Source: Opitutaceae bacterium
GTDB taxonomy: Bacteria; Verrucomicrobiota; Verrucomicrobiia; Opitutales; Opitutaceae
Assembly: GCA_016795565.1 (NCBI GenBank)
Contig: JAEUGW010000026.1
Span: 1 to 64,000 of the forward strand
Reading direction: 5' to 3'
Length of the DNA: 64,000 nucleotides
A model generated the notes under the pieces. The model was given only the letters and a program-made list of their open reading frames with translations, was not told the DNA's origin and made no database searches. The translations under genes and the position numbers were made by a program. This document shows, one piece after another, positions 1 through 64,000 of this stretch. Numbering within the stretch: position 1 is the first letter of the stretch; every line of letters begins with the position of its first letter.

Positions 1-216
1 CGTGCGGGCCGGCTCGTCGAGTTGCGCCTTGCGCCCCTGGCGGCGCACCTGCGCCAACTGCTTGCGCGGTTGCTGCGCCCAGCGGCTGACTGACTGGCGA
101 GAGGTCTTCAGTCGTCTCGCCACCTCCGCCTGCGCCACGCCTTCATCCAACAGCCGGCGCGCTTCCAAGCGGCGCGCCTTCAGCGCCTCCGCGTCCATCT
201 TCTGTCCTTTTGGCAT
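1..216 (-). CDS. IS630-type transposase, N-terminal part (runs off the window)
   Basis: Only the first 72 codons are in the window; the gene continues beyond base 1. The visible protein starts MPKGQKMDAEALKARR and contains a helix-turn-helix (LLDEGVAQAEVARRLKTSRQ, then SVSRWAQ), followed by a basic linker and QLDEPART. This is the DNA-binding N-terminus typical of IS630/Tc1-mariner transposases and related winged-helix proteins. The DDE catalytic domain is not visible, so it is unknown whether the element is intact. ATG at 216 was chosen; an in-frame ATG at 222 is also possible. It lies beside a tRNA gene and an integrative island, a usual setting for insertion sequences. Confidence 0.72.
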   Translation of the reverse strand, partial: MPKGQKMDAEALKARRLEARRLLDEGVAQAEVARRLKTSRQSVSRWAQQPRKQLAQVRRQGRKAQLDEPART

Positions 217-349
217 GCCCATGCCCAAAGGGTGCGGAAAGACCACCACTTGTCACTTCTTTAAGTAATCCTCAATAATTCCGGCTGCTTCCGCCATTTT
301 AGAGAACCCGACATTCCCTACGTGATCTCACACAGTCCAAATGATGAGA

Positions 350-436
350 TGGTGCCCGGGGTGGGGGTCGAACCCACATGATCTTGCGATCGGCAGATTT
401 TGAGTCTGCAGCGTCTGCCAATTCCGCCACCCGGGC
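350..436 (-). tRNA. tRNA-Leu (anticodon CAA)
   Basis: The minus strand gives an 87-nt cloverleaf with acceptor stem GCCCGGG/CCCGGGC, discriminator A and an encoded CCA. The anticodon stem-loop is GCAGA-CTCAAAA-TCTGC, so the anticodon is CAA (reads UUG). A long variable arm (CGATCGCAAGATCAT) is typical of leucine tRNAs, and the T-arm is GTGGG-TTCGACC-CCCAC. Its last 28 nt are identical to the tRNA-Leu fragment at 13567-13594, which lies on the opposite strand next to the integrase. Confidence 0.97.
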
Positions 437-487
437 GACGTTGTGTCATGCCACGCGAAGAAAAAATGAGTGGCAAGCTGTAATGCA

Positions 488-958
488 CTACATTCCCGTC
501 TGTGGAGCCGGATAGACCGACCCATTACCGGGTATCTTCGTTCCAGCGATTAGCTGGGACCTCAATTCACGATACTTGCCGACCAGTTCGAGGATCGCTG
601 GCGTGAGAATGGCGCCAGTGGTTTTTCCGGTCAGCACACACTCCTTGGCTAGGTTAAAATCATAGAGCAATTCCTCGAGTCCGCGCAGCAGCGCATACTC
701 CTCTGCATTGAAGCGCTGCGATATGGGCTGAGGATCCTTGCCCGTTTGAAGGCGATATCGGTAAACGATGGGTGGGGACCCAGGTCCCGGATCTTTTTCC
801 TGAAGCATTCCCTCAACGCACTGCTCGACGCAGGCGTTGACGAATTCGTTGGGGTTCATGTCCAGTGCGCCTGACAGTTCGAGCACGTGAGGCGTGAGAT
901 GCTTGTGTAAACTCAGTCCGACGCGATCTGGATTGGTGGGCTTCTTCTTGGATAACAT
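488..958 (-). CDS. Hypothetical protein, possible small DNA-binding accessory protein
   Basis: This 156-aa protein is not recognised. It starts MLSKKKPTNPDRVGLSLHKH and is followed by a helical stretch (LTPHVLELSGALDMNPNEFVNACVE) whose layout, a short basic strand followed by two helices, loosely resembles ribbon-helix-helix proteins of plasmid relaxosomes. The rest is soluble and mixed, with no membrane segment. It is divergent from the HTH and relaxase genes and shares the 82-bp intergenic region with them. That position suits an auto-regulator or relaxosome accessory protein, but this is inference only. Confidence 0.55.
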   Translation of the reverse strand: MLSKKKPTNPDRVGLSLHKHLTPHVLELSGALDMNPNEFVNACVEQCVEGMLQEKDPGPGSPPIVYRYRLQTGKDPQPISQRFNAEEYALLRGLEELLYDFNLAKECVLTGKTTGAILTPAILELVGKYRELRSQLIAGTKIPGNGSVYPAPQTGM

Positions 959-1002
959 GGGATGGCCTTGGTTATCACTAGACGTAAAGTGCTGGTATCA
1001 AA

Positions 1003-1030
1003 TTGACAACAGCAATTAACATGCTATCCT
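1003..1030 (+). promoter_or_regulatory. Predicted sigma70-type promoter of the relaxase operon
   Basis: A perfect -35 box TTGACA (1003-1008) is followed after 16 nt by TATCCT (1025-1030), which carries an upstream TG (1022-1023) as in extended -10 promoters. Transcription would start near 1037, only a few bases before the ATG at 1041, so the mRNA would be almost leaderless. The surrounding DNA is AT-richer than the rest of the island. Confidence 0.55.
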
Positions 1031-1040
1031 ATGTTTTCGC

Positions 1041-1310
1041 ATGGAAACAACTACCCCTCCCCCCTACGACTCACCGCCCATGGCCCTCGACAAGTGGATT
1101 GCCGAGGTCGGCATCAATCCCAGCACCGCCTGGCAATGGCGGAAACGGGGGTGGCTGAGCACCGTGAATATCGCGGGCCGGCACTACTTGACGGCCACCC
1201 AGAGGGCGGAATTCGTCCGTCGAGCCGAGGCGGGGGAATTTGCCCAAGCCCCGGGTGGCGCTTTGGCCAAGCATGGCAACCGGGCTGTCGCCCTCCATGG
1301 GCCGAATTGA
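1041..1310 (+). CDS. Excisionase/MerR-like helix-turn-helix protein
   Basis: An 89-aa protein. Residues 14-60 (MALDKWIAEVGINPSTAWQW and the following RKRGW, AGRHYLTATQRAEFVRRAEAGEF) form a winged helix-turn-helix of the kind found in excisionases and phage-type regulators. The W-x-W-RKRG recognition helix is followed by a strand-turn that holds the conserved aromatic residue. A second start at 1080 (MALDKW) would give 76 aa and fits the domain better. It lies 3 nt upstream of the relaxase gene in the same operon. It may act as recombination directionality factor for the integrase at 12109-13374 or as an operon regulator; the sequence does not decide between these. Confidence 0.72.
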   Translation: METTTPPPYDSPPMALDKWIAEVGINPSTAWQWRKRGWLSTVNIAGRHYLTATQRAEFVRRAEAGEFAQAPGGALAKHGNRAVALHGPN

Positions 1311-1313
1311 GGC

Positions 1314-4175
1314 ATGTTCACGATGGCGAAAATCCGGAACGGAAGCACCTATCTGGGGAATCACCTCACGGCGAACGACTATTACTCGGAAAAGGAAGCG
1401 GTCACGGGCGAATGGACCGGCTTGGCGGCGGAGAAACTTGGGTTGGCCGGCCGACGGATCGGAGCGAAGGACGAGGCTTTTGAGCGGTTACGGCAGAATC
1501 GGCATCCCCTGACGGGGCGCAAGCTGACGTCACGGATGGGTGCGGGACGGATCGTATTTCTGGATTTCCAGTGCTCGGCACCGAAGAGTGTCTCGATGCT
1601 CGCGGTCACCTTCGGTGACGAACGGCTGTGCGCCGCGCACCGGGAGGCGGTTACGGTGGCGTTTGCCGAGCTTGAGCGGTTTGCAGCCCGCCGGGTGCGG
1701 GCGGGTGACGCGGCCTGGTCAGAGCAGACTGTGGTGACCAGCAACCTCTGCGCGGCCCGGTTCGAGCACGATGCCTCCCGGGCACTCGACGCGCAGTTGC
1801 ACACGCATCTGGTCACGGCGAACGCCACATTCGATGCCAAGGCGAACCGGTGGTTTGCGCTGACCGAGCGCCAAATGCTCGCCGCGATCCGTTATGCCGG
1901 GAAGGTCTATCAGAACGAGCTCGCCTGCCGGGTGCAGGCCGCCGGCTACGAGATCGAGTCCACGCGTAACACCCGCGGTGCCGTCGAGGGTTTCGAGATT
2001 GTCGGCATCACCGCGGAAGAGCGTGCGCGGGCATCGAAGCGCCGAGCGCAAATCGAGCGAGAGATCGCCGCCTTTCAGAAGAAATTCGGCCGGGAGCCTA
2101 CCACGCGCGAGATTCATGCGATGACCACTGCCACGCGCGACCCGAAGCTGGCGGAAATTACCACCGCCGAGGTGCGCCAGCGACAGCGCGCCGAGTTTGC
2201 CCTGGAACGCGCCCGGGAACTCGACCAGCTCGTCGACCAGGCCCGCCGCCGCGACCCGGTCACAGGCGAAGCGCCCACCGAGGCCGCTTGTCTGAAGCAG
2301 GCTCGCGACCACCTGTTTGAGCGCGCCAGCGTGCAGCAAGGTCACGAGGTCCTCGCCGAGGCTTTGAACCAGGGCTTGGGAACGGTCTCGCTCGACCGGC
2401 TCAAGGAGGCGCTGGCTGAAGGCAAGGTGACCGATTGCGTGCCGCTGAAACGTCAGGCCGACAGCCTCACTGCACCTTATGGCACCCGGGAAGGGCTGCG
2501 GCAGGAGTTGGAATCCATCCGGATCGTGAACGCCGGCCTGAACCGGGGCATGCCGTTGTGGTCGCAGCGATTCGAGTCGGACCCCCGGCTTTCCACGGAC
2601 CAATGCCGCGTGGTAAAATCCCTCCTCACCTCGACCGACACAGTGTGCGCGCTGCGCGGCGTGGCCGGCACGGGCAAGACCACGACCTTGCAGGAATTGC
2701 AGCGCGGCTTGCGGGAAATGAATCGGGACGTCATCGCGTGCGCCCCGACGACCTCAGCCGCGCAGGAATTGCGGGCGCAGGGGTTTGCGAACGCCACCAC
2801 GTTGGAGGATTTTTTGCAGAAATCGAATACGGCGAAGTATGGCGACCTGGGCCGGGGCACGACCCTCATCGTGGATGAGGCCGGCATCGCCGGCACCAGG
2901 CAGGGCGCCGCCCTGCTGGAGCGCGTGAACGACCACAGCCTGCGGCTCATCCTCGTGGGCGACACGAAACAGCATTCCGGCGTCGAGGCAGGCGATTTCC
3001 TGTCCGTCCTCGAACGGCACTCCCGGCTGCGAACCTTTGAATTGACCGATATCCGCCGGCAACAGCACCCGGAATATCGCTCGGCCATCAAGCTCATGGC
3101 GCAGGGTCGGGCGTATGAAGGTCTACTGGCGATCGACCGGCTCGGTTGGCTTCAGGAGGCAAAGGGTGATTACATCAAGCGGGCCGCCGAGCACTACGTC
3201 GGCAATGTGGTGCAGAAGCGCGAGACGGTCCTGGTTGCTCCCACTTGGGAGGATATCCACCGGTTGACCGATGCGGTCCGCCGCGGGCTCAAGGCCGGCG
3301 GCCTCCTTGGCCAGGGCGAGGTCGTCACCGTTGCCGAGCCGCTCAGTTGGACCAAGGCGCAGGCGGCCAAGGCCGTCAATTATCAGCCAGGGCACCTGCT
3401 CACGCTCCACCGGGCCGTTCTCGAAACGGGTCTGCCCACAGGTAGCACACTGGAGGTTGTCACCGTCAAGCGTGGCCAACTGCTGGTGCGGGACACGCAG
3501 GGAAAGGAGCAGAGCGTTTCGCCGGCGCGGCAATCCGATGCCTGGACAGTCTCCCGATCCCGCGAGATCGAGCTGGCACCCGGTGACCGCGTGCTCATCC
3601 GGCAAAACCATAGGGCTACCGGGCTCGTCAACGGTGATGTGCTCACGCTCGAGTCGCGCCAGGCGTCGGGCGCGTGGCTGGCGCGTGATCCCAGGGGCCG
3701 TGCGCGACAGATCCCGGCCGACTTCCGGGCGCTCACACACGGCTACGCAGTCACTTCACACAAGGCCCAGGGCCGCACGGCGGACGAAGTGATCGTGTGT
3801 GCCGCGCAGCTCGACACCAAGAGCGCCTATGTGGCCTTCTCGCGCGCCCGGCACCGGGCCACCGGCTACACGCCCGATAAGGCCGCACTCTTCGACGCGC
3901 TGCCCAATACATCCCAGTCGCGCGCGGCTGCGGTCGATGTTTGGACGCCGGAACGCACGCGGCATCTCCATTGGGCCCGGCGCGTGATCGAGCGGATGCG
4001 GCAAATATTCGTTCCCGTGGTTCCCCCGGTGGATTTCACCGTGGAACTGACTCCGCCAGTGCGACCGAATGCCACCGCGAAGGAGTCCGTTGCCGAAACC
4101 CGGCGTCCCCGCGTCTCCTACAGTGAATCTCCCAGCGAGTCGGCTCCGTCGGTCCGGCAGGGAATGCGGATGTAA
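1314..4175 (+). CDS. MobF-family conjugative relaxase-helicase (TrwC/TraI type)
   Basis: The 953-aa protein nicks one strand at oriT and unwinds it during conjugation. The relaxase domain occupies about residues 1-300. It has a tyrosine pair NDYY (Y23, Y24) near the N-terminus as nucleophile and a metal site formed by H152, H163 and H165 in FEHDASRALDAQLHTHLV, the MobF signature. The helicase part has Walker A GVAGTGKTTTL near 450, Walker B LIVDEAG, and the UvrD-C2 motif YAVTSHKAQGRT near 811. The length matches plasmid TrwC proteins (about 970 aa). The downstream ATG at 1323 (MAKIRNGSTYLG) fits family N-termini slightly better. All key residues are present, so the enzyme should be active. 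Confidence 0.95.
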   Translation: MFTMAKIRNGSTYLGNHLTANDYYSEKEAVTGEWTGLAAEKLGLAGRRIGAKDEAFERLRQNRHPLTGRKLTSRMGAGRIVFLDFQCSAPKSVSMLAVTFGDERLCAAHREAVTVAFAELERFAARRVRAGDAAWSEQTVVTSNLCAARFEHDASRALDAQLHTHLVTANATFDAKANRWFALTERQMLAAIRYAGKVYQNELACRVQAAGYEIESTRNTRGAVEGFEIVGITAEERARASKRRAQIEREIAAFQKKFGREPTTREIHAMTTATRDPKLAEITTAEVRQRQRAEFALERARELDQLVDQARRRDPVTGEAPTEAACLKQARDHLFERASVQQGHEVLAEALNQGLGTVSLDRLKEALAEGKVTDCVPLKRQADSLTAPYGTREGLRQELESIRIVNAGLNRGMPLWSQRFESDPRLSTDQCRVVKSLLTSTDTVCALRGVAGTGKTTTLQELQRGLREMNRDVIACAPTTSAAQELRAQGFANATTLEDFLQKSNTAKYGDLGRGTTLIVDEAGIAGTRQGAALLERVNDHSLRLILVGDTKQHSGVEAGDFLSVLERHSRLRTFELTDIRRQQHPEYRSAIKLMAQGRAYEGLLAIDRLGWLQEAKGDYIKRAAEHYVGNVVQKRETVLVAPTWEDIHRLTDAVRRGLKAGGLLGQGEVVTVAEPLSWTKAQAAKAVNYQPGHLLTLHRAVLETGLPTGSTLEVVTVKRGQLLVRDTQGKEQSVSPARQSDAWTVSRSREIELAPGDRVLIRQNHRATGLVNGDVLTLESRQASGAWLARDPRGRARQIPADFRALTHGYAVTSHKAQGRTADEVIVCAAQLDTKSAYVAFSRARHRATGYTPDKAALFDALPNTSQSRAAAVDVWTPERTRHLHWARRVIERMRQIFVPVVPPVDFTVELTPPVRPNATAKESVAETRRPRVSYSESPSESAPSVRQGMRM

Positions 4176-4180
4176 CCAGT

Positions 4181-4558
4181 ATGGAATTACCACCCAAATC
4201 CGGGCACGGGTCCAAACCGAAGACGCAGTTGGATCGTGACCAATACCAGGCCAATCGGAGCATGCTGATATTTACTCGGGCTGACGGCAGCACCATTGGG
4301 TTTTCGCTCTCGTGGCTTTACCGGTTCGACTATCGGAAGGACGGCCGCGAGGAAAAGTTAACCCTGCACCTGACCGAACACCTAGTCACCGTGGTCGGCT
4401 GGATGCTGGGCATGGCGGTGGGGCAGCTCCAACAAGGCGAAGGATTCCACCTCAGCGAGGTGCCGGAACGATACAAGGGTCTCCAGCGAAATGAGGATGC
4501 CCATATCGCCACCATCACCATCGCACCAGTGACAAAGCCCAATCACGAGAACAACTGA
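4181..4558 (+). CDS. Hypothetical protein of the relaxase operon
   Basis: A 125-aa protein starting 5 nt after the relaxase stop codon, so very probably cotranscribed with it. No family is recognised. It is soluble, with a mixed alpha/beta pattern (IFTRADGSTIGFSLSWLYRF, then a KDGREEKLTLHLTEHLVTVV segment) and no signal peptide, transmembrane segment or metal-binding motif. Tight linkage suggests a role in mobilization or its control. The region just after it changes sharply in base composition. Confidence 0.6.
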   Translation: MELPPKSGHGSKPKTQLDRDQYQANRSMLIFTRADGSTIGFSLSWLYRFDYRKDGREEKLTLHLTEHLVTVVGWMLGMAVGQLQQGEGFHLSEVPERYKGLQRNEDAHIATITIAPVTKPNHENN

Positions 4559-4740
4559 ATCAACCACTCTCAAAACAACCAAACCAACAACAATACGCAC
4601 ACTCACCCTAACCAAACCAGATACAAAACAGCCTACCAAATTCACTCAACCAAACCTCAAGAATCAAACGACCAATGAACCCGTCAAAAAGCACATCAAA
4701 AATCCAAATCTAATGAAGAGAGACGCAATATCCCTAACGC
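4559..4740. other. G-depleted C+A tract, candidate oriT/single-strand signal
   Basis: Between the relaxase operon and the TraK/L/M-like operon lies an open stretch with extreme strand asymmetry. In 4561-4680 there are only 6 G and 13 T in 120 bases, the remainder being A or C, against a GC-rich background. It has no clear hairpin and no gene. In mobilizable elements the origin of transfer usually lies next to relaxosome genes, and strand-biased, poorly structured DNA is typical of regions handled as single strands. The assignment to oriT is inference. Confidence 0.4.
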
Positions 4741-4867
4741 CGTTTTGGCGTTGGGCCGGACCTGCTGCGGCGCAGCCGGATCATTCGAGCCTTGTCCGAA
4801 GTTCATCCGAACTGGGGCGCACCGCTGCCTGAAATCTTCGAATCAGCTCGAATCACTTCGACCAACC

Positions 4868-5185
4868 ATGCCCGGACGGCCCTTCCAGTCGAAACTGCTC
4901 CCGCACCTCGAATTCATCCGCGAGTGCCGCGCGCAGCGCATGAGCTACCCGCGGGTCGCTGCCGAACTGCGAGCCCGTTTCGGCCTGCACAGCGCGCCCT
5001 CGACCATCTTTTCCTTCGTCAAGGTGCGCGCGCGCCGGCGCCCGGTTTTTGCCCTGCCGGAGTCGATCCGGACCCCGACTGCTCCGGCCATGCCTCATCC
5101 CACCCAGCCTGCACCGCGAGCCGGTGCCCGCAGTAGCTGGCTTTCCTACAACCCGGCCCAACCCCTGGAGAAAGACCCACCATGA
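4868..5185 (+). CDS. TraK-like relaxosome accessory protein
   Basis: A 105-aa basic protein starting MPGRPFQSKLLPHLEFIREC. Its helical core (YPRVAAELRARFGLHSAPST, then IFSFVKVRARRR) and a proline-rich tail ending SWLSYNPAQPLEKDPP resemble TraK of IncP plasmids, an oriT-binding protein of about 130 aa with a basic helical core and a similar F-N-P-x-P-N-K-E-D tail. The stop codon overlaps the next start as ATGA, as in IncP traK-traL. An in-frame ATG at 4745 is possible but lies in non-conserved sequence. The match was made by eye, supported by gene order. Confidence 0.65.
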   Translation: MPGRPFQSKLLPHLEFIRECRAQRMSYPRVAAELRARFGLHSAPSTIFSFVKVRARRRPVFALPESIRTPTAPAMPHPTQPAPRAGARSSWLSYNPAQPLEKDPP

Positions 5186-5913
5186 CCAAATTATCCAAAT
5201 GCATCGTCTTCTCGTGCGGCGGCAAGGGCGGCGTCGGCAAGACGACCGTCGCAACCGCCATCGCCGACTTCTACGCCGCACGTGGCATTGCCGCGACTCT
5301 CTTCGACTGTGACACCGAAAACAAGACACGCGGTTCGCTTAGCCATTACTACCCGGCCGCGGGCAAGCTCGACATCCGCACCGAGCGCGGACTCGACCAG
5401 TTCATTGATGCAGCGCTCTCGGCCGACGCGCCGGTCGCGCTGGCTGACCTCGCCGCCGGGTCCGGTCGCGACACCTTCAAGTGGTTCGACACCATGTTCG
5501 GGGGCTTGGCGGCGGCCGATGGCATCCGGTTCACGGCCGTTGCCACCATCACCAGCGCCGCCAGCAGCGTGGAGTCGCTGTTCTCATGGGCGGAAGCGCT
5601 GCGCGACCGCGTGCGCTACCTGGTCGTCAAGAATCACGTTGCCGGGGACGACTTCGGTTATTTCGAGAGGACGGAGCCCGGTCGGGCTTTCCTCGCACAG
5701 GCCCAGCCGGCGATCATTGAGCTGAAGGCCCGCGCCCGTGAGATTCAGGCCGAGCTCGACAACCGCGGTCTCACCGCCGCGCAGGCAATGGCAGCCGACG
5801 CCGCCCGGCGCGGTCCGATCCTTCACGGTGGCACCGCGCGCATCCGCGCAGAAGCCTACGCCCGGCAGATCGACACTGCCCTGGAGTCGGCCCGCCAACT
5901 GCTCCTGCCATGA
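5182..5913 (+). CDS. TraL-like ParA/MinD-type ATPase of the mobilization module
   Basis: A 243-aa P-loop ATPase with the deviant Walker A motif GGKGGVGKTT (residues 13-22) characteristic of ParA/MinD proteins, and DCDTENKTRG in the switch region. The partner genes are not parB-like. The gene lies between TraK-like and TraM-like genes, the IncP order traK-traL-traM, so a role in conjugative DNA processing is more likely than partition. A good ribosome binding site (GGAGAAAG) precedes the ATG, and the start and stop codons overlap both neighbours as ATGA, giving strong translational coupling. A plasmid-type partition ATPase is the alternative. Confidence 0.72.
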   Translation: MTKLSKCIVFSCGGKGGVGKTTVATAIADFYAARGIAATLFDCDTENKTRGSLSHYYPAAGKLDIRTERGLDQFIDAALSADAPVALADLAAGSGRDTFKWFDTMFGGLAAADGIRFTAVATITSAASSVESLFSWAEALRDRVRYLVVKNHVAGDDFGYFERTEPGRAFLAQAQPAIIELKARAREIQAELDNRGLTAAQAMAADAARRGPILHGGTARIRAEAYARQIDTALESARQLLLP

Positions 5914-6503
5914 ACGGGCCGCCCCGCTTTCAAGATTCAGTGTATGACCGCATTGGCACCTACCTGCCGGCGGACCAACGGGAAATGTATTACCGGTATG
6001 TGGCGCATCTGCGAACCCTGGAGCCGGGTGACTCGTTGCTGGTCCTCGCCGAGGGAATGGCGGTGTTCGCCTGCATCTCCCGGCAGGTGCCGGAAGCACT
6101 GGCCGCCGAGCGCGAGAAACTCTTGGCCGAATTCACCCAGCTCTGCCGCAAGCACGAGACCACCACGGCCAACGCCACTGCGGACACACGCGCCATGTTT
6201 GCGGCCCATCAGAAGCTTTTTGAGCAGAGCATCGGCACTTGGCAGAGCCGGGAACAGCAGGCAGTTCAGGCGTTGGAGCGAGTGACCAAAGCCTTCGAGA
6301 AGGAAATCGAGCAGCGCGCAACACGGCTCCAGTCGCTCATCCAGTCCCTTGAAACCGTCACCCATGCCCACAAGGCCGCCGCCTTGGAGACACAGCGTTG
6401 GGTTCAGGGCATCAATTGGGACCAGCGTATCTGGCCCTGTATCGCGAGCCTCGCGGTTGGAACATTGATAGGTGCAGCGGTCCTTTACTTCGGACCCCAA
6501 TAG
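5910..6503 (+). CDS. TraM-like coiled-coil membrane-anchored mobilization protein
   Basis: A 197-aa protein with a soluble N-terminus (about 1-65), a long helical, probably coiled-coil middle (about 66-170, rich in E, K, Q, A, R) and one C-terminal membrane segment (IWPCIASLAVGTLIGAAVLY) ending FGPQ. IncP TraM has the same plan, a long helix plus a C-terminal anchor, and the same place after traL. The start overlaps the TraL-like stop (ATGA). It is the last gene of the operon; the next gene is convergent. Confidence 0.62.
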   Translation: MNGPPRFQDSVYDRIGTYLPADQREMYYRYVAHLRTLEPGDSLLVLAEGMAVFACISRQVPEALAAEREKLLAEFTQLCRKHETTTANATADTRAMFAAHQKLFEQSIGTWQSREQQAVQALERVTKAFEKEIEQRATRLQSLIQSLETVTHAHKAAALETQRWVQGINWDQRIWPCIASLAVGTLIGAAVLYFGPQ

Positions 6504-6568
6504 CGGGAGGCTCACTTAGCCCCCTGTGCATAAGTCCTGATTTGCACCGCTTGGGCCTGACTATTTGT

Positions 6569-9004
6569 TCATTCCGTTCGCAACGCGGTTAAGGGATCGA
6601 CCCGCATGGCCCGTAACGCGGGAAGAAGGCACGCTACGGAAGCAATCAGTGTGAGAATCGCAGCGATGCTGATGAATGTCAGCGGATCGTAGGCCGTGAC
6701 TCCGAAGAGCTGGTTTTGCAACGCGCGGGTGAGCGCCAATGAACCAAGCAGACCCGCGGAGATCCCGACTGCGACAAGCTTCAGGCCGCTTTGCATGATC
6801 ATCTGGAGAATATCGCCACGTTGTGCCCCGATAGCCATTCGGATGCCAATCTCCTGCCGACGTTGGGTAACTGCAAAGGCCATGACGCCGTAGAGGCCGA
6901 TGGCGGCGAGGAGCAGAGCCAGGCCGGAGAAAAAGCTGAGCAGTCGAGTGACGAGCCGGCGGGGGCCGACGGCGTTGTCGACCAGACGGTCGAGCTCATA
7001 ATAGTCGCCAGTCGGCAGGCTGGGATCGTGGCTGGCAAGCGCGGCGCGCACCTCAGGGATTAGCGAGCCCGGTGGCCGATTTGAGCGCACGACCATTTCC
7101 AGCCCCAAGGTGTCGTTGCCCTGCCGAAAACAGAGATACATTTCGGGGCCTCCGCCTTGCTCAAGCGAACTGTGTCGGACATCAGCCACAACACCGATAA
7201 TGGTAGCGCCGTCCTTACCGAGCCTGATTTTCTGGCCGAGCGGATCACGTTTATCGGGAAATGCCGCCCGAGCGAGGCTCTCGTTAATGACGACGGCACG
7301 AGGTGCCTTTTCGTCATCTCGCTCCTCGAAAGTGCGACCGGAGATGAGGGCGATCTTCATGGTCCTCAAATACCGATGGTCGACGAATCGCGGGTAGGCG
7401 CCGGGATATTTCCCCTTGGGATAGGTGACGCCGATCGCGCCGGCGCCCCAAGAACGATTGCGCCCCAGAGGCAAGCAGTCGCTCAGGCCGACCGATTCCA
7501 CGCCGGGTAACGCGGCTACCCGCGCGACTAGAGAGTCGAAATAAACGTTTGCCTCGGCCGGGCCGGCGAAAGCGCGCGGCGAATCGACGCGCCAGGCCAT
7601 TGCGTGCTGCGGTTGGAAGCCCAAGTTCACCTGAAGCACGGCATGAAAACTACGAAAAAGCAGGCTGGCGCCGACCAGAAGCATGCATGCGAGAGCGACC
7701 TCGGTGACGACGAGAAGGTTGCGGATGTGGGCAGCTGAATGTCCAGCGCTACGCTGGTGCGTCGTGTTCTGAAGCGTGGGCGAACTTTGCCGTGAAAGTT
7801 GCAAGGCCGGTAGCAAACCGCAGGCAATGCCGACCAGCATCGTTAAGCCAACGGTGACGGCCAACGCCAAGGGATCAACCGAGGCGTCTTGGAGAAGCGG
7901 CATCCCAAACGTCTGTAGCTGCGCGAGCACGTGCGTCGTCCAGACGGCCAGCAGCACACCGATGCCCGAACCGCCGAAGGCCAAGACAAGACTCTCTGTG
8001 AGGGCCTGCCGGATGAGGTGACCGCGGGTGGCTCCGAGTGCGATGCGCACGGCGAACTCTTGCCGCCGGACGTTAACCCGGGCGAGCAGCAGATTCGAGA
8101 GGTTGACGCACGCGATGACCAGCACGCAGGCAACCGCTCCCGCCAAGAGCAGGAATGGTCCGCGAAACCGACCGCGCAGCGCCGTGTCGAGAGGTGAAAC
8201 CACGGCACCGAAGGTCCAACCATTAGGAATGGATGATGGACCAGTGCGGAGTTGTTCGTTGATCACTGTTAATTCTGCTTGGGCTTGCTCGAGTGTCACA
8301 CCCGGTTTGAGCCGGCCAATTCCAAAGATTGTGTTGCCCAAACGGGCCGATTCAGGGGTGAGTGGGAAGGGTTGAATAACGTCCACCTCGTTCCCCGGGG
8401 AAAAGATAGCATCGAAATCAAAAGTGTCCGGCAGAACACCGACGACGGCGGTCGGCGAATTGTTAAGGATGAACACACGTCCGATCACCGTTGGGTCACC
8501 GGCGAAACGGCGCTGCCAAAAACTGTGGCTCAGGATGACGGCCCCGGGTTTGATGGTCAGTCCGTCCTGTCCCCGCCATCGGCATTCCTCGGCAGTGAAA
8601 TTGCGGCCGTGCGCCAGGCCGACGCCGAGCACGGGCAAGAAGTTGTCTGAAACGGCGACGCTACGCAGCCGTTCGGGTTCGCCTGAGCCGCTGAGCGTTA
8701 GGCGGCCATAGTCGGAGAAAGCAAAGTAGGCCGCGAGCGCTTCGAAGCTTTTGTTGTGCTCGCGCCAGCTGTTGAATACATCGGCCCGCGCGGTGCGGCC
8801 GGAAAGGCCGCCGCCGGAGCCGTTCTCTATCCAAACAAGGCGCTCGGGCTCGCGGATCGGGAGGGGTTTAAGCAGCACTGCACGGGCGATACTGAACATA
8901 GCCGTGCAGACGCCGATACCGAGCGCCAAGGTTGCGATGGCTACAAAAGTAAAACCCGGGGATTTGGCGAACTGCCGAAGAGCGAACCGGATGTCGGAGA
9001 GCAT
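6569..9004 (-). CDS. MacB/FtsX-type ABC permease (acidobacterial duplicated orphan permease)
   Basis: The 811-aa protein has an N-terminal membrane segment (FTFVAIATLALGIGVCTAMF), a large MacB-type periplasmic domain, three membrane segments in the middle (around the NLLLARVNVRRQEFAVRIAL motif), a second periplasmic domain, and three more C-terminal segments ending VDPLTALRTE. This duplicated layout of about 800 aa without its own ATPase matches the ADOP family, abundant in Acidobacteria and Verrucomicrobia. Such proteins belong to type VII ABC systems coupled to outer-membrane or envelope processes; the substrate is unknown. No ATP-binding protein or membrane fusion protein is nearby, so it is an orphan cargo gene of the island. 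Confidence 0.9.
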   Translation of the reverse strand: MLSDIRFALRQFAKSPGFTFVAIATLALGIGVCTAMFSIARAVLLKPLPIREPERLVWIENGSGGGLSGRTARADVFNSWREHNKSFEALAAYFAFSDYGRLTLSGSGEPERLRSVAVSDNFLPVLGVGLAHGRNFTAEECRWRGQDGLTIKPGAVILSHSFWQRRFAGDPTVIGRVFILNNSPTAVVGVLPDTFDFDAIFSPGNEVDVIQPFPLTPESARLGNTIFGIGRLKPGVTLEQAQAELTVINEQLRTGPSSIPNGWTFGAVVSPLDTALRGRFRGPFLLLAGAVACVLVIACVNLSNLLLARVNVRRQEFAVRIALGATRGHLIRQALTESLVLAFGGSGIGVLLAVWTTHVLAQLQTFGMPLLQDASVDPLALAVTVGLTMLVGIACGLLPALQLSRQSSPTLQNTTHQRSAGHSAAHIRNLLVVTEVALACMLLVGASLLFRSFHAVLQVNLGFQPQHAMAWRVDSPRAFAGPAEANVYFDSLVARVAALPGVESVGLSDCLPLGRNRSWGAGAIGVTYPKGKYPGAYPRFVDHRYLRTMKIALISGRTFEERDDEKAPRAVVINESLARAAFPDKRDPLGQKIRLGKDGATIIGVVADVRHSSLEQGGGPEMYLCFRQGNDTLGLEMVVRSNRPPGSLIPEVRAALASHDPSLPTGDYYELDRLVDNAVGPRRLVTRLLSFFSGLALLLAAIGLYGVMAFAVTQRRQEIGIRMAIGAQRGDILQMIMQSGLKLVAVGISAGLLGSLALTRALQNQLFGVTAYDPLTFISIAAILTLIASVACLLPALRAMRVDPLTALRTE

Positions 9005-9427
9005 AGTGGGATAACTTTCAGCCGGACAACATACCTTAACACTCCGCCACCGCCCAAAGGCAAACGGCTAATTGCACAAAATGAGAATTTTGATCTCCGT
9101 CCCCCTCGGCCGCCACTGGCAGAAAAGAATGCCCCCAGCGCGAAGCGCATTCATTTCCCCGGCACCTCGGAAGTGCCGATAGCGACGCCGACCTGAGTAG
9201 GCCGCGGGTTGAAAACTGACTGCTAGGCAGCGGCAGGCACAGGCAGGCTGACCACGGCTGCGGGTGTGGCGCTCGCTTCGTAGTCCTCGAGAGCCGGCAG
9301 TGTCACCCGTGCGTTCCTTGCGTAGGCCCGATGCACCGCCTTAGAGGGCTCCATCCGCCCCATTGGTCGGCTTTGTCTATCTTCTTCTGGCAAGTGCGGA
9401 GAAATGAGATGCATCATCGCGGAAAGT
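9005..9427. other. Intergenic region without convincing gene
   Basis: This stretch upstream of the orphan permease presumably carries its promoter, although no strong -35/-10 pair stands out. A 64-codon minus-strand reading frame (9223-9417) lacks a recognisable domain and was not accepted. Nothing else is supported. Confidence 0.4.
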
Positions 9428-9471
9428 TTATTCCGCCCGCAACACCACCATCGGGTCCACCTTCCCGCCCG
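9428..9471 (-). pseudogene. 3' scar of an ADOP-type permease gene
   Basis: Directly downstream of the TonB-C lipoprotein gene the minus strand reads GGKVDPMVVLRAE-stop. This is the characteristic C-terminal end of MacB/FtsX-type orphan permeases; the intact copy at 6569-9004 ends VDPLTALRTE-stop. Only about a dozen codons remain, so the rest of the gene has been lost by deletion or recombination. Confidence 0.5.
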
Positions 9472-10047
9472 CTACTTCCCGACTTCCACCCCGCCTGATT
9501 CAGTGAAGGTAAACGCCAGGTCGATCTGGGTGCTTACAGCCTGACGGCGAATCACCCGCCAGTAGGACGAACCATCATTCTGCACCCGCTCGTTCTGTAG
9601 AAGTTCAGCCGGCACGAAACGCCACTGCCACACTGCGCTTTCCACGGCGCCGCGAAAAGCTTCAGCATAAGGACCGACCGTGGAAAACGTCAGCAGACTC
9701 GGTCCGATATCGGTCACCCGCCCCGCCTCGTCCACCATGACTCGGACGCCGACCACTGCCCGGCCCGCTTTCGCCTTGAGGGCTTTGGATGGATAGATCG
9801 GCTGCATTATTGGCGGTAGCGGCTGGGCCTGCACGAATTCCTCCCCGTAGCTTACCTTGCTGGCGCCCGTCTCGCCCGTCTCGACAGTCTCACGCACGGC
9901 CACTTTGTCCGATGCCATTGATTGCATCGAAATGATGGCAAACGAGCTTACCCCTGTGCCGGTCGCCTCAATCGATCTATGACGGCATCCCACCAAGCCG
10001 AGCAAGACCACCCCCGCCCAGAGTTTCCCTTTTGTCACGGATTTCAT
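9472..10047 (-). CDS. TonB C-terminal domain lipoprotein
   Basis: A 191-aa protein starting MKSVTKGKLWAGVVLLGLVG, followed by the lipobox cysteine C21, so it is a predicted lipoprotein. After a variable region, residues about 85-185 (PIMQPIYPSKALKAKAGRAV onward, with VVGVRVMVDEAGRVTDIG) match the TonB-C/energy-transducer fold in which V-x-V-D-x-x-G-x-V is typical. It lacks a TonB-type N-terminal membrane anchor and Pro-rich linker, so it is probably a periplasmic homologue, not a true TonB. The start overlaps the tail codons VVGLRAE-stop of a vanished permease gene as ATGA. An upstream ATG at 10137 adds 30 non-conserved residues. Confidence 0.72.
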   Translation of the reverse strand: MKSVTKGKLWAGVVLLGLVGCRHRSIEATGTGVSSFAIISMQSMASDKVAVRETVETGETGASKVSYGEEFVQAQPLPPIMQPIYPSKALKAKAGRAVVGVRVMVDEAGRVTDIGPSLLTFSTVGPYAEAFRGAVESAVWQWRFVPAELLQNERVQNDGSSYWRVIRRQAVSTQIDLAFTFTESGGVEVGK

Positions 10048-10411
10048 TCCGCCCGCAACCCCACCACCAGTCTTCGCGCGAAGGCTGCTGCCAGACGAGA
10101 AGCCACGTTCGTTGATGTGCCGGCAAAAATATCTCATGGTGTAAGTGGCTACGCGAAGGATGGACGGTTGTAGACCTCGACGGCGGAGGTCATCGCCGCC
10201 AGTGCCTTATCGACCATTCTGGTGCTGACTGGGAGTTTCATAGGGCAGTAGAACACTAGCGAAAGCCTTGCAGAACTCGACAAATAATCGGCCGAAGTGC
10301 GCGACCTACATCTTCCGGCGCCGGCTACATTGCGCGCACCTGAATTAAGGCGCCGACCGCCTCCGAGATTCTCCCGAATAGGAGACGGTGTCCGGAGAAT
10401 TCAACTGTCGC
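10048..10411. other. Intergenic region with permease remnant and weak hairpin
   Basis: Immediately upstream of the TonB-C gene the minus strand encodes VVGLRAE-stop (about 10044-10067), the tail of another orphan permease gene. A hairpin ATTCTCC (10368-10374) / GGAGAAT (10394-10400) lies downstream of hipA and could help termination, though no T-run follows. Nothing else is recognised. Confidence 0.35.
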
Positions 10412-11731
10412 TCAAGGTTCATTCGCAAGCCGTCCGGCCTGCTCCTGTATGCCAGCAAAGATTCGGTCACTCACCCGTGCAGGGAAACCCGGCGGCAGTT
10501 GGCCGCCTACCTCCGCAATCACCTCAGGAACTTGGCGAATCACTTCCGCAATTAGGCCGCACGCGTCACCCAAGCCGGCGATGCGGGTCACCGCGTCCCA
10601 ATGCCGCGGGAGAATGTCCTTCAACTTCCAATGGGCGTTGCGGCTGCGGACCGCCATCGCGAGCTTCGCTTTCTGCCATTGGAGCAGGCGCGGGCCGTTG
10701 CCGATGATCGGCCAGGCAGAAAGCACATCGTAGAATGGAGTGAGCCGGTAGGTCCCGCCGCGCTCGTGAAAGAGGGAAAAATTCTTGGCGTGGCCGTCCG
10801 TGGCAGCGAGCAGCCAGAACACAATTTGGGCTTTGGCGAAGGCCCGCTTGTCTTGCTCCGCGCGGGAACTCGTGGCCAGCACGCGCAGGATGGCGCTCAT
10901 GCCGGGCCCGCCATCGGCCTCGTATTTGAACCGCGCAGGCTGGCCGAGCGCTTGACAGAAATCCTCCTGCGGCAGGCGGGCGATCCAATGGCCGTCTTCC
11001 CAAGCTCGGTCGAAGCGCTGCACAACGAGCACCTTGCGCTCCCCGAACTGTGCGATCTCGCAATGGGCGGTCTCAAGGCCGAAGGCCTGCATCAGGCGGG
11101 AGCAGAGCCATTCATTCTCGACGGAGTCTTGCATGTCCGCCTGCAGGTTACCGACCAGCCCGAGCGGCAGCTTCAGAATGTGAGTGGTGGGGGTGGAGCC
11201 CTTCGGTCGGCACCAGCGGTTGCGGTGGAATAGCAGGGCGGTCTTTTCCTGCGCCCCGGCAATGGAGATACGGAATTCCTCTCCATCCGCCTGCCCAAGC
11301 ACACGGCCGCCAGAGAGGGCCGCGCCAATGGCCTGTTCTACGCCGGTGTCATCCAGAGGCTCGGCTTCGATCCGATCATACCCCTGCGGGGGCGTGCCCT
11401 CCGGCAGCAGTTGCACAGCACCAACGCAATCGCGACCGATCGCCGTGAGCAGGTCGAAAGCGCCGGTGGAATCCGTGGCGAACCGGGACTGGAGACGGGC
11501 GCGGATGCCGTCGCTGTCGGGCAGGAGATTGTCGAAAAAATAGGTGACGGTTTCGCCGCGGTGCGGTGCGTTGCCCGGGGCAAACGGCAATGAAAGCGAA
11601 AGCACGCGGGCGGCGGGGGAAGCCACCCAGCCGGCATCATACTGGAAGGACGGGGAGCCAGCGCGGGGTTGCGACCACACGCCGACGCGTTCGCCATTCA
11701 TCCAGACAACGAGGTGGGTGGATTTGGACAT
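10412..11731 (-). CDS. hipA: HipA toxin, serine/threonine kinase
   Basis: A 439-aa protein, essentially the length of E. coli HipA (440 aa), which phosphorylates glutamyl-tRNA synthetase and causes growth arrest and persistence. Conserved features include the phosphorylated P-loop motif RISIAGAQEKTALL (S156 corresponds to E. coli S150), the PTTHILKLPLG nucleotide-binding stretch, VQRFDR, the catalytic loop LLAATDGHAKNFSLF (D312) and the metal-binding FYDVLS (D335). All catalytic residues are present. It lies 12 nt downstream of hipB in the usual antitoxin-first order and is controlled by the same operators. Confidence 0.95.
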   Translation of the reverse strand: MSKSTHLVVWMNGERVGVWSQPRAGSPSFQYDAGWVASPAARVLSLSLPFAPGNAPHRGETVTYFFDNLLPDSDGIRARLQSRFATDSTGAFDLLTAIGRDCVGAVQLLPEGTPPQGYDRIEAEPLDDTGVEQAIGAALSGGRVLGQADGEEFRISIAGAQEKTALLFHRNRWCRPKGSTPTTHILKLPLGLVGNLQADMQDSVENEWLCSRLMQAFGLETAHCEIAQFGERKVLVVQRFDRAWEDGHWIARLPQEDFCQALGQPARFKYEADGGPGMSAILRVLATSSRAEQDKRAFAKAQIVFWLLAATDGHAKNFSLFHERGGTYRLTPFYDVLSAWPIIGNGPRLLQWQKAKLAMAVRSRNAHWKLKDILPRHWDAVTRIAGLGDACGLIAEVIRQVPEVIAEVGGQLPPGFPARVSDRIFAGIQEQAGRLANEP

Positions 11732-11743
11732 GGATGGGGATAA

Positions 11744-12004
11744 TTACCAGCCGGCTCGACCCGGTTTTTGTTTCTTGGGGACGGTAGGACCGGTGTCTTC
11801 TATGACGACCCGACCACCAAGGATCGCCACCAGTTTCGCAATCTGATCGAAGCTGGTGCGGTCAGGTGCCGACTCGATGCGCGCCACGCGCTTCTGGCTG
11901 ACCCCCAACAGTTGGCCGACCTGGGCTTGGCTGAGGCCCCGGCCGTGCCGTAGGGCGCGCAGGACCGCGCGGGCTTGCGCGGGGGTGTCGATTGGGTAGT
12001 TCAT
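11744..12004 (-). CDS. hipB: HipB antitoxin, XRE-type regulator
   Basis: An 86-aa protein with an XRE/Cro helix-turn-helix (ALRHGRGLSQAQVGQLLGVS, then QKRVARIESAPDR, residues about 16-50) and a short C-terminal strand plus tail ending in W, as in E. coli HipB (88 aa, also ending in W), whose tail is a degradation signal. It neutralises HipA and represses the operon. The mRNA is predicted to be leaderless because the -10 box (12011-12016) lies only 6 nt before the ATG. Confidence 0.92.
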   Translation of the reverse strand: MNYPIDTPAQARAVLRALRHGRGLSQAQVGQLLGVSQKRVARIESAPDRTSFDQIAKLVAILGGRVVIEDTGPTVPKKQKPGRAGW

Positions 12005-12010
12005 GCACTG

Positions 12011-12039
12011 AAGTTACTACTCTAAGGGAGTAATGTCAA
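12011..12039 (-). promoter_or_regulatory. hipBA promoter
   Basis: On the minus strand a perfect -35 box TTGACA (12034-12039) is followed after 17 nt by TAACTT (12011-12016). The predicted start point coincides with the hipB ATG. Operator O1 covers the spacer between the two boxes, so bound HipB would block RNA polymerase. Confidence 0.65.
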
Positions 12040-12086
12040 GATACTCCTTTTAGAGAGTATTATTGTTTTACTATCAATAGGTAGTA
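12015..12086. promoter_or_regulatory. Three HipB operators, 27 bp apart
   Basis: Three sites share the form TACTM-N8-KAGTA: O1 12015-12032 (TACTA-N8-GAGTA), O2 12042-12059 (TACTC-N8-GAGTA) and O3 12069-12086 (TACTA-N8-TAGTA). Their starts are exactly 27 bp apart. The half-site plus 8-bp spacer layout is that of E. coli hip operators (TATCC-N8-GGATA), which supports assignment to HipB. Confidence 0.75.
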
Positions 12087-12108
12087 ACATGAGGACCATG
12101 CCGGGCGC

Positions 12109-13374
12109 TTAGGACGCGAGTTCGGACGTGCTGGAGGATTCAACCGGGAGTGAGATTATGGAGCCAACGCGATGCGATTCGTTCCCGGCAGCGGGCGGGG
12201 TGTTCGGCGCTGTCACCGTCAGCACCGCATCGGCGGACGCCTGCTGAGCGAGACTGAAGCTCACCTTCTGCGCCATGCGGCGCTTGTGGTCGGCGGCGAG
12301 GTGTCCATAAACCTTGTCGATCAAGCCGGTGCCGGACTCGTGGCCGAGCCATTCGGCGATGGTTTTGAAATCAAGGCCCGACATGACGCAGTAGCTCGCA
12401 AAGAAATGCCGCAGGTCGTGAAACCCGACCCATTCTAGGCCGGCCTCCGCGCGAGCGGCAAAGAGGCTGCCCCGCAGGTCGCTCGCAGGAATGTCCTTTT
12501 CACCGCGCTGCGGCGACGGGAACAGATATCTGCAGTCGGGCGCCCGGCGCGCGTGCATGGTGCGCAGGTGCGCCTCAAGCGCTGGGTTGAAATCGACCAC
12601 ACGGGCTTTGCCATTTTTTGATAAACCGTCGCTGCCAAACGTCACTTGGCGGTGATCAAAAGAGACATCCTTCCATTTCAAGCGGAGTGCCTCCCGATAA
12701 CGCCCGCCGCTATAGCCCAGGAAGCGGATGAAGTCGGCGAGGATTGGCCCCGACCGGTTGGACGAAGCATCCGCCTTCTGGCACAAAATCGTGAATTGGT
12801 CGTCCTTGAGCAGAGGACGGACCGGGGCCTTGTAGCGGAGCGGTTTCACCCCGACGGTCGGCAGATCCTTAAGGTAGCCGAGTTCCTGTGCGAACTTGCA
12901 GACTTGTCGTAGGTGGATGAGGTCGATGTTTACCGTGCGTGGGTTGCTCCCGCCCCGCAGGCGTTTTTGCATGAAAGCATAGATCATCGGGTGGGTGATG
13001 GCATTTGTCCGGATGTGGCCGAAATGCGCGCGCCATCTATTGAGGCTGTAGCGTTCCCGCTTGATCGTGGATTTGCGTTTGATCGCGTGCTTCATGTTCT
13101 CATGCAAGTCTAGGTATCGGTCACAGCAGGTGCCGAACGAGGGAATGACCAACGGTTCTGCCGCAGCATCGCCTTCGTTGCGAATCTGGCGCTTGCGGTC
13201 CATTTCCAAGATGCATGCCTCCGGGGTAGTAGATTCGAGGAGGATGCGACGCGGCAGCATGCGACCGTCGGGCTGCTTCACGCGAAGCTGCATGTAGCAC
13301 AAACCGTTTCGCTCCCAAAGGCCGGGAATGCGCCGGCCAGAACTATCCGTAACTCCCTTGTATTCACTGCTCAT
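12109..13374 (-). CDS. Tyrosine recombinase/integrase of the island
   Basis: A 421-aa phage-type integrase. It has an N-terminal arm-binding region, a SAM-like core-binding domain (about 80-170) and a C-terminal catalytic domain with R225 (YSGGRYREALRLKW), H319 and R322 (HDLRHFF), H345 (LGH) and the nucleophile Y356 (DKVYGHL). The complete catalytic set is present. ATG at 13374 was chosen because a GGAGG sits 8 nt upstream; an ATG at 13440 adds 22 unlike residues. The gene lies 163 bp from the tRNA-Leu fragment, the usual place of an integrase next to its attachment site. Confidence 0.94.
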   Translation of the reverse strand: MSSEYKGVTDSSGRRIPGLWERNGLCYMQLRVKQPDGRMLPRRILLESTTPEACILEMDRKRQIRNEGDAAAEPLVIPSFGTCCDRYLDLHENMKHAIKRKSTIKRERYSLNRWRAHFGHIRTNAITHPMIYAFMQKRLRGGSNPRTVNIDLIHLRQVCKFAQELGYLKDLPTVGVKPLRYKAPVRPLLKDDQFTILCQKADASSNRSGPILADFIRFLGYSGGRYREALRLKWKDVSFDHRQVTFGSDGLSKNGKARVVDFNPALEAHLRTMHARRAPDCRYLFPSPQRGEKDIPASDLRGSLFAARAEAGLEWVGFHDLRHFFASYCVMSGLDFKTIAEWLGHESGTGLIDKVYGHLAADHKRRMAQKVSFSLAQQASADAVLTVTAPNTPPAAGNESHRVGSIISLPVESSSTSELAS

Positions 13375-13520
13375 GGGAGCCTCCGATTGGTTGACGTTGA
13401 ATTGGATTGTTCTGCATTGGAAGCGCCGGCTGTAGCACAAACCCCACTTTCGACGCGGATAGACCTTCTAGCAAAAAAGCTCGAAACACGCGAGCTACAT
13501 GTAGATAGAATTTCATGGTG

Positions 13521-13537
13521 CCACTCACACTGAGTGG
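13521..13537. repeat. Hairpin abutting the attachment site
   Basis: Perfect 6-bp inverted repeat CCACTC-ACACT-GAGTGG lying directly against the first base of the tRNA-Leu fragment. It could be part of the integrase core or arm site. Confidence 0.5.
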
Positions 13538-13594
13538 TCTCAAAATCCGCCGCCCCCTAAAGGCTTGTGGGTTCGACCCCCACCCCGGGCACCA
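13538..13594 (+). other. tRNA-Leu 3' fragment, probable att site of the island
   Basis: The 57 bases run from the anticodon loop (CTCAAAA) through a variable arm to the T-arm, acceptor 3' strand and CCA of a leucine tRNA. There is no 5' half: the preceding bases do not contain GCCCGGG or a D-arm. It shares its last 28 bases with the intact tRNA at 350-436 but has another variable arm, so it derives from a different tRNA-Leu gene. Such a 3' copy beside an integrase gene is the usual scar of integration into a tRNA gene. Core genes start immediately after it. Confidence 0.8.
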
Positions 13595-13753
13595 GCCTTC
13601 GCCAACGCGAAGCGAAGGTGAAGGCTGCCATCCATAGCCTTGGCGACGGATGGTGCGATAAGGGCATGATTGACGCTACGGCTGGCAGGCTGTTTCTTTC
13701 CCAGTCCGGAAAGAAATCCATCCGCCGTAGCCTTGGCGAAGGCAGCCTGAACC
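13595..13753. repeat. Copies of a GCC(G/A)TAGCCTTGGCGA repeat
   Basis: Short related palindromic segments occur several times: CATAGCCTTGGCGACGG near 13634, and CCGTAGCCTTGGCGAAGG near 13724. Related forms recur at about 61240 and 62725-62790. They are dispersed intergenic repeats without coding capacity. Confidence 0.55.
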
Positions 13754-14563
13754 ATGAAACACATGCCCGATTTCCGCGCCTACGCCCCCACCGCCTCCGC
13801 CGATGCCGCGGAAATCCGGCTGGCCCCCGAGGAGAGCCACCACCTCGTCACCGTGAACCGCTGCGGCCGCGGCGACCCGGTGACCGCCTTCGACGGCCGT
13901 GGCCGCGAGTGGCTCACCGAATGCGCCGATCCCAGCAAGAGCGCCACCCTGCTGCGCGTGAAGGCAACCCGCACCGCCCAACCCCGCGCCTTCGATATCA
14001 CGCTCGGCCAGGCCCTGCCCAAGGGCGCGACGATGGACGACATCGTCCGCCAGGCCACCGAGATCGGTGCCGCCCGCATCGTCCCGCTGCTCAGCGAGCG
14101 CACCCAGGTGCACCTCGACGGCGACCGCGCGGACAAGAAGATCGAGAAATGGCGCACCGGCGCCATCGAGGCCGCCAAACAATGCGGCAACCCCTGGCTG
14201 CCCGAGATCACGCCGATCGTAACTTTCGCTGAATTCCTGAGGTGGGCGTCGGTTTCCACACCGACGCCAGTCGCCGCTGTGGAAAGCGGCGACCACCCCT
14301 ACGACCTCAGGTTGATCGCCAGCCTGCACGCCGGCACCACGACACTGAAAAAGGCGCTCGCCACCTATGCGGCCAAGCACGGCCACGCCCCGCGCCGCGT
14401 GCTCTGGCTCGTCGGCCCCGAGGGCGATTTCTCCCCCGCCGAGATGACCGCCGCCCTCACCGCCGGCTGCGTGCCGGTCACCCTCGGCCCGCTCGTCCTG
14501 CGCAGCGACACCGCCGCCGTTTACGCCTTGAGCATCCTCAATCACGAGTTGCAGAATCCCTGA
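13754..14563 (+). CDS. rsmE: 16S rRNA m3U1498 methyltransferase
   Basis: A 269-aa SPOUT-family methyltransferase that uses S-adenosylmethionine to methylate N3 of U1498 in 16S rRNA. The N-terminal PUA-like domain (EESHHLVTVNRCGRGDPVTA, then FDGRG) is followed by the SPOUT domain with QALPKGATMDDIVRQATEIG and the C-terminal knot WLVGPEGDFSPAEM, GPLVLRSDTAAVYAL. Residues about 161-186 (FLRWASVSTPTPVAAVESGD and following) are encoded by a 76-bp palindromic repeat inserted in frame between two conserved segments. The protein is therefore longer than usual (about 240-250 aa) but should be functional. Confidence 0.93.
   Translation: MKHMPDFRAYAPTASADAAEIRLAPEESHHLVTVNRCGRGDPVTAFDGRGREWLTECADPSKSATLLRVKATRTAQPRAFDITLGQALPKGATMDDIVRQATEIGAARIVPLLSERTQVHLDGDRADKKIEKWRTGAIEAAKQCGNPWLPEITPIVTFAEFLRWASVSTPTPVAAVESGDHPYDLRLIASLHAGTTTLKKALATYAAKHGHAPRRVLWLVGPEGDFSPAEMTAALTAGCVPVTLGPLVLRSDTAAVYALSILNHELQNP
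14236..14311. repeat. Composite palindromic element inside rsmE
   Basis: Outer 7-bp inverted repeat CCTGAGG (14236-14242) / CCTCAGG (14305-14311) encloses two palindromes: GGCGTCGG-TTTCCA-CACCGACGCC and GTCGCCGCT-GTGGAA-AGCGGCGAC. It lies entirely in the coding sequence and keeps the frame. Confidence 0.7.
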
Positions 14564-14566
14564 TCT

Positions 14567-14642
14567 GAGGTGGCACCTGGCCTCCGGACAGGTTTTGCCC
14601 CGCTCCCGTTGCCAAACCCGCCCGGAGGTCGGGTTCCACCTC
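14567..14642. repeat. Composite inverted repeat between rsmE and the carboxypeptidase gene
   Basis: GAGGTGG (14567-14573) pairs with CCACCTC (14636-14642), and GGCCTCCGG pairs imperfectly with CCGGAGGTC inside. It occupies nearly the whole intergenic gap and may act as a bidirectional hairpin. Confidence 0.55.
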
Positions 14643-14653
14643 GCCTTTCTCCT

Positions 14654-17452
14654 ATGAAAATTGCTTCCCCTCGCCTGGCCTTGCTGGCCGCCACCTTGTT
14701 CCTCGCGCCGCTCGCGCTCGCCCTCACCTCGCCGCAGGAGCACTTCGGCTTCACCATGGGCGACGACTACCAGCTCGCTACCTACACGCAGACCGAGGCC
14801 TATTTCAAGAAGCTCACCGCCGAGTCCGACCGCCTGAAGCTCGTGGACATCGGCCCCACCGAGGAGGGCCGGCGCCAATACATGGTGATCTGCACCTCGC
14901 CCGCCAACCTCGCCAAACTCGGCCGCTACAAGGAAATCGCCGCCAAGCTCGCCCGCGCCGAGGGCGTGACCGAGGCCCAGGCCCGCGCCCTTGCCGCCGA
15001 GGGCAAGGCCGTCATCTGGATCGACGGCGGCCTCCACGCCACCGAGACGCTCGGCGTCACGCAGCTCATCGAGACGCTCTGGAGCTTCGCCAGCCGCACC
15101 GACCCCGAAACGCTCCGCATCCTCGACAACGTCATCATCCTCTTCACCCACGCCAACCCCGACGGCCAGGAGCTCATCAGCTCCTGGTATCTGCGCCGCC
15201 CCGACCCGGCCACGCGCATCGTGGACCGCGAGCCGCGCCTCTACCAGAAATACATCGGCCACGACAACAACCGCGACTTCATGATGACGAACATGAAGGA
15301 GTCCGCGAACATCGCGCGCCAGCTCTACCTCGAGTGGTTCCCCCAGATCGTTTACAACCACCACCAGACCGCGCCCGCGGGCACCGTCGTCGCCGGCCCG
15401 CCCTACCGCGACCCCTTCAACTATGTTTACGACCCGCTGATCATCACGTCGCTCGACGCCGTCGGCGCCGCCATGCACGGCCGCTGGATCGCCGAGGACA
15501 TGCCCGGCACCACCATGAAGCGCGGCTCCGTCTTCTCCACTTGGTGGAACGGCGGCCTGCGCACCACGGTTTATTTCCACAACATGATCGGCCTGCTCAC
15601 CGAGACCATCGGCAGCCCGACACCCATGCAGGTCCCGCTCGTGCCCGAGCGCCAGATCCCGTCCGGCGACCTGCCCTACCCCGTGCCGCCGCAGACCTGG
15701 CACTTCCGCCGCTCCGTGGACTACTCGCTCACGGCCAACTACGCCGTGCTCAACTACGCCGCCCGCAACCGCGACGAGCTGCTCTACAACATCTGGCAGA
15801 TGGGCCATAACGCCATCGCGCGCGGCAGCCGCGACCACTGGACGCTCTCGCCCAGGCGCGCCGCCGCCATGCGCACCGCCGCCACCCCGTCGGCCAAGGC
15901 CGCCGAGGGCGATGACGACTCCTACCGCTTCGCCAGCCAGAGCGGCACCGTGGTGCCCGCCAAGTTCTACGACGAGGCCCTCAAGCAGCCCGACCAGCGC
16001 GATCCGCGCGGCTACATCATCCCGCGCGACCAGGCGGACTTCCCGACCGCGGTGAAGTTCATCAACACGCTCGTGAAGTCCGGCATCGCCATCCACCGCG
16101 CCACCGCCGACTTCACCGTGGCGGGGAAAAACTACCCCGCGGGCTCCTACGTCGTGAAGACCGCGCAGGCCTTCCGCCCCTTCGTGCTCGATATGTTCGA
16201 GCCGCAGGACCATCCGAATGACTTCCTCTACGCCGGCGGCCCGCCGGTGGCGCCCTACGATTCCGCCGGCTGGACCATCGCCTACCAGATGGGCGTGAAG
16301 TTCGACCGCATCCTCGACGGCTTCGACGGCCCCTTCGAGCGCCTGCCCTACGGCCAGCTGCAAAATCCGCCCGCCGGCACGGTTGGCACCGGCACCGGCG
16401 GCTGGCTGATCAGCCATCGCGCCAACAACAGCTTCATCCTCCTCAACCGCCTGCTCAAGGCCGGCGCCGATGCCTACTGGCTCAAGACGCCGCCGGCCGG
16501 CCATCCCGGTTTCGGCGCGGGTTCACTCTACATCCCGGCCACCGCACAGGCGCAGCCCATCGTCACGCAGGCCGCGGCCGAGCTCGGGCTCGACGCCACC
16601 GCCGTCACGCTCAAGTCCGTCGGCGACGCCCTCAAGCTCGCCCCGATGCGCATCGCCCTCTGGGACCAATACGGCGGCTCCATGCCCTCCGGCTGGACCC
16701 GCTGGCTCTTCGAGCAGTTCGAGTTCCCCTTCGAGATCGTCTATCCGCAGCAGATCGATGCCGGCAACCTGCGCGCCAAATACGACGTGATCGTCTTCGT
16801 CACCGGCGCCATCCCGCTGCCGAAGTCCATGGGCGCCCCCAGCCCGCGCCTGAACGACTACTTCGTCAAGGTGCCCGCGGGCGCCGACCTGCCCGCCGCC
16901 TACCGCGGCTGGACCGGCAGCATCACCGAGGAGAAATCCATCCCGGCGCTGCGCGAGTTCGCCGCCCAGGGCGGCACCATCGTGACCATCGGCACCAGCA
17001 CCAACCTCGCGTATCACCTCGGCGTGCCCGTGCGCAACGCCCTCGTCGAGATGACCGCCCAGGGCCACGAGCGCCGGCTGCCGCGCGACAAGTTCTACGT
17101 CCCCGGCAGCATCCTGTCCGCCGCCGTCGATCCCGCGGCCCCGCTCGCGTGGGGCATGGAGGCCGCGGCCGATCTTTACTACGACAACAGCCCGGTCTTC
17201 AAACTCCAGCCCGGCGCCGTCGCCCGGGGCGTGAAGCCCGTCGCGTGGTTCGCCAGCGCCACGCCGATGCGCAGCGGCTGGGCCTGGGGCCAGTCCTACC
17301 TCGCCGACGGCATCGCCGCGCTCGAGGCGCCGGTCGGCCCCGGCAAGCTCTACCTGCTCGGGCCCGAGGTCGCCTTCCGCGCCGGCACCCACGGCACCTT
17401 CAAGCTCCTCTTCAACGGCCTCTACCTGAGCACGGCCAAGCCGGCGAACTGA
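14654..17452 (+). CDS. Secreted M14-family zinc carboxypeptidase
   Basis: The 932-aa protein has a signal peptide (MKIASPRLALLAATLFLAPL) and an M14 catalytic domain. Zinc ligands H and E sit in IDGGLHATETLG (HxxE), and the substrate-binding stretch NVIILFTHANPDGQEL follows. The third zinc histidine is probably in QIVYNHHQTAPAG. The C-terminal half (about 550-930) is an extra domain resembling the glutamine-amidotransferase-like module often attached to large M14 peptidases. It is probably periplasmic or exported and trims peptides or cell-wall material. ATG 14654 was chosen because the signal peptide starts there; upstream in-frame codons come from a repeat. Confidence 0.88.
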   Translation: MKIASPRLALLAATLFLAPLALALTSPQEHFGFTMGDDYQLATYTQTEAYFKKLTAESDRLKLVDIGPTEEGRRQYMVICTSPANLAKLGRYKEIAAKLARAEGVTEAQARALAAEGKAVIWIDGGLHATETLGVTQLIETLWSFASRTDPETLRILDNVIILFTHANPDGQELISSWYLRRPDPATRIVDREPRLYQKYIGHDNNRDFMMTNMKESANIARQLYLEWFPQIVYNHHQTAPAGTVVAGPPYRDPFNYVYDPLIITSLDAVGAAMHGRWIAEDMPGTTMKRGSVFSTWWNGGLRTTVYFHNMIGLLTETIGSPTPMQVPLVPERQIPSGDLPYPVPPQTWHFRRSVDYSLTANYAVLNYAARNRDELLYNIWQMGHNAIARGSRDHWTLSPRRAAAMRTAATPSAKAAEGDDDSYRFASQSGTVVPAKFYDEALKQPDQRDPRGYIIPRDQADFPTAVKFINTLVKSGIAIHRATADFTVAGKNYPAGSYVVKTAQAFRPFVLDMFEPQDHPNDFLYAGGPPVAPYDSAGWTIAYQMGVKFDRILDGFDGPFERLPYGQLQNPPAGTVGTGTGGWLISHRANNSFILLNRLLKAGADAYWLKTPPAGHPGFGAGSLYIPATAQAQPIVTQAAAELGLDATAVTLKSVGDALKLAPMRIALWDQYGGSMPSGWTRWLFEQFEFPFEIVYPQQIDAGNLRAKYDVIVFVTGAIPLPKSMGAPSPRLNDYFVKVPAGADLPAAYRGWTGSITEEKSIPALREFAAQGGTIVTIGTSTNLAYHLGVPVRNALVEMTAQGHERRLPRDKFYVPGSILSAAVDPAAPLAWGMEAAADLYYDNSPVFKLQPGAVARGVKPVAWFASATPMRSGWAWGQSYLADGIAALEAPVGPGKLYLLGPEVAFRAGTHGTFKLLFNGLYLSTAKPAN

Positions 17453-17455
17453 GGA

Positions 17456-17508
17456 TGTAGGGGCGTCGCTTGACGACGCCCGCGGGCGCCGTCAAGCGGC
17501 GCCCCTAC
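17456..17508. repeat. REP-like palindrome pair (TGTAGGGGCGTCG family)
   Basis: TGTAGGGGCGTCGCTTGACG begins the left palindrome and a mirrored GGCGCCGTCAAGCGGCGCC-CCTAC closes the right one. It lies between convergent genes and could serve as a terminator for both. Confidence 0.65.
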
Positions 17509-17517
17509 GTTCCGATC

Positions 17518-17973
17518 TCACTTTTTCCCCGCCAGATACTTCGTGACGTCGTCGCCCGACACCCGGCCGCCGGGGCCGGTGGCCTCGATGTCGGTGATCG
17601 TGGCGTGATTCAGCCCGGCTTCCTGCGCCATCTTGATGGCGCGGGGCGTCCATTGCAGGACCTTGCCCGGCGCGGCCGCGGCGGCGACGGCGGCAACCTT
17701 CACCTCCAAGTGCCTGAGACTCTCGTCGTCCGTCTCCATGCGCAGGAAGGGCTGGCCGGAGGTGATGGCCGCGCCGTTCTTCGCCATGATGGACAGCACG
17801 GTGCCATCGGCGGGCGACTCGAAATCAAAGGCCGACTTGTCACTCTCGAGCGCGGCGAGTTTCTGGCCCTTGGCGACTTTCGTGCCGGGCGCGACGGCGA
17901 GGTTGATGACGGTGAGCTCGCTCACCGTGGCGCCCATCGAGGGCACGGGCACGTCAATGATGAAGGTGGACAT
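17518..17973 (-). CDS. Orphan lipoyl domain plus E3-binding domain protein
   Basis: A 151-aa protein. Residues 1-78 form a biotinyl/lipoyl domain with the modified lysine in LESDKSAFDF. Residues about 105-150 form a peripheral subunit-binding domain (WTPRAIKMAQEAGLNHATIT, then DIEATGPGGRVSGDDVTKYL). In 2-oxoacid dehydrogenase E2 proteins these two domains precede a catalytic acyltransferase domain of about 230 aa, which is absent. It may carry a lipoyl group for, or scaffold, a dehydrogenase complex encoded elsewhere. ATG 17973 was chosen because the domain starts there. It is codirectional with kdsA, 88 bp downstream of it. Confidence 0.85.
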   Translation of the reverse strand: MSTFIIDVPVPSMGATVSELTVINLAVAPGTKVAKGQKLAALESDKSAFDFESPADGTVLSIMAKNGAAITSGQPFLRMETDDESLRHLEVKVAAVAAAAAPGKVLQWTPRAIKMAQEAGLNHATITDIEATGPGGRVSGDDVTKYLAGKK

Positions 17974-18061
17974 GGGGGAATGCTGGGTTGCCCGCCACGA
18001 TGCGCAGGCGGGCGGCGCGGTCAATTCGGGAGGCTGCCTCTTCCGGCGTATTTGCGGGCGC

Positions 18062-18853
18062 TCAGCGGACCGCCTTCCACACCGCGACGCACGAGTCAAT
18101 CAGCGCCGGCAGCTCCGCCGTCGGGATCTGGTTCGGGCCGTCGGAAATCGCCTTCTCGGGATTCGGGTGCGTCTCGATGAAGAGGCCGTCCGCGCCGGCG
18201 GCGAGGGCCGCGCGCGCCAGCGGCGGCACAAACTCGCGCCGTCCGCCCGTCTTGCCGCCCGCGGCGCCGGGCTGCTGCACGCTGTGCGTGGCGTCGAAGA
18301 TCGCGGGGGCGCCAAGCGCCTTCATCTGGGCGAAGGAGCGCATGTCCACGACCAGGTTCTGATAGCCGAAGGTCGTGCCGCGCTCGGTCTGCCAGATTTC
18401 CTTCGCCTTCCCCTGCTTCAGCTTGCTGACGACAAACTCCATCTCCTGCGGCGAGAGGAACTGGCCCTTCTTCACGTTGACGACACGGCCCGTCGCGGCG
18501 GCGGCGAGCAGCAGGTCGGTCTGGCGGCAGAGAAAGGCCGGGATCTGCAGCACATCGCACACCTCGGCGACCGCGGCGGCCTGCTGGCGCTCGTGGAAAT
18601 CGGTGACGACCGGGAAGCCGTAGTCCTGCTTCATCAGCGCGAGCAGCGCCAGGCCCTCCTGCATGCCCGGGCCGCGGTCGCCGCCGAGCGACGTGCGGTT
18701 GGCCTTGTCGAACGAGCCCTTGAAAACGATGGTCAGCTCCGGGTGCTTCCGGCCGATTTTCACCAGCGTCTCGGCTGCGGCGCGGCAGACCCGCTCGTTT
18801 TCCAGCGAGCAGGGGCCGGCGAGGAGGAGGAGCTTCTTCGGGTTGAAGATCAT
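18062..18853 (-). CDS. kdsA: 3-deoxy-8-phosphooctulonate (KDO-8-P) synthase
   Basis: A 263-aa class I aldolase-like enzyme that condenses phosphoenolpyruvate with arabinose-5-phosphate to KDO-8-phosphate for lipopolysaccharide inner core. Recognised by [10 protein letters not shown] at the start, [44 protein letters not shown] and [20 protein letters not shown]. It is slightly shorter than E. coli KdsA (284 aa) but has all motifs. It follows pyrG on the same strand, the common pyrG-kdsA linkage, with an inverted repeat between them. Its presence implies a Gram-negative outer membrane with LPS. Confidence 0.96.
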
Positions 18854-18868
18854 GGGGCGATTTATTCA

Positions 18869-18921
18869 GAAGCCAAAAAACCAGGAAGCGCGTTTGATTA
18901 TCTTCCTGGGTTCCTGGCTTC
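18869..18921. repeat. Imperfect inverted repeat between pyrG and kdsA
   Basis: GAAGCC-AAAAAACCAGGAAG (from 18869) pairs with CTTCCTGGGTTCCTGGCTTC (ending 18921). It fills most of the pyrG-kdsA gap. A hairpin here could attenuate transcription, or it is one more dispersed repeat. Confidence 0.5.
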
Positions 18922-18932
18922 AGAATTCAAAA

Positions 18933-21059
<2,127 letters not shown>

Positions 21060-21130
21060 TCATTCGTCAGCGTTCATTGGTCATCGTCGGACGGTGGCCA
21101 GATATGACAACTGACCAGTGACCCTGACCA

Positions 21131-22132
21131 ATGACCCATAACTCCTCCTTCGAACTCATCGGCATCGGCAATCCCATCATGGACCTGCTCGCGCACGTCC
21201 CTGAATCCTTCCTCACGGCCCACGTCGCCGGCGACAAGGGCGGCATGGTCCTCGTGGACGACACCGACATCGAGTCCCTCGTCGCCCAGCTCGGCACCGG
21301 CTACGCCATGACCCCCGGCGGCTCCGCCGCCAACGCCGTGCTCGGCGCCACCCGGCTCGGCCTGCGGACCACCTTCCTCGGCAAGATCGGCGGCGATGTC
21401 ACCGCCCGCGACTACCGCGCCAACTTCACTGCCGCCGGCGGCGACGGCTCCCGCTTCAAGCACACCGCGATGCCCAACGGCCGCTGCCTGTCCATGGTCA
21501 CCCCCGACGGCCAGCGCACCATGCGCACCCACCTCGGCGCCGCCATGACACTCAGCCCCGACGAGGTCACCGTCGCGGACTTCGCCGGCGCGAGACACGC
21601 GCACATCGAGGGCTACCTGATGTTCAACCCCGCGCTCGCCGAGAAGGTCGCCGCCACCGCGCGCGCCGCCGGCTGCACCATCAGCCTCGAGCTCTCCTCC
21701 TTCGAGGTCGTCAACATCGCCCGCGACTGGATCCTCGCCCAGCTCCAACAGGGCGTGCAGGTCGTCTTCGCCAACGAGGACGAGGCCCGCGCGCTCTTCC
21801 AGAAGGACGCCTCCTACGACGCCTACGCCCGCAAGCTCGCCGGCTACGGCGGCATCGCCTGCGTGAAGATCGGCAAGGACGGCGCGTGGGTGGCCAAGGG
21901 CTCCGAACTCCACCGCATCGCCCCCGTCAAGGTGGACCGCGTCGTTGACACCACCGGCGCCGGCGACGCCTGGGCCGGCGGCTTCCTTTACGGCTACCTG
22001 CGCGGCATGTCGCTCGCCGGAGCCGGCACCCTCGGCTCCGCCCTCGGCGCGGAATGCGTGCAGCACCTCGGCCCCGCCATCCCCGATGTCCTCTGGCCGC
22101 GGCTCCGCGCCCTCGCCCAGTCGCTAAAGTAG
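21131..22132 (+). CDS. PfkB-family sugar/adenosine kinase
   Basis: A 333-aa ribokinase-fold enzyme that phosphorylates a sugar or nucleoside with ATP. The N-terminal signature GGSAANAVLGATRLGL and the C-terminal signature VDTTGAGDAWAGGFLYG, with catalytic Asp in GAGD, are both intact. LMFNPALAEKV and FANEDEARALF are typical of the adenosine-kinase-like subgroup. The exact substrate cannot be told from sequence; adenosine or fructose are the likeliest. Upstream is a stretch built from TGACCAATGACC-like units. Confidence 0.92.
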   Translation: MTHNSSFELIGIGNPIMDLLAHVPESFLTAHVAGDKGGMVLVDDTDIESLVAQLGTGYAMTPGGSAANAVLGATRLGLRTTFLGKIGGDVTARDYRANFTAAGGDGSRFKHTAMPNGRCLSMVTPDGQRTMRTHLGAAMTLSPDEVTVADFAGARHAHIEGYLMFNPALAEKVAATARAAGCTISLELSSFEVVNIARDWILAQLQQGVQVVFANEDEARALFQKDASYDAYARKLAGYGGIACVKIGKDGAWVAKGSELHRIAPVKVDRVVDTTGAGDAWAGGFLYGYLRGMSLAGAGTLGSALGAECVQHLGPAIPDVLWPRLRALAQSLK

Positions 22133-22211
22133 GGTGAATCCCCGCCCGCCGCAATCTGGCGGCTTGCGGGAAACTTCGGCGGCGGCGAGTGTCTCATCGG
22201 AGCCCCCCACG

Positions 22212-22730
22212 ATGAAACCCGCCGGCTTTCCCCTGCTCATCCTCGCCGTGGCGGGAACACTCGCGGCCCAGGAACCGGCCAGGACCTCCGCGCGCCTCGC
22301 GCAGGAAATCAAGGCGGCGCTGCCCAGATACGAACCGCCGCCACCCCCGGTTCTCGACCAACCCAAGGCTCTCCCGGCCGACCCCGACATCCTCGTCCTG
22401 CCCAAGGTCACGGTGAAGGAATACCGCCCGCCCACCCACGACCCGGATGCCTGGCTGACCAACAAGGCCGTCGGTCAAAAAGCCATGGCCGCCTACAAAC
22501 AATCCATGACGGATCTCGAGTGGGCGTTGAACAGCTGGTTCATCCCGCTCGTCACTCCTCCGGCCTCGGCCCGCGCGCGCTCCGCCTATCGCACCAATAA
22601 ATTCGGCAACGAGGTCATCCGCCTCGGGTCGCTGATGGATCGCATCTCGGCCGAAGACCCCAAAGCCGCGGCGGAACTCAGGCAGGAATTGAAGAACCTC
22701 GTCGAGGGGCGCCACGCCGGCAGCAAGTGA
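22212..22730 (+). CDS. Secreted protein with LPKVTVK motif, paralogue A
   Basis: A 172-aa exported protein with a signal peptide (MKPAGFPLLILAVAGTLAAQ). The mature part begins with a proline-rich segment, then DPDILVLPKVTVKEYRPP and a helical C-terminus (LEWALNSWFIPLVTPPASAR onward, to RLGSLMDRISAEDPKAAAEL). It is paralogous to the next gene: both have PDxLxLPKxTVK, an L(E/D)xxLNS segment, a R-A-R box and a helical tail. The function is unknown. Codons upstream of 22212 come from a palindromic stretch. Confidence 0.7.
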   Translation: MKPAGFPLLILAVAGTLAAQEPARTSARLAQEIKAALPRYEPPPPPVLDQPKALPADPDILVLPKVTVKEYRPPTHDPDAWLTNKAVGQKAMAAYKQSMTDLEWALNSWFIPLVTPPASARARSAYRTNKFGNEVIRLGSLMDRISAEDPKAAAELRQELKNLVEGRHAGSK

Positions 22731-22790
22731 CCCGAAAATAGTGTCGGCATCCGGGAAACTTCGCCGCTACCTTCTGTCCAACTCCCTACC

Positions 22791-23363
22791 ATGAAACCCT
22801 CCGCTCTCGCCCTGGCCCTGTTGGCGGTTGTTTCTGCCGCCGCCCAGACGCCGCCACCCGCACCCGCGCCGACCCCGGCCGCGATTCCGCTCTCGGCCGA
22901 GGCCGCGCAGCAGTTGGACGCCGCGCTGCCCAAGCCGGTTCCCGCCCGGCCGACCGCCGCCGCCCTCGCGGATATCCGGCAGCAATCCATTGACCGCGCC
23001 CCCGCCAGCCAGCTCGGCTCGGCCAGCACGCCCGCCGACCCCGAGGTGCTCGAGCTGCCCAAGATGACCGTGAAGCAGCAGCCGCGCCCCCGTCCGCGCC
23101 TGAACGCCACCGACACCCAGGCCGTCATGCTCGGCCCCAAGGCCTTCAATCTCGAGCTCGCGAAGAAAATGACGACCGGCCTGGACCGCGGGCTCAACTC
23201 GTTCAGCCTCGGCGGCCAGTCCGCCGCCGAGCGCGCCCGCGAGGACTACAATCTCGCCCGGAAGCGCCAGTTCATGGACGACGTGCTGACCATCGCCAAG
23301 GCCGCCGAGCAGACCGACCCGGCCAACGCCCAGGCCCTGCGCGCCGCCGCCGCCAAGCCGTAG
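22791..23363 (+). CDS. Secreted protein with LPKMTVK motif, paralogue B
   Basis: A 190-aa exported protein with signal peptide MKPSALALALLAVVSAAAQ and a Pro/Ala-rich linker. The shared motif is DPEVLELPKMTVKQQPRP, followed by KKMTTGLDRGLNSFSLGGQS, AERAREDY and a helical tail. It lies 60 bp after its paralogue in the same direction, so the pair probably arose by tandem duplication and is cotranscribed. The LPK-x-TVK stretch occurs in many exported proteins of Opitutaceae-like bacteria and could be a recognition or anchoring element (inference). Confidence 0.7.
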   Translation: MKPSALALALLAVVSAAAQTPPPAPAPTPAAIPLSAEAAQQLDAALPKPVPARPTAAALADIRQQSIDRAPASQLGSASTPADPEVLELPKMTVKQQPRPRPRLNATDTQAVMLGPKAFNLELAKKMTTGLDRGLNSFSLGGQSAAERAREDYNLARKRQFMDDVLTIAKAAEQTDPANAQALRAAAAKP

Positions 23364-23460
23364 GCCGGTTCGGTTATATGCTTGTGGGCGGGGTTCCTTC
23401 ACCCCGCTTTCTGGTTCTTCGCTACTTTCAGTGGTGGCCCATCTCCCCTGAAGCTTTGGA

Positions 23461-23662
23461 ACCACTGATGAGTTTCGCCAAGGGGCGAAACTTTCGGAAT
23501 CCCCCTCCGGCTAATCGCCTCCGGGATTAGGTTTCAGGGAGTCCGCTGATCGCGGACCGGGAAGAACAGCCTGCGATGAGCAGGCCCCCAACCCAATTGG
23601 CGGCGACGATGAGTCGCCGCACATCTCCAAGGATTCATCCGTTGATGAATCCCATCAGTGGT
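23461..23662. repeat. Multi-hairpin array closed by a 10-bp outer stem
   Basis: ACCACTGATG (23461-23470) pairs with CATCAGTGGT (23653-23662). Inside, in order: GTTTCGCC/GGCGAAAC (23472-23491), CTAATC/GATTAG (23511-23530), GTCCGC/GCGGAC (23541-23557), GCCTGC-GATGA-GCAGGC (23569-23585), GCGGCGAC-GATGA-GTCGCCGC (23600-23620) and GGATTCATC-CGTT-GATGAATCC (23631-23652). There is no open frame. It could be a structured RNA or a nested repeat. Confidence 0.65.
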
Positions 23663-23689
23663 AACAACTCCGGGGCGGGGAGATCACAA

Positions 23690-23706
23690 CATGGGCTTTA
23701 CCCATG
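23690..23706. repeat. Hairpin upstream of birA
   Basis: CATGGG-CTTTA-CCCATG. It overlaps the most upstream ATG (23704) that could start birA, which argues for the later GTG start. Confidence 0.45.
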
Positions 23707-23841
23707 GAGAACAGCGAGGAACCCGCTTTCTTTGCCACCGTGAGCCACCCCTCGCGGTGTGAGGGCACCCCGTCCGCAGGTCTTGTCACTCCCGCGCACT
23801 TGAGCGTTGAGAGTTCGGCGGGGAGCGTTGAACGTCCGCCC

Positions 23842-24843
23842 GTGCCCCCCACCGAAGTCACCATCCTCCGCCAATTCCTCGCCGCCGGGCCGGACACGGT
23901 TTCGGGGGCCCGGTTGGCGAAGCAGCTCGGCCTCTCGCGCGTCGCCATCTGGATGCAGCTCCAGAAGCTGATCCGGCAGGGCTTTGTCTTTGAGGCGCTC
24001 CACAGCCGGGGCTACCGGATGACCAAGACCCCGGACACGCTGCACCCCGCGCTGGTGCAGGCCCACCTGAATGGCCGCCTGCGCCCCTCGCACCTCGTCT
24101 GCCTCGCCACCGTGGACAGCACCAACAGCGAGGCCGAGCGCCTCCTCGCCGCCGGCGCCGCCGTCCCGCTCGTCATCCTCGCCGGCGCCCAGACCCAGGG
24201 CCGCGGCCGCCGCGGCCGCGTCTGGCACAGCCCGCCGGCCGGCAATCTCTACAGCACCTTCGTCTTCCGCCCCCGGCTCGAGCCCGCCCGCCTCCACGAC
24301 TTCACCCTCTGGATGGGCCTGAACATCTGCGAACTCGTCGCCAACTTCGCCAAGCTTGAGCCCGGCCTCAAGTGGCCCAACGACCTCCACGTGCAAGGCC
24401 GCAAGGCGGGCGGCATGCTCACCGAGGCCCGCGTGGACGCCGACCAGATCCGCGACCTCGTCTTCGGCCTCGGCCTCAACCTGAACGGCCGCGGCGCCGA
24501 CCTCCCGCGCGAGCTGCAAAAGACCGCCATCTCGCTCGCCGACGCCACCGGCGCGCCGCTCGACCTCAACCGCTTCGCCGCCGCGCTCATCGGCCGCGTC
24601 CTTTCCGCCTACGACCAGTTCCTCGCGGGCACCTACCGCGACAAGTTCGCCGAGCTGTGGCAGCGCTACGACGTCCTCCGCGGCCGCGCCGTGAGCGTCA
24701 CCCAGGGCACCCGCACGGTCGCCGGCACCGCCACCGGCATCGACAACGAGGGCTCGCTCATCATCCGCCTCCCTTCCGGCCGCTCGGAACGCTTCCGCGC
24801 CGGCGAGGTCACCTTATCCCGCGAAGCCGCCCCGGCGGTCTGA
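23842..24843 (+). CDS. birA: Biotin-[acetyl-CoA-carboxylase] ligase with HTH repressor domain
   Basis: A 333-aa protein from GTG 23842. The N-terminal winged HTH (ARLAKQLGLSRVAIWMQLQK) is a biotin-operon repressor domain. The catalytic domain has VDSTNSEAERLL, the GRGRRGR-W loop that holds biotinyl-5'-AMP, LKWPNDLHVQGRKAGGML and a C-terminal SH3-like domain (RGRAVSVTQGTRTVAGTATG). It attaches biotin to acetyl-CoA carboxylase. An ATG at 23704 would add 46 residues, but they are encoded by repeat-like GAGCGTTGA units and the hairpin region, and E. coli BirA is 321 aa, so the GTG start is preferred. Confidence 0.92.
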   Translation: MPPTEVTILRQFLAAGPDTVSGARLAKQLGLSRVAIWMQLQKLIRQGFVFEALHSRGYRMTKTPDTLHPALVQAHLNGRLRPSHLVCLATVDSTNSEAERLLAAGAAVPLVILAGAQTQGRGRRGRVWHSPPAGNLYSTFVFRPRLEPARLHDFTLWMGLNICELVANFAKLEPGLKWPNDLHVQGRKAGGMLTEARVDADQIRDLVFGLGLNLNGRGADLPRELQKTAISLADATGAPLDLNRFAAALIGRVLSAYDQFLAGTYRDKFAELWQRYDVLRGRAVSVTQGTRTVAGTATGIDNEGSLIIRLPSGRSERFRAGEVTLSREAAPAV

Positions 24844-24845
24844 CC

Positions 24846-24907
24846 TGTAGCGGCGGTCTATGACCGCCGATCCGCCTTGCAACCCGGCGATCATAGACCG
24901 CCGCTAC
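24846..24907. repeat. REP-like palindrome, TGTAGCGGCGGTC family, copy 1
   Basis: Left TGTAGCGGCGGTCTATGACC and right mirror ending CCGCCGCTAC form a long hairpin after birA. The same family recurs at 44459-44529, 46269-46339 and 50678-50748. Confidence 0.8.
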
Positions 24908-24988
24908 CGCCCTTCAAACCGCTCCACCACTCCCTGACAGCCGAAGCTTGCCCGCGGGGCCCAATCCCCGTGTAAATATCCCCGCGGC

Positions 24989-26011
24989 ATGGCCGAAATT
25001 CCCGACATCACCATAGAGGTCTCCCACCTGGTCAAAAACTACGGCCCGCTCACCGCCGTCAACGACCTGAGCTTCACCGTCAAGCGCGGCGAGATCGTCG
25101 GCCTCCTCGGCCCCAACGGCGCGGGCAAGAGCACCACGATGCGCATCCTCACCGGCTACCTGCCGGGCACATCCGGCTCCGTCCGCATCTGCGGCCACCC
25201 CGTCGCCAGCGCGCCCGAGATCACCAAGCGCCACGTCGGCTACATGCCGGAGAACAACCCCCTGCCGGATGACATGCGCGTCTCCGAATACCTCTGGTTC
25301 CGCGGCCGCTTGAAGGAGATGCCCCGCGCCCGGCTCCGCGCCCGCATCGACGAGGTGCTCGAGCTCTGCGACCTCAAGCGCAACCGCCACCGCATCCTCG
25401 GCCGCCTCTCCAAGGGCAACAAGCAGCGCGTCGGCATCGCCGAGGCCATCCTCGCCGAGCCCGCCGTCATCATCATGGACGAGCCGACCATCGGCCTCGA
25501 CCCGCACCAGATCATCATCGTGCGCGACCTCATCGCCAGCCTCCGCGGCCGCATGAGCGTCATCATCTCCAGCCACATCCTGCCCGAGATCGAGGCCACC
25601 TGCGATCGCGTGCTCATCATCAACGGCGGCCGCATCGTCGCCCAGGGCTCGCCCGCCGATCTCCGCCACGAGATCTTCGGCTCCACCAGCTACCGGGTCG
25701 AACTCGCCGGCGAGACCGACACCCTCGGCCCCCGGCTCAGGGAGATCGAGCCCACCCTCCGCGTCGCCGCCCTCGGCGACTGCGCCCCCGACGGCTTCTG
25801 CGCCGCCACCCTCGTCACCGAGTCCGCCGCCGACCTCGGCGAGCAGCTCCTCACCGCCCTGCCCGCCCTCGGCTACCGCCTCCGCTCGCTCGCCCGCACC
25901 CAGCCCTCGCTGGAGGATGTCTTCCTCGCCGCCACCCGCCGCAGCTGGGATGCCCGCCTCCCCGACAAGCCGCAGAACGGCGACAGCCGCGCCCCGCTGC
26001 CGAAGTTCTGA
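24989..26011 (+). CDS. ABC transporter ATP-binding protein (Gld-like operon)
   Basis: A 340-aa ATPase with Walker A LLGPNGAGKSTTMRILTGYL, a signature-type LSKGNKQRVGIAEA (normally LSGGQ; the LSKG variant occurs in GldA-like and NodI-like proteins), Walker B AVIIMDEPTIGLDP and the switch histidine SSHILPE. A C-terminal extension of about 100 aa follows. It energises the permease encoded next. The gene order ATPase, ABC-2 permease, GldG-like, DUF4340 is a conserved set in Verrucomicrobia and Bacteroidota. The substrate is unknown; gliding is not implied by homology alone. Confidence 0.92.
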   Translation: MAEIPDITIEVSHLVKNYGPLTAVNDLSFTVKRGEIVGLLGPNGAGKSTTMRILTGYLPGTSGSVRICGHPVASAPEITKRHVGYMPENNPLPDDMRVSEYLWFRGRLKEMPRARLRARIDEVLELCDLKRNRHRILGRLSKGNKQRVGIAEAILAEPAVIIMDEPTIGLDPHQIIIVRDLIASLRGRMSVIISSHILPEIEATCDRVLIINGGRIVAQGSPADLRHEIFGSTSYRVELAGETDTLGPRLREIEPTLRVAALGDCAPDGFCAATLVTESAADLGEQLLTALPALGYRLRSLARTQPSLEDVFLAATRRSWDARLPDKPQNGDSRAPLPKF

Positions 26012-26039
26012 ACCGATGTCCGCTTCGACCAAAAGTCCT

Positions 26040-26117
26040 GTCATCGCGAGGTCCGCAAAGCGGGCCGCGGCGATCCAGTATGCTGGATTGCTTCGTCGCT
26101 CCGCTCCTCGCAATGAC
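26040..26117. repeat. GTCATCGCGAG...CGCAATGAC inverted repeat
   Basis: Left GTCATCGCGAGGTCCGC, middle CGATCCAG/CTGGATTG, right CTCCTCGCAATGAC. This is a large hairpin between two genes of the ABC operon. A second copy lies at 43574-43647 and a looser relative at about 46653-46735. It is followed by a run of CCGCACTCCGCACT units up to the next ATG. Confidence 0.7.
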
Positions 26118-26176
26118 GCGCCATGGGGCCAAGCACTGGCACTCCGCGCTCCGCACTCCGCACTCCGCACTTCCTG

Positions 26177-26935
26177 ATGCGCCACTACTTCACCATCCTC
26201 TCGCACGAGATCCGCACGCTGCTCTACAGCCCGAGCACGTATATCGCGGCCACGTTCTTCCTCGGCGTGATGGGCTTCGTCTTCGCCAGCATCCTCGACA
26301 GCTACCGCGTGCCGCAGGAGACGCCGCCGGCCGTCGTATTCTTCCAGTTCTTCTGGTTCCCCGTGCTCTTCATGGTGCCGCTGCTCACGATGAAGACCAT
26401 CGCCGACGAGCGCCGGCAGGGCACGCTGGAGACGCTGCTCACCACCCCGGTCAACACCGCCGAGGTCGTGCTGGGCAAGTTCTCCGCCGCCTACCTCTTC
26501 TACCTCCTGCTCTGGGCCTCGACCCTCGGCTTCCACTACATCATCCAGCTCTACGCCCGGGATCTTCGCGGCCTCGACCCCGGCCCGCTCGTCGGGGGCT
26601 ACCTTTTCATCGCCGTCAGCGGCCTGCTCTTCGTCGCCCTCGGGGTCTTCGCCAGCTCCATGACCCGCAGCCAGCCCGTGGCCGGCATCTTCACCGTCGT
26701 GCTGCTCATCCTCGTCATCCTCGCGCCCCGCTATCTCGGGGAGATCAACGCCCTGCACAGCGCCTCCCTCAGCCCGCTGAAGAGCGCGCTCGATTCCCTG
26801 CAGATCCCCAGCCACGTCGACGACTTCACCCACGGCATCATCGACACGCGGCAGCTGTTCTACTACCTGACCGGCTCCACGCTGGCCCTCCTCTTCAGCA
26901 TCCTGGGGGTCGAGGCCAAGCTGCTTCACGGCTGA
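26177..26935 (+). CDS. ABC-2 type permease (Gld-like operon)
   Basis: A 252-aa membrane protein with six predicted membrane segments, starting MRHYFTILSHEIRTLLYSPS. The segment LTMKTIADERRQGTLETLLT is the hallmark of ABC-2 permeases (GldF/NosY/CcmB-like). It is the partner of the preceding ATPase. ATG 26177 was chosen because the conserved N-terminus begins there; the in-frame extension to 26123 is encoded by simple CCGCACT repeats. Confidence 0.92.
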   Translation: MRHYFTILSHEIRTLLYSPSTYIAATFFLGVMGFVFASILDSYRVPQETPPAVVFFQFFWFPVLFMVPLLTMKTIADERRQGTLETLLTTPVNTAEVVLGKFSAAYLFYLLLWASTLGFHYIIQLYARDLRGLDPGPLVGGYLFIAVSGLLFVALGVFASSMTRSQPVAGIFTVVLLILVILAPRYLGEINALHSASLSPLKSALDSLQIPSHVDDFTHGIIDTRQLFYYLTGSTLALLFSILGVEAKLLHG

Positions 26936-26938
26936 CCC

Positions 26939-28408
26939 ATGTCTTACTCCGACAGCTTTCGCACGGCCCGCTGGCTCCGGTTCATCAATCTGCTGCTACA
27001 GGCGCTGCTCTTCCTCGCCCTGTTCGCCGGGCTTAACTACGTCGCCCTGAACCATGCCTGGCGCTTCGATGTCACCGCCAGCCACCGGCACTCCCTCTCT
27101 CCCGAGACCAAGGCGTATCTCGAGCAGCTCGAGCGCGACGTCACCATCATCGTCACCCTGACCGACAACGGCGACAGCGAGGAGCTGGCCCAGGCCTACC
27201 GCGACATCACCGCCCTGCTGCGCGAATACACCTACTACACCCGCGGCCACAGCCAGGCCCGGCTCACCGTCCGCTACGTCGATGTCTACCAAAACCGCCG
27301 CGAGGCCGAGGCTCTCGGCGTGGAGCAGCCCAACGTCGTCGTCCTCCAGAGCGACCGCGGGCGCAGCGTCAAGACCCTCGACGATCTCTACGTCATCCGG
27401 AAGAAGGTCAGCCGCGAGGCCTTCCGGGGCGAGGCCGCCATCACCGCCGCGCTGCTCGATGTCTCCAAGGCGGAGAAGAAGAAGATCTTTTTCCTCGCCG
27501 GCCACGGCGAGATGTCGCCCGACAGCGTGGACGGCGCGCGCGGCCTCTCCCAGCTGCGCGACCAGCTCCGCCAGCGCAATTACGACCTCGAGAACCTCGA
27601 CCTGAACCTCGCCCGCCGGATTCCCGACGACGCCGCGCTGCTCATCATCCCCGCCCCCGAGCGCCGCTTCCAGCCCTTCGAGGAGGAGCTGTTGCGCCAA
27701 TACCTCACCACCCGCGCCGGCCGCGTGCTCCTGATGGTCAGCCCCGGCAACCAGTTCGGCCTCGAGAACCTGCTCTTCGACTGGGGCATCCGGGTCTTCG
27801 ACAACGTCATCTACGACACCGACCCCCAATCCCTCACCGACAACGGCGAGCTGCTCCTGCGCCACTTCCTGCCGCACCCCATCACCCAGGTGCTGATCGA
27901 CAACGGCCTCTACCTGCTCGCCGGCCCGACCCGCGTGGTGAACGAGGATATCGGGCGCGCCCCCGACGACGGCCTGAGCGTGAAGAAGCTGATCGCCACC
28001 AGCCCGACCGCCTGGGGCGAGAGCGATTACCGCCTGCGCAGCCGGCCGGAATACACCCCCGGCCAGGACCTGCGCGGCCAGCTCGGCGTGCTCGTCGTCT
28101 CCGAGCGGCTGAAGCCCGCCAACCTGCCGCTGAGCGTGCCCGGCGGCCGGCTCGCGGTGTTCGGCACCGCCGACCTCGTCACCAACAACCGCATCATCAA
28201 CGGCGGCAACTTCCCCGTCGTCCTGAACACCGTCAGCTGGGCCATCGGCCGCGACACCCAGCTCAACATCCCCGCCCGCCCCATCGAGCGCTTCCAGCTT
28301 TCCCTCAGTCAGGAGGAACTCGTCCGCCTCCGCCTCGGTCTGTTCTTCATCGTGCCCGGCCTCGCCGCCCTGCTCGGCCTCCTGGTTTACTGGACCCGGC
28401 GGAACTAA
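26939..28408 (+). CDS. GldG-like ABC transport auxiliary membrane protein
   Basis: A 489-aa protein with an N-terminal membrane segment (about 14-36) and a large extracytoplasmic domain. This contains YRDITALLREYTYY, RYVDVYQNRREAEALGV, KKIFFLAGHGEMSP and LLIIPAPERRFQPFEEELLR, typical of GldG/ABC-auxiliary proteins. A C-terminal membrane segment is followed by WTRRN. It begins 3 nt after the permease gene, so the two are translationally close. It is probably the periplasmic part of the transporter. Confidence 0.88.
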   Translation: MSYSDSFRTARWLRFINLLLQALLFLALFAGLNYVALNHAWRFDVTASHRHSLSPETKAYLEQLERDVTIIVTLTDNGDSEELAQAYRDITALLREYTYYTRGHSQARLTVRYVDVYQNRREAEALGVEQPNVVVLQSDRGRSVKTLDDLYVIRKKVSREAFRGEAAITAALLDVSKAEKKKIFFLAGHGEMSPDSVDGARGLSQLRDQLRQRNYDLENLDLNLARRIPDDAALLIIPAPERRFQPFEEELLRQYLTTRAGRVLLMVSPGNQFGLENLLFDWGIRVFDNVIYDTDPQSLTDNGELLLRHFLPHPITQVLIDNGLYLLAGPTRVVNEDIGRAPDDGLSVKKLIATSPTAWGESDYRLRSRPEYTPGQDLRGQLGVLVVSERLKPANLPLSVPGGRLAVFGTADLVTNNRIINGGNFPVVLNTVSWAIGRDTQLNIPARPIERFQLSLSQEELVRLRLGLFFIVPGLAALLGLLVYWTRRN

Positions 28409-28524
28409 ATCTGCTCAAAGCAATAAGCTGTAAGCCCTGAGCTTCCGATTCCCGTGCCACACTTCCCCCTCACACTGAACGAGCTTACCGCTTAGCGCTT
28501 ACCGCTTACCGCTGCTCTGCTCCC

Positions 28525-30543
28525 ATGCGCTCCAAAGTCACCGTCGTCCTCCTCTTCCTGAATGTGGTGCTCTTCGCCTACATCTGGTTCTACGACAAGC
28601 CGCTGATCGACGAGCGCCGGACGCTCGAGGCCCGCCGCCGCGTGCTCGGCCCCGAGGCCGCAACCATCGATTCCTTCACCCGCAGCAGCCGCACCGGCGA
28701 GACCGTGACCATCGGCAAGCGCGTCGATTCCTGGTGGCTCACCGCCCCCTACGAATGGCCGGCCGATCCCAATGCCGTCGCCGGCATCATCAACACCCTG
28801 CAGCTCCTCGAGCACGAGACCAGCTTCCCCGTCGCGGAACTCGCCGCCAGCGGCCGCTCCCTCGCCGACTACGGCCTCGCCGATCCCGCCCTCACGCTCC
28901 AGTTCACCTCGGCCGGCCGAAATTTCACGCTCAAGATCGGCGACGTCACCGCCGTCGGCAACCGCCTCTACCTCCTCTCGCCCGACGGCACCCGCATCCA
29001 TGTCGTCAACCGCAGCCTCGCCGAGAGCATCGGGCTGCCCCTCGACACGCTCCGCGCCCCCACCATCTTCAGCGTGCCGGTGTTCGAGGTGCGCTCGCTG
29101 AACATGCAGACCGCCGCCCCCGCCAACCTCAAGGTCCGCCTCCGGCGCGACGCCGCCGGCCGCTGGGCCTTCGAGGCGCCCATCAACGCCCGCGCCAGCA
29201 AATCGGCCGTGGAGGTGACCATCAACGCCGTGAACGCCCTCGTCGCGAAAAACTTCCTCGAACCCCGCGACACCGACCTCGATCGCCTCGGCCTCAACGC
29301 CCCCAGCTTCCGCCTCACCCTCGAGGGCAATGCCCGCCGGGAAACCCTGCTGCTCGGCAACCCCACCGCCGCGCCGGCCCCGACCCCGGCCGGCGGCACC
29401 GGCGCCGCTTCCGTCGAATATTACGCCAAGATGGAGGACCAGGCCGTCGTCTTCACCACCGCCATGCCCCAGCCGCTGCTCGCCGTGCTGCGGGCCGCCC
29501 AGGAGGAGCTCCGCGATCCGCGCGTGCTCGACTTCGACCCCGCCGCCGTCACGTCGTTCACCATCGGCGCGCCCGGCCAGCCCGAGCTGACGGTGCAAAA
29601 GCTCGAAGGCGGACAAGGCTGGCAAGTCGTCGCCCGCGAGAATGACCAGGCCCCGCGGCCCATCGCCGCCGACCCCGGCATCGTGGCCGGCTTGCTGCGG
29701 AAACTGGCCGAGCTGTCCGCCCGCGAGGCCCGGCCCGGCTCGCCCAAATACCTCAGCGATGCCCCGGCCGCAACCGATCTGGAAAACTGGGGCTTCAACC
29801 GCCCGGAGCGCGTCATCACCCTCAACCTCGGCCATGGCGGCGGCCCCGCCGGCAAGGACGCCTACACCCTCACGCTGGAAGTGGGCGTCTCCCCCGACAA
29901 GCCGGGCGAGGCCTTTGCCCGCGTCACCAACGCCCCCTTCGTTTACCAGATCCTCCCCGACATCCTCGAGGCCGCGCCGCCCCTCGCCCGCCACTACCGC
30001 CTGCGCCTCCTGCGCCAGCTGCCCAAGGAAGCCCGCCTCACCAGCCTGAAGCTCACCACGCTGCCCGACCATGCGCTCGTCGCCGAGGCCGCCAACGAGA
30101 CCGCGCTCACCCCCGAGTCGCTCGCCACGGCGAAAACCTCCGAGGCCGCCCGCAAGGTGCTGGCCGGCCTGCTGGCCCAGCTGACCACCCTGCAAGCCCG
30201 CGCGTTCACGGCAGGAACCTTCACCCCCGATCAGGCCGACACCCCGCTGGGCCCGCAGCCGTGGAAACATGCCCTCGAAGTCACCACCGTGTTCCCCGGC
30301 GGCAGCGGCCCGGCCCAGACCTCCACCCTGACCCTCCTCCTCACCGAGCGCCTCGGCGGCACCACGATGTTCGCCGGCACGGCGGACTTCGGCGGCGTGG
30401 TGTTCGAGGTCACCCCCGAGATGCTCGATGCCATCTTCGCGCTCACCTACGCCGCGCAACACGACCCCGGCCCGCCGGCCCCGGCCAAGGATGCGGCCGC
30501 CCCCGCGGAAACGCCCAAGGCCGAAACGCCGCCCAAGAACTAG
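28525..30543 (+). CDS. DUF4340 domain protein of the ABC operon
   Basis: A 672-aa protein with one N-terminal membrane segment (VTVVLLFLNVVLFAYIWFYD) and repeated DUF4340 units. Each unit has a beta-rich pattern such as DSWWLTAPYEWPADPNAVAG, LADYGLADPALTLQF and LKIGDVTAVGNRLYLLS, and recurs later in the chain with LENWGFNRPERVITLNL. It ends in a Pro/Ala/Lys-rich tail. DUF4340 genes usually follow GldG-like genes, and the product is thought to act extracytoplasmically with the transporter. The 116-bp leader contains CTTACCGCTT units. Confidence 0.85.
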   Translation: MRSKVTVVLLFLNVVLFAYIWFYDKPLIDERRTLEARRRVLGPEAATIDSFTRSSRTGETVTIGKRVDSWWLTAPYEWPADPNAVAGIINTLQLLEHETSFPVAELAASGRSLADYGLADPALTLQFTSAGRNFTLKIGDVTAVGNRLYLLSPDGTRIHVVNRSLAESIGLPLDTLRAPTIFSVPVFEVRSLNMQTAAPANLKVRLRRDAAGRWAFEAPINARASKSAVEVTINAVNALVAKNFLEPRDTDLDRLGLNAPSFRLTLEGNARRETLLLGNPTAAPAPTPAGGTGAASVEYYAKMEDQAVVFTTAMPQPLLAVLRAAQEELRDPRVLDFDPAAVTSFTIGAPGQPELTVQKLEGGQGWQVVARENDQAPRPIAADPGIVAGLLRKLAELSAREARPGSPKYLSDAPAATDLENWGFNRPERVITLNLGHGGGPAGKDAYTLTLEVGVSPDKPGEAFARVTNAPFVYQILPDILEAAPPLARHYRLRLLRQLPKEARLTSLKLTTLPDHALVAEAANETALTPESLATAKTSEAARKVLAGLLAQLTTLQARAFTAGTFTPDQADTPLGPQPWKHALEVTTVFPGGSGPAQTSTLTLLLTERLGGTTMFAGTADFGGVVFEVTPEMLDAIFALTYAAQHDPGPPAPAKDAAAPAETPKAETPPKN

Positions 30544-30554
30544 GCGGCCCGCCC

Positions 30555-33311
30555 ATGCCCTCCTCCTCCCCCGGCACCCTTCGCACCGGTCTGCGCTTCT
30601 GCGCCTCCTGTGCGGGCACGCTGGCCTGCTGGGCGGTGTGGCTCGTGCTCGGCGCCCTGCTGGCCTCGCTCCTCTACATCGCCGCCGCCCGCGAGCTGCC
30701 CGTGCCCGACTTCATGCTCCGGCGCGCCGAGGCCGGGCTGGCCCAGGCCGGGCTCACGGTCAAGTTCGGCCGCGCCCGGCTCGATCCCCGGGGCATCGTC
30801 CTGCTGGAGAACGTGCAGTTCCGCACCCGCTCCTTCGAGGAGCCGCTGCTCACCTGCCGTCAGCTCTACCTGCGTCGCGAATTCTGGTCCGCGCTGGCTG
30901 GCCGCCTGACCCCGGACGAGATCCGCCTCGAGGGCGCCACGCTCCAGCTCCCCGCCATGCTCTCCCCGAGCGGCACGGTCGAGCCGCTCATCCGTGAGCT
31001 GACCCTGGTGCTGCACCACAAGGACGGGCGCTGGCTCGTGCAACAATGCGCCGGTCGCATCGGCCGGCTGGTGGTGACGGCGCAGGGAGCGGTCACCGCG
31101 CCCACCCGCGCCCCCGGCGCTCCGGCCCTCTCGCCTGAAGCGGCGGTCGCACGCTTCCTGCAGATCAGCCGGCAACTCGCCCGCCACCTGCCCCAGCTCG
31201 ACGCCTTTGAGCAACCGAGCCTGGCCATCGAACTCGACAGCCCGCCGGGCGTCGGCAACACGGCCCACCTGTTGTTCACCGCCGCCGGCGCCGACCGCCC
31301 CGGCGGGCAGCCCCTCGCCCTCGGACCGCTGGTCGCCGCCGGGACGCTCCGGCTCGCCGGCCCCGGCCCGCGCCCGCTGCGCCTGCACGCCGCCGCCCGC
31401 TACGCCCGCTACGGCGAGGATTACCGGACGGACACGGTGCGGGCCATCCTCGCCCTCGACGCCACACCGGAAAATTTTTCCGCCCGCCCGCGCGAGGCCC
31501 AGGTCGCCGTCGGCCAGGTGATCGTGCCCGACGCCACCCTGCTCGGCCCCGTGCTCCGCGCCGACCTGACCCGCTGGCCCGACGTGGCCCTCACGGCGGC
31601 CACGCAGATCAGCGGCGAATTCCTCGCGGCCGAGGTGGACGCCCAATTGGCGGCGCAAAGCGCCCGGGTGCGCGCCGAGGGCCGCGCTTCCGCCGAGGTG
31701 ATCAACCGGGTGCTGCGCCGGATCACGCCGCGCGCCGCGCCCTACTTCGTGTTTGGCGACCCGGTGGCATTCGCCGCCGAAGCCACGCTGGATCCCGGCT
31801 GGCGTTTCGCACGCCTCAGCAGCCGCGCGGACGCCCGCCGCCTCAATTCCCGCGGCGTGATGATCACGGCGGCGCGCGGCCGCATCGACATCGAGGGCAT
31901 GGATTTCCTCGCCCACGACGCCCGCGTGGAGCTGGGCGACAATTTCGCCCGCGGCACCTACTGGATGAATTTCACCACCACCGACTACCGCATGCGCATC
32001 GACGGGCGCCTGCGTCCGCCCGAGATCAACGGCTGGTTCCACGGCGACTGGTGGCTGGATTTCTGGCATGCGCACTTCGCCTTCCCGGTCGCCGCGCCGA
32101 CGGCGGAGATCGACCTGCAAGGCCGCTGGCGCGAACCGAGCCGCACCGTTTATTTCGGCCGCGCCCAGGCCCGCGAGGCCACCGTGTGGGGCGGCCAGTT
32201 CGAGCAGGCGGACGCCCTGATTTTCCTCCGGCCCAATTTCGCGCATGGGCTGGCCCTCGCCGCGAGCCGCGCCGGCGGCACGCAGCACGTGACCGGCACC
32301 TTCCAGCGCCACACCGCGCCGGAGCGGCTGGATTTTGATTTCGAGACCGACGCCGACCCCGCCGTGCTGGGGCGGATGCTGGCCGGCCAGGCCGACGAGG
32401 TGCTGGCCAGCCTGCGCTTCACCGCGCCTCCCCGCGTGCACGCCCGGGGCAGCCTCGGCGCGGTCAACAACTACACCTTCACCGGCGCGGTCGGCAGCGC
32501 GTTCCACTATTTCGGCTTCCCGCTCGACTCGGCGCGCGTCACCGGCGGGGTCACCGGCCAGGACCTGCGCCTCGACACGATCGAGTTCGCGGCGGCCGGC
32601 GGCACGGGCTCGGGCAAGGCGGCGCTTTCCGGCCCGCCGGACTACCGCCGGCTGGGCTTCGACCTTTATCTCAACGACGCGGATCTCGCCCGCAGCATCC
32701 GCGCCGTCCAAGAGTATCAGGCCAATCTTACCGGCCAGCCGCCCACCCCCGTGGCAGACGCCAAGTTCATGCAGCGGGCCGAAGGCGGCCGGCTGAACGT
32801 CGGCCTCTCCGCCACCGGCGAGCCCGGCGACCTCGCGAGCTTCACCGGCAACGGCAACGCCGCGCTCACCGGCACCCAGCTGGGCGAGATCCACCTCTTC
32901 GGCCTGCTCTCGCAGGTGCTCAGCGGCCTGTCGCTGAAATTCTCCTCGCTCAAGCTCGACGCCGCGCACACCTCCTTCCGGCTCGAGCACGGCCGGCTGC
33001 TCTTTCCGGACCTGAAGGTCACCGGCCCCAGCGCGGTCATCGACGCCCGCGGCAACTTCGTCATCGAGTCCGGGGGGCTGGATTTCTCCGCCCGCTTCCG
33101 GCCCTATGACGACAACCTCAACCTGATCACCGCCGTCGTGGGCATTGTCCTGAACCCGCTCACCAGCATCCTCGAGCTCAAGCTTGGCGGCCACCTCGCC
33201 AAGCCCGAATGGTCGGTCCTCGTCAGCGGCTCCCGCCCGCATCCGGAAGCCCCCGCCGCACCGGCCCCCGCTCCCGCTGATCCGGCCAAGCCCGTTCCCC
33301 CGAAGGGCTGA
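30555..33311 (+). CDS. AsmA/TamB-like envelope protein
   Basis: A 918-aa protein with one N-terminal membrane segment (AVWLVLGALLASLLYIAAAR) followed by a long periplasmic beta-rich region. The middle repeats short strands (EIDLQGRWREPSRTVYFGRA; FHYFGFPLDSARVTGGVTGQ). The C-terminus has the AsmA-like end GLDFSARFRPYDDNLNLITA followed by SILELKLGGHLAKPEWSV. AsmA-like proteins form bridges for phospholipid transport to the outer membrane. It starts 11 nt after the DUF4340 gene, so it is probably the last gene of the same operon. ATG 30555 was chosen for its signal-anchor start. Confidence 0.82.
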   Translation: MPSSSPGTLRTGLRFCASCAGTLACWAVWLVLGALLASLLYIAAARELPVPDFMLRRAEAGLAQAGLTVKFGRARLDPRGIVLLENVQFRTRSFEEPLLTCRQLYLRREFWSALAGRLTPDEIRLEGATLQLPAMLSPSGTVEPLIRELTLVLHHKDGRWLVQQCAGRIGRLVVTAQGAVTAPTRAPGAPALSPEAAVARFLQISRQLARHLPQLDAFEQPSLAIELDSPPGVGNTAHLLFTAAGADRPGGQPLALGPLVAAGTLRLAGPGPRPLRLHAAARYARYGEDYRTDTVRAILALDATPENFSARPREAQVAVGQVIVPDATLLGPVLRADLTRWPDVALTAATQISGEFLAAEVDAQLAAQSARVRAEGRASAEVINRVLRRITPRAAPYFVFGDPVAFAAEATLDPGWRFARLSSRADARRLNSRGVMITAARGRIDIEGMDFLAHDARVELGDNFARGTYWMNFTTTDYRMRIDGRLRPPEINGWFHGDWWLDFWHAHFAFPVAAPTAEIDLQGRWREPSRTVYFGRAQAREATVWGGQFEQADALIFLRPNFAHGLALAASRAGGTQHVTGTFQRHTAPERLDFDFETDADPAVLGRMLAGQADEVLASLRFTAPPRVHARGSLGAVNNYTFTGAVGSAFHYFGFPLDSARVTGGVTGQDLRLDTIEFAAAGGTGSGKAALSGPPDYRRLGFDLYLNDADLARSIRAVQEYQANLTGQPPTPVADAKFMQRAEGGRLNVGLSATGEPGDLASFTGNGNAALTGTQLGEIHLFGLLSQVLSGLSLKFSSLKLDAAHTSFRLEHGRLLFPDLKVTGPSAVIDARGNFVIESGGLDFSARFRPYDDNLNLITAVVGIVLNPLTSILELKLGGHLAKPEWSVLVSGSRPHPEAPAAPAPAPADPAKPVPPKG

Positions 33312-33446
33312 GCGCACCCGCCCAAGGGAGTTTATTTCGATGAAAAGTGGGGCCCGTCCCACGCCTCATCCCGAACGGCATGGGTGTAACCCCCCAAATG
33401 CCTTGCCAGCCGAAAAATGCCTCCCTTAGCTGGCGAGCGACACCCC

Positions 33447-37379
<3,933 letters not shown>

Positions 37380-37394
37380 CAGCCGCACCAATCC

Positions 37395-38645
37395 TCACAG
37401 CCAGCGCCGCATCTCCTCGATCTCCCCGCGCCTCGCCGGATCGCCGGCGAGGTTTTTCATTTCCAGCGGGTCGCGCTCCAAATCGAAGTATAACCACGGC
37501 GTCCCGTCTGCATTCAGGATCAGCTTGTGCTTCGCCGAGCGGAAGCCCCGCCATGCCACTGGACACTGCTGCGCGATCTCCGTCGCGGCGGGCATCGAGA
37601 TGGGCGCGCTGTCGCGCTTGATCTTCCAATCCTTCCCCTCCGCCCACGCCACCGCCATGTGCGGCAGGTCAACGAGGCTGATCGGACTGCTGTCCTTCCT
37701 TGAAGCTTGGAGGTTGGTGCTTGGAGCTTTCCCACGGGGATATCGCACCAGCAACGGAACCCGTATGCTCTCCTCAAACGGCCATGCCTTCCGAAACAAC
37801 CCGTGGGAGCCATGCATGTCCCCATGCACCGAGGTGAACACGATGATCGTCCCGGAGAGATCCACCTCGCTCAGCAATTTTCCGATGGCCCGGTCGGTCG
37901 CCTCGATGTGGGCGTAATACCCCGCCAGCTCCTCGCGCGCCTGTTTCTCGACATCCCCGCCCACCGGCACATTCGCCCGCAGCTGCAAATCCCCCGGTTT
38001 CACCTCCGCAACATGCGGCGCGGGCGCGTGATACGGCGGGTGCGGCGCTTCCATGCTCACGACACAGAACTGTGGGAGCGAGCTTGCTCGCGACATCCAC
38101 TCGGCCGCACGCTGCACCAGCACGTCAGCCTGGTAACCCTTGAAGTGCCTGGGCTGCGGGAGTCGCGTCCCATGCAGCCACGGATCGTTGAGCAGAAACC
38201 CGCTCTCGAAACCTTCCCACAATTCAAAACCCCCGCGCCGCTCCGGCGGCACGATCTGCTTCGCGTGTGTCTCGCCGACAAACGGCGCCGTCCTGTCCCG
38301 CTCCGCCAGATGCCACTTCCCAAACCACGCCGTCGCATACCCCCGGTCCTTCAGCGCATGGGCCACGGTCCTGCCTGTAGCCGGGGTCGCTGACCCCGGT
38401 TGATACACCGGCAACGCATCCCAATACCCCTGCACCCCGTTCTCCGGGCAAAGTTTCCCCGTCAGCAGCGCCGCGCGCGCCTGCGGCCCGAGCGGATGCG
38501 GCGTGACGGCCTGCGTGTAATTGACCGCCTCGCTCGCCAGCCCGTCGAGCCACGGCGTCCGCGCATTCGGATCGCGCGCATAGCCCGTGGCCTGCGCCCG
38601 CCACTGCGTCGTCACAATCCACAGGATGTTCGGTTGGCTGGCCAT
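37395..38645 (-). CDS. Sulfatase-fold protein with lost active-site residues
   Basis: A 416-aa alkaline-phosphatase/sulfatase-superfamily protein ([58 protein letters not shown]). The catalytic features are changed. The metal-binding Asp pair after the first strand is T12-T13, the formylglycine Cys/Ser position of C-x-P-x-R is G53 (GPQAR), and DHG is VHG (V273). Catalysis as a normal sulfatase is therefore unlikely. There is no signal peptide. Three segments are encoded by dispersed repeats: SATPAT (38376-38399), MSRASSLPQ (38071-38094) and probably the NLQASRK region near 37700. It may be a decaying gene or a repurposed protein. Confidence 0.82.
38071..38094. repeat. REP (TGTGGGAGCGAGC family) inside the sulfatase-like gene
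   Basis: Its 24 bases are identical to 42347-42370, an intergenic copy. On the coding strand it supplies the codons of MSRASSLP without shifting the frame. This family closely resembles the well-known REP sequences of Pseudomonas. Confidence 0.8.
38376..38399. repeat. REP (TGTAGCCGGGGTC family) inside the sulfatase-like gene
   Basis: TGTAG followed by CCGGGGTC-GCT-GACCCCGG, 24 bases, in frame in the gene. It has the same architecture as the other TGTRG-headed palindromes in this window but another stem sequence. Confidence 0.7.
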
Positions 38646-38710
38646 GAGGGCGATTCGGCCACAAAAAACACAAACCGCCGCAAAAGCGAACCCGCCGGTT
38701 GCCCGAGGAT

Positions 38711-39448
38711 TCAGCTCACCAGCCGCAGCAACCGGCGGAGATCCGGCGCGAGGGCCTTGGGCAGGTTCGAGGCCGCGATCGAGAACTCCCAGCGCGCTTC
38801 CGCCTCCTGCGCCTTCGTGAGGGGCATCCCCGGGGCCCCGTTGTCCAGCGGTGCCGCCCGGAAGGTCACGTCCGCCTTGTTCTTGAACATGTCGGCCCCC
38901 GCCGTCGGCAGCGCCGCAGCAAACCGCGCCATCGTGTAATCAAAGCCCGCCAGCGCGCGCTCCGGCTTGTTGTCCCGCCAGATCACCAGCTTCGTGTGGC
39001 CGGGGCCGCTGTATTCCTCCCGGTAGAATCCCGGCCGGTCACTGTCACTCGTGCCGCCTTTCAGCGTCGAGCTCGCGACGATGGCCTTGAAATAGGGCAG
39101 ATACGCCTTGTCCCAGCCGGAGGAGAAGGCATCGAACTTCACCCCGCACACCGAGTGCCGCGCCGAACAGACGTAGTGGGCGAGCGTGCCGCGCAGCTCC
39201 GTCTTCACCCCCGCGTGGCCCAGCGTCAGCGCGCAGGTGTCGCCGGTGTAGGCCACCGCCCCGAGGCTGATCTGGATGTGGGCGCCGCCGCTGGACACAT
39301 CCACCAGCGTGCCCGTCCAGTCCTTGCTCGCCGTGGCGGCATCGGCACTGCGTATCTTGATGGACGCGCGGATGCGGCAGTCGTCGCTCACCTCATAGCG
39401 CGTCTGCTTGCGTTTTGATTCACCGGTCTTGGTGTCGTTCGAACCCAT
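38711..39448 (-). CDS. PilZ domain protein, probable c-di-GMP effector
   Basis: A 245-aa cytoplasmic protein with an N-terminal PilZ domain (about 10-115). It has the RxxxR motif (RKQTRYEV) and D-x-S-x-x-G (DVSSGGAHI), which together bind cyclic di-GMP. The C-terminal half (about 125-245, from GGTSDSDRPGFYREEYSGPG to the end) is not recognised and may be the output domain. No signal peptide. No cyclase or flagellar gene is adjacent, so the controlled process is unknown. Confidence 0.85.
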   Translation of the reverse strand: MGSNDTKTGESKRKQTRYEVSDDCRIRASIKIRSADAATASKDWTGTLVDVSSGGAHIQISLGAVAYTGDTCALTLGHAGVKTELRGTLAHYVCSARHSVCGVKFDAFSSGWDKAYLPYFKAIVASSTLKGGTSDSDRPGFYREEYSGPGHTKLVIWRDNKPERALAGFDYTMARFAAALPTAGADMFKNKADVTFRAAPLDNGAPGMPLTKAQEAEARWEFSIAASNLPKALAPDLRRLLRLVS

Positions 39449-39555
39449 AAGAAGCCGAGACTATGGGTATTTTTTCGCAAAGCACAACCCACCTCCGGTC
39501 ATATCTCGCCCCCCGTGGCGGGAGGTTCGGCTTGCCGCCCACTGTCGGCTGCCTG

Positions 39556-40122
39556 ATGAATTACCGGGAGATGAAACCGGCCAAGCTGTCCGCTCCCCCG
39601 CCCACCATCCGCTTCACGGCCAAGGCGGAGGTGGCCCGGCTCAGCCTGCCCAAGGCCGCGAGCGCGAGGCTGCCGGCGGGCCGGACGGTGATCGAGGCCA
39701 CGCTCAACGGCTTCCCCTTCCGCGCCACGCTCGAGGGCAGGGGCGGCCACCAGCTCGCGTTAAGCCCGGCCCTGCTCGCGGCGGCCGATGCCTCTGCGGG
39801 CGACACGGTCGCGGTGGAGATCATCCGGGTCGGCGACGAGCCGGTGGCGCGGGTGCCGGCGGATTTGCTCGCGGCCATCGCCGCCTCGCCCAAGGCGCAG
39901 GCCCAGTGGGCGGAGATCACGCCCAATGCGCGCCAGAACTGGGTGCTCTGGCTCAGCTCGGGCAAGCTGGCGTCCACCCGCCTGACCCGCATCAAGACCG
40001 CCTGCTCCATGCTGGGCGCGGGCAAAAACCGCGTCTGTTGCTTCGGCGGCCTGGGCTGGCTGCGCAAGGACCACCCCGCCGCCGGCGCGAACTGGCAGCC
40101 CTTGCCGAAGCCCGGGGCGTGA
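39556..40122 (+). CDS. YdeI/OmdA-family protein with DUF1905 domain
   Basis: A 188-aa protein. Residues about 10-100 match a DUF1905-type beta-barrel (IRFTAKAEVARLSLPKAASA; TVIEATLNGFPFRATLEG), and about 110-185 the YdeI/OmdA helical module (ASPKAQAQWAEITPNARQNW, then STRLTRIKTACSMLGAGKN and CCFGG). OmdA-like proteins have been linked to bacteriocin tolerance, but the molecular activity is unclear. ATG 39556 was chosen; an upstream ATG at 39463 adds 31 unlike residues. It is divergent from the PilZ gene. Confidence 0.8.
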   Translation: MNYREMKPAKLSAPPPTIRFTAKAEVARLSLPKAASARLPAGRTVIEATLNGFPFRATLEGRGGHQLALSPALLAAADASAGDTVAVEIIRVGDEPVARVPADLLAAIAASPKAQAQWAEITPNARQNWVLWLSSGKLASTRLTRIKTACSMLGAGKNRVCCFGGLGWLRKDHPAAGANWQPLPKPGA

Positions 40123-40157
40123 TGTTTTCCCCGGGCCTTGGCCGCAGTCCTCTTCCC

Positions 40158-41558
40158 TCAGGCGCCGCCGGCCCCCGTGGGATTGAGCAGGCGGCCGGCC
40201 GCGCGCGAGGCGATCAGCATCACCAGCCCGGCGCCGCCGACCAGCCCGGCGTGCAGCAGCCAGAAGTTCACGCCGCTCATCGTCTCGACGTAGCCGCCGA
40301 GTTTCCCGACGAGGAAGTTGCCGGCAAAGAGATGCAGGTAATAGATGCCCATGATCGTGCCCGCGACCTTCTGCGGCGCCACGCGCACATACATCGCGAG
40401 CCCGACCGGAAACACGTTGGCGAAGCCGATGCTGTTCAGCACCTCGAAGCCCAGGATCCAGCCGATGCCGGCCTTGGCGCCACCCGCGGAGGCCAGCGCC
40501 GCGCCGACCATGCACAGCTGGCCTGCGGCGCTCAGGGACATGCCGAGGATGATCTTCGTGATCTCGGTCGGCTCCCGGAACCGTTTCGCCCACCAGCGCC
40601 AGAACGCGACCGCCGCGACCAGCGCCGACACGCTCACGGCCGCATCGAGCGATTGCAGCCAGGAGGTGGGCATCGTCCGGCCGAAGAACACGAGGTTCAC
40701 ATGCTCCGGCACCCAGATCATGTAGGCGTTGAAGAGCTGCTGGTTGCCCACGGCACCCACGGCGAGCACCGGGATCAAGCCGATGAGCACGGCGATGGCC
40801 TTCCACTCGTCGCCCGTGAGCGGCACCCTGGCCCCGGCGGCCGCCTTGGTCCTCGGCTGCTCCTTCGGCAGCCACTTGCGTCCGGAGAGATAAATGACGA
40901 GGCCGAGGACCATGCCGACCCCCGCGGCCCCGAAGCCCCAGTGCCAGCCGACCTTCTCGCCCAGCGTCCCGGTGACCAGCGGGGAGACGATCACCGCCGC
41001 GTTGATGAACAGGTAATAGATCTGGAAGGCATCCGCGCGCCGCAGGTCGCCGGGCGCGTAAAGCTCGCCGACCTGGCTCGCGAGGTTGCCCTTGAAGCAG
41101 CCCACCCCGATCTGCAGGCACAACAGCGCCGCGAGGAACGAGCCCTCGAACGCCATGAGGAAATGGCCGATGGACATCAGGATGGCGCCGACGGTGACGG
41201 TCGCCGTGCGGCCCAGCCAGCGGTCGGCGACGATGCCGCCCAGGATGGGCGTCAGATAAACCAGGCTCGTGTAGGTGCCGAAGATGGCCGACGACAGGCC
41301 GATCACCGTGAGGCTGTCGCCGCCATTGTAGGCGGCCTCCATGACGCGCCGGAACCAGCCCATGCCCGCGATGTTTTCCACATGACCCGGCAGCAGGAGC
41401 TGGCGGGTCATGTAGAGCACCAGCAGGGTCTGCATGCCGTAGTAGGAGAATCTCTCCCACGCCTCGGCGAAGGCGATGTAACCGAGGCCACGGGGATGGC
41501 CGAGAAAGGCGCGATCGTGATCCACGGCCGCGCCGCTGGGGGCAGGGGTTGTGCTCAA
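40158..41558 (-). CDS. Proton-dependent oligopeptide transporter (POT/PTR family)
   Basis: A 466-aa inner-membrane protein with 12 or more membrane segments that imports di- and tripeptides with protons. The family signature ExxERFSYYGM is present (EAWERFSYYGMQTLLVLYMT), and FKGNLASQVGELY and the second PTR2 signature FQIYYLFINAAV match. TTG 41558 is proposed as the start because the conserved region begins soon after, it is preceded by GGGGG, and the alternative ATG at 41663 overlaps the divergent HD gene and adds 35 residues of low complexity. The start is uncertain; the function is not. Confidence 0.88.
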   Translation of the reverse strand: MSTTPAPSGAAVDHDRAFLGHPRGLGYIAFAEAWERFSYYGMQTLLVLYMTRQLLLPGHVENIAGMGWFRRVMEAAYNGGDSLTVIGLSSAIFGTYTSLVYLTPILGGIVADRWLGRTATVTVGAILMSIGHFLMAFEGSFLAALLCLQIGVGCFKGNLASQVGELYAPGDLRRADAFQIYYLFINAAVIVSPLVTGTLGEKVGWHWGFGAAGVGMVLGLVIYLSGRKWLPKEQPRTKAAAGARVPLTGDEWKAIAVLIGLIPVLAVGAVGNQQLFNAYMIWVPEHVNLVFFGRTMPTSWLQSLDAAVSVSALVAAVAFWRWWAKRFREPTEITKIILGMSLSAAGQLCMVGAALASAGGAKAGIGWILGFEVLNSIGFANVFPVGLAMYVRVAPQKVAGTIMGIYYLHLFAGNFLVGKLGGYVETMSGVNFWLLHAGLVGGAGLVMLIASRAAGRLLNPTGAGGA

Positions 41559-41649
41559 GCCCCCACGCTTGCGGTGCCCCGCTCCCGTGGCAAGCCGCCC
41601 CTTTGTTTTCCGGCGTGCGCTTCGTGGACCTCGTGTTAGATCGTCCGCC

Positions 41650-42192
41650 ATGCTCCCGACCAAGGACGCCGCCCTCGCCCTGCTGCACCAGCACGTCCGC
41701 GACGACTACCAGCGCCACCACGCCCTGATGGTCGCCACCGCGCTGGAGGGCTACGCCGGCCAGTTCGGTGAAGACCCGCTCCTGTGGCATCTCACCGGCC
41801 TGCTTCATGATCTCGATTACGAGGAGCATCCCGACACCCACCCCGCCCCGTCGCTCCAGTGGTTCAAGGACTGGGGCTACCCGCCGGAGCTCATCCACGC
41901 CGTCGAGGCCCACGCCTACGGCTACCACGGCTTCACCACCCTGCCCGCCACGAAACTCGCCGCCGCGCTCGTCGCCTGCGACGAACTCACCGGCATCTTC
42001 TACGCCTACCGCCGGATGAACCCCGTCCGCTACGGCGACATGAAGCCCGCCTCGATCAGGAAGAAGTTCAAGGACGCCACCTTCGCCGCCAAGATCGACC
42101 GCGCCACCATCCAGCTGGGCTGCGACCGGCTCGGCGTGCCCCTGGACGACCACATCGCCAATCTCGTGCGCTTCCTCGCCCCGCTGCCGTAG
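41650..42192 (+). CDS. HD-domain hydrolase
   Basis: A 180-aa protein with an HD phosphohydrolase fold: H in QRHHALMVATALEGYA, HD in LLHDLDYEEHPDTHP, a further H in VEAHAYG, and D in ACDELTG. It belongs to the small family of HD proteins found next to nucleotide or tRNA genes; the substrate is unknown. ATG 41650 was chosen because the conserved helix starts there. It is divergent from the POT gene. Confidence 0.85.
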   Translation: MLPTKDAALALLHQHVRDDYQRHHALMVATALEGYAGQFGEDPLLWHLTGLLHDLDYEEHPDTHPAPSLQWFKDWGYPPELIHAVEAHAYGYHGFTTLPATKLAAALVACDELTGIFYAYRRMNPVRYGDMKPASIRKKFKDATFAAKIDRATIQLGCDRLGVPLDDHIANLVRFLAPLP

Positions 42193-42595
42193 GGCGGTGC
42201 CAAAGCAGGTGTGCCACAGCGGCTGCCTCCTGTAGGGACATACGGAACGATGCAGCAGGACTCCTTCAATCACAGATAACCTGCTGTCTGATAAAGGAGC
42301 CCTCCTGCATCGCAATCGAGGTTCCGTTCGCCTTTCAGAGCCTGACTGTGGGAGCGAGCTTGCTCGCGACCTCGCCCAATACGTCGCGAGCAAGCTCGCT
42401 CCCACATTTCCAGACTGCATCGTTCTCGCTAAGTAGAAACTATCCGAAAACTGCCTCCTGTAGGGGCGTGGCTCGTCTACGCCCGACACGAGTAACACCG
42501 CCGCTCGGGCGCGCACCAGGCGCGCCCCTGCATTTGCAGAATCTGCATGGTTCCCGGATAGCCTCCGCCCCAGCCCGGCCGGCCCTGTGGCCGGA
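42193..42595. other. Repeat-filled intergenic region
   Basis: It contains three successive inverted repeats. An imperfect pair runs CGGAACGATGCAGCAGGACT (from 42239) against GGAGCCCTCCTGCATCG. The REP pair is at 42347-42406, and a TGTAGGGGCGTGG...GCGCGCCCCTGCA pair is at 42459-42532. No gene is supported. It lies between convergent genes, so the hairpins may terminate transcription on both sides. Confidence 0.7.
42347..42406. repeat. REP pair (TGTGGGAGCGAGC family), head-to-head
   Basis: TGTGGGAGCGAGCTTGCTCG (left copy from 42347) and its mirror ending AAGCTCGCTCCCACA (42406) are separated by about 12 bases, forming a BIME-like doublet. Confidence 0.85.
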
Positions 42596-43432
42596 TCAGG
42601 GCTTGGTGACCCGCTGCACCTTGAAGCAGTCGGTGCACATGCCGTGTGTGAACTCGATGTGGCTGCGCGCGCTGAAGTAATCCTCCACCTGCTGCCAGTA
42701 GCCGGCATCGTCCCTCACCTTCTTGCACCAGGCGCAAATCGGCAGCAGCCCCGAGAGTGTCTGCACCTCGGCGTGGGCGCTGCTCAGTTCCTCGTGCCGC
42801 AGTTGGAGATTCGCCAGCAGCAGGCTGACGAACAGCGCCACCATGAAAAAGCTCACCTCCAGGTCCCCGATGATCTGCAGCGAGGCCGCGGCCTCCGTCC
42901 AGCCGAGCCCGTCGAGAATCACGGCCAGCCCCACGCGCAGGCCGTGGAATATCCCATGAAGCAGGAACGCGTTGGCCGGGGCCACGGGTGAACGCCAAAA
43001 GACCGGCCGGGCCCGGCGCAGGCACCCGTAGGAGGCCAGCGAGAGCGCGCCCCAGATGACGCCGTTGCTGACCATGCGCCACACCGAGGGCTGGGCGATG
43101 GCCAGGAAACTGACCAGCAGCGCCAGATGGAACAGGACCAGCCCGGCGACCAGCTTCCGCTGCCGGGAAATCTCGGCCGTCCATTGCGCGCCGAGGAGCA
43201 GCACCGCGTGGCCCACCGTGACCAGCAGGGTCGGGATGAGCTTGGCCGCCCAAATGGGCAGCTCCGGGCGCAGCGCGAAAAAGACGTCGGCCACCGTCAT
43301 CACCCACGCCGATAGCATCCAGCACCGCATGGCCGCCGTGCGCCCCTGCCGCCACCAGAAATGCGTCAGCAAGCCCGCCAAAATCGCGCCGATGACGATG
43401 TTCGTCAGATAGGTGATGGTCTCCTGGCTCAT
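42596..43432 (-). CDS. Membrane protein with signalling-type CxxC tail
   Basis: A 278-aa protein with about seven membrane segments from MSQETITYLTNIVIGAILAG to FMVALFVSLLLANLQ. A short coiled coil (RHEELSSAHAEVQTLSG) and the tail LLPICAWCKKVRDDAGYWQQ, then EDYFSARSHIEFTHGMCTDC, follow. This tail with its C-x-x-C-KK-(I/V)-RDD-x-GYW and C-x-x-C motifs often ends PAS and kinase-type signalling proteins. The protein lacks kinase domains, so it may be a sensor or adaptor. Starts at 43447 or 43531 are possible; 43432 best fits the first membrane segment. Confidence 0.72.
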   Translation of the reverse strand: MSQETITYLTNIVIGAILAGLLTHFWWRQGRTAAMRCWMLSAWVMTVADVFFALRPELPIWAAKLIPTLLVTVGHAVLLLGAQWTAEISRQRKLVAGLVLFHLALLVSFLAIAQPSVWRMVSNGVIWGALSLASYGCLRRARPVFWRSPVAPANAFLLHGIFHGLRVGLAVILDGLGWTEAAASLQIIGDLEVSFFMVALFVSLLLANLQLRHEELSSAHAEVQTLSGLLPICAWCKKVRDDAGYWQQVEDYFSARSHIEFTHGMCTDCFKVQRVTKP

Positions 43433-43540
43433 CCGGCCGCCGAGCATGTCCGGCGTCGGTTGTTTGGGAAGTCCTATTATTTCCGCGGCCCACTCTTCCC
43501 CTCCCGGCACCGCCGCCCGAACGCCGCGCAACCTGAAACC

Positions 43541-43679
43541 ATTGAGACTTACCCAAGGAAGTTACGCCCACCTGTCATTGCGAGGAGTGAAACGACGACG
43601 CAATCCAGCTGGATCGCCACGGCGCGCTTCACGCACCTCGCGATGACAAAACCAGTAACTACTTTGGGTAAGTCTCAAT
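43541..43679. mobile_element. MITE-like element with 16-bp terminal inverted repeats
   Basis: ATTGAGACTTACCCAA (43541-43556) is exactly mirrored by TTGGGTAAGTCTCAAT (43664-43679). Further inside, GTTAC/GTAAC pair, and the core is a copy of the GTCATTGCGAG repeat (43574-43647). The 139 bp have no coding capacity, and no target duplication is evident. It lies just upstream of engB. Confidence 0.65.
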
Positions 43680-43704
43680 AAGGTTCGCCAGCGTCGGGTT
43701 TCGC

Positions 43705-44418
43705 GTGCCTGCTGGCCTCCTGAAAATCAAGACCGCCACCTTTGCCCTCAGCGCCCCGGACCTCGCCTCGTGCCCGCCGCCCCGCCTGCCGGAGTTCGCG
43801 CTCATCGGCCGTTCCAACGTCGGCAAGTCCTCCCTCATCAACCTGCTGACGGAAAAGCCGGGCCTCGCGAAGGTCTCCGGCCTGCCCGGCAAGACCAGGC
43901 TGATCAATTTCTTCACGATCAACGGCGCGTGGAACCTCGTGGATTTGCCGGGCTATGGCCATGCCCACGGGGCGAAGACCGAGCGCCAGCTCTTCAACAC
44001 CGCCGTGCGCGACTATCTCGGCCACCGCCCGAACCTCCGCCGCACCTTCGTGCTGATCGACTCCCGCCACGAACCGCAGGAGCTCGACCTCAAGTTCGTC
44101 CACTGGCTGGGCACGCACGGCCTCCCCTTCGCGCTCATCTTCACCAAGATTGACAAGCAGGCCGCCCAGCACACGCGCAACACCATCGCCCGGTTCCGCG
44201 CCGCGATGGCGCGGTCTACCGACGCCCAGCCACCCGTCTTCGCCAGTTCCGCCACCACCCAGAGCGGTCGGGCCGACATCCTCGCCTTCATCGCCGAGGC
44301 CCTGCCAGCGCCCAACGCACCCAAGCCCTTCGCCGGCGCCCCGATGATGAACCACCCGCGCCGTCCGCCTTCCCCGCCGCCCGGCGATGACATGCTCGGC
44401 GACGATCTCGATGATTAG
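43705..44418 (+). CDS. engB: GTP-binding protein EngB/YsxC, ribosome assembly
   Basis: A 237-aa small GTPase needed for 50S subunit maturation. G1 is ALIGRSNVGKSSLINLL, G2/switch GKTRLINFF, G3 VDLPGYGHA, G4 FTKIDK, and G5 near ASSATT. The C-terminal extension of about 35 aa (PRRPPSPPPGDDMLGDDLDD) is Pro/Asp-rich. GTG 43705 was chosen as it gives the LLKIKTATF start of the family. Transcription must begin in, or read through, the repeat element upstream. Confidence 0.93.
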   Translation: MPAGLLKIKTATFALSAPDLASCPPPRLPEFALIGRSNVGKSSLINLLTEKPGLAKVSGLPGKTRLINFFTINGAWNLVDLPGYGHAHGAKTERQLFNTAVRDYLGHRPNLRRTFVLIDSRHEPQELDLKFVHWLGTHGLPFALIFTKIDKQAAQHTRNTIARFRAAMARSTDAQPPVFASSATTQSGRADILAFIAEALPAPNAPKPFAGAPMMNHPRRPPSPPPGDDMLGDDLDD

Positions 44419-44419
44419 G

Positions 44420-44561
44420 GCCTATCCGAATAACCCATATCCGACGGTCTGGTTTTACTGTAGCGGCGGTCTATGACCGCCGAACGATAGCCACGCCACG
44501 CCCGACGGCGGTCATAGACCGCCGCTACAGATCGCCCATCGGTATGGTTATTCGGATAGGC
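44420..44561. mobile_element. Composite repeat, copy 1: 16-bp terminal inverted repeats around a REP
   Basis: GCCTATCCGAATAACC (44420-44435) is mirrored exactly by GGTTATTCGGATAGGC (44546-44561). The inside contains a TGTAGCGGCGGTC REP pair (44459-44529). A second, slightly diverged copy lies at 46231-46363. Confidence 0.75.
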
Positions 44562-44801
44562 TCTTAGCCCACAGCGGTCGGTGTCGCGATGTGTGCCGGC
44601 GGCCCAGCAGCCAGGCCGGGAAGAGCTCCCACCACCCTACGTAGAACCGCGTAGATGCATCCCGTTGACTTGGCGCCGCCTGTTGGCGTCATGGATGCAC
44701 CTGCCCGTGGCCCCACCCCGCAACTGCCTCACCTCGATATCCGGCGCACGGCGCGCCGGACTTTTTCGGCCGGGCCCCGGTCCGTCAGCCCACCCTCACC
44801 C
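44562..44801. other. Leader region of the following secreted protein gene
   Basis: 240 bases without an accepted gene. An imperfect hairpin GATGCATCC (44653-44661) / GGATGCACC lies in the middle. No known riboswitch consensus is recognised. Confidence 0.4.
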
Positions 44802-45401
44802 ATGAAATCCCGCCTGCTTGCTTCCGTCCTCGCCCTCGCCCTGCTCCCCTGCGCCCGCGCGGCTGACGCCGCCGACCTCGCCCGGGCGCAGATCGTCTTC
44901 GCCAAGGTGATGAACAGCCTCCAGCAATTCCAGAAAGTCGCCGGTGCCACCGGTGCAGCCACGCCGGCGCCGATCGCCCCCGCGCCGCTGCCGGGCAAGA
45001 CGGGCAAGTATTTCGCCCCCTACGACAGCAACGGACAGCTGACCGAGTGGGCCAGCAAGGCCCTCAGCGCCAATATCGGCGCGGCGATCGGCTCCAAGGC
45101 CGGGGAGAAGGCCGGCACGATGGCCGCCTCCAAGATTCCGCTGGCGGGCGGCTTCCTCGCGATGGGCGCCAAGAAAAAAGGCAAGGAACTCGGCGCCATG
45201 GCCGCCGTGGGCGGGGCCGACTTCGTCAAGAAAAGCTCCGACGCCTCCTTCAACAGCGTGCAGGACCTCGCCGTCCACATGCACCTCAACCACGCGGGCA
45301 AGGCCGACTACATTAAGGCTTTCGCCGCCGCCATGGCCATCTATCCGGACTTCGAGAAAACCTACGAGCAGGCGATCAAGCAGGCCTACGGGGCCCGCTG
45401 A
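44802..45401 (+). CDS. Secreted protein with glycine-zipper-like segment
   Basis: A 199-aa exported protein with signal peptide MKSRLLASVLALALLPCARA. After a short helix and a Pro/Ala-rich linker comes a Gly/Ala-rich segment (ANIGAAIGSKAGEKAGTMAA, then SKIPLAGGFLAMGAKKKGKE) that resembles glycine-zipper membrane-interacting sequences. A C-terminal helical part follows (VQDLAVHMHLNHAGKADYIK, then YPDFEKTYEQAI). The function is unknown; an envelope location is likely. ATG 44802 was chosen for the signal peptide. Confidence 0.72.
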   Translation: MKSRLLASVLALALLPCARAADAADLARAQIVFAKVMNSLQQFQKVAGATGAATPAPIAPAPLPGKTGKYFAPYDSNGQLTEWASKALSANIGAAIGSKAGEKAGTMAASKIPLAGGFLAMGAKKKGKELGAMAAVGGADFVKKSSDASFNSVQDLAVHMHLNHAGKADYIKAFAAAMAIYPDFEKTYEQAIKQAYGAR

Positions 45402-45546
45402 GGCCACCGCGCCGGCCTATTGAGTCTCGCGCAATAATCCGACGGGCAGGGCGCACCGGCCCGGTGCGCCGCGGCGGAGCGAGCCGCTCCGCGTCATCTC
45501 CTGCATCGCAACGTCAGCCTGGTGCGCGAGCCGCAATAAGCCGCCC
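45402..45546. repeat. Hairpins between convergent genes
   Basis: GGGCGCACCGG-CCCGGTGCGCC is a near-perfect palindrome, followed by CGGAGC-GA-GCCGCTCCG. They lie between convergent genes and are probable transcription stop points or REP-like repeats. Confidence 0.5.
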
Positions 45547-46068
45547 TCAGGCCTTCAGCAGGCAGCACTGCTTGTATTTTTTCCCGCTGCCGCAGGGGCA
45601 CGGCTCGTTGCGGCCGACCTTCGGCGCCGCTGATTTGTAGGGCGCGGGCCCGAGCCGCGCCTCGCGCTCGTAGAGCCAGGTCCCGTTGATCCGCAGGAAC
45701 TCCGCCTTCTCGTGCAGCACCTTCTCCACCTTGTCCTCGATCCCGTAGGCTGAGAAATCCACGTAAGCCTTGTCGGGATTGCCCGCGACCACCTCGTGGC
45801 CGTGCACCTCGAGTCGGGTCCAGGTCACCGCCGGCTCGCCCTCCTCGGCGACATACGGCTTGCCCGCCGTCGGCCGATGGGTGTCGTGCAGGAACTTGAA
45901 GTTGTGCGCCACGTGCGCCGTGAACCGCGCGCGCATCAGCTGCTCCGCCGTCGCGGGCCGCTTCTTGCCCGCATGATAGGGCTCGCAGCACGCCTCGAAC
46001 AGCTGGCCGCTGCCGCAAGGGCAGGGTTGTCCGGGTTTCGCTTTGTGGTCAGTCGTTTCGGAAGGCAT
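45547..46068 (-). CDS. YchJ-family protein with two SEC-C motifs
   Basis: A 173-aa protein with an N-terminal SEC-C zinc motif ([18 protein letters not shown]), a central YchJ/NTF2-like domain ([20 protein letters not shown], then [14 protein letters not shown]) and a C-terminal SEC-C motif ([17 protein letters not shown]). The two cysteine-rich motifs bind zinc as in the SecA tail. The UPF0225 family has this architecture and no defined biochemical role. The gene is complete. Confidence 0.92.
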
Positions 46069-46230
46069 CCCCCAGACCTAGCGGGGCGCGCCACCCCAAG
46101 GCGAGGGGAAATCATTCGCCACTGTCATTCTGAGATCAGGGCGTGTCTTCAAACTGCCATGTCCGGGCATGCGTCCGAGGCCAAGGCCCAAACCCCCGAT
46201 GCCTTTTAACCGCTGGTGCTGCGCCTAAAT

Positions 46231-46363
46231 GCCTATCCGAATAACCTATTCCCGACAGTCTGGTTTTCTGTAGCGGCGGTCTGTGACCGCCGTCGAACGT
46301 GGTGTGGTGATCGTTCGGCGGTCATAGACCGCCGCTACAGGACAGACCATTGTTCGGATAGGC
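46231..46363. mobile_element. Composite repeat, copy 2: terminal repeats around a REP
   Basis: It begins with the same GCCTATCCGAATAACC as copy 1 and ends with a slightly altered mirror (CCATTGTTCGGATAGGC). The inside holds the TGTAGCGGCGGTC REP pair (46269-46339). The parts between repeat and REP are also similar to copy 1 (GACxGTCTGGTTTT), so the whole unit was copied. Confidence 0.72.
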
Positions 46364-46397
46364 TCCAAGGGCTGCGCTACTTGTTGCGCTGCGCCTT

Positions 46398-46512
46398 ATC
46401 GGCTCCGCAGTGGGTTTTGGGAGTCGGCTAATCGCCGACGGCAATAAAGGCGAAGTGGCTGGTCTCTTCTCGCGGCAATTAGCCGCGCCTCCGAACCCAA
46501 ACCGGAGCCGAT
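46398..46512. repeat. Second multi-hairpin segment with 10-bp outer stem
   Basis: ATCGGCTCCG (46398-46407) pairs with CGGAGCCGAT (46503-46512). Inside are GTCGGC-TAATC-GCCGAC (46423-46439) and CGCGGC-AATTA-GCCGCG (46471-46487). The layout and the CGGCTAATCGCC stretch recall the array at 23461-23662. Confidence 0.6.
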
Positions 46513-46796
46513 TTGGCGGAGGGCTTTCCCAAGCGAAGCCGGTAGGCGGAGCATCCGTGGTCAAACCTTCCGTGATCCGGGTTTGAAAACACACCCTGGA
46601 CCGCAAGCCGCGAGGCTTGCGAGGGACTCGCCTATGAACATTCCACATCATTGTCATGCTGAGCGTGGCGAAGCATTCATCACGACATCTCAGGCGGTTG
46701 GACCGATGGATGAGGATGTCGCTTCGCTCAGGACGGCAGGGCACGGCCATTTCATCCGTGAGTATCCGTGGAATCCGTGGTTACAAAATCCCACCC

Positions 46797-46970
46797 ATGA
46801 AAAAACCCACGGCCGAGGAACGCAGGCACCGCTGCACCCGCAAGCGGCGTTACCGCACCCAGGGCGATGCCCTCGATGCCGCGCTCCTCGCCGGGGTGGG
46901 GCGCGAACGCACCGCCTACCGCTGCCCGCTCTGCGGCCACTGGCACCTGGCGAGCACCGGCCGGAGTTGA
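46797..46970 (+). CDS. Small zinc-ribbon-like protein (57 aa)
   Basis: MKKPTAEERRHRCTRKRRYR begins a very basic N-terminus, followed by a short helix (TQGDALDAALLAGVG) and a C-terminal YRCPLCGHWHLAS. The C-x-x-C-x-x-x-H pattern plus the earlier Cys suggest a small zinc-binding, possibly nucleic-acid-binding protein. Similar small proteins with a CPLCGHWHL end are often found as conserved hypothetical genes. It lies 66 bp before the SNF2 helicase gene, in the same direction. Upstream in-frame codons are repeat-derived. Confidence 0.65.
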   Translation: MKKPTAEERRHRCTRKRRYRTQGDALDAALLAGVGRERTAYRCPLCGHWHLASTGRS

Positions 46971-47036
46971 AGGGGACCGCGGCCCGGAGTCGTTTGACTC
47001 CCAAGCCGCACCGCGCATCTCTCAACCCCCGCCGCC

Positions 47037-49601
47037 ATGCTCCGCCTGCTCCTGCCGCCCAATCTCGCCGCCGCCGCCCCGCGCGACGCCATCGCCGTGC
47101 GCGTGGAGCTGGACTTTTTGCCGGGCGACCGGCCCGGACAAACACCGGCCGGCCAGCAGGCCGGAACGGTGAACCTCCCTGAGGGCCTGGTGCCGGCCCT
47201 CGCCATCCTCCAGCGCCTCGGCGTCGCCCCGCAACCCGTGTCGCTCATCCAGCTGAAGCGCTCCCAGCTCCGTGAGCTCGTCCAGGCCCTCCTCGGCGAA
47301 CGCGTCTTCTTCCGCGCCGACCGCCCCACCCTGCCCCTCGCTTGGAATGGCATCGATCTGCCGGGAGTGAGCGAGCATTTGCGCGAACCCGCCGCGCCGA
47401 CCCCGGCACCGCCCCGCCCGGTCAAGCCCCAGCCCCGCGAAATCCCCGCGCCCGACCTCACCCCGCTCACCGTGGACGGCTCCGAGCATTACCTCGCCAT
47501 CACCCTGCCCTCGCGCGAGTCGATGGTTTACGACGCCGCCCTCGAGTTCCTCCGCGCCCACCGCTTCATCCTCGACCCGCTCACCCGCAAGTGGTGGCTG
47601 CGCGACCGCCACAAGGTCCTCAACCTCCTCGCCACGCACGGCGCGCTGTTGCGCGACAACCTCCACGCCGAGTTCACGCCCAACTTCGAGAAAAACACGG
47701 CCCGCCTGCAGGCCGCCACGATCGCCGCCCAAATCAGCGAGGCCGCCGACGGCTACGACGTCACCCTCGGCCTCGCGGCCGGCACCGCCCCGGACGCGCA
47801 AATCCGCTCCGCCGTGGCGACCGGCCGAGGCTACATCGAGGCCGACGGCGCCATCTACCTCATCGACGCCGCCAAGCTCGCCGAGCTTGAGGCCGCGCAG
47901 CGCGCGCTCGCCGGCGAGCTCTCCGCCGCCAGCGCCAGCGGCCGCCACCGCATCGCCAAGGCCCGGGCCGCCGAGGTCACCGATCTGCTGGAGAACATCG
48001 CCCCGCACTTCTCCGCGCCGGAAACCTGGCACGCCCGCAGCACCGCGCTGAAAAATCTCTCGACGCTCCGGCCCGCCCCCGTGCCGGCCGGCTTCACCGC
48101 CACCCTCCGCCCCTACCAGCAGCTCGGCGTCGCCTGGCTCTGGCACCTGCACGGCCAAGGACTCGGCGGCATCCTGGCCGACGAAATGGGCCTCGGCAAA
48201 ACCCCGCAAGCCCTCGCCCTTCTGGCTACGGCAACCGCACGCAGGTCCTTTGCCTCGGTTTCGCCGACTCTGGGCGCTGCCGGAGGACAGCGCGGAGGCG
48301 AGAACCGAGGACAAACACCGGCCGGCCAGCAGGCCGGAACGGTGCACCTCGTCGTCGTGCCGGCCTCGCTCGTGGAGAACTGGCGGCGCGAGGCCGCGCG
48401 CTTCGCGCCGGCGCTGCGCGTGTTCGTCCACCACGGCACCGCCCGGCTCACCGCGACGGAGTTTGCCGGCTACGATCTCGTGCTCACCTCCTACGGCACG
48501 CTGGCGCGCGACGCGGAGCTGTTCGCGGGCGGCCGGTTCGATGTCATCCTCGCCGACGAGGCGCAGCACCTGAAGAACCGCCGCACGCAGGCCGCCCAGG
48601 CGCTGCGCGTGCTGCACGGCCGCAGCCGCTTCCTGCTCACGGGCACGCCGCTGGAAAACTCGCTCGACGACCTGCGCTCCCTCTTTGAATTCCTCATGCC
48701 CGGCTTCCTCCCCAAGCTGCCGCCGGGCCTGAAGCGCGAGGAACGCGCCTTCCACGACGAGCGCCTCCGCGTCCAGACCGCGCCCTACATCCTGCGCCGC
48801 ACCAAGGCCGCCGTCGCCCCCGAGCTGCCGCCGAAGATCGAGCAGGTCGTCTGGTGCGAGCCCACCGCCGCGCAGGCCGCGCTCTACCGCCGCCTGCAGG
48901 AAGACACCGAGCGCGCACTCATCGACCTCGCCGCTTCCGGCGCCTCCGAGGGCCGCCTGCACCTGGCCACGCTCACCCAGTTGCTCCGCCTCCGCCAGCT
49001 CTGCTGCGACCCGCGCCTGGTTTCCGAGGTAGGGCGCGTTGTCCCTAACGCGCCGCGGCGGGTTGGGGACAACCCGCCCTACCAGAATTCCGCAAAATTG
49101 GACGCCTTCCGCGAGCTGCTCGCCGAATCCATCGACGAGGGCCACCGCATGCTCGTCTTCTCCCAGTTCACCTCGCTGCTGGCGCTGTTGCGCGAGGAAC
49201 TCGACGCCGAGGGCGTCACCCACTGCTACCTCGACGGCTCGATGTCGCCCAAGGCCCGGCAGGCCGTCGTGGACCGGTTCCAGAACGACGCGACCATCCC
49301 CGTCTTCCTCATCTCGCTCAAGGCCGGCGGCACGGGCCTCAACCTCACCGGCGCCGACACCGTCGTGCACTACGACCCGTGGTGGAATCCCGCCGTCGAG
49401 GCGCAGGCCACCGACCGCACCCACCGCATCGGGCAGACCAAGGTGGTCACCAGCTACCGCCTGATCTGCTCCGGCACGGTCGAGGAAAAAGTCATGGCCC
49501 TGCAGGAGGAGAAACGCGCCCTCCTCGCGGGCGTGTTCGAGGCCAGCGACGCGGCCGCCGCCAAGCTCAGCCTGGCCGACCTGCGCGCGCTGCTGAAATA
49601 G
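47037..49601 (+). CDS. SNF2-family DEAD/DEAH helicase
   Basis: An 854-aa ATP-dependent DNA translocase. The N-terminal part (about 1-350) is family-specific. The helicase core begins at LRPYQQLGVAWL, with motif I DEMGLGKT (382-389), LVVVPASLVENW, motif II DEAQ, SRFLLTGTPLENSLDDL, the second RecA lobe FSQFTSLL, and motifs V/VI LKAGGTGLNLTGADTVVHYD and DRTHRIGQ. All motifs are intact. The protein is invaded by repeats in three places: a 36-bp unit at 47136-47171 and again at 48310-48345 (residues about 34-45 and 425-436), and a 54-bp palindrome at 49029-49082 (residues 665-682). All are in frame. Confidence 0.92.
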   Translation: MLRLLLPPNLAAAAPRDAIAVRVELDFLPGDRPGQTPAGQQAGTVNLPEGLVPALAILQRLGVAPQPVSLIQLKRSQLRELVQALLGERVFFRADRPTLPLAWNGIDLPGVSEHLREPAAPTPAPPRPVKPQPREIPAPDLTPLTVDGSEHYLAITLPSRESMVYDAALEFLRAHRFILDPLTRKWWLRDRHKVLNLLATHGALLRDNLHAEFTPNFEKNTARLQAATIAAQISEAADGYDVTLGLAAGTAPDAQIRSAVATGRGYIEADGAIYLIDAAKLAELEAAQRALAGELSAASASGRHRIAKARAAEVTDLLENIAPHFSAPETWHARSTALKNLSTLRPAPVPAGFTATLRPYQQLGVAWLWHLHGQGLGGILADEMGLGKTPQALALLATATARRSFASVSPTLGAAGGQRGGENRGQTPAGQQAGTVHLVVVPASLVENWRREAARFAPALRVFVHHGTARLTATEFAGYDLVLTSYGTLARDAELFAGGRFDVILADEAQHLKNRRTQAAQALRVLHGRSRFLLTGTPLENSLDDLRSLFEFLMPGFLPKLPPGLKREERAFHDERLRVQTAPYILRRTKAAVAPELPPKIEQVVWCEPTAAQAALYRRLQEDTERALIDLAASGASEGRLHLATLTQLLRLRQLCCDPRLVSEVGRVVPNAPRRVGDNPPYQNSAKLDAFRELLAESIDEGHRMLVFSQFTSLLALLREELDAEGVTHCYLDGSMSPKARQAVVDRFQNDATIPVFLISLKAGGTGLNLTGADTVVHYDPWWNPAVEAQATDRTHRIGQTKVVTSYRLICSGTVEEKVMALQEEKRALLAGVFEASDAAAAKLSLADLRALLK
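47136..47171. repeat. 36-bp intragenic repeat, copy 1
   Basis: Identical to 48310-48345, with the core palindrome CCGGCC...GGCCGG. It encodes part of PGQTPAGQQAGTV in the N-terminal region of the helicase. Confidence 0.85.
48310..48345. repeat. 36-bp intragenic repeat, copy 2
   Basis: Same sequence as 47136-47171. It follows about 25 unusual residues (RRSFASVSPTLGAAGGQRGG) and ends just before the conserved LVVVPASL, so the inserted stretch may be longer than the repeat itself. Confidence 0.85.
49029..49082. repeat. 54-bp palindromic repeat inside the helicase gene
   Basis: GTAGGGCGCGTTGTCCCTAA opens the first palindrome and GGGTTGGGGACAACCCGCCC with TAC closes the second. The 54 bases are exactly 18 codons (VGRVVPNAPRRVGDNPPY) and separate the first and second RecA lobes. 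Confidence 0.85.
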
Positions 49602-49659
49602 GGCGCGCCGCCATTTTCCGCGTTTTCATTTCGCCTGCGGGCGCCCATCTTCCCGGCCG

Positions 49660-50664
49660 ATGTTTCGCCGCCTGCTCTTCTTCTCCGTCCTCGGTGCCGT
49701 TGCGACCGCCGGCTGGGCCCAAAGCGCCGCCGCTCCGCTGCGCCCCGAGGACACGCCGGCGCAGCCGGCCGACCCGGCGCCGGACGCCCCGCCCGCCCCG
49801 CCGGACAGTCCGCCCGTAGCCAACTGGTTCGAGGCCCAGGTGGAGCTGCATCGCCGCGGGTATTCCTGCGGCTCCATTGACGGCGTGCGCGGCGCGCAGA
49901 CCGCCGAGGCCCTGATGGCCTTCCAGCGCAACGAGGGGCTCCCGCCGACCGGCGTCCTCGATGCCGCGACCCGCGACCTCCTCCGCCTCACCGCCGCGCC
50001 CCTGGCCACCCACATCTTCACGGCGGCGGATCTGGCCAGCCTCGAGCCCGCCGCCGTCACCTGGCTGGAAAAATCCCAGCGGCCCGCCCTCGCCTACGCC
50101 TCCGCCCTCGAATTGGCCGCCGAGCTCTCCCGCACCAACCCGAAGCTCCTCCGCACCCTGAATCCGGCCTTCAACTGGGACGACCTCCTGCCCGGCGCCA
50201 CCATCTCCGTGCCGGCCGTCGCGCCGTTCACCAGCCCCCTCAGAGTCGCGCGCATCCACATCCGCCTCGCGGAAAAAGTCCTCGAGGCCACCACGGAGGA
50301 GGGCCGGATCGTCCTGCACTGTCCCGTGAGCATCGCCCGCAACGTCGAGAAGCGCCCGGTCGGCGAGTTGAGGGTCACCGTCGTCATCCCCAATCCCGAC
50401 TACACCTTTGATCCGGCGGTTTTCCCCGAATCCGCCGAGGCGCAAACCCTGGGCCGCAAGCTCATCCTGCCGCCCGGGCCGAACAATCCCGTCGGCCTCG
50501 CCTGGATCGGCCTCGACCGCCCCGGCTACGGCCTGCACGGCACGCCCGACCCGGAAAAGGTCGGCCGCACCGAGTCCCACGGCTGCTTCCGCCTCGCCAA
50601 CTGGGACGCCGTCGCCCTGTTCTCCCTCGTCAGGGTTGGCACGCCCGTGCTGGTGGAGCCGTGA
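49660..50664 (+). CDS. L,D-transpeptidase (YkuD) with peptidoglycan-binding domain
   Basis: A 334-aa exported enzyme with a signal peptide (MFRRLLFFSVLGAVATAGWA), a Pro-rich linker, a PG_binding_1 domain (residues about 60-110, VELHRRGYSCGSIDGVRGAQ, then TAEALMAFQRNEGLPPTG), a LysM-like part and a C-terminal YkuD domain. The YkuD domain has the catalytic motif YGLHGTP...GRTESHGCFRLANWDA; the Cys in SHGCFR is the nucleophile. It forms 3-3 cross-links in peptidoglycan or attaches proteins to it. The domain set and residues are complete. Confidence 0.92.
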   Translation: MFRRLLFFSVLGAVATAGWAQSAAAPLRPEDTPAQPADPAPDAPPAPPDSPPVANWFEAQVELHRRGYSCGSIDGVRGAQTAEALMAFQRNEGLPPTGVLDAATRDLLRLTAAPLATHIFTAADLASLEPAAVTWLEKSQRPALAYASALELAAELSRTNPKLLRTLNPAFNWDDLLPGATISVPAVAPFTSPLRVARIHIRLAEKVLEATTEEGRIVLHCPVSIARNVEKRPVGELRVTVVIPNPDYTFDPAVFPESAEAQTLGRKLILPPGPNNPVGLAWIGLDRPGYGLHGTPDPEKVGRTESHGCFRLANWDAVALFSLVRVGTPVLVEP

Positions 50665-50677
50665 GACACTTTCTTCC

Positions 50678-50748
50678 TGTAGCGGCGGTCTATGACCGCC
50701 GTCGAACACCGCAGGATACTCGCCCGGCGGTCATAGACCGCCGCTACA
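50678..50748. repeat. REP pair, TGTAGCGGCGGTC family, copy 4
   Basis: TGTAGCGGCGGTCTATGACC and its mirror ending GACCGCCGCTACA lie between two codirectional genes. The in-frame reading through it upstream of 50811 gives YDRRRT...VIDRRYK, an artefact of the repeat. Confidence 0.85.
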
Positions 50749-50810
50749 AGTTCAGCCCGCCCTCAACCCCGGGATTTCCTTTTCGCGGCGAATCTGCCTT
50801 CCTCGGGCCC

Positions 50811-51695
50811 ATGCTTTCGCGCTCTCTGCTCCTCGCCGCCCTGCTGCTTGCCCCCGCGGCCTTCGCGCAGGATGACCATGCCAAATCCATCGAGGCCTGG
50901 CGCGCCGCGCGCGTCGCCCGCCTGACCGCCCCGGACAGCTGGCTCACCCTGGTCGGCCGCCACCTGCTCGCCCCGGGCGACAATTCCCTCGGCACCGAGT
51001 CCGACAATTCCATCCGCCTCGCCGTCGGCCCGCCCTACCTCGCTACCGTCACGCTCGCTGCCGATGGCACCCTCACGCTCACGCCCGCCCCGAGCGCGTT
51101 CCTCGCGGCCAACGGCGTGCCGGTCCACCGCCCGGTCCCCCTGGTCTGGCAGGGCGACGAACCCACCCGCGTGACCTTTGGCTCGGCGAATTTCCACGTG
51201 ATGCGGCGCGGCGAGGGCCTCTACCTCCGCGTGCGCGACACCGAGGCCGCCAGCCGCGTGCACTTCGCCGGCCTCGACTACTTCCCCATCGATCCCGCCT
51301 GGCGCATCGAGGCCGCGTGGGTGCCCTTCGATCCGGTGCGTCAGGTCGGCATCACCAACATGATCGGCGTCACCGAGCCCGCGCCGGTGCCGGGCAAGGC
51401 CGTGTTCACCCGCGATGGCCGCACCGTCGAGCTGCTCCCCATCGATGAGGGCGGCGAGGACCTGTTCTTTGTGCTGACGGACTTGACCGCCGGCGAGGAA
51501 ACCTACGGGGCCTCGCGCTTTCTCTACGCGCCCAAGCCCAAGCCGGGCGAGACGAAGCTCATCCTCGACTTCAACCGCCTGCAAAATCCGCCGTGCGCCT
51601 TCACCGCCTTCGCCACCTGCCCGCTCCCGCCGAAGGAAAACCGGATGCCCTTCCGCGTCACGGCCGGGGAGAAAAACTACCGCGGCGCCCATTGA
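50811..51695 (+). CDS. Secreted DUF1684 protein
   Basis: A 294-aa exported protein with signal peptide MLSRSLLLAALLLAPAAFAQ. The DUF1684 fold is recognised by SWLTLVGRHLLAPGDNSLGT, YFPIDPAWRIEAAWVPFDP and the C-terminal LDFNRLQNPPCAFTAFATCP, then LPPKENRMPFRVTAGEKNY. The family is common in soil bacteria; its biochemical role is not established. ATG 50811 was chosen as upstream codons lie in a REP pair. Confidence 0.85.
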   Translation: MLSRSLLLAALLLAPAAFAQDDHAKSIEAWRAARVARLTAPDSWLTLVGRHLLAPGDNSLGTESDNSIRLAVGPPYLATVTLAADGTLTLTPAPSAFLAANGVPVHRPVPLVWQGDEPTRVTFGSANFHVMRRGEGLYLRVRDTEAASRVHFAGLDYFPIDPAWRIEAAWVPFDPVRQVGITNMIGVTEPAPVPGKAVFTRDGRTVELLPIDEGGEDLFFVLTDLTAGEETYGASRFLYAPKPKPGETKLILDFNRLQNPPCAFTAFATCPLPPKENRMPFRVTAGEKNYRGAH

Positions 51696-51804
51696 GCCCG
51701 CGCGGCAATCCCGGCTTGCGCCGCCCGCGCGCGGCGGCTTCCGTCGGCGGCGTGCAACCGCGCGGCATCCAGCCCTTGTCCGTCAACCCCGGCAGCTCCA
51801 CCCG

Positions 51805-52530
51805 ATGAACGCCCGCGACTGGGACCGCCTGGCGGCGGCCTATGACTCCGAGGTGTGCGACATCTTCGTCCGCGACCGCCGCAATGTCATCCGCCGCTGG
51901 CTCCGGGCGCGGGGCCTGCTGCGCGGTCGCCGGACCGTCCTCGATCTCGGCTGCGGCATCGGTTCGTTCTTCAAGCTCCATGGCCGGCACTTCGGCGAAA
52001 AGACCGGCACCGACCACTCGCGGCGCATGCTGCAGATCGCCGCCCGCCGCTGCCGCGCCGTGCCCGGCTGCCGCTGGCTGCAAGCCGACGCCCGGGGCCT
52101 GCCCCCGGAGCTCCGGGACCGTGCCGACCTGGTGGTCTGCTCCAACGTCATCACCTTCGTCTCGGCGGCCGCATGCCACCGCGCCATGCGCGAGACCGTG
52201 CGCGGGGCCAAGCCGGGCGGCTGGCTGCTGTTCATCCTGCCCGCCCTGGAAAGCCACGACCAGGTCGTCGCCGTCGAGTCCGGCCGCCCCCGGGCCGTGC
52301 GCACCTCGCCCGCGGCCATCGTGCGCCGCGATGACCGAATGCAGCGTTTCTACACGGCGGAGGGCGCCCGCCAGCTCGCCGCCCGCGCCGGCCTGCGGTC
52401 CATCAGCGTGCGGAAGGTCTGGTATCCGTGGAGCGACGAGGGCGTCACGCGCCCGCCGCGCGGGGCCGAGGTGCCCTGGGACTGGCTGCTCACGGCGCGG
52501 CGGCCGCTGCGGGTTCGCGGCGGAGAATGA
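51805..52530 (+). CDS. Class I SAM-dependent methyltransferase
   Basis: A 241-aa enzyme with SAM-binding motif I VLDLGCGIGSFFKLHG, the acidic residue after strand 2 in GTDHSRRML, motif II LQADARGLPPELRDRADLVV and a CSNVITFV strand. The N-terminal helix MNARDWDRLAAAYDSEV is typical of small-molecule methyltransferases (UbiE-like). The substrate is unknown. It ends 6 nt before an MFS transporter gene, so the pair is cotranscribed; modification and export of a small compound is a possible joint role. Confidence 0.88.
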   Translation: MNARDWDRLAAAYDSEVCDIFVRDRRNVIRRWLRARGLLRGRRTVLDLGCGIGSFFKLHGRHFGEKTGTDHSRRMLQIAARRCRAVPGCRWLQADARGLPPELRDRADLVVCSNVITFVSAAACHRAMRETVRGAKPGGWLLFILPALESHDQVVAVESGRPRAVRTSPAAIVRRDDRMQRFYTAEGARQLAARAGLRSISVRKVWYPWSDEGVTRPPRGAEVPWDWLLTARRPLRVRGGE

Positions 52531-52536
52531 GGTGAC

Positions 52537-53766
52537 ATGTCCGCCTCCCACGCCCGCCAGCCGGCCGTCGGCTTCATCTTTGTCACGCTGACGCTGGCGA
52601 TCACCGGCTTTGGGTTGCTCGTGCCCGTGCTGCCCAAGCTCATTGTGCAGTTCCAAGGCGGGGACCTCACCACCGGCTCCCATTCCTATGGCTGGCTCGT
52701 GAGCATTTACGCGCTGATGCAGTTCATCGGCGCGCCCATCCTGGGCTCGTTGTCGGACCGGTTCGGCCGGCGCCGCATCATCCTGATCGCGACCGCCGGC
52801 TCGGCCGTGGACTACGTCATCATGGCCGCCGCGCCGTCGCTGGCGTGGCTGTTTGTCGCGCGCATCATCGCGGGGTTCACGGCCGGCGTCTATGCCACGG
52901 CCAACGCCTACCTGGTGGACATCACCCCGCCGGAGAAGCGGGCGGGCGCCTTCGGGCTGCTCGGCGCCGCGTTCGGCATCGGCTTCGTCGTCGGGCCGGT
53001 TGCGGGCGGCCTGCTGGGCGAGGTGGATCTGCGGCTGCCGTTCTGGGTGGCCGCCGGCTGCTCCGCCCTTAACTGGCTCTGGGGCCTGCTGGTGCTGCCC
53101 GAGTCGCTGCCGCCGGCCCACCGGCGGGAGTTTTCGTGGGCCCGGGCCAATCCCCTCGGGGCGCTGCTGGCCCTGAAGCGCCTGCCGGCGGTGCTGGGCC
53201 TGACGGAGAGCTACTTCATCCTGATGCTGGCGCAGACCATGATGTTTTCCATGTGGGCGCTCTACACGGCCTACCGCTTCAACTGGAGTCCGGCCGAGGT
53301 GGGCCTCTCGCTGATGTTCACCGGCATCCTCTCCGGTTTCGTGCAGGCGGTGCTGGTGAAAAGAATCGTGCCGAGGCTCGGTGATACGCGCGCCGTCGTG
53401 GTCGGCTTTTCCGTCTCCGCCCTCGCCTACCTCGGCTACGGCCTCGCGCCGCACGGCTGGGTGATCTACGTGATCATGACCTTCGCCTGCTTCGCCGGCC
53501 TCTCGGGCCCGGCCCTGCAGTCCTACATCAGCAAGCATGTGCCGGCGAACGAGCAGGGGGCCGTGCAGGGCGTGTTCGCCGGTCTCGCGAGCCTCGCGGG
53601 CATCCCGGGGCCGTTCATCGCGACCTGGAGCTTTGGCTGGGCCATCGCGCCGGGCAGCCGGCTCCACCTGCCCGGCATCGCGTTTTTCGAGGCGGCGCTC
53701 CTCATCGCGCTCGCCCTCGGGCTGGCGCTGCGGAGCTTCCGCCGCGACGCCGCCGCCCGGGCATAG
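52537..53766 (+). CDS. MFS transporter, TetA-like drug:proton antiporter family
   Basis: A 409-aa inner-membrane protein with 12 predicted membrane segments. Motif A GSLSDRFGRRR lies between segments 2 and 3. ARIIAGFTAGVYATANAYLV and DITPPEKRAGAFGLLGAAFG match the TetA/DHA1 drug-efflux group. An export role with proton exchange is likely; the substrate cannot be told. It sits directly after a methyltransferase gene and is convergent with the following secreted protein gene. Confidence 0.88.
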   Translation: MSASHARQPAVGFIFVTLTLAITGFGLLVPVLPKLIVQFQGGDLTTGSHSYGWLVSIYALMQFIGAPILGSLSDRFGRRRIILIATAGSAVDYVIMAAAPSLAWLFVARIIAGFTAGVYATANAYLVDITPPEKRAGAFGLLGAAFGIGFVVGPVAGGLLGEVDLRLPFWVAAGCSALNWLWGLLVLPESLPPAHRREFSWARANPLGALLALKRLPAVLGLTESYFILMLAQTMMFSMWALYTAYRFNWSPAEVGLSLMFTGILSGFVQAVLVKRIVPRLGDTRAVVVGFSVSALAYLGYGLAPHGWVIYVIMTFACFAGLSGPALQSYISKHVPANEQGAVQGVFAGLASLAGIPGPFIATWSFGWAIAPGSRLHLPGIAFFEAALLIALALGLALRSFRRDAAARA

Positions 53767-53781
53767 CCCGCCGTCCTTCAC

Positions 53782-54348
53782 TCAACCACCCCACGGCACA
53801 GGCGGAGTCACGACCGGCTTCGTCAGGTCGAATTCCACCCGAAACCGCCGGCCCTCGGCCTCGCGCCGCAGACCATAACCGAACATTTTTCCCGGCTCAA
53901 TTTGCACCGTCCAGATGTTGGTCGCCGCCGCCGGGATCAGCTGCGCCGTGTAGGCATCCGCCAGAAAATCCTGGCGCCCGGCCGTGCCGGCGGCCGCCGT
54001 GTCGCCGCCGTATTGGGTGACCTTGTCCTCGCTGCCGTCCTCTTGCCGGTGGTCGTGCTTGAGCCGCAGGCCGGCCCGCGTGCGCGTGATCACCCAAGTG
54101 CGCGAGCGATTGGCCCCGACGTGGAACGGGATGCGGATCTCGTTCTCCCCGCAGGCGCGCACGTGCATGACCATGCGCTGGCTGGCGAAGGCCGCATCCG
54201 ACGGTGCCGTGCCCTCGATCACTTTCCCTTCGAACGCCTGCCCGCAGAGCGCCTGCAGGTTTTCCCAAAACAGGGTTTGCGGTGACAGCTCCGCCGCGAA
54301 ACCGGCAATCGCAAGCAGGGACAAGGGCAGCCAACGAAACAGCTTCAT
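53782..54348 (-). CDS. Secreted protein of unknown function
   Basis: A 188-aa exported protein (signal peptide MKLFRWLPLSLLAIAGFAAE). The mature part contains FWENLQALCGQAFEGKVIEG, MVMHVRACGENEIRIPFHVG, RSRTWVITRTRAGLRLKHDH and a C-terminal FRVEFDLTKPVVTPPVPW. The beta-rich pattern with two conserved cysteines suggests a small periplasmic domain that occurs as conserved hypothetical proteins in many bacteria. The role is unknown. ATG 54348 was chosen at the signal peptide. Confidence 0.75.
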   Translation of the reverse strand: MKLFRWLPLSLLAIAGFAAELSPQTLFWENLQALCGQAFEGKVIEGTAPSDAAFASQRMVMHVRACGENEIRIPFHVGANRSRTWVITRTRAGLRLKHDHRQEDGSEDKVTQYGGDTAAAGTAGRQDFLADAYTAQLIPAAATNIWTVQIEPGKMFGYGLRREAEGRRFRVEFDLTKPVVTPPVPWGG

Positions 54349-54442
54349 TCCGCAATCCAGCCAACGCACCGGCGAGCCCGCAACTGCGGAAACCCGCTCG
54401 CCACGTCGCGGGGTTCCGCCCCCTCCCCGCGTTCCCCGCGGC

Positions 54443-55348
54443 TCAGCGAAAATAGTCGGCCCGGGCCGCGATCATCCGCTTCACTGCCGCCGCCGCTTGC
54501 GTCGGCGAGGTGACCGAAATCTCCAGACCGGACACCGTGAAGTTCCGGCTTTCATTGCGGAACTGCCGGTAAGCGCCGTTGTTGAAATGCCACTGGGTGG
54601 CGGAGAATGCCACCGGCACCGGCCGGGCAAAGCTCAGATAGATTGAGGAGCTGCGCGTTGTGACTTGGGTCAGGTCGGTCAGGCTGAAGACCGTGGCGGT
54701 GGCCTCCCGGTGTCCTGGTCGCCACGGGCCGTTGCCGCTTTCCACGTAGGGTGAGCGAACCTCCTGCCTGATCTCGCTCCTGACGGTGATTTGTTCGGGC
54801 GAACCGGAGATGGTCGAAAAAATCTTCAGGCCGCTCTCAAAACCTGTCCCCGACGGTGGCTGTTGGGTGACCTTTGGACTCTTGCGAAATGCCTCAAACG
54901 CGTCGGCCATCTGTATCCGGGCCGCGTTGCGGGCCTCGGCGCCGGAACCGACCTTGCCCTCGATGTCATCGAGGATCTGCGTGACCGACTTGATCTCGTC
55001 CGCACTCACCCGGTCCACGTCCTTGGTGAAATCCTTGTCCTTCTCCCGGCGCTCGATGAGATCAAAGAAACGGGCCATTTCGCCCTGAGCCTCCTGGTAG
55101 CGACCGGCGCGGTAGGCCGACATGATGTGCAGGTATTGGATCACCTCGTTCGACTGGCCTTCGAGCAGTCGCTTGGCCTCGTTGAGGCTCGCGATGGCAT
55201 CGGCGTATTTACCCGCCTCATAGGCGGTCTTGGCCGTATAATATTTGGCCTGCGCCCGGTAGTTGGCCGACTGGGCCGATACCAGCGCCGGCAGACCGAG
55301 GGCAAGCACGGCAAAACCAAGGAGGTGGCGAACTTGGGATAGGAGCAT
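54443..55348 (-). CDS. Secreted TPR-like protein
   Basis: A 301-aa exported protein. After a signal peptide (MLLSQVRHLLGFAVLALGLP, ending LVSAQ) come TPR-like helices (YYTAKTAYEAGKYADAIASL, then NEAKRLLEGQSNEVIQYLHI and AYRAGRYQEAQGEMARF). The C-terminal half has a beta-rich segment (PYVESGNGPWRPGHREATAT, then VFSLTDLTQVTTRSSSIYLS). No enzymatic motif is seen. It follows the FKBP gene by 74 bp in the same direction. ATG 55348 was chosen because upstream codons overlap the FKBP gene in another frame. Confidence 0.75.
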   Translation of the reverse strand: MLLSQVRHLLGFAVLALGLPALVSAQSANYRAQAKYYTAKTAYEAGKYADAIASLNEAKRLLEGQSNEVIQYLHIMSAYRAGRYQEAQGEMARFFDLIERREKDKDFTKDVDRVSADEIKSVTQILDDIEGKVGSGAEARNAARIQMADAFEAFRKSPKVTQQPPSGTGFESGLKIFSTISGSPEQITVRSEIRQEVRSPYVESGNGPWRPGHREATATVFSLTDLTQVTTRSSSIYLSFARPVPVAFSATQWHFNNGAYRQFRNESRNFTVSGLEISVTSPTQAAAAVKRMIAARADYFR

Positions 55349-55422
55349 CCCGCATTCTGTTGGGCGCGGTGACTGCCCGTCAATCCCCGGGGACAGGGCC
55401 GACCCGGAGCGGATCGCGCCGC

Positions 55423-56151
55423 TTACTTGATCTCGAGGAGCTCGACCTCGAAGATCAGCACGGCGTTGGGCGGGATGTCGCCCTTGCCGCGCGCGCCGTA
55501 GCCGATGGCCGGGGGGATGCTCAGCCGCCATTTGTCGCCGACGGACATCAGCTGCAGCGCCTCCGTCCAGCCGGCGATCACCTGGTTCAGGGAAAACTCG
55601 ATGGGCTCCTTGCGCTCGACGGAGCTGTCGAAGACCTTCCCGTCAACCAGGGTGCCGTGGTAGTGCACCTTGACGGTGCTGGTCGCCGTCGGCTTCGGGC
55701 CGCTGCCGCCCTTGAGCACCTCATACTGCAGGCCGGAGGCGGTGACATGCACGCCAGGCTTCGCCTTGTTCTTCGCCAGGTAGTCGTTGCCGAGGGCGAG
55801 TTGCTTCTCCCCCGCCGCCGCGGCCGCCGCGGCCATCTTCTGCTGCAAGGCCATGAAGGCGGCCTCGAGCTCCGACTCCGGCACGCGGGTCTTGGCCTTG
55901 GCCAGGCCGTCGGTGAGGCCCGCGATGAGGGCCGCCTGATCCACCGTCAGCGCGCTGTCGCGGGCGAGTCCGGCCCCCATGTTGTGGCCGATGCCATAAC
56001 TCACCTTTTGGTCCACCGAGTCGAGGGTGGCGGCGGCCGGCGCCGGGGCGGCCGACGCCGACTGGCCGGAGACCGGCTGCTTGCCGCAGCCGGCGAAAGT
56101 GAGGGCCGCGCAGGCCAGGAGGAGGGAAACCGGGGAGGTGATGCGATTCAT
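55423..56151 (-). CDS. FKBP-type peptidyl-prolyl isomerase lipoprotein (FkpA/Mip-like)
   Basis: A 242-aa protein. The N-terminus is a lipoprotein signal with lipobox AALTFAGC. The dimerisation helices (about 45-130: LDSVDQKVSYGIGHNMGAGL, ESELEAAFMALQQKMAA) are typical of Mip/FkpA. The C-terminal FKBP domain has TVKVHYHGTLVDGKVFDSSV, PIEFSLNQVIAGWTEAL, WRLSIPPAIGYGARGKG and IPPNAVLIFEVELLEI. Active-site residues (Y, D, F, W, I, Y) are conserved. It helps protein folding at the envelope. Confidence 0.93.
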   Translation of the reverse strand: MNRITSPVSLLLACAALTFAGCGKQPVSGQSASAAPAPAAATLDSVDQKVSYGIGHNMGAGLARDSALTVDQAALIAGLTDGLAKAKTRVPESELEAAFMALQQKMAAAAAAAGEKQLALGNDYLAKNKAKPGVHVTASGLQYEVLKGGSGPKPTATSTVKVHYHGTLVDGKVFDSSVERKEPIEFSLNQVIAGWTEALQLMSVGDKWRLSIPPAIGYGARGKGDIPPNAVLIFEVELLEIK

Positions 56152-56215
56152 GAAACGGCGACAGTGGAAGCTTCGGCGGGCGTGACAAGTCCGGGTTGGC
56201 ACCCGCCGCCACTTT

Positions 56216-56965
56216 TCACGGCTTCCCGTCGAACAGCTTCTTGATGCTCTCGCCGGCCTTCTTGGCGGCGTCCTTGGTCTTTTCGAGCGACGTGGCCCCG
56301 GCGGTGGAGCCGAGCTGGCCGAGCGCGTTGGCCGTGCCGCTCACGATGCTGCCGAGCACATTCTTCATGAGGGCGCCGGCCAGCTGGTCGGCGGTGATGC
56401 CGCCCTCGGCCACGCCGAGGTCGTCCAGGCTGATGGGCGGCAGCGGCACGGGCAGCGCGGCCCCGGCCGCGCCGAGCGTGGCCTTGGCGTTGGTCATGCG
56501 GAATTTTTTCACGACGAACTTGATGGCCTTGCCGTCCTTCGTCTTGGCCGGCTGGCCGCCGGCGCCGGTGAACTGCTCGATGTTCTTCAGCAGGTCCTTG
56601 ATGTTGCTGGAGACGATCTTCGTCTCATAGGCGAACTCCGGCTGGTCGATGATGAGCTCGTTGATGACGACATGGTCTCCGAAAATGGAGAGCGGATCCA
56701 CGTCGAGGTGGACCTTGCCGAGGGCGAAGGCGTTGCCCTCGCTCCAGCCCTTGGGATTGCCGACCTCCAGGCCGCTGAGCGTGCCCGAGCCCGTGAGCGG
56801 CGAGAGGCTGGCCCCTGCCAGCACCACCTTGGTCTGCGTGAGCTGCGGGCCGAAGCTGTTCACGCCGGCCTTCACGATCGAGCCGAGGGCATAGGCCACG
56901 ACAAAATAGCCGGCAATCAGGAGCACCACGGCGGCAAGCAGGGCGAGTTTCAGGAGTTTCATCAT
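56216..56965 (-). CDS. AsmA-like envelope protein
   Basis: A 249-aa protein with one N-terminal membrane segment (LKLALLAAVVLLIAGYFVVA) and a periplasmic region with SGTLSGLEVGNPKGWSEGNA, FALGKVHLDVDPLSIFGDHV and NELIIDQPEFAYETKIVSSN. This is a short AsmA/DUF748-like pattern of strands. A helical C-terminus rich in Lys and Ala ends SIKKLFDGKP. It is far smaller than AsmA (about 600 aa), so it is a minimal relative. It is divergent from parE with about 100 bp between them. Confidence 0.75.
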   Translation of the reverse strand: MMKLLKLALLAAVVLLIAGYFVVAYALGSIVKAGVNSFGPQLTQTKVVLAGASLSPLTGSGTLSGLEVGNPKGWSEGNAFALGKVHLDVDPLSIFGDHVVINELIIDQPEFAYETKIVSSNIKDLLKNIEQFTGAGGQPAKTKDGKAIKFVVKKFRMTNAKATLGAAGAALPVPLPPISLDDLGVAEGGITADQLAGALMKNVLGSIVSGTANALGQLGSTAGATSLEKTKDAAKKAGESIKKLFDGKP

Positions 56966-57069
56966 GATGAGGGATTGGGATGGCGCGAAACGTGTTCGGT
57001 TCCCGCCCAATCCGCAAGTCCTCGCTTGCCAGCCCGCGCCGTCCGTCCTCTCAATTTCCGCCAACACCC

Positions 57070-58911
57070 ATGGCATCGAATTACACGGAAGCCAGCATCA
57101 AGACCCTCAGCTCCCTCGAGCATATCCGCCTCCGCCCCGGCATGTATATCGGACGGCTCGGCAACGGCGCCCACGCCGAGGACGGCATCTACGTCCTGCT
57201 CAAGGAGACCATCGACAACTCCATCGACGAATTCATGATGGGCGGCGGCCGCAAGATCGAGGTCGAGCTCACCGACCGCTCCGTGAAGGTCCGCGACTAC
57301 GGCCGCGGCATCCCGCTGGGCAAGCTCGTGGACTGCGTCTCCATCATCAACACCGGCGCCAAATACGATTCCGAGACCTTCCAGAAGGCCGTCGGCCTCA
57401 ACGGCGTCGGCCAGAAGGCCGTCAACGCCCTCTCCCTCAGCTACCGCGCCCAGGCCGTCCGCGACGGCGAGACCAAGGTCGTCGAATTCGAGCAGGGCAG
57501 GCTCAAGACCCAGTCGCGCGTCTCCAAGTCCGACGAGCGCACCGGCACGCTCATCGAGTTCACCCCCGACGCGAAGCTCTTCGGCGCCGACTTCAGGTTC
57601 CGCACCGAGTTCGTCGAGGACATGCTGTGGAACTACGCCTTCCTCAACCGCGGCCTCACCCTCACGCTCAACGGCAAGCCCTTCCGCTCCGAAAACGGCC
57701 TGAAGGACCTCCTCGCCAAGGAAATCTCCGGCGAGCCGCTCTACCCCATCATCCACCTCGAGGGCGAGGACATCGAGATCGCCGTCACCCACGGCAAGCA
57801 CTACGGCGAGGAATACTGGTCCTTCGTCAACGGCCAGCACACCACCATGGGCGGCACCCACCTCGCCGCCTTCCGCGAGGCCTTCGTCGAGACCCTCCGC
57901 AACCACTTCAAGAAGGACTTCGACGCCGCCGACATCCGCCAGTCCATCGACGCCGCCATCGTCGTCCGCGTGCAGGAGCCCGTCTTCGAGTCGCAGACCA
58001 AGACCAAGCTCGGCTCCACCGACATCGGCCCCAAGGGCCCCTCGCTCAAGGAATTCGTCGGCAAGTTCGTCCAGCAGGCGCTCGACACTTATCTCCACAA
58101 GAACCGCGAGACCGCCGACATCATCCGCCAGAAAATCGAGGAGAACGAGCACGAGCGCAAGGAGCTCGCCGGCATCCGCAACATCGCCCGCGAGCGCGCC
58201 AAGAAGGCCTCCCTCCACAACAAAAAGCTCCGCGACTGCCGCCTCCACCTCGGCGACCGCAACGCCCGCGCCGAGGAATCCACCCTCTTCATCGTCGAGG
58301 GCGACTCTGCCGCCGGCTCCCTCACCGCCACGCGCGACGTCCAGACGCAGGCCGTCTTCGCCCTCAAGGGCAAGCCGCTCAACACCTACGGCCTCACCAA
58401 GAAGGTCATCTACGAGAACGAGGAATTCCACCTCCTCCAGTCCGCCCTCAACATCGAGGACGGCCTCGACGGCCTCCGCTACAACCGCATCGTCATCGCC
58501 ACCGACGCCGACGTGGACGGCATGCACATCCGCCTGCTCCTGCTCTCGTTCTTCCTCCAGTTCTTCCCCGACGTCATCCGCAACAACCACCTGCACATCC
58601 TGCAGACGCCCCTCTTCCGCGTGCGCAACAAGAAGATCACGCGCTACTGCTACAACGAGCTGGAGAAGCAGGCCGCCGTCGAGGAATGCGGCGCCAGCCA
58701 CGAGATCACGCGCTTCAAGGGCCTCGGCGAGATCTCCGCGGGCGAGTTCAAGGACTTCATCGGCGAGAACATCCGCCTCGACCCGGTGAACCTGCACCAC
58801 CTCTACAGCTCCGACGAACTCCTGAGCTTCTTCATGGGCAAGAACACGCCCGAGCGCCAGGACTTCATCATCGACAACCTCCGCGTCGAGAAGGACCTCG
58901 TCGAGGCCTGA
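57070..58911 (+). CDS. parE: DNA topoisomerase IV subunit B (ParE-like)
   Basis: A 613-aa GHKL-ATPase/Toprim protein. The ATPase part has [26 protein letters not shown] and [13 protein letters not shown]; the Toprim part has [14 protein letters not shown] and the DADVDGMH acidic triad; the C-terminus has [10 protein letters not shown]. The short length and the [20 protein letters not shown] segment are like ParE of Bacteroidota. With the ParC-like subunit it decatenates replicated DNA. It could instead act as a second gyrase; naming rests on the short GyrB-like form and the ParC-like partner. Confidence 0.9.
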
Positions 58912-58916
58912 GACAT

Positions 58917-59022
58917 TTTAAACGCGGAGAACGCAGAGGACGCAGAGTTCAATCCCAGTCAGCTGTTTTCCGCAGCCTAAACCCAATCTCCCTCCGCGCT
59001 CTCCGCGCCCTCCGCGTTTAAA
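58917..59022. repeat. Inverted repeat between parE and parC
   Basis: TTTAAACGCGGAG (58917-58929) is mirrored exactly by CTCCGCGTTTAAA (59010-59022). The inner flanks are runs of AACGCAGAGG-type and CTCCGCGC-type units. It fills nearly the whole gap between the two subunit genes. Confidence 0.75.
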
Positions 59023-59040
59023 CTCCGATCCCTTTCAGCA

Positions 59041-61227
59041 ATGGCCAAGAAGAAACCTGCCAAGAAGAACGACCAGCCCGAATTGCCGCTCGACGGCCCG
59101 GCCGCGCCGGAGCCGCAAACGCCCGACGCCAAAGGCCAAAGTCCCGGCGAAAAGGACCCGGCGCCGGCGGCGGCCGCTGCCGGAATCCAAGATCGAGAAT
59201 CAAAAATCGAAAATGAGGCGCCCCCGCCGCCCAAGCGCCCCAAGGGCCAGAAAGTCCAGGACGAGCAGGCTCCCCTCGCCCAGGCCTACCGCAACTGGTT
59301 CCTCGACTACGCCTCCTACGTCATCCTCGACCGCGCCGTCCCCCACCTCGACGACGGCCTGAAACCCGTCCAGCGCCGCGTCCTCCACACCCTCTGGGAC
59401 ATGGACGACGGCCGCTTCCACAAGGTCGCCAACGTCGTCGGCGCCACGATGAAGCTCCACCCGCACGGCGACGCCTCCATCGGCGCCGCGCTCGTCTCCA
59501 TCGGCCAGCGCGCCTGGCTCATCGAGCCCCAGGGCAACTACGGCAACACCCTCACCGGCGACGATGCCGCCGCCCCGCGTTACATCGAGGCCCGCCTCAC
59601 CGCCTTCGCCAAGGACGTCCTCTTCAACCCCAAGACCACCGCCTGGCAGCTCAGCTACGACGGCCGCAACAAGGAGCCCATCACCCTCCCCGCCAAGTTC
59701 CCCATCGTCCTCCTCGAGGGCGCCGACGGCATCGCGGTCGGCCTCTCCACCAAGATCCTCCCGCACAACTTCAACGACCTCTGCCGCGCGGCCATCAACC
59801 ACCTCCAGGGAAAAACCTTCCGCATCCTCCCCGACTTCCCCACCGGCGGCACCGCCGACTTCGCCGAATACAACGACGGCGAGCGCGGCGGCAAGGTGAA
59901 GGTCCGCGCCCGCATCGAGGAGCGCTCCAAATACCTCCTCGCCGTCACCGAGCTCCCCTACGGCGTCACCACCGAGTCCCTCATCGAGTCCATCCTCGCC
60001 GCCAACGCCAAGGGCAAGATCAAGATCAAGCACGTTGACGACAACACCGCCGACAAGGTCGAGATCCTCATCCACCTCCCCCAGGGCTCCGAGCCCGACA
60101 AGGTCATCCAGCAGCTCTACGTCTTCACCAGCTGCCAGGTGCAGCTCAACCCCGCCGCCTGCGTCATCGTCCGCGACCCCACCAACGGCCAGGACAAGCC
60201 CGTCTTCACCGGCGTGCGCGACATCCTCAAGGCCAGCGCCGAGGCCACCAAGGAACTCCTCAAGCGCGAGCTCGAGATCAAGCTCGGCGAACTCGAGCAG
60301 CAGTGGCACTGGGATTCCCTCGAGCGCATCTTCATCGAAGAGCGCATCTACCGCCTCATCGAGAAATCCAAGACCTGGGAGAGCGTCCTCGCCGAGATCC
60401 GCGGCGGCCTGAAGCCCTTCCTCAAGCAGCTCCGCCGCGAGGTCACCGACGACGACATCGTCCGCCTCACCGAGATCCGCATCAAGCGCATCTCCGCCTA
60501 CAACCGCTTCCAGGCCGACGAGGCCATGAAGAAGATCGAGGAAGGCATCAAGGAGACCAAGGCCAACCTCAAGAAGCTCACCGAATACGCCGTCGCCTGG
60601 TTTGAGATGCTCGCCGAGAAATACGGCAAGGGCCGGAAGCGGATGACCAGTTACGACGAGATCGAGCAGATCGACGCCTCCGCCGTGGTCAGCGCCAACC
60701 AGCGCCTCTACGTCAACCGCGAGGACGGCTTCATCGGCCTCAACTGGCGCCAGCACGAGTATGTCTGCGACTGCACCATCCTCGACTCCGTCCTCACCAT
60801 CATGGGCGACGCCTCGCTCAAGGTCACCAAGGTCTCCGCCGAGAAGACCTTCATGGGCCTCGACATCCGTCACATCGCCATCTGGCCCAAGGACGGCGAC
60901 ACGAAGTTCTACACGATGGTCTATCGCGACGGTCCCGAGGGGAAGTGCTACGCCAAGAAGTTCCAGATCGGCGGCCTCAGCCGCGACAAACTCTACCCCC
61001 TCGCCAAAACCGAGGGCTCCAAGCTCATCTGGCTCGATGTCGCCGAGAAGGAGAAGGACATGCCCAAGAGCATCCACGTCTCCCTCGACGGCCGCTCCGG
61101 CGCCCGCGTCCGCGAGCTCGACTTCGACCTAACGCCGGTTCCGGTTTCGACAAGAACCGCGAAGGGTCTAACGGTCACCAAATGGAACGTTAAGGAAGTT
61201 AAGAGGAACGACCTTGCCTTAAAGTAA
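59041..61227 (+). CDS. parC: DNA topoisomerase IV subunit A (ParC-like)
   Basis: A 728-aa type IIA topoisomerase subunit. The N-terminal ~75 residues are a disordered Lys/Pro/Ala-rich extension, partly encoded by a repeat (GIQDRESKIENE). The cleavage domain follows: LDRAVPHLDDGLKPVQRRVL, MKLHPHGDASIGAAL, nucleophile Y181 in APRYIEARL. A reduced C-terminal domain lacks most gyrase-type GyrA-box blades, as in ParC. At the positions of E. coli GyrA S83 and D87 it has Ala (A145, A149). It pairs with the ParE-like subunit encoded 129 bp upstream. Confidence 0.9.
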   Translation: MAKKKPAKKNDQPELPLDGPAAPEPQTPDAKGQSPGEKDPAPAAAAAGIQDRESKIENEAPPPPKRPKGQKVQDEQAPLAQAYRNWFLDYASYVILDRAVPHLDDGLKPVQRRVLHTLWDMDDGRFHKVANVVGATMKLHPHGDASIGAALVSIGQRAWLIEPQGNYGNTLTGDDAAAPRYIEARLTAFAKDVLFNPKTTAWQLSYDGRNKEPITLPAKFPIVLLEGADGIAVGLSTKILPHNFNDLCRAAINHLQGKTFRILPDFPTGGTADFAEYNDGERGGKVKVRARIEERSKYLLAVTELPYGVTTESLIESILAANAKGKIKIKHVDDNTADKVEILIHLPQGSEPDKVIQQLYVFTSCQVQLNPAACVIVRDPTNGQDKPVFTGVRDILKASAEATKELLKRELEIKLGELEQQWHWDSLERIFIEERIYRLIEKSKTWESVLAEIRGGLKPFLKQLRREVTDDDIVRLTEIRIKRISAYNRFQADEAMKKIEEGIKETKANLKKLTEYAVAWFEMLAEKYGKGRKRMTSYDEIEQIDASAVVSANQRLYVNREDGFIGLNWRQHEYVCDCTILDSVLTIMGDASLKVTKVSAEKTFMGLDIRHIAIWPKDGDTKFYTMVYRDGPEGKCYAKKFQIGGLSRDKLYPLAKTEGSKLIWLDVAEKEKDMPKSIHVSLDGRSGARVRELDFDLTPVPVSTRTAKGLTVTKWNVKEVKRNDLALK

Positions 61228-61493
61228 GACGAAGCTTGTCCGCCATAGCCTTCCGCGACGGCGGAACATCACCCCCCCGTTCCCGTCTCCAAGAGAACCT
61301 CCAAGGGTCTCCTAGCCGACCTGTAAGCTGAGCGCGGCATAGGTCATCCCAAATCCCCATGGTTTAACATCTTTGATATTTGATGGTTGTAGCTTTTAAA
61401 TGCCCACCATGTCTTTTAAATTAATCCGTTAATTATTTAAATACATGATTGCTATATTTCCTGCCGTTTAATTCCCTAACCGAGCATTTAAAA
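61228..61493. other. AT-rich region upstream of the Fic gene
   Basis: After a GCC-TAG-type repeat (about 61240) the sequence becomes AT-rich with repeated TTTAAA/TTTAA boxes (CTTTTAAATG, CTTTTAAATTAA, ATTTAAATAC, GCATTTAAAAATG). Promoter and operator sites are likely but no exact repeat spacing is seen. Base composition differs from the preceding genes, as expected for a transferred segment. Confidence 0.45.
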
Positions 61494-62636
61494 ATGAACC
61501 CGGATGATTTTAAGAATCCTTCTGCCGGAAAAGTAATCCGCCACAGCACGGGTTACTACGCGTTCATCCCGGCGGCATTGCCGCTAGCCTTGGCCTTTGA
61601 TTCCGACTTGGTGCTCATGCTTTCTAGGGCAGATGCATCCCTGAGTGAACTATCTGGCCTGGGCCGCGTCCTGCCGAATCCACACCTGCTTATCAGTCCA
61701 CTAATCCGGCGAGAAGCGGTGCAGTCGTCCCGCATCGAAGGCACCCAAGCAAGCCTGTCGGACATCCTGCTGGATGAAGCCACCCCCGCGCAATCGGCGC
61801 AGGGCAACGCCGATGATCTTCGCGAAGTGCGTAATTACGTCACCGCACTCGAACACGGCATCGGCCGGCTGGAATCACTACCGCTCTCTTTGCGCCTAGT
61901 CAGGGAACTCCATGGGAAACTGATGACCGGTGTGCGAGGCGACAAGGCCACACCCGGCGAATTCAGGACCTCACAAAATTGGATCGGGCCTGCGGGCAGC
62001 AACCTGATGAATGCGGCGTATGTGCCCCCGCCGGTGGACGAAATGAAGGAAGTGCTCGCAGATTGGGAACGCTACCTGCACACCCGTGATCAGGCTCCCG
62101 ACCTAATTCAATGCGCCATCATGCACGAGCAATTCGAGGCGATTCATCCTTTCCTCGATGGCAACGGGCGTGTCGGCCGGCTTATGATCACCCTCTTTCT
62201 CATCGAGCGCGGTCGTCTGTCTCGGCCCTTGCTCTATTTATCGGACTTCATCGAACGGCACCGCCAAGATTACTACGACCTCTTGCAGCGCGTCCGCACG
62301 CACGGAGAATGGCTCCCATGGATTCGGTATTTCCTCACCGGCGTCGAGGAAACCGCCCGCGACGCCGCCACTCGCGCCCGCCGCCTGTTGGAGTTGCGCG
62401 AAGCCATGCTCAAGCAAGCCGAGCCCGCCTTGGTAGACCAGCTTCTGGTGAATCCCTACATCTCCATCGGCAAAGCTGCTACGGTCATGGGCGTTACGCA
62501 TCCTACCGCCACCAAGATACTGCGCAAACTGGAGGCCGGCGGCCTGCTACGGGAGGTTACACGCCGCACTTGGGGCAAAATCTATCTCGCGACCGGCGTG
62601 CTCGCCGCACTCGAGCCTCCAGCCAAGACCGGCTGA
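61494..62636 (+). CDS. Fic-family protein with inhibitory helix and C-terminal wHTH
   Basis: A 380-aa protein that probably transfers AMP to a target protein. The Fic core HPFLDGNGRVGR holds the catalytic His and the ATP-binding Asn/Gly/Arg. The N-terminal Fic_N domain contains the inhibitory helix motif SSRIEGTQAS (S-x-x-x-E-G), whose Glu normally blocks ATP binding (class II Fic). The C-terminus carries a winged HTH (YISIGKAATVMGVTHPTATK, then ILRKLEAGGLLREV). ATG 61494 was chosen; an in-frame start at 61449 is possible. There is no separate antitoxin gene; autoinhibition would replace it. Confidence 0.92.
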   Translation: MNPDDFKNPSAGKVIRHSTGYYAFIPAALPLALAFDSDLVLMLSRADASLSELSGLGRVLPNPHLLISPLIRREAVQSSRIEGTQASLSDILLDEATPAQSAQGNADDLREVRNYVTALEHGIGRLESLPLSLRLVRELHGKLMTGVRGDKATPGEFRTSQNWIGPAGSNLMNAAYVPPPVDEMKEVLADWERYLHTRDQAPDLIQCAIMHEQFEAIHPFLDGNGRVGRLMITLFLIERGRLSRPLLYLSDFIERHRQDYYDLLQRVRTHGEWLPWIRYFLTGVEETARDAATRARRLLELREAMLKQAEPALVDQLLVNPYISIGKAATVMGVTHPTATKILRKLEAGGLLREVTRRTWGKIYLATGVLAALEPPAKTG

Positions 62637-62812
62637 TCCCTGCGGGCTGTAGTTCGGATCGGTTCTGTCTCCTGTCCTCTGTTCGCGCTGCGCCACAATT
62701 TGTGACTCATCGTCCGCCTGTCAGCCATAGACTCGGCGAAGGCTGATGGCCTGATCGCCCGTCAGCCGTAGTGATTGGCGAAGGCTGATCCACAATCCGC
62801 TAGGCTCCGTGG
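62637..62812. repeat. Repeat-rich spacer before the XRE remnant
   Basis: It contains CAATTTGTGACTCATCGTCC (about 62696), which recurs imperfectly at about 62968 (CAATTGTGACTCATAGTCC), and two GTCAGCC-TAG...GGCGAAGGCTGAT units. The two CAATT copies bracket the HTH remnant. Confidence 0.55.
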
Positions 62813-62983
62813 GTGCCAGCCAAGGAACCCACCCTCAAGAAATCCGGAGACAACGTCCGCGCCCGCCGCGAGGCACAGGACCTCTCCCAGGAACAACTCG
62901 ACGAGCGCGCCGACCTCGACCGCGCCAGTCTCACCGGGTCAATTCCGGCCATACAGTCCATGCCGCCCAATTGTGACTCATAG
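62813..62983 (+). pseudogene. Truncated XRE-family HTH regulator
   Basis: From GTG 62813 the frame reads KSGDNVRARREAQDLSQEQL and continues DERADLDRASLTG, the first three helices of an XRE helix-turn-helix. In intact relatives this continues with I-E-R-G-x-x-N-P-S. Here it runs instead into SIPAIQSMPPNCDS and a stop codon, all repeat-derived. Only 56 codons remain. Truncation occurs exactly where the repeat begins, so insertion of, or recombination at, the repeat broke the gene. It may have regulated the Fic gene or a lost restriction-modification system. Confidence 0.65.
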
Positions 62984-63036
62984 TCCGTGGCCTGACGGCC
63001 CGATTTTAGATATACTATCCTCTGAGCATCGCATCA

Positions 63037-63822
63037 ATGCTCAAGAGCCCATACCGAGATCAAGTTCACTACAATCCTGACCGCACCTGGTGGATTCACT
63101 ACAGCCCCAAAGCTGGTGGAATGGATATGGCCGTTAATGCAGGACTCGTGCGCTGCATGACCGATCGCCAACCGCTGGTCGTGCTTCGACAGGAATCCGA
63201 CAAGACCAGTGCGAAGGGCGCCCAGCATCGGCTTCTTGGTCTTGGCTTTGTCGAGGACTTCGATCCGAAATCAGATCTCTTCCGCATTCGCGGGCTGGAG
63301 TGGAGTGAGGTCTCTGCCGTCCTTGGCTTTGAGCTCGAGGATGAACTGCTTGAAACAGCCCTCCGGCTAGAGTCCCTTGAAAAGTGGCAGCCCTTCGTCG
63401 CCGAAGATCGTTCCATCTACAAAGTGTCCCGCCAAAAACGTGACACCGCCTTCAGCGGAGTCGTTCTTGATAATTACGGATTCACCTGCGCGGTGACAGG
63501 CCAGCGATTTCGCTCTGAAAATCTTACCGAGGCACAAGGTGCCCATATCATCAGAAAAGAGCTTCGTGGCACCGATGATCCACGCAATGGCGTAGCGCTT
63601 TCACACTCCGTCCACTGGGCCTTCGACCGCGGCATCTTCACCATCTCAGACCAATACGAGGTCGTGATAAATCCTAAAGCCCGTGCCGCTAGTGTGGCCA
63701 ATTTTTCTCTCATGGAGCTGAACCGTTGCAAGATCGAGTTGCCCAAAGATTCCTACTACTGGCCCCACCCAGAAGCCCTCGCCTGGCATAAGACAGAGGT
63801 CTTTGATCGATTTACTCTCTAG
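63037..63822 (+). CDS. HNH endonuclease
   Basis: A 261-aa protein. The C-terminal half carries an HNH_2-type nuclease domain: DNYGFTCAVTGQRF (first strands), the catalytic AQGAHIIRKELRGTDDPRNG (His and Asn) and ALSHSVHWAFDRGIFTISDQ with the last His. The N-terminal half (about 1-125) is unrecognised and may bind DNA. Many such proteins are orphan restriction enzymes. It is preceded by a broken XRE gene and followed within 10 nt by a broken Vsr-like gene, so the locus looks like the remains of a restriction or DNA-repair island. Confidence 0.85.
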   Translation: MLKSPYRDQVHYNPDRTWWIHYSPKAGGMDMAVNAGLVRCMTDRQPLVVLRQESDKTSAKGAQHRLLGLGFVEDFDPKSDLFRIRGLEWSEVSAVLGFELEDELLETALRLESLEKWQPFVAEDRSIYKVSRQKRDTAFSGVVLDNYGFTCAVTGQRFRSENLTEAQGAHIIRKELRGTDDPRNGVALSHSVHWAFDRGIFTISDQYEVVINPKARAASVANFSLMELNRCKIELPKDSYYWPHPEALAWHKTEVFDRFTL

Positions 63823-63827
63823 CCTCC

Positions 63828-64000
63828 AATATTCGTCAGTTAGCCATCGAACTGCGGTTGATTCAGATTTTACGGGCGAACGGCATCACGGGTTGGCGCA
63901 GATGCTCTAAATTGCCGGGCCAGCATGACTTTGTTTTTCCCCATTCGACAGGCTCAGGGCTCAGACGAGCCAAACCCATCGCAGTGTTTGTTGACGGCTG
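63828..64000 (+). pseudogene. Vsr-like endonuclease, 5'-truncated and repeat-interrupted
   Basis: The frame reads IELRLIQILRANGITGWRRC and then SKLPGQHDFVFP, a junction STGSGLRRA, and KPIAVFVDG, where the window ends. ELRL-x-x-x-L-R-A-x-G-I-x-GWRR-...-L-PG-x-x-DFVFP-...-x-A-V-FVDG is the Vsr-like (very short patch repair) endonuclease core. The usual start with R-S-x-G-N-x-x-T-E is missing and there is no start codon between a stop at 63804 and the homology. The insert TTCGACAGGCTCAGGGC is a repeat that keeps the frame. The 3' end lies outside the window. Confidence 0.6.

Follow-up and report, generated by a model that had tools for sequence, protein, structure and literature searches.

The sequence analysed, referred to here as the window, is a stretch of 64,000 nucleotides at the start of contig JAEUGW010000026.1 of an Opitutaceae bacterium. 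Near its left end a MobF (TrwC-like) relaxase-helicase of 953 amino acids is encoded on the plus strand (1314..4175). The protein exceeds the curated cut-offs of both Pfam TrwC (236.7 bits, against 25) and NCBIfam MobF (183 bits, against 100), and its motifs are intact: the two-tyrosine motif DYY, an HxH motif in the form HTH, a third histidine in FEHD, and the SF1 helicase motifs GVAGTGKT (Walker A) and VDEAG. Further along the same strand lie genes for a TraK-like small HTH protein (4868..5185), a TraL-like ATPase of the ParA superfamily with the motif KGGVGKTT (5182..5913) and a TraM-like protein with a coiled coil and a C-terminal transmembrane helix (5910..6503; helix at residues 174-192, hydropathy 2.01). 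A preliminary description of this DNA had reported a MobF gene with a TraK/TraL/TraM-like trio joined by ATGA overlaps. All of these genes and overlaps were confirmed at their coordinates, and profiles and motifs agree.

A neighbourhood search was used to examine whether the trio recurs beside MobF. Two arrangements were found, to which names are given here. W-type loci have MobF, a small gene, traK, traL and traM in one direction and no type IV coupling protein (T4CP) gene. D-type loci have the same accessory genes divergent from MobF, plus their own coupling protein. A TraL-family scan of 84,980 species genomes returned 54 loci, almost all of them from Opitutaceae or from elsewhere in Verrucomicrobiota. 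The D-type order is also seen in two outliers, from a Planctomycetaceae bin and a Dechloromonas bin, which lie on short contigs and could be misbinned. The W-type comprises 16 Opitutaceae-like loci, 15 from the scan (L067-L080 and L082) and the window, and the region from the small gene to traL is covered in 15/16. More than 30 loci are D-type (L083-L117 and L119, with few exceptions). Because the trio recurs beside MobF in both sets, the association proposed earlier is not due to chance. The trio is not special to elements without a type IV secretion system (T4SS); it is a standard accessory operon of a wider MobF family in Verrucomicrobiota. Within the family to which the window belongs, W-type TraL is present in 13/252 genomes. 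The 3.5 Mb window genome alone has seven MobF genes, of which one is W-type (the window), three are D-type and three belong to a third kind (contigs C8, C32 and C10). In the third kind the small gene was called after MobF in C32 and C10; in C10 an HTH gene was called on the far side of the intergenic region, where C8 and C32 have similar sequence.

Three small genes adjoin the relaxase gene. Directly downstream is a conserved gene for a 125-amino-acid, predicted beta-rich protein (4181..4558, plus strand). An HMM built from D-type proteins alone found it at E 3e-5 and found its W-type relatives at values down to 5e-13, and the gene is common to both types. Its AF2 model (pLDDT 76.8) gave no Foldseek match at E <= 0.001 and no confident PDB fold; a PH-like fold was considered and set aside, as the best rows of a second look (Z 5.7) were too weak to use. 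A small HTH protein (1041..1310, plus strand) ends just before MobF. It has weak HTH matches and homologs before MobF in two other genomes, G011 and G017, and we infer that it is a candidate excisionase or regulator. By analogy with the coupling of excision to relaxase expression proposed for Mesorhizobium integrative and mobilizable elements (IMEs), which have another gene order (PMC8627217), the position of this gene could couple the two processes here. The third gene (488..958, minus strand) encodes a 156-amino-acid protein conserved in the window subgroup; in G011 and G017 its homologs are likewise neighbours of tRNA-Leu and MobF. It has no Pfam, NCBIfam or PHROG match, and its N-terminus looks ribbon-helix-helix-like when judged by eye.

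Single-profile scans of the trio against Pfam, NCBIfam and PHROG returned no family beyond generic P-loop/ParA matches, along with low-scoring coiled-coil-type matches for the TraM-like protein. Profiles built for W-type and D-type proteins and for IncP-like proteins from annotated plasmids were compared by hhalign. TraL matches IncP TraL in the W-type (97.1%, E 5e-11), in the D-type (99.2%, E 3e-19) and as a pooled family (99.5%, E 2e-23, 235 columns), with alignments of 146-235 columns that extend beyond the P-loop. Against the partition ParA IncC, included as a control, about 45 residues around the P-loop align and no more, which argues for a TraL relative and not a partition ParA. Judged by these profiles, the window ATPase is a true relative of IncP TraL. 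D-type TraM also matches its IncP counterpart (93%, E 3e-7). W-type TraM does not do so significantly (5%, E 0.0075), nor does it match D-type TraM, and its treatment as a homolog of either was dropped for this reason. The pooled TraM family scored 53.4 against IncP, and 100 block shuffles scored at most 38.8. W-type TraM resembles TraM only in its place in the operon, its coiled coil and its C-terminal transmembrane helix, a plan shared with D-type TraM. The TraK-like proteins of the two types are related (95.4%, E 2e-8). Comparison with IncP TraK in several subsets was never significant (E 0.25 for the W-type, 0.016 for the D-type), and the resemblance is one of position and HTH-like fold only. 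The AF2 model has a helical HTH-like core, and a structure search with it gave no useful match. The earlier equation of the trio with that of IncP thus stands for TraL but not for TraK, which has no detectable similarity, or for W-type TraM. IncP-type TraL is accompanied by MOBP in 8/8 inspected plasmids having a relaxase type in PLSDB, so the pairing with MobF is a real difference. In the acidobacterial plasmid pACPOL3 a DUF3363 gene and a T4CP stand next to a TraL that is close to the W-type one (E 2e-30).

Between the small gene and traK an invariant 16-base block, AGACGCAATATCCCTA, is present in 15/15 covering W-type loci and occurs once in the window, at 4721. The hairpin that comes after it stays paired despite changes in its stem (AACGCC/GGCGTT, AACGCG/CGCGTT, ACGCCC/GGGCGT). 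AGAGACGCAATATCCCTA and this covarying hairpin make up the core of the probable oriT (4719..4758), which on the minus strand reads as hairpin-TTAGGGATATTGCGTCTCT. A G-poor leader, whose minus strand is G/T-rich, was read directly at 4559..4718. Most D-type loci have, between traK and MobF, a different hairpin (stems CCTAAC/GTTAGG, CCTAGC/GCTAGG, CCGAAG/CTTCGG and CCGAAC/GTTCGG) and then an invariant GGTGGCGTGT. The oriTs of MobF systems consist of a hairpin and then a conserved tail, which in R388 includes TATTGTCT. We infer that the W-type block with its hairpin, and its D-type counterpart, are probably oriTs. A match to R388 TGCGTATTGT in the leader at 4590 was considered as the nic site and rejected, as it is absent from other W-type loci.

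At the right end of the element lie its integrase and a broken tRNA gene. The integrase is of the tyrosine type (12109..13440, minus strand; Pfam Phage_integrase, 66.7 bits), and its G011 homolog (690 bits) occupies the corresponding end. Beyond the integrase lies attR, the 3' half of the split host tRNA-Leu(CAA) (13539..13594, plus strand), with the core CTCAAAAT at 13539-13546. The 5' half adjoins accA on contig C7 of the window genome (7811-7772). Neither half alone is predicted as a tRNA; joined in a script at CTCAAAAT, they yield an intact tRNA-Leu(caa) with a matching anticodon stem, GCGGA/TCCGC. The insertion core is thus 8 bp in the anticodon loop of tRNA-Leu(CAA). In relatives with empty sites the tRNA-Leu(CAA) is intact and lies roughly 1 kb from rsmE, and G020 has accA, the tRNA-Leu match and rsmE in that order on one contig. 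The same tRNA-Leu is split in G011, with the homologous integrase at the same end. An integrase and defined ends, as in an IME, are therefore present, with junctions in two genomes and empty sites in relatives. Between the trio and the integrase the element carries as cargo a MacB/FtsX-type ABC permease (6569..9004, minus strand; Pfam) and a HipBA-like pair of a HipA-like kinase and an HTH partner (10412..12004, minus strand; Pfam).

Insertion does not rebuild the host tRNA gene, because what follows the core within the element does not resemble a tRNA. The element bears a tRNA-Leu(CAA) of its own (350..436, minus strand; ARAGORN), which in three pattern searches was the sole intact one found in the genome. 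Its variable loop differs from that of the host tRNA-Leu, and over 148 bp, a stretch that takes in the flank on the side of the 488-958 gene, it shares 96% identity with the copies in G011 and G017. We propose that it replaces the split host gene. A simple insertion bounded by inverted tRNA-Leu repeats was rejected, since the variable loop of the tRNA at 350 is a different one and this tRNA moves together with the element. The preliminary description of a tRNA-associated island was right in that the element is chromosomal; the tRNA at 350-436 is, however, borne by the element, and it is the host tRNA-Leu itself that is split. A tRNA-Leu(UAA) is present in the genome as well, so that losing the CAA gene is not necessarily lethal. 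Other loci of the W-type start at an intact tRNA-Glu, -His, -Asp or -Ser, which is directly followed by a different tyrosine recombinase of about 403 amino acids, recognised by eye from an RHT...HY motif because Pfam gave no match. Two criteria define tRNA-dependent lysogeny in mycobacteriophages (PMC10865867). With a short core, a tRNA gene left unrebuilt and a tRNA of the same isotype carried along, the element as reconstructed here matches both.

Markers for T4CP, VirB4, VirB6, pilin, secretin, GspE and GspF were absent from window positions 1-13600, from C7 and from the tested W-type relatives, and neither T4CP nor VirB4 was found across the 16 W-type loci. The element as assembled therefore lacks a T4SS, as had been described, and T4SS-like clusters are found elsewhere in the same genome. 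A relaxase and an oriT-like site without a mating-pair apparatus, the other property of an IME, are what the element presents, with an assembly gap between C7 and the window contig (C44) that could hide genes. The three D-type copies of the window genome (contigs C18, C43 and C5) have traK, traM and a T4CP of the TrwB/VirD4 kind, with traL as well in 2/3, and these genes diverge from MobF and the small gene. Three clusters, on C5 and C38 of the window genome and in G029, have VirB4, VirB6 and pilin genes joined to type IV pilus-like genes, and those on C5 and in G029 run on into T4CP, the accessory operon and MobF. VirB4 is also nearby in L093, L094, L104 and L106. At its curated cut-off the VirB4 profile finds nothing in the window genome, where two VirB4-like ATPases score below it. 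Most of the wider MobF family has its own coupling protein, and some members have T4SS-like genes.

The D-type T4CP is present in 48/252 genomes of the family. It co-occurs with the W-type in 7/13 genomes, compared with 41/239 others (Fisher p = 0.004, a test that ignores phylogeny and genome size). The remaining 6/13 W-type genomes have no match to it, which calls for other helpers, or for losses in assembly, in their case. Since W-type loci lack T4CP and channel genes, they are best explained as being mobilized by helpers of the D-type kind, and the W-type probably travels as a passenger, using channels built by larger elements that share its cell.

With an intact relaxase, an oriT-like site, a conserved operon, TraL homology and a replacement tRNA all read from the sequence, this part of the window is probably a tRNA-targeted IME, predicted to be transferred with the aid of a co-resident helper. 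This supports the preliminary description of a mobilizable element of a little-studied class, here a chromosomal one. The same data could in principle describe a complete conjugative element with its T4SS hidden between C7 and C44, as the left end and the window are on separate contigs. This is very unlikely: W-type loci taken with as much as 9 kb of flank per side have no T4CP, VirB4, VirB6, pilin, secretin or GspE/F match, and one G011 contig (C50) covers attL, MobF and the trio in a stretch of about 17.5 kb that likewise has none. We consider it very unlikely that the island is a decaying, immobile remnant. There is a single copy in the window genome, and the cargo differs among copies, as might be expected of a remnant; yet all reading frames are intact, the motifs and oriT core are kept across genera, the insertion sites vary by genus (Leu, Glu, His, Asp, Ser) and empty sites are seen in relatives.

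Two further alternatives concern the parts of the module rather than the whole. The trio might be a partition system that keeps the excised circle, with MobF serving replication or maintenance and not transfer, and ParA_partition is indeed the best single-profile match of the ATPase (E 9e-7). That match covers the P-loop region only, the alignments with IncP TraL far exceed those with IncC in length, the operon begins at an oriT-like site and the D-type operon ends with a coupling protein gene, all of which make partition a highly improbable role. The hairpin at 4719-4758 lies just upstream of traK and so could serve the traKLM operon as a regulatory site or terminator. Its invariant flank is on one side only, as in MobF oriTs, no T-run comes after it, and the D-type has a different hairpin with an invariant tail in the same place beside traK; a regulatory site is therefore unlikely, and an oriT remains our reading.

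For a mobilizable element, the most likely course of transfer is as follows. The integrase would excise the element, possibly with the small HTH protein as excision factor. MobF would bind the hairpin at 4719-4758 and nick the minus strand 3' of it, and the TraK-like protein would bind beside oriT. The TraL ATPase and the membrane-anchored TraM-like protein would hold this relaxosome (MobF and TraK-like protein) at the inner membrane near the coupling protein, which, like the mating channel, would be supplied in trans by a co-resident D-type element. The nearest experimental parallel to a membrane-held TraL relaxosome is the ParA of the gonococcal T4SS, which binds its relaxase and sits in the membrane (PMC8716806). 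In the recipient the integrase would insert the element at the 8-bp core in the anticodon loop of tRNA-Leu(CAA), breaking the gene, and the tRNA-Leu(CAA) of the element would take over from it. Whether all of this belongs to a Verrucomicrobiota-specific lineage, one that combines MobF with an IncP-type ParA/anchor module, a hybrid apparatus (VirB4/VirB6/pilin with type IV pilus/type II secretion) and mobilizable satellites, a subgroup of which breaks and replaces tRNA genes, we regard as evenly balanced.

According to a 2017 review, MobF and MobH relaxases are not encoded by any canonical IME known (PMC5704250), and MOBF-typed IMEs with traACD were reported later, in 2021, from Mesorhizobium (PMC8627217). 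In the open-access papers searched we found neither the MobF and TraL-operon combination, nor the candidate oriTs, nor the sister conjugative-type family, nor any case of a tRNA gene broken by a conjugative or mobilizable element that brings the replacement with it; the phage paper that defines tRNA-dependent lysogeny does not use the word 'conjugative' (PMC10865867). The family shows that the TraL-type ATPase operon is not tied to MobP relaxases, candidate oriTs are at hand for testing the roles of TraL and TraM, and satellites are linked to putative helpers within one genome.

One of the closest known systems is the Tra1 region of IncP plasmids (RP4/R751), with TraK-TraL-TraM, oriT, TraJ and TraI. 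In both, a small protein of DNA-binding type is followed by a TraL ATPase and then by a small, C-terminally anchored coiled-coil protein, with short overlaps and transcription away from oriT. TraL is homologous, as is D-type TraM, and the D-type shares the divergent arrangement. In contrast to IncP, MobF replaces the MobP relaxase, TraK and W-type TraM are not detectably related, the W-type MobF gene runs towards oriT, and a T4CP gene comes after traM in the D-type. With R388 and F (TrwABC, TraI) the element shares a MobF relaxase-helicase and, at its probable oriT, a hairpin 5' of a short conserved tail, and the W-type tail with GGGATATTGCGTCT resembles that of R388. Unlike them it has no recognised TrwA, TraM(F) or TraY homolog, has a TraL-type ATPase operon and integrates in tRNA genes. 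The Mesorhizobium traACD elements (PMC8627217) are likewise chromosomal, of MOBF type according to their authors, without a T4SS and located at tRNA sites, but theirs are Ti-plasmid-like TraA/TraC/TraD proteins and not TraK/L/M. The breakage and replacement of a tRNA gene is the logic of phage tRNA-dependent lysogeny (PMC10865867), here in a mobilizable element and with a lost tRNA, Leu(CAA), that may not be essential.

The host tRNA-Leu(CAA) beside rsmE is a recurrently used integration site. In relatives this arrangement was found at loci L144 (2779-2866 and 7791-7878), L145, L146, L147 and L149. Its orientation is opposite between different relatives, and genome G013 has two inverted copies of the tRNA gene 5 kb apart. 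In genomes G011 and G017 the left end of the element carries, as cargo, a kinase-like gene paired with a second gene (L067 343-2972; L148 6660-9298), and the window genome has other genes in their place.

Genes for VirB4-like, VirB6-like and small pilin-like proteins are co-linear with secretin, GspE/PilB, GspF and prepilin-like genes on contigs C5 (L063 9271-19991 and L012 84-5658) and C38 (L064 3987-18887) of the window genome and in genome G029 (L066 5972-19939 and L035 2-1783). These clusters look like a hybrid conjugation apparatus, undescribed so far. MobF elements of the D-type sister family adjoin them on C5 and in G029. Downstream of MobF, many D-type loci encode very large N6-methylase/helicase fusions of 1763-1930 aa (L011 13705-18996; L013 9242-15034), for which an anti-restriction role is possible. 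MobF elements of a third kind, also present in the window genome, share a hairpin block, GACACCAACGTCCAAGCG...CGCTTAGA (L014 about 11570-11600; L015 about 11640-11675; L016 about 11340-11375), which adjoins HTH-like sequence and a G-poor leader. The block is probably another oriT.

The TraL-TraM pair of the acidobacterial plasmid Acidisarcina pACPOL3 (L039 8935-10409) adjoins a DUF3363 gene and a T4CP, and its TraL is close to that of W-type elements such as the window element. The window element splits tRNA-Leu(CAA) (severed 3' half, window 13539-13594) and carries the replacement (window 350-436). The same pattern is seen in tRNA-dependent lysogeny, in which phages likewise split a tRNA and bring its replacement.
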